Shown here in pieces: positions 1-33,570 of a stretch of DNA of 33,570 bases (position 1 is the stretch's first letter; every line of letters starts with the position of its first letter). The notes beneath the pieces are model-generated. The model did no database searches. It worked only from the letters and a program-made list of their open reading frames with translations, and had not been told where the DNA came from. This stretch comes from Pseudomonadota bacterium. GTDB taxonomy: Bacteria > Myxococcota_A > UBA9042. Both the position numbers and the translations under genes were made by a program. Where the stretch lies: positions 1 to 33,570 of the forward strand of contig SXNM01000322.1 in NCBI GenBank assembly GCA_005777155.1. Reading direction: 5' to 3'.

Positions 1-1
1 G

Positions 2-256
2 AGCCGACCGCACGGCGATCGCGGTCCCGCCGGCGACGCGGGGGCTCCGAGCGAGGACGGCGGCGGCTACCGCGGCAGCCGAGGCTCCAGCAGAGGCGGC
101 TGGGACCTGGCGCCGCCGGCCGACTTCGGCGGTGGCAAGCGCGATCGGCCAGCGCGCGTCGAGGTCGTGCCGCCGCGCGGGCCTGGGCGTGGATTGGGCC
201 GCGGCGATGGCGGCGCGCTGTCACGCAGAGGGGCCTTCGATGACTTCGATGGCTAG
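2..256 (+). CDS. C-terminal fragment of an upstream protein with an RG/RGG-rich low-complexity tail (partial at left edge)
   Basis: Frame 2 is open from the edge to TAG 254-256: SRPHGDRGPAGDAGAPSEDGGGYRGSRGSSRGGWDLAPPADFGGGKRDRPARVEVVPPRGPGRGLGRGDGGALSRRGAFDDFDG*. The acidic end plus RGG motifs resembles tails of RNA-binding proteins or helicases. The stop overlaps the next gene's start. Confidence 0.55.
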   Translation, partial: SRPHGDRGPAGDAGAPSEDGGGYRGSRGSSRGGWDLAPPADFGGGKRDRPARVEVVPPRGPGRGLGRGDGGALSRRGAFDDFDG

Positions 257-1355
257 GGGCCACCGGGCCTGCGTCGTCGCGCTGACCTGCGCGACGCTCG
301 CGGCCTGCGACACCCCCGACTATCCGCCGCCGACGCTCGTTGACCAGCTCCGTGTGCTGGCGGTCCGCGCTGAGCCGCCCCACCTCGGCGTCGCACCGAG
401 CGCCATCGACGTGCTGGCGGTCGGGCATCAGGGCCCCCTCTGCTACGCCTACCAGGCCTGCCTCTTTGCTTGGGCCGAGGCTGGCATGTACCGCTGCCTC
501 GACGCCGACATCGCCCTCGACCTCGGCACCGAAGCGACCGCGACCGTCTCTGTGCTAGACCTGCTGACGCTGCTGCCGAAGGTGACGGCTGTGCTGCAGA
601 AAAAGGGCCTCCTGCCGCCCGGCGAGATTCGGCTCGGCGGCGGGGATGGCACAGATGTGGGCGGAGACGGCACGGACGCCGCCGAGGGCGACACCGGCCT
701 CGAGATCCAGATCCTCTTCCAAGTCGCCGAGGCCGGCCTCTATGGCGGCGCCTGTCCGAGCGTCGCGGAGGCGTTGGCCAAGCCGTGCAGCGACCGCACG
801 CGCTGCATTCAGGGCTGGAAGGCGCTGACGCTCGGTGTCGACGCCGACGGCGCGCCGGATCCCCGCCACGCGCACACCAACCCGGTGCTGCTCGGGCTGC
901 GCGTCGGTCCGGAGGGCAAGCCGCCGCTGCCGCTCGACGACCCGAGCCTCGACTGGCCGGCGGACGCGCCGCTGACGATCGCGCGTTACGAGGCCGACGA
1001 GGACGACCTCGAGCTCGCGCTGGCCGACACCCACGGCCTGCGCCTGCAGCCGCGCTGGACCCCAGAGAGCCTAGAGATCGTGCGAAAGAGCCCCGATCCG
1101 GGCCTGCCCGACACGCGCGAGGCGCTCACCTTCGACTGGTACAGCACGGCGGGCAACTTCGACTACCGCCGCACAGGCGACAATGTGGCGAGCAACGGCT
1201 ACATGGCTGAGCGCGATCCCGAGGTCGAGCTGTGGCTGGTGGTCCGCGACGATCGGGGCGGGGCGGCTTGGCTGCACCGGCGCGCCTCCCGCTCCGAGCT
1301 GCCCAAGGGCTGTGTCGCCGCCCTGCCCGGCAGCGCCCAGTGCATCGCGCCATGA
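240..1355 (+). CDS. Predicted secreted lipoprotein of unknown function
   Basis: MTSMARGHRACVVALTCATLAACDTPDYPPP: hydrophobic stretch and lipobox-like LAAC. AGAGGGG lies upstream of ATG 240. The ORF track start at 132 is too early. Stop TGA overlaps the next ATG (ATGA 1352-1355). Confidence 0.75.
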   Translation: MTSMARGHRACVVALTCATLAACDTPDYPPPTLVDQLRVLAVRAEPPHLGVAPSAIDVLAVGHQGPLCYAYQACLFAWAEAGMYRCLDADIALDLGTEATATVSVLDLLTLLPKVTAVLQKKGLLPPGEIRLGGGDGTDVGGDGTDAAEGDTGLEIQILFQVAEAGLYGGACPSVAEALAKPCSDRTRCIQGWKALTLGVDADGAPDPRHAHTNPVLLGLRVGPEGKPPLPLDDPSLDWPADAPLTIARYEADEDDLELALADTHGLRLQPRWTPESLEIVRKSPDPGLPDTREALTFDWYSTAGNFDYRRTGDNVASNGYMAERDPEVELWLVVRDDRGGAAWLHRRASRSELPKGCVAALPGSAQCIAP

Positions 1356-4084
1356 AGGCGCAGCATCAGCCTGAGCGGTTGCTGGCGAGGCGGCCGTCAC
1401 GGCCAGCCCATGGATTCGCATGGCGCGGCGGCCGGTTCAACGGCTGGCGCAGCGGCTGGCGCAGCGGCTGGCGCGGCGTCTGGTTCGGTGTCTGGCTCGC
1501 TGTCGGCGCAGCTACCGCCGCCACGCCGGCGACGCCGGCGACGGCGGCGCCGAGCGGCGCCAAAGCCGCGGCCGAGAGCGTCGTGCCGCCGGCGCTGGTG
1601 GAAGAGGCTGTCCCGGTCTACCCGGCGACGATGCGGGGGCGTGGCCTTGCCGGCCGGGTCGTCGTCGAGCTCGACATCGACGCCACCGGCGCCGTGCGCC
1701 AACCCAAGGTCGTGGAATCGGCCGGCCCAGACTTTGACGCCGCAGCGCTAGAGGCCGCATCGAGGCTGCGCTTCTCGCCGGCGACCGCGCGCGGCAAGCC
1801 CATCGCGGTGCGGATCCGCTACGCCTTTCGCTTCGACGCCGACCAGCCGCGCCGCGCCCGCAGCGCCGGCCTCGGCGGCTACCCCCGGCGGGAGTTGGAG
1901 CGCAGCATCGCCGGCGCCGTCAGCTTGCGCGGGCTGTTGCGCGAGCTGGGGACCGGCCGACCGGTCGCCGGGGCCCTCGTGATTTTGCCGCGGCTCGGCC
2001 AGGAGACGCTGAGCGAAGCCGACGGCAGCTTCGCGTTCGGCGCCTTGCCGGCAGGCGCCGTGCCGATCGAGGTCCGCAGCCCAGAGCACAAGCCGCTGAC
2101 GGGCTCGACGGGGGTCGCCGACGGCCGGACCACCCGCGTCGAGCTGCGGCTGGAGCGGCGGTCGTACACGGTGTACAGGGCCACCGCGGTGGCGCCGCCG
2201 GCGCCGGGAGAGATGGCGCGTCGCGAGCTGAGCGCCGAGGAGATTCAGCGGGTTCCCGGCGTCTATGGCGACTCCTTCAAGGTGGTGCAGAACCTCCCAG
2301 GCGTGGCGCGGGCGCCGGCGATCTCCGGCGAGATCATCGTGCGCGGCGCGGCGCCGGACGACACCCAGATCCTGATCGAGGGCGTCAGGGTGCCCGCCAT
2401 CTACCACTTCGGCGGCGTCTACTCGGTCATGAACACCGATCTGCTGGAGGGCATCGACTTCTACCCAGGCGGCTTCGCGGCGCGCTACGGCCGCAAGACC
2501 GGTGGCGTCCTCGAGGCCAGGCTGCGTTTGCAGCGCCCCGACGAGGGCTGGCACGGCTACGTAGAGGGCAACGTCTTTCACACCGGCGCCCTGCTGCGTG
2601 GGCCCCTTGGCGCCTCGACCCAGCTCACGCTGGCTGCCCGCCGCTCCTACATCGACGCCGTGTTGACGGCCGTCATCCCCGATGGCGTGCTGCCTTTCAC
2701 GGTCGCGCCGCGCTATTGGGACTACCAGGCCAAGCTCGACCACAGCTTTGGCCGCAACCTCGACGCGACGCTGCTGGTGCTCGGCAGCGACGACGCGCTG
2801 GCGCTGATCATCGACCGGCCGCCGCCCGGATTCGGCAGCGCGAACGCATCCTTGGAGGCCGGCATCAACTTCCACGGCGGCATCGCCCAGCTCCGCTATC
2901 GCGCACCGGGCGTCGAGTCACGCAGCACCCTCGGCGTGGTGCGGTCGGCCGTGGGCTTCGGTTTTGGCGAGTTGTTTCAAGTCGATGCCCACAGCTGGCA
3001 GTTGACGGTCCGGCAAGACGTGCGGCTCTGGCCTGGCGAGGCCGTCGAGCTCCGCTTTGGCCTCGATCTCTTCAACGAGCCCTACGTCGCCGATGTGCGC
3101 TTGCCGCCACAGGCCGCCGACGAGGGCGAAGGCGCGGACGCTGAGGCCGGCCGCCGCGTCTTCACGGTCGACACCAACCTGCTGCAGCCGGCGATCTGGC
3201 TCGACGCGGTCTACCGGCTGCACCCTCGCCTCGAGGTGGTGCCTGGCCTGCGCCTGGACCTCTACCGCGACGCGCTGAGCAGCGAGACGGTGCTGCCGCG
3301 CCTCAACGTCCGCTTCCGGGCCAGCGACGTCCTCACGCTCAAGGCCGCCACAGGCGTGCTGAGCCAAGCGCCCTCGGCAGAACAGGTCGTCGAGCGCTTC
3401 GGCAACCCGAACCTGCTGCCGTTTCGCTCGTTCGAGGTCTCCGGCGGCTTCGAGTGGGCGCTGGGCGACCGCCTGACTTTGGACGTCCAAGGCTTCCGCA
3501 AGCAGCTGTGGGATCGCGTCGTCGGCCCACGCGAGCCATGGCGGACCTTTGCCTGGGAAAACGCCGGGCGCGGCCGCGTCATCGGCCTTGAGCTGCTGGC
3601 GCGGCATCGACCGGTTGGCAATTTCTTCGGCTGGGTCGCCTACACGCTGATGCGCGGCACCGAGACCCCGCACCCGGGCGACGCCGAGCGCCTGCTCCCT
3701 TGGGATCAGACCCACATCTTTACCGCCGTCGGTTCATATCGCTTGCCCTTCAATTGGGAGGCCTCCGCCCGCTTCCGCCTCGTCTCCGGCAACCCGTACA
3801 CCGGCATCGGCACGGCGGTGTTCAATGCCAACGACGCCGACTACGTCTCCGTCGACTCGGCGTGCCTGCAGTGCGAGCGGTTGCCGACTTTCCACCAGCT
3901 CGACTTGCGCATTGATCGCAAATTCATTTGGGAGAGCTGGATGTTGGCAGTCTACCTCGACGTCCAGAACGTCTACAACCGCCAGAACCCGGAGTCGATC
4001 AACTACAACTTCGACTACCAACTCAGCGCCTACCAGGCCCTGCTGCCGATCATCCCGAGCATCGGGATGCGCGGGGAATTCTAA
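1352..4084 (+). CDS. TonB-dependent outer-membrane receptor with an N-terminal TonB C-terminal-like domain and a carboxypeptidase-regulatory-like domain
   Basis: TonB_C-like segment PPALVEEAVPVYPATMRGRGLAGRVVVELDIDATGAVRQPKVVESAGPDFDAAALEAASRLRFSPA; CarboxypepD_reg-like GRPVAGALVILPRLGQETLSEADGSFAFGALPAG; plug-like ELSAEEIQRVPGVYGDSFKVVQNLPGVAR...IIVRGAAPDDTQILIEGVRVPAIYHFGG; long beta-barrel. Confidence 0.9.
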   Translation: MKAQHQPERLLARRPSRPAHGFAWRGGRFNGWRSGWRSGWRGVWFGVWLAVGAATAATPATPATAAPSGAKAAAESVVPPALVEEAVPVYPATMRGRGLAGRVVVELDIDATGAVRQPKVVESAGPDFDAAALEAASRLRFSPATARGKPIAVRIRYAFRFDADQPRRARSAGLGGYPRRELERSIAGAVSLRGLLRELGTGRPVAGALVILPRLGQETLSEADGSFAFGALPAGAVPIEVRSPEHKPLTGSTGVADGRTTRVELRLERRSYTVYRATAVAPPAPGEMARRELSAEEIQRVPGVYGDSFKVVQNLPGVARAPAISGEIIVRGAAPDDTQILIEGVRVPAIYHFGGVYSVMNTDLLEGIDFYPGGFAARYGRKTGGVLEARLRLQRPDEGWHGYVEGNVFHTGALLRGPLGASTQLTLAARRSYIDAVLTAVIPDGVLPFTVAPRYWDYQAKLDHSFGRNLDATLLVLGSDDALALIIDRPPPGFGSANASLEAGINFHGGIAQLRYRAPGVESRSTLGVVRSAVGFGFGELFQVDAHSWQLTVRQDVRLWPGEAVELRFGLDLFNEPYVADVRLPPQAADEGEGADAEAGRRVFTVDTNLLQPAIWLDAVYRLHPRLEVVPGLRLDLYRDALSSETVLPRLNVRFRASDVLTLKAATGVLSQAPSAEQVVERFGNPNLLPFRSFEVSGGFEWALGDRLTLDVQGFRKQLWDRVVGPREPWRTFAWENAGRGRVIGLELLARHRPVGNFFGWVAYTLMRGTETPHPGDAERLLPWDQTHIFTAVGSYRLPFNWEASARFRLVSGNPYTGIGTAVFNANDADYVSVDSACLQCERLPTFHQLDLRIDRKFIWESWMLAVYLDVQNVYNRQNPESINYNFDYQLSAYQALLPIIPSIGMRGEF

Positions 4085-4088
4085 GCCA

Positions 4089-4955
4089 ATGACGGACACC
4101 GATGGCAAGGGCGGCGGCCTCGGGCCGAGCGACCACAATGGCGGCGTCGGCGGCTTTCTCTACGTGTACCCGGTGGTCTCAAGGCGCGCCGGCGGCGTCT
4201 CTATCGGCGTCAACCTGAACCCCAATAAGGCCTGCAACTACCGCTGCCTCTACTGCCAGGTCGAGGGCCTGAGCCGCGGCAAGGGTCCCGCCATCGACGT
4301 CGCCCTGCTGCGAGATGAGCTCCACGCGATGCTGGAGTGGCTACAACGCGGCGACTTCTATGAGCGGTGGGTGCCCGAGCCGGCGCGTAGCCTGCGCGAC
4401 GTTGCGTTCTCGGGCGACGGCGAGCCGACGAGCGGCCCAGACTTCGCGCCGGCGGCCGAGGCGGTGCTCGACGTGCTGGCGGCCCGCGGCCTCGCGACGC
4501 TGCCGGTCGTGCTGATCAGCAACGGCACGCTGCTGCACAAGGCGACTGCGCAGCGCGGATTGCGGCTGCTCGGCGCTGGCAGCGGTCGCCTATGGTTCAA
4601 GCTCGACGCCGGCCGCGACGCCGATCTGCGCCGCATCCACGACAGCGCCGTGTCGCTCGCCACCCTGCGCCGCAACCTCCGGCTCGCCGCGCCGCTGCTG
4701 CCGACGTGGATCCAGACCTGTGCCTTTGGGCTCGACGGCGAGGCGCCGACTGAGGCGTGGGCGACGGCCTGGCTGGCCGCGCTGCAGGGAGAGCTCAGCG
4801 CCGGCACCCCGCTGCAGGGCGTGCTGCTGTACAGCGTCGCCCGCAGGTCTTACCAGCCGGAGGCGCCACGGCTGCAGCAGATGTCGGCGGAGTGGTTGGA
4901 GTCGCTGGCGGTGCGGGTGCGCGCCCTCGGGCTCGACTGCGAGGCGCATCCCTGA
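4089..4955 (+). CDS. Radical SAM domain protein
   Basis: CNYRCLYC (CxxxCxxC) motif and FSGDGEPT motif. ATG 4089 is 4 nt after the receptor stop. The ORF track extension to 3825 overlaps the receptor. Confidence 0.88.
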   Translation: MTDTDGKGGGLGPSDHNGGVGGFLYVYPVVSRRAGGVSIGVNLNPNKACNYRCLYCQVEGLSRGKGPAIDVALLRDELHAMLEWLQRGDFYERWVPEPARSLRDVAFSGDGEPTSGPDFAPAAEAVLDVLAARGLATLPVVLISNGTLLHKATAQRGLRLLGAGSGRLWFKLDAGRDADLRRIHDSAVSLATLRRNLRLAAPLLPTWIQTCAFGLDGEAPTEAWATAWLAALQGELSAGTPLQGVLLYSVARRSYQPEAPRLQQMSAEWLESLAVRVRALGLDCEAHP

Positions 4956-5173
4956 CAGCCGCGGAGGCCTGCTGACGAGCCCATCTGGGCGCCGTGGCTG
5001 CCGAGCTGCGCGCTGCCCTCGTTGGGGAGGCCGAACATGAAGCTCTCCATCTAAGGCGGCGCCGAGCCCCGCAAGAGAGGCCGGCGAGCGCTGCGGCAAG
5101 CGAACAATCGTCGCGTCGCTTGGGCGCTACGGACCAGAGCGGCCCACGCCCCCCTGCAGCCACGCTCGCTGGC

Positions 5174-6502
5174 CTACTTCGGCGGGCTCGCCAGGGTCCA
5201 AGCGAAGCCGCTGCAGCCCTTGCCGCTGAGGTCCTTGGCGTCTGCCGCTGGCGGCGCCTCGGCTGCCTCTTTGGCGCTCGCCTTGCCAAAGACCTCGATG
5301 CAGAAGTGGAAGCTGCCGGCCACGGGCGCGGTCCAGACCACGCGCGAGAACTGATTCGGCGTGTAGGGATCGTCGGCGGGGCTCTGCAAGATTGCGATGC
5401 GCTTCTGGTTGTTGAACTCGCGCAGCCACGCAAAACTCCAGGCCATGCCGTCGATGTGCTCCAGCGTGCCGAAGGGCGTGGTGTACGCGCCCTTCAGGGC
5501 CAGCGCCGAAAGCCGGGTCCACGGGAAGCCGCCGCAGCCTTTGCCGTCGAGGTCGCTGGCGTCGGCGGTCTCGGTAGCAGACTCGGCGAGCTGCGCGCTG
5601 TCCTTGCCAAAGGCGACGACGCAATAGTGGAAGGCGCCATCCTGGATGGGGGTCCATTCCACGCGATTGAACTTGCTGGGGTTGAAGGCGTCGTCCTTGG
5701 CGTTGCGAGTGATAACGACGCGCTTGCCATTGTCCCACGACACCGCCTGCGCCCAGCCGACGCGCTCGGCGTCAAACCGCTCTGCGCCGCCGAACGCGCT
5801 CTGCCAGACGCCGGCGGGCTCTGGCCGGGAGATTTTCGTCCAGGGAAAGCCGCCGCAGCCTTTGCCGTCGAGGTCCTGTGGGTTGGCCTTGCCGGCAGCC
5901 GCGACCGCCGCGCTGGCGGACGCAAGGCCGCTCTGTGACTCGCAGAACGCCGCGACGCCGACCCCGACGTCGGCGACGTCGATGCGGGCGAACTTGCCGG
6001 GGTTGTACGGATCGTCCTTGGGCCGCTGGATGACGACGTAGCCCTTGGCGGCGTCCCAGGTGACGATCGACGCCGAGGCCGACCAGCCATCTCCCTGCGA
6101 GAGCCAGCGGTAGGCGCCAATGGTCTCGAGGCTACCGAAGTTGCTGCGCCAGATGCCTGACCAGGGCAGGAGCGCGGCCGGCGCTTTGGGCTCCGTGGCG
6201 CCGCCGGCGTCGGCCATCGCGCCGTCAGCGTTGGCGTGGCTACCGGCGTCGCTGCCGGCGTCGCTGCCGGCGTCGCCGCTGACATCGCTGCCGACATCGC
6301 TGCCGGCGTCGCTGCTCACGGCGTCGCCTTGGGCGTCTCCGCTGCCATCGGCGCTGCCGTCTTGCGCAGCGGCGTCCGTCGGCCCCGCGCCTGCGCTTGC
6401 CCCGCCAGCGTCGGCGGCACCTTCACACGCCGACGTCACTGCTGCAGCCAGAAAGATCATCGCACATCGCGCCGAAATCGACCCAAGTCGTCGCTGACTC
6501 AC
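5174..6502 (-). CDS. Secreted lipoprotein with three tandem ~105-aa repeats and a D/S/G-rich linker
   Basis: GTG start at 6502 preceded by GAGGAGG. N-terminus MSQRRLGSISARCAMIFLAAAVTSACEG has a lipobox-like TSAC. Three repeats each end in a GKGCGGFPWT-type motif (DLDGKGCGGFPWTKI / DLDGKGCGGFPWTRL / DLSGKGCSGFAWTLA). Confidence 0.85.
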   Translation of the reverse strand: MSQRRLGSISARCAMIFLAAAVTSACEGAADAGGASAGAGPTDAAAQDGSADGSGDAQGDAVSSDAGSDVGSDVSGDAGSDAGSDAGSHANADGAMADAGGATEPKAPAALLPWSGIWRSNFGSLETIGAYRWLSQGDGWSASASIVTWDAAKGYVVIQRPKDDPYNPGKFARIDVADVGVGVAAFCESQSGLASASAAVAAAGKANPQDLDGKGCGGFPWTKISRPEPAGVWQSAFGGAERFDAERVGWAQAVSWDNGKRVVITRNAKDDAFNPSKFNRVEWTPIQDGAFHYCVVAFGKDSAQLAESATETADASDLDGKGCGGFPWTRLSALALKGAYTTPFGTLEHIDGMAWSFAWLREFNNQKRIAILQSPADDPYTPNQFSRVVWTAPVAGSFHFCIEVFGKASAKEAAEAPPAADAKDLSGKGCSGFAWTLASPPK

Positions 6503-6721
6503 CGCATCCTCCTCTGGGAGGCGGCGCTGGCGCGGGCCCGCGGGCTGAGACGGGGAGCCCCCGCCGACGCCGGATTGGATGCGTTCGCGTGCCGCAGCGC
6601 GATGCAGACGCGCCGAGGCTGCCGCAGCGACTCCGCCCCTGACGAGACGGCGGCTGCGGACTCAAGCGATGCGACCCCTGATCCTCGGGGGCCCTGCCGC
6701 CAGCGCGATGCCAGCGGTGAC

Positions 6722-6895
6722 GCATCTTGGAGTTCCCGACTCGAGGCGACGCAGGCGCAGGCCCTTGTCTTCGCCTCACACGGTTGCGGGCCAGCGCCGG
6801 ATTTGCACCGGACTTCCTCCGTGCTCTGCGCGTGGCCGGACATGGCTCCGCGGGCACGGTGGCGTTTTGCACGTTCAGAGCGGCGCGCGCAAGTG
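6722..6895 (-). promoter_or_regulatory. Cobalamin-riboswitch-like RNA element, 5' of the triple-repeat lipoprotein gene
   Basis: Minus strand reads CCGTGCCCGCGGAGCCATGTCCGGCCACGCGCAGAGCACGGAGGAAGTCCGGTGCAAATCCGGCGCTGGCCCGCAACCGTGTGAGGCGAAGACAAGGGCCTGCGCCTGCGTCGCCTCGAGTCGGGAACTCC. It matches the conserved core GGGAA..CCGGUGnAAnUCCGGnGCUGnCCCGCAACnGU. Supporting stems: CCGTGC/GCACGG, CCGG/CCGG around TGCAAAT, and GAGGCGA/TCGCCTC. Outer limits are approximate. Confidence 0.82.
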
Positions 6896-7056
6896 CAGGC
6901 GAAGCGACGGCGGTGAGGTGCCGGTGGCCGCGGCGTCGCCATGAGAGCGCCGCTTCGACGCCGGTGGCGCCTGGCGAGATTGAACGCGGTGACGCTTTCG
7001 CCGACGCTCGGTGTTCAAGGAGGTGGCCCGTCACTTGGGCCGAGCACGAGGTCGCC

Positions 7057-7539
7057 TTGAGTATCGACACCGCAGCGCTGTACCAACGATACGGGCCCAT
7101 GGTCCTACGTCGCTGTCGGCGCCTGCTCGGCGATGAGGAGGCCGCACGCGACGCGATGCAGGACACGTTCGTCCGCCTGCTCGACGCCCCAGACCGCCTC
7201 GACGAGGCAGCGCCGAGCAGCCTGCTCTGGACCACAGCGACGCGGGTCTGCCTCAACCGCCTGCGCAGCCAACGGCGACGGCCGGAGGTCCAAGGCGGCG
7301 ACCTGCTCCTGCGCCTCGCCACCGCCGATGACCTCGAAGGCGAGAGCGCTGCGCGCGCCGTGCTGCAGCGCCTCTTTGGCCGAGAGCCGGAGAGCACCAG
7401 GACCATCGCGGTGCTGCACCTGCTCGATGGCATGACGCACGAAGAGGTCGCGGAGTTGGTTGGGCTCTCGGTGTCGGGTGTCCGCAAGCGCCTTCGGACG
7501 CTGCGCGAGCGCCTGTTGGCTCTGGAGGTAGCGGCATGA
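7057..7539 (+). CDS. RNA polymerase ECF-type sigma-70 family factor
   Basis: LYQRYGPMVLRRCRRLLGDEEAARDAMQDTFVRLL (region 2) and MTHEEVAELVGLSVSGVRKRLRTLRERL (region 4 HTH). Probable TTG start at 7057 with upstream CGAGG. ATGA overlap with the next gene. Confidence 0.85.
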   Translation: MSIDTAALYQRYGPMVLRRCRRLLGDEEAARDAMQDTFVRLLDAPDRLDEAAPSSLLWTTATRVCLNRLRSQRRRPEVQGGDLLLRLATADDLEGESAARAVLQRLFGREPESTRTIAVLHLLDGMTHEEVAELVGLSVSGVRKRLRTLRERLLALEVAA

Positions 7540-8498
7540 AAGGAATGAGCGGAGGCCGCGCGGCCGCGCAGAGCGAGCTGGAGGCGGCGACGGAGGGGCA
7601 CGTGAGCGACTGGACCTTGGAGCGGCTCGTCCTCGGCGAGCTGCCGGCAGCGCAGGTCGAGCGGCTGCGAACGCTGGCGGCGATCGACGTCTCGCTGCAG
7701 GCGCGGATCGACGCCTTGATCGCCGATAACCTGCGGACGCTGACGGCGATGCCGCCGGCCGAGACCGCTGCGGCGATAGCGCGGCGACGACACCTGAGCA
7801 AGGTGACTCGGGTCGCGGCCGCGCGGTCGAGCCAGCGACGGTGGCACGGCTGGGCGGTGATTGGGACGCCAGCGCTGCTCGCTGCCGGCATCACCGGGCT
7901 GTGGATGCGGTCGGCGCCTGTGGCCGAAGAGGCGACGTGGGCTGGCAACGGCGCCGGGTCGGAGCTCGCCGAACGGGCCAAGGGCGGGCCGAGCGCACCG
8001 CAGTCGCTGACGGTCTTTCGCAAGCGGGGCCAGCAGCTAGAGCGGCTGAGTGACGGCGTCACGGCTCAGGCTGGTGACCTGCTGCAGGTGGCCGTGCGGA
8101 GCGAGACGGTGCAGCGCTGCGCCGTGGTCTCTGTCGACGGCGATGGTACAGTGACGCGGCACCTGCCGGAGGAGGGCGAGACGCCGCTGACCGTGAACCC
8201 AGGCGAGTCCCCGCAGTCGGCGCACGCGTATGAGCTCGATGACGCGCCGCGCTACGAGCGCTTTGTGTTGGCTTGCGGGCCAACGCCATTCGCCGTCGGC
8301 GCGCTCGTCCGGGCCGTGCAGGACGCCAACCGGCGCGGCGGCGCCTCCATGCCGACGTTGCCGGGTGTGGCCGTGCAGACCCTGACGCTGCGAAAGCCGG
8401 GGGCGACGGCGCCAGCTGCTATCGAGGCGCTGCCGGGCGCGGCCTTGGCGCCGCAGGGTGGTCTCGCAGCGCCAGCCGGCACGGCGGAGGCGCCATGA
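7536..8498 (+). CDS. Single-pass membrane protein, putative anti-sigma / ActD-like protein
   Basis: N-terminal cytoplasmic segment (LERLVLGELPAAQVERLRTLAAID...), then TM WAVIGTPALLAAGITGLWM, then a periplasmic domain. Immediately follows the sigma factor with an ATGA overlap. Confidence 0.7.
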   Translation: MKGMSGGRAAAQSELEAATEGHVSDWTLERLVLGELPAAQVERLRTLAAIDVSLQARIDALIADNLRTLTAMPPAETAAAIARRRHLSKVTRVAAARSSQRRWHGWAVIGTPALLAAGITGLWMRSAPVAEEATWAGNGAGSELAERAKGGPSAPQSLTVFRKRGQQLERLSDGVTAQAGDLLQVAVRSETVQRCAVVSVDGDGTVTRHLPEEGETPLTVNPGESPQSAHAYELDDAPRYERFVLACGPTPFAVGALVRAVQDANRRGGASMPTLPGVAVQTLTLRKPGATAPAAIEALPGAALAPQGGLAAPAGTAEAP

Positions 8499-10766
8499 CC
8501 TGGCGCGGCGCGCGGCGCTGGCTGAGCCGCTCCGCCTGGCCGTCGCCAGGGTCGTCGCCGACGCGCCGGGTGAGGCCATCGTCGGTCGCCGCGGCGCTGG
8601 TGGCCCTGTTCCTCGCGGTCCTCGTGACCGTGCCGCGTGCCGGTGTGGCAGACGCTCCGGCCTCTGGCCTACGACGCCTGGCCGTGGTCGCAGGGAGCAA
8701 CGACGGCGGCGCCGAGCGGGTGCGGCTGCGCTTCGCCAACAGCGACGCGCTGTCGATGGCGTCGGTGCTGCAGGGCTTCGGCGGCGTGCAAGGCCAGGAT
8801 CTCTGGCGTGTCTCTGACGCGACGGCCGCCACGCTGCGGCACGCGATCGCGCAGGCAGGCGCCGCGGCGGCCGCTGCGCGCCTCGGACTGCGGCGAGGCC
8901 AGCAGCGGGTCGAGGTCGTGCTCTACTACTCGGGCCACTCCGATGAAGAGGGCTTGCTGCCGGCCGGTGAGCTCGTGCGCTACGCGGAGCTGCGGTCGGC
9001 GCTGGCGGCGCTTCAGGTTGATGTTCGCATCGCGATCCTGGACTCGTGCGCCTCGGGCGCGCTGATCCGCGGCGAGGGTGGCACGCGGCGGCCGCCCTTC
9101 CTCTACGATCAGAGCTCGCAGGTGCGAGGCCACGCCTATCTCACCTCTGCCTCGGCCGATGAGGCAGCGCAGGAGTCTGACCGCATCGGCGCGAGCTACT
9201 TCACCCACCACCTCGTGACCGGGCTGCGAGGCGCCGCCGACGTCGATCGCGACCGCCGCGTTACGCTGTCTGAGGCCTACCAGTAAGCCTTTCACGCCAC
9301 CTTGGACACCACGCAGAAGAGCATGCGGGGTCCGCAGCATCCGAACGATGACTTCGAGCTGGCAGGCTCGGGCGACGTGGTGATCACCGACCTGAGCGTC
9401 GCAGGCGCCATGCTGGTCCTCGACCGCGGCGCGGCGGGCCGGTTCTTTGTCCGCGACGCCGGCGGTCGCCTGGCCGCCGAGCTGGACAAGGTGCCGGGCC
9501 GCTCCAGTGAGCTTGGCCTCGATCCTGGCCGCTACCGGGTGGAGCTGCGGCGCGATCAGCGCGTCTGGGAGGCCGAGATCGTGGTGCAGCAGGGCAAGCG
9601 CTCGGTGGTCGACACCGCGGCGATGCGGCCGATGGAGCTGGCGCAGACGCGGGCCCGCGGTGGAGCGGCCGGTGGCCAGGCGGGGCTGGACTCGCCCTGG
9701 ACACAGCGGTCGGCGCGCGTTCCGACGTGGAGTCTGCCGGGAGCGTCCCGCTCGAGCGGCGCGGTGCCGTTCAACGTGTCGGTTCTGCCGGGGCTCTCGC
9801 TCTACGGCACGGACAGGCACGTCACCGATCTGTCGCTGAACCTCATCGCCGGCCTGAACGGTTCGATCAGCGGGCTGGAGGCTGCGACCGTCCTCAACGT
9901 GACCCGGGGCGACATGCGCGGCACGCAGATCGCCGGCGCAGGCAACGCCATCGGCGGACACGTCATTGGGGGTCCAGCTCGCCGGCTCCTTCAATTTTGC
10001 CGGCGGCGATGTCGACGGCTTCCAGGTCGCCGGCGGCGCCAACTTCGCCGGTGACGTCCGAGGTGGGCAGATCGCCGGCGCGATCAACATCGCGCGTGGG
10101 CCGGTGCGGGGATTCCAGGCCGCGGCGCTGCTGAACCTGGGCGGCGACCTCGCCGGCGCCCAAGTGGGGATGCTCAACGTCGCGGCCCGGCTCGATGGGG
10201 CGCAGCTGGGACTGGTCAATGTCGCCGGCGCCTCGGAGGGCCTACAGCTGGGGCTCATCAACGTCGCCACTGGGCCAGAGGCCGAGACTTTTGGGCTGCT
10301 GAGCTTCGTGCAGAACGGCTACAATCACTTAGAATTCTGGCTCTCCGACAGCACCATGGCGAGCGCAGGGATCAAGTTCGGTGGCCGACATATGTATACG
10401 ATCCTGGCGGTCGGCTACGGCTATCAGCGGAGGGACGCCTGGGAGGCGGCGATGGGTTGGGGCCTGCACTTCAACCTCGGCGGCCGATTCTACCTCGACA
10501 CCGATGCGCTTTTTGGCTCGCGCTGGCGACAGCGGGAGGGTGTTGAGACGGGTCCAGCGCCGCAGGATGCGCTGGTGCGGTTCCGGGCGAGCCTGGGCGT
10601 CAGGCTGTTCTCGAAGGCGAGCATGTTCATCGGGTCTGGCGTGACGATCGCCACGACGTTGCCTTCGCAGGAGCCTGTGGCGCCGCGGTGCTGTGGCCGT
10701 GTCGTGCAGGAAGAGGATCGGGTCGTATCAGTCGGGCCGGCGCTCTTTGCGGGACTGCAGTTTTGA
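8495..10766 (+). pseudogene. Caspase-like (peptidase C14) protein with a C-terminal LA_2272-type surface-repeat/barrel region, interrupted by an in-frame TAA and a 1-nt frameshift
   Basis: Caspase His motif VVLYYSGHSDEEG and Cys motif IAILDSCASGA. In-frame TAA 9284-9286 (EAYQ*AFHATLDTTQKSMRGPQHP...). A G5 run at 9968-9972 shifts the frame (GNAIGGHVIG / VQLAGSFNFAGGDVDGFQ). The downstream frame runs to TGA at 10766. Confidence 0.8.
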
Positions 10767-10974
10767 TGGCGGGGCCTGATGGTCACGCCTCGCCCGGGTA
10801 GGCGATTTGTGTAGGTGCTGCGGTCGGCGGCCTGGCAGTCTGGCGGTCTGGCGGTTCGGTCGTTCAGCGTTGTGGGCGTGTCCAACTCCACCCCAAATGG
10901 GCCGACCCACTGCCACTACAACCGCCCCCCGGCGCGCTGCAGGAGCGCTCAGCCGCCCTGCTCCAAGCCACCCA

Positions 10975-12861
10975 TCAATCGCCCCCAGCCGATCGCCCCT
11001 CCGCGGCGGGCGCCGCGCAGGCATATCGCTCCGAGAAGAAGACCCGCATCGCCTTCGAATCGTTGGCAAACGCCGGTCCAGGCCAGGCCTTCCGCAGCAG
11101 CGCCTCAATCAACACACAGGCCTCGTCGCCAGCCAGCGCCGCAGGACCGAGCAGCAGCCGCTCCCGCGCCGGCTCCAGCTCCAGGGCCTGAATGACGGCC
11201 CAGTCCACCGGCAAAGGTCGCCGACGCTGCAGGTGCACGCCGAGCAACAGGTGCCAGACGCCCTCCGGCATGGCGCCAGACTTCGCCAGCGCGTCCCCTA
11301 GGTTGTGCTGCACCCGCCACGACTCGGGGACGACCTCAACGGCCCGTGTAAAGAGCGCGGTCTGGTCGTGCCATGGCCGCTGGTCGCGCACCCGCAAGGC
11401 TGCAAACAAGGCCCACACGCACAGGCAGACCAGCAGGCCCCACAACACGCCACGCGCGGGCCACGGACGCGCCACGGATCCCGAGGCGAGGACCGTCAAA
11501 GGGCCGTCTGCCACCATGGCGCGAGTCGGTATGCCTGCTGCCTCGCGAGGCGCCGCAGCAGTCGCGATCCCCGCCGCCGCGAGCCCACCTGCGCTCGCCT
11601 TCGCCGCCGCCAGCGCCGAAGCCTCAGCGCCGACGCCAGGGCCCGCCCATCGGCGCGCCACCGCCCGCCAAGCGAGCCACGCGAAGCCGACAGAGACCGG
11701 CAGCACGGCCCCGTACAGCAGCCGCTGCGCGTACTCCGTCGGCGACACATAGAGGAGATTGCTGACAGCGACGATCGGCGCGGCCCAGAGCAATACCCAG
11801 CAGAGCGCTGCGAAGTCGCGTCGCCACAGCGAACGCAGGGCGACGAACGCCGCAGCCGCCGCGACCGCTGCGCCAGCGAGCGCCTGACCGGCGAATGCCG
11901 CTACATCGGCGTGGTACACGCCATGGCTGAAATTTGGCGCGACTTGCAGCGGGAGAACGGTATCTGAGGCGCCGCGCCAAGCGATCGCGAACGCCAGGAC
12001 CAGGCGCTGCGCCGGGTCAAGCGCGGCGAGGACGTTGTCGCTGACCTGCTCCGTGCCGCCACCGTGGGCGCGCGCGACCATCTGCAGCGTCAGGGCCGCG
12101 ACCGGCAGCGCGGTAGCGGACCACGCGAGCCAGCCGGCCGCTGAATCGCGGCGACAGTAGGCCAGCAGCCCAAGCAGGGGCAGCCCAAGCAGAGCGGTCT
12201 CTTTGAACAAGCAGCCGACGCCGACGAGCGCGGCAGCGCGGGCCAGGGCCATGGGTGCCGAGGATTGGAGGGCGTGGGTCAGGGCGGCGGCGACCGCGGC
12301 GAAGGCGAGCACATCGGCGCCTCCAACCAGGGCGCCCACTGCCTCCGCCTGCAAGGGGTGGACGGCGAACAACGAGCAGGCGATGGCGGCGATGACGCGG
12401 TCGTGCGCCCGCAATTGCGGCAGCCCAGGCGCCTCGCCGAGAGGTCGCCGGCGTCGGGTGCGCAACAGCGCAAGTGTGAGGGTAAGCGCTGCGGCGACGG
12501 CGACGACATGCGCCAGCAGCGCGAAGGCGCGGAACGGCAACGGCGAGCCCGTGCCCACGGCCCACAGTCCGCGCCAGATCAGCGGAAGCGCCGGCCGCCA
12601 GCTGACCTTGGCTGGCCCGCCGAGCGGCAGTCCCCAGAAATCGCGCTCCAACCATCCGGTCGCGACGTCGACGCGGCCCTGCACCACCGGGCTGCCGAGG
12701 ATGGCGTGCTGATCGTCGTACACAAAGCCGCCATCAAGGGTGATGGCGCCGGCAGCGACGGCGATGAGGAGGGGCGCCGTCGTCAGCCACCGCGACGCCG
12801 CGACGCCGGACCCAAGGGCGGGCTCAGGAGCGCGATCGGTGGCTGCAGAGGTCTCGGGCAT
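10975..12861 (-). CDS. Polytopic membrane protein, TMTC/GT-C glycosyltransferase-like, with a possible TPR-like C-terminus
   Basis: MPETSAATDRAP... then GGFVYDDQHAILGSPVVQG...DFWG...SWRPALPLIW (TMTC-like luminal motif), many TM segments, and C-terminal VVPESWRVQHNLGDALAKSG. Probable ATG at 12861; the ORF track start at 13092 is an extension. Confidence 0.75.
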   Translation of the reverse strand: MPETSAATDRAPEPALGSGVAASRWLTTAPLLIAVAAGAITLDGGFVYDDQHAILGSPVVQGRVDVATGWLERDFWGLPLGGPAKVSWRPALPLIWRGLWAVGTGSPLPFRAFALLAHVVAVAAALTLTLALLRTRRRRPLGEAPGLPQLRAHDRVIAAIACSLFAVHPLQAEAVGALVGGADVLAFAAVAAALTHALQSSAPMALARAAALVGVGCLFKETALLGLPLLGLLAYCRRDSAAGWLAWSATALPVAALTLQMVARAHGGGTEQVSDNVLAALDPAQRLVLAFAIAWRGASDTVLPLQVAPNFSHGVYHADVAAFAGQALAGAAVAAAAAFVALRSLWRRDFAALCWVLLWAAPIVAVSNLLYVSPTEYAQRLLYGAVLPVSVGFAWLAWRAVARRWAGPGVGAEASALAAAKASAGGLAAAGIATAAAPREAAGIPTRAMVADGPLTVLASGSVARPWPARGVLWGLLVCLCVWALFAALRVRDQRPWHDQTALFTRAVEVVPESWRVQHNLGDALAKSGAMPEGVWHLLLGVHLQRRRPLPVDWAVIQALELEPARERLLLGPAALAGDEACVLIEALLRKAWPGPAFANDSKAMRVFFSERYACAAPAAEGRSAGGD

Positions 12862-13194
12862 CGTCAAGATCGCCTGGCGGGCCACGCGGCGGCACCGACC
12901 CACACCATGGCCTCTCAAGGGGCCAAGGGCAAGCCGTGGCGACGAGCCCGAACCCCCTGCGCCTGGAGCGACCGCGCGCCCCCAAATTGGCGCTCGGGCC
13001 CGCACATCGGCATCCTGGGGGCCATGCGTTGCCCCGCCCAAGCCTTCGCCGCACAAGACCGCGTGTGCTGCTCCACCAGCCATGAGCCGCACGCCGGCGA
13101 CGCCGACCGCTGGTCAATCGCTGAGGCGAAGCGCCCAACGGCCTCGTACCCGGCCACGCTACGAGGATCATGGCGACATCGCGCCGACCACCCC

Positions 13195-14703
13195 ATGCGT
13201 GGCTACGATCGGATCCCGACCGGCAGCGCGCGATCCCATGTGGCGCGGGCCGTCGCGCTGCTGTGCTGCGTCGCGACCCACGTCATCGGCGGCCTCGCCA
13301 CGGCAGCAGCGGCCACGCCAAGCCCGACGCCTGCGCTGACGCCGACGCCGGCGGCGCGGGTGGTTTCGGGGTCGTCGTCGACCGCCAGATCGCCTGCGCC
13401 GGTGACGAGCCAGGGCCCCGATCACTTGCTGTTGATCAGCATCGACGGCCTCTCCTGGCCGACCCTGATGGCGCACGCCGGCAAGACCCCAAACCTCCAG
13501 CGGCTGCTGAACGCAGGCAGCGCGGGCCCGCTCGAGAGCGTCTTCCCTTCGATGACCTGGGCCGCCCACGCCTCGATCCTCACCGGCTGCACACCGCGCC
13601 GTCACGGAGTGCCGGGCAACCGTTACTACGATCGCGCCGCGCAGGCCTGGGTCGAGGTCGCAGAGCGCCAGCAAGCTCAGATCGTTCGCACACCGTCGCT
13701 GCTTGAAGCCGCGACGCAGCGCGGTTGGTCGGCGGCGGCGCTGTTTTGGCCGAATACCGGCGGCGCCAAGGGGGTCGAGTGGAACGTCCCCGAGCTCTAC
13801 GAAGCGCGTCACTTTGAGCGACAGACCAGCCCAGCGCTGCGACAGGCCCTGCGGGAGATCGGGCTCCGGCCAGAACTGCTGCCGCGACTGGGCCACGACG
13901 AGTCGCTCTTTCAGGACTCACTGACGCGCGACTTGGTGGCCCACCTCGTCAGCAAGCACCGCCCGCGCGTCGTTCTCGCTCACCTGCTGGCGGTCGACAC
14001 CGCGGGTCACCGCTACGGACCGACCTCGGCGGCGATGGGCTGGGCCCTCGAGCACGTGGACCGCATGGTGGGCGACATGGTGGCTGCGTACGCTGGCGCT
14101 GGGCTGGGCGGTCGCCTGCTGGCCGTTGTGGTCTCCGATCACGGCTTTTTTCCTGTCGACCGAGCGGTCTACGTGCCAAAGCTGTTGCCGACGCTGCGCC
14201 TGCCGACACGCGTGACGCGAGGTCTGCGCCTCGCCGCCAACGGTCACGCCTTGTTCGTGTATGCGACGACGCCAGCCGCGCGCGAGGGCCTCGTCGCCGT
14301 CGCCGCCGCGTTGCGGGCATTGCCCGACTTCGAGCAAGTGATCGGCTCGGACCGCCTGCCGGAGCTTGGCCTCGGCGACGGCGCAGTCGACCCGATCGTC
14401 CCCGACCTCGTCGCCTTGGCGCGCCCCGAGGTGCTGCTCTGGAACGGCAGCCACCCGCCGCGCGACGCGCCGCTGCCGATGTATGGGATGCACGGCCACT
14501 TGCCCGCCCACGTCGACCTGCAGGGCGTCTTCATCGCCCACGGACAGGGCGTCGCCGCCGGTCGCCGCCTGCAGCGAATGCGCGCCATCGACGTCGCGCC
14601 CACGCTCTCGGCGCGGCTCGGCCTCGAGCTGCCCGGTTGCGACGGCCGCGTCCGCGCCGATGCGACGACCACGGCGACGGCGCCACCGCCGGCAGCGCCC
14701 TAA
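13195..14703 (+). CDS. Secreted alkaline-phosphatase-superfamily (type I phosphodiesterase / nucleotide pyrophosphatase-like) protein
   Basis: MRGYDRIPTG... signal-like region, then HLLLISIDGLSWPTLMAHAGKTPNLQRLLNAG...SVFPSMTWAAHASILTGCTPRRHGVPGN, VVVSDHGFFPV and GMHGHLPAHVDLQGVFIAHG. Confidence 0.88.
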   Translation: MRGYDRIPTGSARSHVARAVALLCCVATHVIGGLATAAAATPSPTPALTPTPAARVVSGSSSTARSPAPVTSQGPDHLLLISIDGLSWPTLMAHAGKTPNLQRLLNAGSAGPLESVFPSMTWAAHASILTGCTPRRHGVPGNRYYDRAAQAWVEVAERQQAQIVRTPSLLEAATQRGWSAAALFWPNTGGAKGVEWNVPELYEARHFERQTSPALRQALREIGLRPELLPRLGHDESLFQDSLTRDLVAHLVSKHRPRVVLAHLLAVDTAGHRYGPTSAAMGWALEHVDRMVGDMVAAYAGAGLGGRLLAVVVSDHGFFPVDRAVYVPKLLPTLRLPTRVTRGLRLAANGHALFVYATTPAAREGLVAVAAALRALPDFEQVIGSDRLPELGLGDGAVDPIVPDLVALARPEVLLWNGSHPPRDAPLPMYGMHGHLPAHVDLQGVFIAHGQGVAAGRRLQRMRAIDVAPTLSARLGLELPGCDGRVRADATTTATAPPPAAP

Positions 14704-15091
14704 AAGCGGTGGCGTAGGCGGGCCGTCACAGAAGCGTCAGGTACCGCGTTGGGCAAACTGAGCGCCGCCAGGGAGACGAAACGAATCGAAGTCTTGCGCT
14801 CCGACCCAAGCGCGACCGCGGTTCAACCCTCGCAGCTGCGCACGACCGCGCCGGCGCGTTCCTGTCTCGTGTCGCAGGGGCGAAGTCAACGGAGAGCGCG
14901 TTGGCAAGTCTCCGAGACCACCAAGGGCGAGTCCCACGGGAGGCCAAACCTGAAGTGCGATTGGATTCGCGGGCACGGTCGCGGGCAGCAGAGGCCTGGT
15001 GCCCGTGGCGGGACCTCGGGAGCCCCCAGCGGTCTCCAAAGGTGCAGAGCGCCCGCGCTGTGAAGGCGGTGGACCGGCGGCGCCGCACCCT

Positions 15092-18000
15092 CTACAGGAT
15101 CGGCGCTGACTTCGGCGTCACCGTCCCCATGTCGACATAGGCGCCGTCCTGCATGATGACGAACGCCCGGCTCTCAAAGCCGAGGCCGCCCTTGCCGTCG
15201 TGGCGAATCACCTGCACGCGGCCCATGCCAAAGCCCATCGGCCCGCGGCTGTAATAATGCGCCAGCAGGCGATAGGGATAGGCGCTCAGCTGGTCGATCC
15301 TGAAGCACTCGGGACCGTAGCCGGTGGTGATGTCGGCGTAGAGCTCGCCGCCGCTTTGGAGGCTGGAGTCCCGAAACGAGGCGTGGTCAAAGTCCTTGTC
15401 GAAGATGTGGAAGTCGACGTCGTTGGCGTCGGTCTCCCACGAGACGACGAAGCGTAGCGAGGGCGAGATCGCTTGCACGTTCCCGGCCTTGGCCGACTTC
15501 ACGGCGCGGATGATCTGCTCGTCGTCGTTGAGGATACGCATGACGCCGGCAGGGCTGCGCCAACGAGGCTCCTCCTTGCGCGCCCGCTCGATGGCGGCGA
15601 GCGCCCCGTCGTAGTCGCCACGTCGGGCCAGCGCCATCGCTAGGTTGTGGAAGCCGCTGGGATGATCCGGTCGCTGGTCGCCGGCCGCGAAGTAGGTATC
15701 AGCCGCCAGCTGATCTCCGGCACCTCTTTGCGCTCGATGAGATTGCCGGCGAAACGGCGTAGGTCGGCGCGCGAGGGGAACATATCGATGAGCGAACCGT
15801 ACGCGCGGGCGGCCTGGCGCGGATCGTCCATGGCCTCAAAGACCTCGCCGAGGGCGACCAGAGCCAAGATGTCGCCGACCTCTTCTTGGCTCCAGGCCCA
15901 CGCCTCGGCGAGCGCGGACGTGCGCTTGTTGGCCTCAATCAGCCCGCGGGTCTTGGCGTAGCGCCCGGTGACGTTCGGCGTGTTGGCGATGCCGGCCTCA
16001 AGCTCGCTGAGCTCGCGCTTGCGCTGTTCGAGCGCTTCGATCCTCTCGCGCTCGGCCGCCAGGCGTTGGCGCTCCTCCTCCGCGCGCGCTGCTGCGGCCG
16101 CAGCCTCGGCCCATTGTCGTTCGAGCTCCGCTTGCTGACGCCCAAGCGCGGCCTGCTGGGCAGCCAAGTGCTTGCGGGCGCGTTCGAGCGCAGCGTACAC
16201 CCTTCATACCAATGGTGAACTGGACAGTCACCTTGCCGGAAACACCCGGGTCAACGCGAAGCACCTGCTCGTAGCAGCGCTGAATCGCCGACCTCTTGCG
16301 AGGCAGGATCTTGTCGACCTTCGCCCTGCCGTCTGGATCCGATCCGCCAGCCAGCCTGCCTTGGATCACTTGGGCGCGATCGTGGCGTTGCTGTGGCTCG
16401 CCGAGCTCGGCTCTCTCTCGTTGCCACCTGCCAACGACCAATCCGCCGTCGCGCTGCGCCTTCTCGACAGTGCCTCCTCGGCCCCCCGACGCCTCCCTCC
16501 GCGCCCCGCTCCCAGGCCCAGTTTCCTCGCCTGCTTTGCCGGCCTCGCCGAATTCACGATTGATGAACCCTGGTGCCTCATCGTCTCCGTCATCGCCAAA
16601 AATTTGGCGATGCAACCCATTCATGTCGGAACCTGGCAACACACTGAACTTGCTGTTTCTTTCCATCGCCGCCACTTCCGGTCGGGGAGGCTCTCTCGTG
16701 ATGTCTGGCCTGCGCTCTGCCAGCGGCGCCGCTGCCGGCGGCAGAGCGGGTGCGGCCTGGGCGAGGGGCTCGTTGCCGTCGTCCAGCTCCAGCCGCCCTG
16801 GCCGCACCGCCGCTTCAGCCTCGTCCTTTCGGGCGGCCGAATCGCTCTCGGCGTTCTTCGGCAGATCGGCGAGTGCCCCCTCATGCAGGCTCTTTCGGTC
16901 CATGTGAACGACGCGGCCCGACTTCGAGATCGACAGCACGTCCGAAAGGGCCGTCCGGTCAAGCTTGTAGCGGTCGTAGTCCTTTTCGGTCTCCAGGACC
17001 AAGAGCGCCGTCAGATCCGACAGGACGCGGTGGGTGGTCGAGAGTTTGAGCGCCTGGGCCTTGGCCACCGGCCGCGTGTCGGGGTCGCCGAACTCGCTGT
17101 CGTAGAGCAAGCGCCGAATGCGCGCTGCCACCCAGGCGCGCTGCAGCAGGGGACGCGCGGTCGGCGTCATCTTGAGCGAGATCTTCTTCTCCACGCCACC
17201 TTTGAGCTCGAGTTCGATGTTATCGTCGGCGACACCGCCCGCGTCGACCTCGGTATAGATCAGCGCGCTATCGCCCGCCTGCAGGCCCTCGAGGGTGCGC
17301 GGCCAGACCCACGCCGAGCCCGACACCGCGACCTGGATCGGCTTGAAGGTCTGCTGGGCGAGCGCGGCGAAGGCGGCGAAGGCGGCGTCCGCCCCAGTCG
17401 GGACAGCCGTGGCCGAAGGGGTGGCGGCAGCGGTGGCGGCGGCGATCTGCACGTGCACGCCGTCATTGGGCAATCCGGCGGTGGCCCGCGCGCGCAGGAC
17501 GTCGAGGTCGCGGGCGCCGTTGCTCTCGAGGGTGTCGAGGCGGGTCACGCCGGCGGCGCCGAGCGCGCGAGCGCTCGAACGCAAGGCGTCGATGGAACGC
17601 GGGCCGGCGGTGGCGATGCCGTTGCCGAAGAGCAAGACGCGCGCGTTCTTGGGACCCGCGCTGTCCGCCTCGCCCTCTGCCCCGCCTTTGGCGAGGAGCT
17701 TGGCGGCGGCCGCGAGGGCCCGGCTGTAGTCGGAGGCGCCGAGCGGGCCGCGCGCCTCGAGCGTCGCGCGCTGGGTCTTGCCCCACTCTCCCGGCGGGCC
17801 GTCGTGGATGTCGACGACCTCCTGATCGAACGCCATCACTACGACTTTGCTCGCCTTGTGCGATGCAAGAAACGCCATCAGGCCGTCGAGGTGGTCGAGG
17901 CGTCCCTTGAAGTCGAGCGCCGAAGACGCCGAGGTGTCGAGCATCACGACGACGCGGGCAAAGTCGGCCTCGCTGTCGCCCTTGGGCAGCTGCACGCGCG

Positions 18001-18856
18001 CCAGCACCAGCTCGCCATTGCTTAACGCTTCGTCGCGGCCGCGCACCGCGCTCGGGTGCACGACGACGTCGGCCTGTGGCGCGAAGTCGCGGCGGACGAG
18101 CTCAGCCTTCGCTACCTCCGGGCCATCGCCGGCATCGTCGCCGGCGTTGCCGCCTTTGTCGTTTGGACCGCCAACACCGAACGACTTGGCGCTCGCGCCC
18201 TTGAGGAGGTGGACCGCGACATGCAGGTCCGCGAGCTTGCCGAGGCCTCGCAACGGAAGCACATAGGGCTCATCAGCTGAGGGCAGCTCGCTCGAGAAGC
18301 TGAGGATCAGCTCCTTGACGCCGCTGGCCGGGATCGGAAAGACGCGGGCGCGAAAAGTGTTACCAGCGTCCACCTCGAGCAGCGCCGGATCCTGTTTGCG
18401 ATGCAGGAAGTCCTCGTAGATGCGGTTGGCCTGCTGCTTCTCGACAACCTCACCCTCGCGCCACTCCTCGCCGATCTTCATTGCGAAGCGGCTAACGCCG
18501 GCGCGCGGCGGCAGCGTGATCGAGAAGCGGCCCTCGCGCACGCGAGCCTCTGGGTTGTGAAAGCGCAGCTTCAGCTCTGTGAAGGCCAGCGGCCCGTCGA
18601 TGACTGCCCGCGCCGTCAGCGCCTTGAGCTGCAAGCCGGCGCCGTCGGAGCAGGTCAACGACAGCGGCGGCGCGATCGGCAGGATGTCCGGACGTTCGGC
18701 GGCTCCCTCAGTCGCGGGCTTGAAGTTGTCTTCGTTAAAGAAGACAGGGGCCTTGCCCGGCCACTTGAGCCTGCCACACCCGCTGAAAGAGACCGACAGG
18801 ACGCACGCAAGCGCGAACGTCAGCGCAACATGACGGCACAAAAGTCGATGGGTCAT
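15092..18856 (-). pseudogene. VIT/VWA-domain lipoprotein with an AgmX/PglI-like segment, coiled coil and DUF2135-type C-terminus, split by two frame changes
   Basis: MTHRLLCRHVALTFALACVLSVSFSGCGRLKW lipoprotein start; VIT region (LTARAVIDGPLAFTELKLRFHNPEARVREGRFSITLPPRAGVSRFAMKIGEEWREGEVVEKQQANRIYEDFLHRKQDPALLE); VWA (VVVMLDTSASSALDFKGRLDHL); KRSAIQRCYEQVLRVDPGVSGKVTVQFTIGMKG, then a frame change near 16190-16200 to VYAALERARKHL...; a second near 15727 before AADTYFAAGDQRPDHPSGFHNLAMALARRGDYDGALAAIERA; then SLRFVVSWETDANDVDFHIFDK...YADITTGYGPECFRI. Confidence 0.8.
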
Positions 18857-18968
18857 CGTGGCTCCGTGCCGGACACCGCCGGCAAGTGGCCGTCGATGCA
18901 TCTGGGGCGACGCTAATCACTGCGAGGAGCCTCACCGCAAGGTAAAGCGCCAGCGTCGTGGGACCAGG

Positions 18969-19021
18969 TGTCAAACGCCACCAGAAATTGACCCACCCTT
19001 TGCCAGTAAGATTGACCCACC
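18969..19021. mobile_element. Solo IS21-family-like terminus (TGT start with repeated ATTGACCCACC)
   Basis: TGTCAAACGCCACCAGAAATTGACCCACCCTTTGCCAGTAAGATTGACCCACC: ATTGACCCACC occurs at 18987-18997 and 19011-19021. No istA/istB follows. Confidence 0.45.
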
Positions 19022-19376
19022 CCGCGCGATGCATGAGCGCGGCGAGTGCGAGCATGCGGGGCCGCCCAACGCCAACGCGGCGCCCTCGGTCCTGGCGCGT
19101 ACGCGAGAGGTCGCGGTCGGTCTCTCAAGGCTCTGCGAGTCGGGAGGCATGAAAGCTGTGGGGGTACTTCAAGTGCCTGCTAGGCTCGGTTGTGTGGATC
19201 TGTGCGTGGGGCGCTTGTTTTCGGCGTACTTGTGGGTCCGGATGGGCCGGCTTGATCGGGAGCCGGTTGTTGACTCGTGGCCGACCGGCTGACAGGGTCG
19301 AGCGGGTCTCATGATGGGGTGATGGGGTGCGCAGATGTGGGGCAATGCAACCCACACCCGCCCCGGGGAGACCTCA

Positions 19377-20243
19377 ATGAGCCTTGTTCGCATTTTCCTG
19401 ACGACTGCGATCTCAGCCCTCGCCCTGGCGCTGCCCGTCGCCCATGCGCAAACGGCAGCCGCTCCTCCGCCGATTGATGCCAAGAACTAGCCACGGGCTG
19501 ACCGATGGATCGACGGGCATAAGCAGAAACTGGACCAGCTGGAGGCGTTTATTGCGCTGACGGACCCGGCCAAAATCCTCGCGGGCCAAGTTGGCAGCAT
19601 CGTTGATCTGCTTGGTGACATACGCAACCCACACCCCAACATTGATTTTCGCGCGCATCCAGACTTTGCCGCTTGCGACGCTCGGCTTGCCGCCGCACGG
19701 AAGGAGCTCGCCCGGCGCGGGCTGTAAGTCGGCCAGTGGCGCGAGTGGAACTTCGACGGCCAGACCGTCGGGGAAGAGGAAGCCAAGTTTCTGTTGTCTG
19801 TGGAGGACAAAGTCAACGGTTTGCGTGGCTCCAACAGCGTCAGCCCCGAGGGCGATGCGAAGAACGCCAAGCTGCAGGAGATTCTGAATCGCTCAGAATT
19901 TGCGAGCAACCCAGTGCTGAAAGCGTACAAGGACGGGATCGGACAGCATATCGCTTTCGGAATCGTCTATCGCAACGGCCTGGTGCGCGCGAAGGCGATT
20001 GGCAATAGCTTCCGCAGCCTCAAGACAGACGTAGACAAGAACTGGGGCGGTTGCAAGGGCGAGTGCGTCAAGCGAGTCCACGCCGAAGCCACGAAGATCG
20101 TGGGGTGGATCGACCAAGTCAAAGGCGCCGGACTGGACCTCAAGGCGCACAAGGTCAAGCTGGACGAGCGCGAGCCGTTGTCTGAAGAGTGGGATTTGGA
20201 GAAGGTGCGCAGCGAGGCGGTCAAGCTCAGCAAGAAGAAGTAG
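19377..20243 (+). pseudogene. Secreted protein gene (signal peptide MSLVRIFLTTAISALALALPVAHAQ) interrupted by in-frame stop codons
   Basis: A single frame reads MSLVRIFLTTAISALALALPVAHAQTAAAPPPIDAKN*PRADRWIDGHKQKLDQLEAFIALTDPAK...ARRGL*VGQWREWNFDGQTVGEEEAKFLLSVEDKVNG...VKLSKKK*; TAG at 19488 and an in-frame TAA near 19725, ending (or third stop) at TAG 20241-20243. Confidence 0.65.
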
Positions 20244-20474
20244 CACACGATCTTTGCCGATGGTGTCTGGCATACGTTCGCCGGCAGCGTCGTCCCGAGC
20301 TTCCAGCACTTCAAGGCGCTTACGCGGCAAGAGGTCGCGGAGTTGAGCTGCGCGGTGCGCCGCCGTGTCCTGCTCCACGTCGGCCGGCTTGGGTGATGCG
20401 GGCGGTTGTCGAAGACCTGACCGCGGGGCCACGAAGGTCCGAGCGGAAATCAGCTACTTGGCTCTTGATCGCGC

Positions 20475-20529
20475 GATATCGGAGCGATATCGGAGCGATA
20501 TCGGAGCGATATCGGAGCGATATCGGAGC
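20475..20529. repeat. Five perfect tandem copies of the 11-bp unit GATATCGGAGC
   Basis: Read directly: 20475-20485, 20486-20496, 20497-20507, 20508-20518 and 20519-20529 are identical. Confidence 0.98.
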
Positions 20530-20535
20530 GGTCAC

Positions 20536-20820
20536 ATGCGCTTACAGGAGGCAGTGAAGTCAAAGGCGCAATCCGAGGCCTTGCGACGACGGGCGGCAGA
20601 AGCCTACGAGGATGCTGAAGGCCCGCTTGAGGAAGTGGCCGCGCGGTTCTGCATCGGCGCCGCTACGCTGACGCGCTGGAACAAGGTCTGGCGTGGACCC
20701 GGGGGCTTCGCGACCGCGCATGACCGCTGTGGTCGGGTGCCGACGACAGCGGCAGAGGGCAACGTTGCGCTGCTGAAGCGGAAACCCGAAGAGCGTAGCG
20801 TCCGCACCTGCGACGAACTG
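20536..20820 (+). pseudogene. Truncated HTH transposase N-terminus (IS630-like remnant)
   Basis: MRLQEAVKSKAQSEALRRRAAEAYEDAEGPLEEVAARFCIGAATLTRWNKVWRGPGGF resembles the N-terminal HTH of IS630-type transposases. The 3' end runs into an opposing transposase fragment; right boundary is approximate. Confidence 0.55.
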
Positions 20821-21186
20821 GCTCAGGCGGGCGCGGTACTGCGAGAACGCCGAGTGGTCGAACAGCCTCACGGTCAGGTTCATGTCGAGAAACCAGCGAG
20901 ACATCAGGTGGTATCCCAGCTGCCCGCAGAACGGTCGCTCACTCCGCATCGAGAACAGCGCCATCGGGAGCGAGCCCGTGAACAGCCTCTCCGGCGGCCC
21001 CGAGGTGCAGACCATCAGCGCCTTCAAGGCGTCCAGCTCGCGAGCGAGCGAGCGCGGGCAAGCATCGACGGACGGGTTGAGCCAGCGGACGGGATGGTCC
21101 TTGGGCACAAGCTCCTCACTTGAGACCAGCGCGAGCAAAAAGCGCTCGGCTGGCCGGTGACCGCGCGTCGACAGGTCAACTGTCAA
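20815..21186 (-). pseudogene. Truncated IS5/IS1182-type transposase N-terminus (DUF772-like)
   Basis: FLLALVSSEELVPKDHPVRWLNPSVDACPRSLARELDAL...SGPPERLFTGSLPMALFSMRSERPFCGQLGYHLMSRWFLDMNLTVRLFDHSAFSQYRARLSQF matches the family pattern (PxDHPLR...PPERLLRA..L..L.S.RSERQL..QL.YNLLFRWF......DHS.FS..R.RL). Catalytic C-terminus absent. Confidence 0.7.
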
Positions 21187-21254
21187 GACTCTGAGATTCT
21201 ACGCGATCTCTAGATCTTCGCCGATCCTTGCGTGGAATTTTTCTCAGCGGCCCG

Positions 21255-21890
21255 CTACCGGCCCTGCCGCCGCGCCAGCACCGCGTGCGCCGCGTCTCGC
21301 ACCGATCGCCGTGGGTCGCCGCGCGCTGCCAGCAGCAAACGCCGCGCCGCCATGCCCGGAAGATGACGCAGACCACGCACCGCCGCCTCGGCCACGTCGG
21401 ACGAAGCGCTGCCTGAGGCTGCGCCGTGCCGTCCCGGCGCCGCGCCAGACCGATTGGGCTTCACCCAGCGCGTCGCTAGCCGGAGGGCCAAGGCCGCGTC
21501 GAGGCGGCTGCCGAGCACGACCGCGCCGTAGGCGGCATGCCAGCGCAGACGCGGGTGCAGCCGGGCGTCGGCGGCGAGCGCGGTGCATGCCCGCAGCGCC
21601 GCTGCATCGCCCAAGGTGTGGAGCGCAGCCACCGCCCGCAGCCGGATCGCGCCGTTGACCGCTCCGTCGCGGACGATGGCCGCGAGGTGGCGCGGCGCGT
21701 CCGGCCCGCCGAGGCGCCACAAGACCTCGGCGGCGACGGCGTCGTCGATTCCGCTCAGCGCGTAGGCCAGGTCGGCGCGCGGCGTGTGGCGGCCAGCCGT
21801 CGCTGCCCACAGGGGGGGCGGCGCCATCGCCACGATGAGCACGGCGGCGAGCACGATTCGGCCGAGATCCCATGGGGACGACCGCCTCAT
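21255..21890 (-). CDS. Secreted HEAT-repeat-like protein
   Basis: N-terminal hydrophobic segment GRIVLAAVLIVAMAPPPLWA, then alpha-repeat-like AEVLWRLGGPDAPRHLAAIVRDGAVNGAIRLRAVAALHTLGD. ATGA overlap with the upstream gene. Confidence 0.65.
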   Translation of the reverse strand: MRRSSPWDLGRIVLAAVLIVAMAPPPLWAATAGRHTPRADLAYALSGIDDAVAAEVLWRLGGPDAPRHLAAIVRDGAVNGAIRLRAVAALHTLGDAAALRACTALAADARLHPRLRWHAAYGAVVLGSRLDAALALRLATRWVKPNRSGAAPGRHGAASGSASSDVAEAAVRGLRHLPGMAARRLLLAARGDPRRSVRDAAHAVLARRQGR

Positions 21891-23353
21891 GCACCCCCCT
21901 TGTTACCGACTGGAACTGCGACGGGGTTGCTGCGCATGACCGTGCCCTGCTGGCCGGACAGCCCAGCGCCTCCGGAACCGCCGTCAAAGTGCATGAGGTT
22001 GTTGGTGGCGGGGTTCGGGGTGTCAGTGAGCGGATCCGCCAGCTTGGGCCCGAAGCCGCCGAAGTTGTTCTCGGTGGTGTGAAAGAGGCCGAGGTAGTGG
22101 CCGCCCTCGTGCGCCATCGTCAGGCCGACGTCATGGGCACCGCCGCCGCCGCCGCCACGCTCGGGCAGGTCGGAGATGGAGACCGCCACGATCGCCCGCG
22201 CCGCCCCCGGGACCAGCACCGGCCCTGGTATGCCACCGGAGACGCCGAGCACCGCACCCAGTGGACCGAAGGGGCTCGTGATCTCACGGACCATGGCGAA
22301 GCAGAGGCCGGCCGGGGCTGCAGCGGTGGCGGCGCCAAGGGCGGCGAAGTCGGCGTTGTTGGCAGACACCGCCTCGACGACCTCCCACCCGGGTTCGAGA
22401 TCGTAGTGCCGGACCGTGCCGAGTGCGATGCCGGCGGCGGCGTAGATCTCAGCGAGCCGCTGCAGCCAGCCGGCGACCTTGACGTCGACGCTCGCGGTCT
22501 GTGCCGTCAGGCCGTGCGCGCCGCTCCAGAACAGGTTGATGTCGAGCTCCGACGCGGCGGGCGGCGAGGCGGCGACCTGCCTGGCGAGCGAGAGCGCGAC
22601 CTTGCCCTTCCAAGACGCCTTCTTCGGTGGAGCAAAGGCGCTGGTCTGGGTCTGCGTCCAGGCGCGCGCCCGCGCCGTCCAGGTCCCCGGCTTCACGACG
22701 ACGCCCGGCGCGTTGGGCCCCAGGACCGCCGCCGCGCCCTGCTGCGGCGCTACGCGCACCTTGCAAGCCACGCAGATCTGGCCGCCGGTGACGGTGTCTT
22801 GTTCGATCCAACCGTCGTCGATCAACACCTCGCCGTCCGGATCGGTCAACGCCTCGAAGGTCAGGTAAACATGGGGCTCAGCCATGGCGTTGAGGGCGAA
22901 GGCGGCGGTGCCCTCTGGCACCTCGAAGGCGAAGGCGCCGGTCTTGCCCTTGCCGAAGGTCTCCTGGCTGGGGAGAGGCTGCACGCCGCCGGGACCGCCG
23001 AGGCCGCCGGCCGCGTCACTGCCAATTGCGCCGTCGATTGCGCCGTCGATTGCGCCGTCGATTGCGCCGTCGATTGCGCCGTCGATTGCGCCGTCGCCCG
23101 CGCCGTCGATTGCGCCGTCGATTGCAAGGTCGATTGCGCCGTCGCTCGCGCCACCGCTGACGTCGATCGCGCCGGCGCCGTCTGCCCCAGACGCGGCGCT
23201 GTCGCTGTCGACGGTCGCCCCGACCTTGGCGTCCGCGGGGTCAACCCCGCAGGCGCTGAGCACGACCAGCGCGCCGAGCGCGTAGGTCGTAGCCAAGTGC
23301 CCGCCGCCTCTCTGCTTCGCCCGCCGCATCGCACCTCCCAGGATGCCCTCCAC
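21887..23353 (-). CDS. Secreted metzincin-motif protein (putative zinc metalloprotease) with a (DGAI)n linker
   Basis: HEGGHYLGLFH fits HExxHxxGxxH; downstream SDTP-like LADPLTDTPNPATNNLMHFDG provides a candidate Met-turn. Lipoprotein-like N-terminus YALGALVVLSACGVDP. Confidence 0.8.
   Translation of the reverse strand: MEGILGGAMRRAKQRGGGHLATTYALGALVVLSACGVDPADAKVGATVDSDSAASGADGAGAIDVSGGASDGAIDLAIDGAIDGAGDGAIDGAIDGAIDGAIDGAIDGAIGSDAAGGLGGPGGVQPLPSQETFGKGKTGAFAFEVPEGTAAFALNAMAEPHVYLTFEALTDPDGEVLIDDGWIEQDTVTGGQICVACKVRVAPQQGAAAVLGPNAPGVVVKPGTWTARARAWTQTQTSAFAPPKKASWKGKVALSLARQVAASPPAASELDINLFWSGAHGLTAQTASVDVKVAGWLQRLAEIYAAAGIALGTVRHYDLEPGWEVVEAVSANNADFAALGAATAAAPAGLCFAMVREITSPFGPLGAVLGVSGGIPGPVLVPGAARAIVAVSISDLPERGGGGGGAHDVGLTMAHEGGHYLGLFHTTENNFGGFGPKLADPLTDTPNPATNNLMHFDGGSGGAGLSGQQGTVMRSNPVAVPVGNKGGA
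23029..23148. repeat. 12-bp minisatellite, unit GCGCCGTCGATT, about 10 units (7 perfect)
   Basis: Read directly; lies in frame in the metzincin-motif gene and encodes DGAI repeats on the minus strand. Confidence 0.95.
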
Positions 23354-23482
23354 GCCCCCGCATGCTGGTGGCGCGCGCCGACCGCACGCTAGCGGCTGCC
23401 TGCGGGCCCGTCACGGGGGCCTTCACGCATCGCCACCGCGGCCGCACAATGGGGCGGCGCCACGTGGCGCAGGGATGCAGCC

Positions 23483-24112
23483 ATGACCGAGCGTGCCCGT
23501 CACTTCTCGCTGTTGCGCGAGTTCACCGCCGCCGACTTGCTGACGCTCGGCAACGCCGCCGCCGGTATGGCCAGCATCCTCTCCTGCCTGGAGTATGCTG
23601 CCGACGGCGCGACCGCCACGCTTTGGTGGGCCGTCGGGCTGCTGCCGCTGTCGTTCCTGTTCGACGCGCTCGACGGCTGGGTGGCGCGCAAGACGGGTCA
23701 CGCCTCGCGGTTCGGCGCCGACCTCGACTCGCTGGCAGACATCGTCTCGTTCGGCGTCGCGCCCGCCGTTTTGGCATGGAGCTGCGGAATGCGGACCGGC
23801 CTCGACGCCGTGGTGCTGGTCTACTTCGTCTGCTGCGGCATCAGCCGCCTGGCGCGATTCAACGTCACGGCGGCCGCCCTCGCCGACGCCGCCACAGGCA
23901 AGGTCAAGTACTTCGAGGGCACGCCGATCCCCTCGTCGCTGGTGCTGGTGGCGGTGCTGGCGGCGGCCCTCGGGCAGGGTGCCATCGGCCCGCAGCTCTG
24001 GGGTGGCCGCCTCGACATCGCCGACGGGCTGGCGCTGCACCCGCTGGTGCTCGCCTTCGCGGTCAGCGGCAGCGCGATGATCTCGGGGACGTTGCGGGTG
24101 CCGAAGCCATAG
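23483..24112 (+). CDS. pssA: CDP-alcohol phosphatidyltransferase, probable CDP-diacylglycerol--serine O-phosphatidyltransferase
   Basis: DALDGWVARKTGHASRFGADLDSLAD fits the CDP-alcohol phosphotransferase motif DGx2ARx8Gx3Dx3D; FLLxGNAAAG-like N-terminus and several TM segments. Confidence 0.88.
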   Translation: MTERARHFSLLREFTAADLLTLGNAAAGMASILSCLEYAADGATATLWWAVGLLPLSFLFDALDGWVARKTGHASRFGADLDSLADIVSFGVAPAVLAWSCGMRTGLDAVVLVYFVCCGISRLARFNVTAAALADAATGKVKYFEGTPIPSSLVLVAVLAAALGQGAIGPQLWGGRLDIADGLALHPLVLAFAVSGSAMISGTLRVPKP

Positions 24113-24129
24113 CGCTGGCGCCAAGCGCT
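24111..24129. terminator. Near-palindrome between convergent pssA and dapB, candidate bidirectional terminator
   Basis: AGCGCTGGCGCCAAGCGCT between convergent stops (pssA TAG at 24110-24112, dapB end at 24156); no clear U-tract. Confidence 0.35.
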
Positions 24130-24155
24130 CGACGACACACCCCTGCGACCGGCGC

Positions 24156-25010
24156 TCAGGCTCCGGCGAGCAGCTCCGCCATGCCGACGCGCCCGACGGC
24201 GCCAGCACGGCGCTGAGAGGCCGCGAAGCGCGCTGCTCGGACCGCGCCCACGGCGAACACGGCGCGATCGCGGGCGTCGTGGGTCAGCACGAGGCCCTCG
24301 GCGGGCCAGCCGAAGTGGAGCTCATGGTGGCCCACGATGTCGCCGAGCCGCAGCGCATGCATGCCGATCTCGCCGCGGCTGCGGGCGCCGACGAGCCCCT
24401 GCCTGCCATGGCGCACGACCTCATCCAGCGCTTGCCCGCGCGCGCCGGCGACGGCTCTGGCGATGGCGAGGGCGGTCCCCGATGGCGCGTCCACCTTGTG
24501 ATGGTGGTGCGACTCGACGATCTCGACGTCGGCGTCGACGCCGAGGACGCGGGCAGCGCGGGCGGCGAGGTCGAGCAAGAGTGCGACGCCGATGGAGAAG
24601 TTGGCGGCCTGGAAGACGAGCGTCCGGGCCGCCGCCGCATCGACCGCCGCCTGATCCGCCGCCTCGAGGCCCGTGGTGCCGAGCACCCAGGCGACGCCAC
24701 GGCGGGCGCAGAACTCGGCGTGACCGGCGACCGCGCTGCGGTGGGAGAAGTCGACGAGGACGTCAAGGGGCGCGAGGTCGCCACGGTCGATCGCAGCGTC
24801 GACGGCGAGGAGAGTCTGCGCCGCGGGCTCGCCTTCGACGCCGACGCGACAAGCCAGCGTGAGGTCGGACGCCGCCCCGACCAGGGCGCAGACCTGCTGG
24901 CCCATGCGGCCGCTGGGCCCAACGACGGCGAACCGCAGCCGCTGTTCGCCCCGAGGTGCCTGTGCCGCTGCGTGGGGCTCGGGTCGCGTCGCGTTCGCTG
25001 TCATGGTCAC
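24156..25010 (-). CDS. dapB: 4-hydroxy-tetrahydrodipicolinate reductase
   Basis: FAVVGPSGRMGQQV nucleotide-binding motif; ESHHHHKVDAPSGTAL DapB signature; DVLVDFSHRSAV. Confidence 0.95.
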   Translation of the reverse strand: MTMTANATRPEPHAAAQAPRGEQRLRFAVVGPSGRMGQQVCALVGAASDLTLACRVGVEGEPAAQTLLAVDAAIDRGDLAPLDVLVDFSHRSAVAGHAEFCARRGVAWVLGTTGLEAADQAAVDAAAARTLVFQAANFSIGVALLLDLAARAARVLGVDADVEIVESHHHHKVDAPSGTALAIARAVAGARGQALDEVVRHGRQGLVGARSRGEIGMHALRLGDIVGHHELHFGWPAEGLVLTHDARDRAVFAVGAVRAARFAASQRRAGAVGRVGMAELLAGA

Positions 25011-25055
25011 GCCCCTACGCTGCGACGCGCCGCCGCAGCCGACGAGTCAAGCCGC

Positions 25056-25814
25056 TCAGCGCCGCGCAGCCGCAGCGTCGATCCAGGTCGCGACCAACAT
25101 CGACATCTGCAGGGACGCCTTGGAGACGTCATGCGGCGCGCCGCGCGGGCCAAGCCAGCCACCGATGACGGCCATCGACCTCGCGCCAGCCGCCACGATG
25201 ACCTCGATGTCCTCGAGGCCCAGGCCGCCGATGGCGACGACGGGGAGCCGAGTCGCCTGTACCGCCGCGCGCAGCCCGTCCACGCCGACGACAGGGTCGT
25301 GGTTGTCCTTGCCGTCGGTGCGGCGAACGGGCCCAAAGCCGAGGTAGTCCAGGGGCATCGCCGACGCCGCCCGGACCTGATCGACGGTGTGGGTGGACAG
25401 GCCGATGAGGGCTTCGGGGCCGAGGGCGTGGCGCGCGGTGATGGGAGAGACATCGCCCTGGCCGACGTGGGCGCCAAGGCCAGCCCGGCCGATCACCTTC
25501 TGGGCCGCGTTCACTGCGTCGTTGACGACGATTGGCGCCCGCTCGCCGCAGGAGTCGAGCATCTTGCCGAGCAGCGCCGACCACTGCAGGCCGTGGACCG
25601 GCCAAGACTTGGCGCGCAGCTGGACGGCGACGGCGCCGGCGTCGACGGCGGCCCGAGTATACGCCAGCAACAGGTCCGCCTCTTTGCGGGGATCTTCGGG
25701 CAACAGGGGCTGCAGGCGGTCGACGTCGAGGATCGCGTAGATGCCTGACCGCAGCGCGACGCCCGGCGCGCCGAGAGGCGCCCGCTCCAGCTCCTGCGTA
25801 GGCCCGCCTGTCAT
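25056..25814 (-). CDS. thiE: Thiamine phosphate synthase
   Basis: LRAKSW, VNDAV, GAHVGQGDVSP, IGLSTHT, YLGFGPV..T and VVAIGGL motifs. ATG at 25814 overlaps the rimI stop (ATGA). Confidence 0.92.
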   Translation of the reverse strand: MTGGPTQELERAPLGAPGVALRSGIYAILDVDRLQPLLPEDPRKEADLLLAYTRAAVDAGAVAVQLRAKSWPVHGLQWSALLGKMLDSCGERAPIVVNDAVNAAQKVIGRAGLGAHVGQGDVSPITARHALGPEALIGLSTHTVDQVRAASAMPLDYLGFGPVRRTDGKDNHDPVVGVDGLRAAVQATRLPVVAIGGLGLEDIEVIVAAGARSMAVIGGWLGPRGAPHDVSKASLQMSMLVATWIDAAAARR

Positions 25815-26305
25815 CTGTCCTCCTGCGCCGGTGCGAGCCACGACATCAGCACGGCGTCCTCGCCGTCCGGGGAGTATCGCCGACGCAGCCCGTCGGTGGC
25901 AAAGCCCAGCCGGGCGTAGAGCTGACGGGCGGCTTCGTTGCTCTGCCGCACCTCGAGGGTGGCGATGCGCGCGCCCTCGGCGACGACGCGCGCCAGGATC
26001 GCCTCCACCAGGGCGCGGCCAATCCCGGCCCGCCGCGCCTCGCTGGCCACGACGACCTGGTGGATCTGCAGCTCGCCGACGATGAGCCAGCCGAGCACGG
26101 CGCCGCACAGCCTGCCATCGGCATCGAAGGCGGCGAGGTTGCGGGCGTGGCTTCGCTCCAGCTCGAGGGCGAGCTCACCTGGCGTAAATGGATCGGGCAG
26201 CGCGGCCCGCTGCATGGCCTCCATCGCCACGAGGTCGCCGACCGCTAGCGGCCGCAGCGAGACGCCGGCCAGCGTCGCCGAGGGGGACGCCAGCGGCAGG
26301 CTCAT
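25811..26305 (-). CDS. rimI: GNAT N-acetyltransferase, RimI-like
   Basis: QIHQVVVASEARRAGIGRALVEAIL (acetyl-CoA binding), LEVRQSNEAARQLYARLGFATDGLRRRYSPDGEDAVLM. Confidence 0.88.
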   Translation of the reverse strand: MSLPLASPSATLAGVSLRPLAVGDLVAMEAMQRAALPDPFTPGELALELERSHARNLAAFDADGRLCGAVLGWLIVGELQIHQVVVASEARRAGIGRALVEAILARVVAEGARIATLEVRQSNEAARQLYARLGFATDGLRRRYSPDGEDAVLMSWLAPAQEDR

Positions 26306-27237
26306 CGCCGTCGCCCCGTCCGCGACGACGACGCCCAGGCGCAGAGCCGGTCCCGCAGCGCCTCGACGCCGCTGCCGTCGCTGACGCTGGTCGCGACCGG
26401 CGGCGACGACAGCTCCAGCGCCTTCTGCAAGGCGGCCAGCGTCGCGCCGCGCCCGGTGTGGCTCAGCTTATCGACCTTGGTGATGACGACCTCGAAGGCG
26501 ACGCCTTGTTCGCGGAGCCATGCCAAGAAGCCGAGGGTGTCTTCGTCGGGCGTCCGTCGGGCGTCGAAGAGCAGCAGCACCCGACGCAGCATCGGCCGGC
26601 CGAGGAGGAAGGACTCGATCATCGGCCCAAAGCCCGCCGCCACCGCCGCGCCGGCCGCCGCGTGCCCGTAGCCAGGCAGGTCGCACAGGCGCAGCTCGAC
26701 GCCCTCGAAGCTGCGCACCTCGAAGATGTGGATGCGCTGCGTGCGCCCTGGCGTTCGGCCCGTGCGGGCCAGCTTGCGGCTGCCGCAGAGGGCGTTCAGC
26801 AGTGAGGACTTGCCGACGTTCGAACGTCCGATGAGCGCAAACTCGGGCACGGTGCCTGGCAGCCCCGTCGCCGAGTCGAGCGAGCCCAGGTAGTGGACGG
26901 CGGGGAAGGCGACCGTGCCGCCGCTGCCGAGGCCAGCGATGCCGCGGAGGCGCTCGGCCTTCTTCGCTGGCGCCGGGCCGCCCGTCGGCGCTTTGGGCTT
27001 GGTCGATCGGGCGCCTGCGGTCGCCGTCGCCGCTCTGGCGGGCTTGCCGTCGCGGGGGGCGCTGACGCGGGCACCGCCGGCTGTCGCCGCCGTCGCGCGC
27101 GAGACCCTCGCCTTGGGCGCCTCGACGCTGCGCGCGCCGCGTCGGCCACCGCCGCCGCTGGTCCTGCCCGAGGTGGAGGCCTTGCCGCCCGTGGTCGTGC
27201 GCCCGCCAGTCGGGGGGCGGCCAGTCGTGTCGCGCAT
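26302..27237 (-). CDS. engB: YsxC/EngB ribosome-biogenesis GTPase with a ~100-aa basic low-complexity N-terminal extension
   Basis: FALIGRSNVGKSSLLNAL (G1), GRTQRIHIFEV, LCDLPGYGHA (G3), ITKVDKL (G4). Confidence 0.92.
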   Translation of the reverse strand: MRDTTGRPPTGGRTTTGGKASTSGRTSGGGGRRGARSVEAPKARVSRATAATAGGARVSAPRDGKPARAATATAGARSTKPKAPTGGPAPAKKAERLRGIAGLGSGGTVAFPAVHYLGSLDSATGLPGTVPEFALIGRSNVGKSSLLNALCGSRKLARTGRTPGRTQRIHIFEVRSFEGVELRLCDLPGYGHAAAGAAVAAGFGPMIESFLLGRPMLRRVLLLFDARRTPDEDTLGFLAWLREQGVAFEVVITKVDKLSHTGRGATLAALQKALELSSPPVATSVSDGSGVEALRDRLCAWASSSRTGRRR

Positions 27238-28892
27238 CAGGCCCCTACCCGCAGCAGGTGCGCCATCACCGTCGTGCGCTTGTCGAGCCGCCGCTTGAAG
27301 GCCCGCTTCGCCGACGACGCCAGCTCAGCCTCGAGGTCGCTGTCGGCGAGGCCGTTGCGCGCCATCGTCTGCAGCCAGATCTCGAGCTCAGCGCGGATCT
27401 CCTCGACGATGCGCCCCTGGTCAGTGAACAGGCCGCGCGCGCTCAGCCGCACGCTGGCCCTGCCCGCCTGCAGCACGCCCGTCACGGCCACGGCGCCGCC
27501 AAAGGCCATGTTGACGCGCTCGTCGACGCCGAGGCTCTGCATGGTGCCGAGTCGATCGTTGTCGACGATCCAGGGCTCACCGGTGACCTCGCCGACTTTG
27601 CACGGCCCGTGCGTGGGGTCGACCTCGATGACGTCGCCGTTGGTGGCGATGGTCGACACTTGGGCGCCGACGCCGCGGGCGATCTCGGCGTGCTTCTGCA
27701 TGAAGGGGTACACGCCGTGGACGGGCATGAAGAAGCGCGGTCGCACGGCCTCCAGTAGCCAGCACAGCTCGCCAGCGGCGGCGTGGCCGGAGGCGTGGAT
27801 CGGCCAGGGGTCGTCGCGGTGGACCACGTGGACGCCACGGCGGCTGAGGCTGTCGATCATTGCGAAGATCGCGCGCTCGTTGCCCGGAATCTTGCGCGCC
27901 GAGAGCAGCACAGTGTCGCCCTTGCGCGCCCGCACCGTCGGGTGGCTGCCATCGGCGATGCGAAAGAGCGCCGCCCGCGGTTCGCCCTGCGAGCCGGTGC
28001 AGAGGACGCAGACCTCGTCGTCCTCGTAGCGATCGAGGTGCTTCGGATCGACGATGATCTCTTCGGGAAAGGTCAAGCCACCCCAGGCGCGGCAGGCGTC
28101 GAGGTAACGGTGCAGCGAGCGACCGGCCAACGCCACCTTGCGCCCCTGCGCCTTGGCCGCCGTCATCGCCGCGTGCAAGCGGTAGAGGTTCGACGAGAAC
28201 AGGCCGATCAGCACCCGCCCAGGCGCCGCCGCCATCGCCGCGGCCAGCCCCGCCGCGACCTCGGTCTCCTGGCGCGAGAAGCCCGGCACCTCGGCGTTGG
28301 TCGAGTCCGAGAGCATGAGCAAGACGCCCTCGTCGCCAAACGCCCGGAACCCCTCGATGTCGAAGCGTGTCCCGCAGGGCAGCCCCTCGTCGCGCTTCCA
28401 GTCGCCGGTAAAAAGCAGGTTGCCGACCGGCGTGCGAATGGCCAGCGACACGCAGTCCGGGATCGAGTGCGTGACCCGCAGGAACGAGAACTCGAGCCCG
28501 CCAATCCGGAGCCGCTTGCCAGGGCCTATCTCGCGGAGGTCGAGGTCGAAGTTGCCGCGCCCCTTGGCCTTCTCGGCAAGCAGCGCCAGCGTAAAGCGGG
28601 TGCCGTACACCGGAACGCCGAGGCGGGTCGCGACCCACGGCACCGCGCCGAGGTGATCCTCATGGCCGTGGGTCAGGACGATGGCGCGGATCCGGCTCGC
28701 CAGGCGGTCCAGCAGGCCGAGGGACGGCAGGATCAGGTCGGCGCCCGGCTGGCGATCGTCGGCGAACATCACGCCACAGTCGAGCAAGACGAGGTCCTCG
28801 CCCAGCCCGAGCAGCATGTTGTTCATGCCAATGACGCCGACGCCACCGAGGGGCGCGAGCAAGAGGCGGTCCGGACTCGATGGCAGCGGCAA
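27237..28892 (-). CDS. rnj: Ribonuclease J family metallo-beta-lactamase RNase
   Basis: GGVGVIGMNNMLL, LTHGHEDHLGAVPW, SDSTNAEVPGFSRQE, LCTGSQGEPRAAL, HASGHA and PVHGVYPFMQKHAEIA. Confidence 0.95.
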   Translation of the reverse strand: MPLPSSPDRLLLAPLGGVGVIGMNNMLLGLGEDLVLLDCGVMFADDRQPGADLILPSLGLLDRLASRIRAIVLTHGHEDHLGAVPWVATRLGVPVYGTRFTLALLAEKAKGRGNFDLDLREIGPGKRLRIGGLEFSFLRVTHSIPDCVSLAIRTPVGNLLFTGDWKRDEGLPCGTRFDIEGFRAFGDEGVLLMLSDSTNAEVPGFSRQETEVAAGLAAAMAAAPGRVLIGLFSSNLYRLHAAMTAAKAQGRKVALAGRSLHRYLDACRAWGGLTFPEEIIVDPKHLDRYEDDEVCVLCTGSQGEPRAALFRIADGSHPTVRARKGDTVLLSARKIPGNERAIFAMIDSLSRRGVHVVHRDDPWPIHASGHAAAGELCWLLEAVRPRFFMPVHGVYPFMQKHAEIARGVGAQVSTIATNGDVIEVDPTHGPCKVGEVTGEPWIVDNDRLGTMQSLGVDERVNMAFGGAVAVTGVLQAGRASVRLSARGLFTDQGRIVEEIRAELEIWLQTMARNGLADSDLEAELASSAKRAFKRRLDKRTTVMAHLLRVGA

Positions 28893-28901
28893 CGGAGCCC
28901 C

Positions 28902-30110
28902 CTACAGTCCTTGCAGCGCGATAGCGATGCCCTGACCGCCGCCGATGCAGGCGCTGCCGATGGCCCGGCGCCCCCCGCCGATACGGCCCCTGTGCAGCTG
29001 CCAAGCCTGATGGACGCTGATGCGCGTCCCGCTGGCGCCGAGCGGATGGCCGACGGCGATGGCGCCGCCGCGTCGGTTGAGGACCACCGGATCGACGCCG
29101 AGGGCCGCCGCCACGGCGAGGACCTGGGGCGCGAAGGCCTCGTTGACCTCGAGGTCGTCGACGTCGCCCAGCGCCCAGCCGGTCACGCTCAGCAGCTTCT
29201 GAATCGCCGGCACCGGCCCGATGCCCATGATGGTCGGGTCGCAGCCCACCGCCGAGAAGCCCACCACCTGCGCCAGCGCGGGCCAGCCCATCGCCGCGGC
29301 GCGCGCGGCCGTCGTCACCAGCACCGTAGCGGCGCCATCGACGATGCCCGAAGCGGTGCCGGCCGTGACGCAGCCGTCCTTCTCGAAGACCGCCGGCAGT
29401 TTGGCGAGCCCCTCTGCCGTCGTCTCGGGCCGCGGGTGCTCGTCGCGCGCCACGATCTTGTCGCCGCGCTTGTTGGGGATGACCACCGGCGCCAGCTCGT
29501 CCTCGAAGGCGCCGGCCGCCAGCGCCTCTTGCGCCCGCTGCTGCGAACGCAGCGCGTAGGCGTCGCAGTCGGCGCGGCTGATGCTGTACTGCCGGGCCAG
29601 CTTCTCGGCCGTATTGGCCATCGCCATGCCGGTCTGCGAGTCGGTCAGGCAGCTCCACAGGGTGTCTTCGAAGGGCGCAGGGCTGCCGAACTTGAGGCCA
29701 AAGCGCGCGCCGCGGACGACGTGGGGCGCTTGGCTCATGGACTCACTGCCGCCAGCCAGCACGACCTCGGCCAAGCCCAGCTCGATCGCCACCACGGCCT
29801 GCGCGATCGCCTCAAAGCCCGAGCCACAGAGCCGATTCAGCGTCAGCGCCGGCGCAGCGACGGGCGCTCCGGCGCGGAGCCCGACGTGTCGAGCCATGTA
29901 GATGGCGTCGGCCGAGGTCTGCAGCACGTTGCCGAGGTACAGCGCGTCGACGACGCCGGGGTCGGCCTGCACGCCGGCCAGCGTTGCCTTGGCGGCGGAC
30001 ACCGCGAGGTCTGTGGCGGTGAGATCTTTGAGGGCGCCGCCAAATCCGCCAAATGGGGTCCGCTTGCCGGAGACCAGGACGATCTGCTTGTGTGGGGCCA
30101 GCGCAGACAT
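28902..30110 (-). CDS. Thiolase, acetyl-CoA acetyltransferase family
   Basis: LNRLCGSGFEA (active-site Cys), GGSESMSQAPHV, NEAFAPQVL, GGAIAVGHPLGASGTRI, GSACIGGGQGIA. Start taken at MSALAPHKQIVLVSGKRTPFGGFGG. Confidence 0.95.
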   Translation of the reverse strand: MSALAPHKQIVLVSGKRTPFGGFGGALKDLTATDLAVSAAKATLAGVQADPGVVDALYLGNVLQTSADAIYMARHVGLRAGAPVAAPALTLNRLCGSGFEAIAQAVVAIELGLAEVVLAGGSESMSQAPHVVRGARFGLKFGSPAPFEDTLWSCLTDSQTGMAMANTAEKLARQYSISRADCDAYALRSQQRAQEALAAGAFEDELAPVVIPNKRGDKIVARDEHPRPETTAEGLAKLPAVFEKDGCVTAGTASGIVDGAATVLVTTAARAAAMGWPALAQVVGFSAVGCDPTIMGIGPVPAIQKLLSVTGWALGDVDDLEVNEAFAPQVLAVAAALGVDPVVLNRRGGAIAVGHPLGASGTRISVHQAWQLHRGRIGGGRRAIGSACIGGGQGIAIALQGL

Positions 30111-30253
30111 ATTCGCCTCCTGCCGCGGGAAACGGGGCCTTCGCGGCCGCGGCGTTCTAGGTGAGCGGCGCCGAACCTGCAAGCGTGAGCGGCGGACCAG
30201 TTCGGAATGGCGTCGATCAGGTCGGCGCGGCGACCGGTGGCGATGTCGCAGCG

Positions 30254-30694
30254 TCAGCGCAGCAAGTAGACGCGCTCGGACTTGCCCAGCATCTGCAGCT
30301 CGCGCCGAATGGCGTCGACGCGGACATCGGCGCGGGTCTGCAAGGCGGTCAACTCGGCCTGCAGCGCCTCACTCCGGGCCCGCTCGGCGTCACGGCGCTC
30401 CAACACGCCGCGCAGCTCGGTCTGCAGCGCGGAGTGGTCGCTCGGGCGCCCGGTGGCGTGGTGCAGGCCAAACGAGGCGACAGCGCCCCAAGCCAGCAGG
30501 GCCGCGATCGCCAAGGCGCGGAGGACGCGGCGCACCAGCGAGGGCCGAGGCAGGTAGCGCCGGACGGGTTCGGGCAAGTGATTGAGCGCCGTGCGGCCGG
30601 CGCGATCGAGGCTGTCAGACCAGACTTCGCCGAGATCGCGGCGGTGCCGCAGTCGGCGATTGGTCGGGCGGCTCTTGGGCAACAGACGGGACAT
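30254..30694 (-). CDS. Small membrane-anchored coiled-coil protein, septum-formation-initiator (FtsB/DivIC)-like
   Basis: VLRALAIAALLAWGAVASFGLHHATG TM, followed by a coiled coil (ALQTELRGVLERRDAERARSEALQAELTALQTRADVRVDAIRRELQMLGKSERVYLLR) typical of FtsB/DivIC. Confidence 0.65.
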   Translation of the reverse strand: MSRLLPKSRPTNRRLRHRRDLGEVWSDSLDRAGRTALNHLPEPVRRYLPRPSLVRRVLRALAIAALLAWGAVASFGLHHATGRPSDHSALQTELRGVLERRDAERARSEALQAELTALQTRADVRVDAIRRELQMLGKSERVYLLR

Positions 30695-30723
30695 GAGCGC
30701 GCCTCCGGACCCTGTGGCCCGGC

Positions 30724-30788
30724 GCGATCGTGCCCAACTGCGATCGGTTGTCGAGAAAATCGCGATCGCGCGATCGTGGTCGCGATCG
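30724..30788. repeat. Cluster of five GCGATCG palindrome-core motifs in a short intergenic region
   Basis: GCGATCG at 30724, 30740, 30762, 30770 and 30782, read directly. Confidence 0.9.
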
Positions 30789-30825
30789 TGGTTGGCGAGG
30801 GCCGTGAACCGGCTCTGGGTGCGGC

Positions 30826-32703
30826 CTAGGCGTCGGCCGGGGCGGCGACGATCGACGCGCCATTCGGCTCGGCGCCCGGTGGCGTTGGCGCTGTCGTGGG
30901 CGGCCCTTGCCTTGGAAACCGGACATGAAAGGTCGCGCCGCCTCCCGGCGTGTCCTCGTAGCTGACGCCGCCGCCGTGAGACTCGGCGAAGCGCGCGACC
31001 ATCGCCAGGCCGAGCCCCGAGCCGTCCTTCTTGCCGTGGGTGGCGAAGGCCTCGAACATTCGGGCCTGGAAGTCTGCGGGCACGCCCGGCCCATTATCGA
31101 TGAACGAAAAGACCAGCTCATCACCCTCGCGGCCGATGCGCAGCGTAAAGTGGCTCTTGCCGCGCCCCGGCTCCTGCGCTGCCATCGCCTCACGGGCGTT
31201 GCGGGCGAGGTTTTGCACCACTCGTAGCAGCTTGAAGGCGTCGAGGCGGGCCATGCCGCGCTCCAGCGCCTCGACCTCTACCACGACCTCCGTGTCGAGG
31301 AAGACCTGCCGCACCAGCTCCTCGGCCTCCTGGGCGAACTCCGCGAGCATGACCTTCTGCACCAGGAGCTCGCGGGTTCCACGGGCGAACTCCACGACCT
31401 CCTTTGACATCTGCACGACCCGATCGAGCTGCTTCAGGGCGGCGGCGGCCAGGCGTTCGCGTTGGTCGGGATCGGGGTGCTTGGCCATCATCTGAACGTA
31501 GCCGCTGGCGATCGTCATCGGTGTCTTGAAGTCGTGCAGCACCATCGAGAGCGCGCTGCCGAGCGACGCGAGCCGGCCCTGCTGCTCCTGCTGTTCGCGG
31601 GCCCGCAACCGCTGCAAGATCCGGGCGACGTTGCCGCCAACGAGGCTAATCATCTGCTGATCCTGCGGATCGAAGCAGGCGCTCAGCGCGTGACGCCCGT
31701 AGAGCCCGATTGCGCCGAGCATCTCGCCGTCCTCGGTCACCATCGCCACCGTCAAGCCGGTGTCAGGGACGAAGGCGAAGCCCTCTTCAGCGGCCAGGTC
31801 GTCGTGTCGCTCGAGTTGCGGTCTACAGATCGGGTGCAGGCCAGCGCGGTCGCGCAGCACGAGGCGCAAGTAGCCGTCGACCTCAGGCCGCCGCAGGCGC
31901 TGCATCGTGGCGTCAGGCTCGCCGCTGAGGCGAAAACACTGGACGCCCTTGCCGTGGAGGAGGCTGATCTGGATGACGTCGCACGGCAGCGCCCGCTGCA
32001 GCTCGCCGAGCACAAGCTCGCTGACGCCCTCGATGGTGTCGCGGACCATCGCGTCGCGCTCGATCGCGAAGAGCATCTGGATCTCGCGAATGTACTCGTC
32101 GAGCTCCTGGTTGGCCTGCTGCAGCTGCAGGTTGCGGTGAGTGAGGCTGAAGGTCAGCTTCGAATTCACGATGGAGATCGCCGCCATCGCCATGATGTGG
32201 CGCATCATCTGCTGATCATCGACCGTGAAGTAGCCGGAGCTTTTGTTGATGGCTTGGGCGACAGCGATGATCTTGCCGTCGCTCTGCCGCACCGGCTGGC
32301 ACAGCATGGAGGTCGTGCGGTAGCCGTGCAGCCGGTCCCAGGTCGGATCAAATCGCGGATCTTCATACACATCGCGCAGATTGAGCTCGCGCCCCCGCTC
32401 CGCGACCCAGCCTGCGATGCCCTCGCCGATGGGCAGCTCGATCTCTTGGGAGCCCTCGGCGACGACGCTGCGCAGGGTCTTGCCGTCGTCGCTGACCAGA
32501 TAGAGCGTCGAGCGATCGGCGCCGATCAGCTCGGACAGGCCGGACATGATGATGCCGATGAGCTCCCGCTCGCCGAGCGACTGCGAGAGGTTGCGGGCGA
32601 TGTGCAGCACGACGCCGAGCCGACCATCCTTTACGGCGGTCCGTGCCAAGAATTCGCCGGTATGCGTCAGCCCGCTCTGCTCTCGGTCCTTGCGACTGCT
32701 CAC
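30826..32703 (-). CDS. GAF-domain sensor histidine kinase
   Basis: GAF-like LIGADRSTLYLVSDDGKTLRSVVAEG...GIAGWVAERGRELNLRDVYEDPRF; H-box SMVLHDFKTPMTIASGYVQMM; N-box NLARNAREAM; G boxes FIDNGPGVP and DGSGLGLAMVARFAESHGG. GTG start at 32703. Confidence 0.9.
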   Translation of the reverse strand: MSSRKDREQSGLTHTGEFLARTAVKDGRLGVVLHIARNLSQSLGERELIGIIMSGLSELIGADRSTLYLVSDDGKTLRSVVAEGSQEIELPIGEGIAGWVAERGRELNLRDVYEDPRFDPTWDRLHGYRTTSMLCQPVRQSDGKIIAVAQAINKSSGYFTVDDQQMMRHIMAMAAISIVNSKLTFSLTHRNLQLQQANQELDEYIREIQMLFAIERDAMVRDTIEGVSELVLGELQRALPCDVIQISLLHGKGVQCFRLSGEPDATMQRLRRPEVDGYLRLVLRDRAGLHPICRPQLERHDDLAAEEGFAFVPDTGLTVAMVTEDGEMLGAIGLYGRHALSACFDPQDQQMISLVGGNVARILQRLRAREQQEQQGRLASLGSALSMVLHDFKTPMTIASGYVQMMAKHPDPDQRERLAAAALKQLDRVVQMSKEVVEFARGTRELLVQKVMLAEFAQEAEELVRQVFLDTEVVVEVEALERGMARLDAFKLLRVVQNLARNAREAMAAQEPGRGKSHFTLRIGREGDELVFSFIDNGPGVPADFQARMFEAFATHGKKDGSGLGLAMVARFAESHGGGVSYEDTPGGGATFHVRFPRQGPPTTAPTPPGAEPNGASIVAAPADA

Positions 32704-33005
32704 CCGACCCCTCCGGCCGCGACGGCGTGACCGCACTTCCCGTCGCGCCGACGATAGAACGAGGCGCAGCCGGCGCATAGACCCAGGGCTGCCGCTCCGT
32801 GCTGACGCGCCAAGATCTCGAGCGCGCCCACACCGCGCCCGGCGCCGACGACGGCGACTTGTCGATCCGCCGCGGACCATGGCACTTTGCAGAGGCCAGC
32901 GTCATCGACGGCGCTTGGCGTTCGGCCCCGGCCCACGCCACACCACTCGCAGCGCCTGGGCGCGCCACGCAGAGAGTCGATGCGCCAAGCTCGCCGCCAG
33001 GACAA
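32700..33005 (-). CDS. Possible small Cys/His-rich protein coupled to the histidine kinase (tentative)
   Basis: ORF ends ...LGLCAGCASFYRRRDGKCGHAVAAGGVG* with its TGA overlapping the kinase GTG start (GTGA 32700-32703). Start position uncertain. Confidence 0.35.
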   Translation of the reverse strand: MSWRRAWRIDSLRGAPRRCEWCGVGRGRTPSAVDDAGLCKVPWSAADRQVAVVGAGRGVGALEILARQHGAAALGLCAGCASFYRRRDGKCGHAVAAGGVG

Positions 33006-33570
33006 CGGGGGAGACCGCTCGGCCCGAGACGAGGTCGCGGTCGACGCCGGTCGGGCGGCCGGGATCGGGGCGCAGGGACCAGCGAGCGCGCTGCGCGGGC
33101 ACCGCTACGAGTCGGCCAAAGCGCTTCAGCGCGCCGGCGGCGGCGAGGCTCCGACCGTGAGCGCGCCCCATGGCCCCCTGGACGCAATGGCGCAGGCGGC
33201 GGCGACCCTCGCTGCGGCGCACGGTGAGCAGATCAGCCGTGGGGCGGAGGCGATCGCGTTGCCTGCCCGCAGCGTGGCCGCCGTGGTGCTCGCCGAGCAG
33301 GCTGGCCTTGGGCCCGTCGACCCCGGCGAGCTGGCGCTTCGATTTGAGCCGCACGCCTTCTGGCAGCAGACCGGCCGCTGGGTGGTCGCCACGCACCGAG
33401 ATCAAGCAGCCGAGCTCGCTGCGTTCACCGCAGCACAGCGCATTGACGACGCCGCGGCGCACGCCGCGACCCGCATGGGCCTCGGCCAGCTCGCTGGCTC
33501 CGAAGCCCAGGCCGCCGGCTTCACCACCGCTGAAGCCATGATGGCCGCCATGCGCGCGTCGCCGCAGGCC
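32980..33570 (+). CDS. N-acetylmuramidase-domain-like protein, truncated at the right edge
   Basis: Frame 1 is open to the window end: MRQARRQDNGGDRSARDEV...LDAMAQAAATLAAAHGEQISRGAEAIALPARSVAAVVLAEQAGLGPVDPGELALRFEPHAFWQQTGRWVVATHRDQAAELAAFTAAQRIDDAAAHAATRMGLGQLAGSEAQAAGFTTAEAMMAAMRASPQA. RFEPHxFW and xxxGxxQ...AAGFxxxExMxxAMxxS fit the N-acetylmuramidase family layout. Start may be ATG 32980 or GTG 33157. Confidence 0.65.
   Translation, partial: MRQARRQDNGGDRSARDEVAVDAGRAAGIGAQGPASALRGHRYESAKALQRAGGGEAPTVSAPHGPLDAMAQAAATLAAAHGEQISRGAEAIALPARSVAAVVLAEQAGLGPVDPGELALRFEPHAFWQQTGRWVVATHRDQAAELAAFTAAQRIDDAAAHAATRMGLGQLAGSEAQAAGFTTAEAMMAAMRASPQA

Follow-up and report, generated by a model that had tools for sequence, protein, structure and literature searches.

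What is the function of an uncharacterized lipoprotein whose gene appears to be under B12 control? The question is raised by a stretch of 33,570 nucleotides (contig SXNM01000322.1) from a Pseudomonadota bacterium placed by GTDB in Myxococcota_A, referred to here as the window. A previous sequence-only reading had noted a B12-riboswitch core on the minus strand with compensating stems on both sides and, about 220 nt downstream, a GTG-started gene for a 442-aa triple-repeat lipoprotein; it had proposed a corrinoid-handling surface protein. We conclude that the gene probably represents a new modular family of corrinoid-capture lipoproteins under riboswitch control, with corrinoid binding inferred in the absence of binding data. 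What the computation establishes is the presence of the riboswitch, the conservation of its linkage to the lipoprotein family, the identity of the partner genes, and a domain model of high confidence that matches no known fold. The features of the locus are as follows.

6730 to 6819, minus strand: cobalamin riboswitch aptamer (RF00174 model positions 45-169; conserved core, arm covarying in 15 leaders)
6675 to 6691, minus strand: possible conserved hairpin just 3' of the aptamer, CCCCC-GAGGATCA-GGGG (by eye)
6508 to 6521, minus strand: Shine-Dalgarno AGGAGG (6513-6508) in a small CCTCC/GGAGG hairpin (sequence and folds)
5174 to 6502, minus strand: triple-repeat lipoprotein gene, 442 aa, GTG start (ORF, translation, codon-position composition, homologues)
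6425 to 6502, minus strand: signal peptide with lipobox-like VTSAC, Cys26 (translation)
5828 to 6178, minus strand: repeat 1, LIC13354-type domain, residues 109-225 (domain alignment)
5507 to 5827, minus strand: repeat 2, residues 226-332 (domain alignment; AlphaFold2 mean pLDDT 95.2)
5177 to 5506, minus strand: repeat 3, residues 333-442 (domain alignment)

A divergent cobalamin riboswitch in the window

An Rfam cmscan of the entire window at gathering thresholds returned zero matches. A local Rfam scan found a significant RF00174 (Cobalamin) match at 6819-6730 on the minus strand with 30.1 bits and E 8.5e-6, just under the curators' gathering score of 31.5 bits. It is the sole good RF00174 match of the whole genome (4.7 Mb, 59% complete), and it coincides with the B12-riboswitch core noted previously, which runs from 6820 downward; that claim held. 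The core is invariant across 15 aligned leaders from the same taxonomic family (the window's included). RNAalifold predicted 21 pairs in these leaders, seven of which changed on both sides with pairing kept. The P5-like arm of the aptamer covaries, while the two short hairpins preceding it do not vary and are thus uninformative on compensation, so the claim of compensating stems on both sides held only in part.

Compared with the RF00174 consensus, the window element has a similar core, spacing and paired arms, but ACCG...UCGGG (ACCGU/UCGGG) replaces ACUG...CCAGG (ACUGU/CCAGG), a paired change common to the window's relatives and specific to the family, and the outer helices of the window copy are unmatched. 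Other linked RF00174 leaders in the same family (n = 15) score 22-50 bits, 11 of them over the gathering score. Because the relatives' leaders are mostly above threshold, the core is invariant and the arm covaries, we take the window element as real despite its score. We read the sub-threshold score as divergence, and the element is best labelled a divergent RF00174 member; cobalamin binding and a change in expression are inferred. Decay of the window's own copy remains possible and cannot be excluded without binding data.

The leader from the element to the start codon is 227 nt, in agreement with the earlier estimate, and the lipoprotein gene is the first gene downstream. In the family leaders a CCCTCG.GG...GGGG element resembling the 6675-6691 hairpin comes after the aptamer; this may be a regulatory hairpin, a role inferred from inspection by eye. 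The AGGAGG is spaced 5 nt from the GTG. No intrinsic terminator pattern and no sigma-70-like promoter were found in the window leader by pattern search. The minimum-energy fold of the full leader had a z of -0.4 against shuffles and did not reproduce the aptamer; single-sequence folding is uninformative here since it did no better than shuffles and missed the aptamer. In 18 leaders, pairing of the Shine-Dalgarno region was 0.71 versus 0.60 with shuffled upstream sequence (p 0.005), an excess from which translational control in the group might be inferred. In the window leader the Shine-Dalgarno was not paired in excess of shuffles, and we do not claim its sequestration as the expression platform there; intrinsic termination was also rejected since no site was found. 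Five other leaders (L007, L008, L009, L010 and L012) contain a complementary upstream stretch which pairs with the Shine-Dalgarno (e.g., CACCTCGCG...CGCGAGGT), possibly a translational off-switch.

The lipoprotein gene is solitary, as the flanking ORFs on both sides run on the plus strand: an ECF sigma factor gene upstream and a radical-SAM ORF (3825-4952) beyond the other side. The ECF sigma factor gene (ORF 6727-7536, plus strand, true start probably later) is divergent from the riboswitch unit and is followed by a 320-aa ORF without Pfam match (region 6727-8495, plus strand), which could be the partner of the sigma factor. Elsewhere in the window, 16001-18901 (minus strand) encodes a big exported-looking protein carrying a VIT domain.

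The triple-repeat lipoprotein

The protein consists of a signal peptide, a low-complexity linker of about 80 residues and three repeats of about 105 aa each. The three repeats claimed previously were confirmed. The lipobox is less certain: VTSAC-26 satisfies a relaxed pattern only, and a strict lipobox is found in many homologues. Surface exposure of the protein, also proposed, stays an inference. Alignment of 79 domains showed complete conservation of two cysteines and the final tryptophan, and an aromatic residue nearly always present at about ten further positions. No histidine is invariant in the alignment, and there is no conserved cluster of acidic residues that would suit a metal. The two cysteines likely form a disulphide.

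Pfam has no family for the window lipoprotein, nor for the homologues tried. The NCBIfam model LIC13354_fam (NF047669) matched the repeats with E 2.7e-16 and 60.3 bits, under its 130-bit cut-off. The repeats are a clear distant relative of Leptospira LIC13354 and not an NF047669 member by that model. AlphaFold2 predicted repeat 2 as a small, mostly beta domain (107 residues) with a mean pLDDT of 95.2. A Foldseek search of this model against the PDB gave nothing below E 1, and a fold search against viral models gave no match of note. A PDB sequence search with the repeat profile was also negative, with only two noise matches of E above 1. A new fold is possible; this rests on a predicted model, so short a beta domain (107 residues) makes a difficult query and the AlphaFold DB was not covered.

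Linkage of the riboswitch and the lipoprotein family

In a first set of 53 genomes (the window's own and relatives), protein matches were found in 30. A same-strand RF00174 element is located 141-696 nt upstream of 28 of the 34 matches in related genomes, and three of the six exceptions are at contig starts. For a scan of GTDB representatives the earlier family alignment was too diverse to be suitable. A second alignment with the peptide GCGGF[GSP]WT was used, and the 53 loci obtained (numbered with L below) are therefore biased towards members having this peptide; they overlap the first set, with partly the same genomes. These loci span Myxococcota, Bradymonadia such as Lujinxingia, Leptospiraceae and 'Lambdaproteobacteria'. 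Riboswitch positions were re-checked in the DNA, as coordinate-only matching gave a few accidental double matches on small contigs. With positions so verified, a riboswitch is upstream in the same gene row in 44 of the 53 loci. Among the loci without one, L068, L101 and L115 have no more than 406 bases of upstream contig and L112 has 781, and L092 stands behind a TonB receptor truncated at the contig end. Four of the 53 (L089, L107, L108 and L114) are real exceptions with no contig-end excuse.

The domain is also present in 24 of 30 Leptospirales genomes, a set almost independent of the GTDB loci (only the genome of L107 is in common), with a riboswitch on the same strand 256-647 nt upstream of 17 of 26 matches. 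B12 riboswitches before homologues elsewhere, a check proposed in the earlier reading, were thus confirmed in all three sets. About 0.005-0.006 chance coincidences were expected per set. The riboswitch-lipoprotein pairing is not due to chance and is conserved in Myxococcota-like bacteria and Leptospirales. For Leptospira, one paper reports only the elements of btuB and cob (PMC3493377); another gives three elements, the third without a stated place (PMC7567364). The elements described here may be missing from these papers because the Leptospirales matches are mostly under the gathering score.

In most loci the first gene behind the riboswitch encodes the repeat protein, with one to three repeat copies per protein. 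Immediately upstream of the riboswitch-led copy in L078 lies a second LIC13354-type gene (6974-7534), which seems to lack a riboswitch of its own. Two loci carrying the family come from records titled as a Bifidobacterium breve MAG (L091) and a Klebsiella pneumoniae MAG (L102). Since the L091 repeats are identical to those of L090 (uncultured proteobacterium), these contigs are likely misbinned or mislabelled.

Partner genes and other riboswitch loci

In 37 of the 53 loci a LIC13355-type lipoprotein is encoded next to the repeat protein (usually with a few-base overlap) or fused to it. The NCBIfam model NF033170 matched such proteins with E 1.3e-38 (fused protein, L016) and 4.3e-6 (L064). In the window, no LIC13355-type partner or receptor gene adjoins the lipoprotein gene. 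The partner is also missing from other repeat-protein loci (L069, L071, L073, L075 and L109), in which the sequence continues for about 3.5 to 8 kb past the gene. A TonB-dependent receptor is found in four loci, after the lipoprotein in L083, L113 and L096 and before it in L092. Three receptors were scanned: TIGR01779 (TonB-B12) was the top NCBIfam match for those of L113 and L092 and the second for that of L083, behind the myxochelin receptor MxcH, in all three under its cut-off. The receptors in the gene rows thus resemble B12 or siderophore receptors. The window genome contains one weak TonB-B12-like match and proteins with B12-binding domains, at 59% completeness.

Beside the TonB receptors of L092 (1088-2338) and L083 (11625-12881), exported-looking proteins of about 420 aa without Pfam or NCBIfam match are encoded. 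In the riboswitch-led rows of L074 and L093, the gene after the two lipoprotein genes (9421-9894 and 9835-10368, respectively) encodes a small exported Rieske [2Fe-2S] protein, with cluster relatives in L097 and L101. It is conceivable that the Rieske protein performs a redox step on corrinoids, but this is inference only.

We inspected twenty further RF00174 loci of the relatives. Eleven precede TonB-receptor-like proteins as judged by eye, and Pfam Plug was found in all five sampled. Eight lead to a LIC13355-type domain; the LIC13354-type domain comes first in two of these eight, and in one the LIC13355-type protein stands behind a DUF4465 protein. Some riboswitches thus control a LIC13355-type protein without any LIC13354-type one. 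One of the twenty precedes a tandem DUF4465 protein. Both DUF4465 cases are from Myxococcota-class relatives. In genome G035 (L043/L135) the riboswitch is followed by a DUF4465 protein with the motif GMNTPGYF (L043 241-1269) and directly by a LIC13355-type lipoprotein. In genome G038 it is followed by the tandem protein (L134 595-2700, minus strand) with motifs MNTPSYF and MNTPAYF. The DUF4465 family is that of BtuJ; those of its members that have been tested bind B12 and have an NTPxY-type motif in common (PMC12751083, PMC13398666). The G035 arrangement, with the same RNA and the same partner, places this B12-binding family in the slot of the LIC13354-type protein. A LIC13354-type match is absent from all three DUF4465 genomes, a number too small for a statistical claim.

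The partner was modelled from Lujinxingia with a pLDDT of 88.4. The best PDB match of the model is the BtuG1 chain of the BtuB1-BtuG1 complex (8blw, E 3e-4, TM 0.46), followed by discoidin/CBM32 folds, AlyQ among them. A PDB sequence search with the LIC13355-type profile found no match. A BtuH domain is part of BtuG1 (PMC10404256), and BtuH has been described as having AlyQ among its modest structural neighbours (PMC8941943). As a weak fold match of a predicted model, the likeness to BtuG1 is suggestive and not proof. The proposed corrinoid-handling role is supported by the riboswitch linkage and by these partners (LIC13355-type, BtuB-like TonB receptors and DUF4465/BtuJ-type); corrinoid binding itself remains inferred.

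Comparison with known systems

The closest named relatives are LIC13354 (NF047669) and LIC13355 (NF033170) of Leptospira. The two types neighbour each other in most of our loci and, going by locus numbers, in Leptospira too, whereas the window protein has three repeat copies and no LIC13355-type neighbour. In the open-licence literature searched, neither Leptospira protein is assigned a function or connected with B12 (earlier reports elsewhere are not excluded): LIC13354 is listed as hypothetical without a B12 link (PMC3953431), and a paper on LIC_13355 binding does not mention B12 (PMC11891782).

As with BtuJ/DUF4465 (PF14717) of Bacteroides and others, the lipoprotein gene is behind a cobalamin riboswitch, and DUF4465 proteins fill the same place in G035 and G038. 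The LIC13354-type repeat differs from DUF4465 in size and is without a fold match. The window protein has no PF14717 match in Pfam and no NTPxY in its translation, and PF14717 is also absent from this genome. BtuH of B. thetaiotaomicron (BtuH2; the H-domain of BtuG1) is likewise a riboswitch-controlled surface lipoprotein of one binding module, sometimes fused to or preceded by others, and the AlyQ/CBM32 structural neighbour of the LIC13355-type partner is also that of BtuH. However, no sequence similarity to BtuH was found, the TM-score of the partner is only 0.46, and the repeat has no sequence or fold match to a BtuH-type C-terminal domain. With Bacteroides BtuG the repeat protein would share the role, a surface corrinoid catch feeding a TonB receptor, and some loci have similar gene surroundings. 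BtuG is a beta-propeller (PMC8941943) forming a lid of BtuB, in contrast to the 107-residue beta domain of the repeat with no PDB fold match.

Alternative explanations

The strongest alternative is that the repeat lipoprotein takes part in B12 uptake without binding corrinoids, as a scaffold, receptor lid, spacer or vesicle factor, and that the LIC13355-type partner or the receptor binds. In its favour, the riboswitch-controlled BtuL and BtuK2 of B. thetaiotaomicron showed no cobalamin binding (PMC12751083), and the LIC13355-type protein is sometimes under a riboswitch without the LIC13354-type one. Against it, the window and the five partnerless loci listed above have the repeat protein alone, most loci have its gene as the first one after the riboswitch, and the number of repeats ranges from 1 to 3, a variability that a binding module might be expected to show. 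We consider this explanation unlikely.

Even less likely is a role in handling cobalt or some other metal, or in the chemical processing of corrinoids at the envelope, rather than in corrinoid capture. Cobalamin riboswitches also govern cobalt transport genes (cbtA/cbtB in Leptospira, PMC3493377), and the Rieske iron-sulphur protein gene comes next in L074 and L093. However, the repeat lacks an invariant histidine or acidic cluster, its only invariant cysteines are the two that probably form a disulphide, and the receptors in the gene rows look B12- or siderophore-type.

Least likely of all, and in our view very unlikely, is that the RNA element resembles a riboswitch merely by chance or is a degenerate one, with a lipoprotein unrelated to B12. 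The score is under the gathering threshold, and the search turned up neither a sigma-70-like promoter nor an intrinsic terminator pattern, but the leaders are conserved, with covariation and same-strand linkage in distant groups.

Proposed function and significance

Control of the lipoprotein gene by B12 is well supported and likely, with ligand binding by the riboswitch and the expression response inferred. Of what may be asked of a corrinoid-capture lipoprotein, a gene under a cobalamin riboswitch in an arrangement conserved across species is present, and corrinoid binding is inferred. Because the riboswitch pairing recurs, sometimes beside B12-receptor-like genes, we regard the family as a probable B12 catcher. 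Several points count against capture: the repeat is unlike any known corrinoid binder by sequence or fold, neither LIC13354 nor the repeat has binding data, the window has no adjoining partner or receptor gene and its 59% complete genome only a weak TonB-B12-like match, and four of the 53 loci are real exceptions to the riboswitch linkage.

In the proposed mechanism, the riboswitch would turn the gene down when cellular cobamide is plentiful (the off direction is inferred). When cobamide is scarce, the cell would make a lipid-anchored envelope protein, presumably at the surface. Each of its three repeats is a small beta domain rich in aromatic residues, with two invariant cysteines; these repeats would bind corrinoids and hand them to a BtuB-type TonB-dependent receptor. 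In the window the repeat protein would act alone, and in most relatives a LIC13355-type lipoprotein would assist it. The job of Bacteroides BtuG, BtuH and BtuJ would thus be done by an unrelated domain.

A bolder reading, towards which we lean by a narrow margin, is that the LIC13354-type repeat is an undescribed corrinoid-binding domain, single or in tandem, with a fold not in the PDB. Together with the LIC13355-type protein it would form a B12-capture system that Myxococcota-like bacteria have in common with Leptospirales and that parallels BtuG/BtuH/BtuJ without being related to them. The riboswitch-controlled slot for a corrinoid-capture lipoprotein is already known from Bacteroides; what is likely new is the protein that apparently fills it.

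Surface capture of scarce corrinoids outside Bacteroidota is largely unresolved, and this family is a specific, testable candidate that includes the cultured Lujinxingia vulgaris (L082) and has relatives across the whole of Leptospirales. Leptospires are described as B12-requiring (PMC3493377, PMC3953431), and in L. interrogans LIC13354 and LIC13355 were both reported to be up 3.7-fold in host-implanted chambers with btuB unchanged (PMC3953431). Should the predicted fold prove new, it would represent a novel solution to corrinoid binding. If the function is confirmed, these two exported Leptospira proteins of unknown function, one of which has already been studied for binding host components, would become parts of nutrient uptake.
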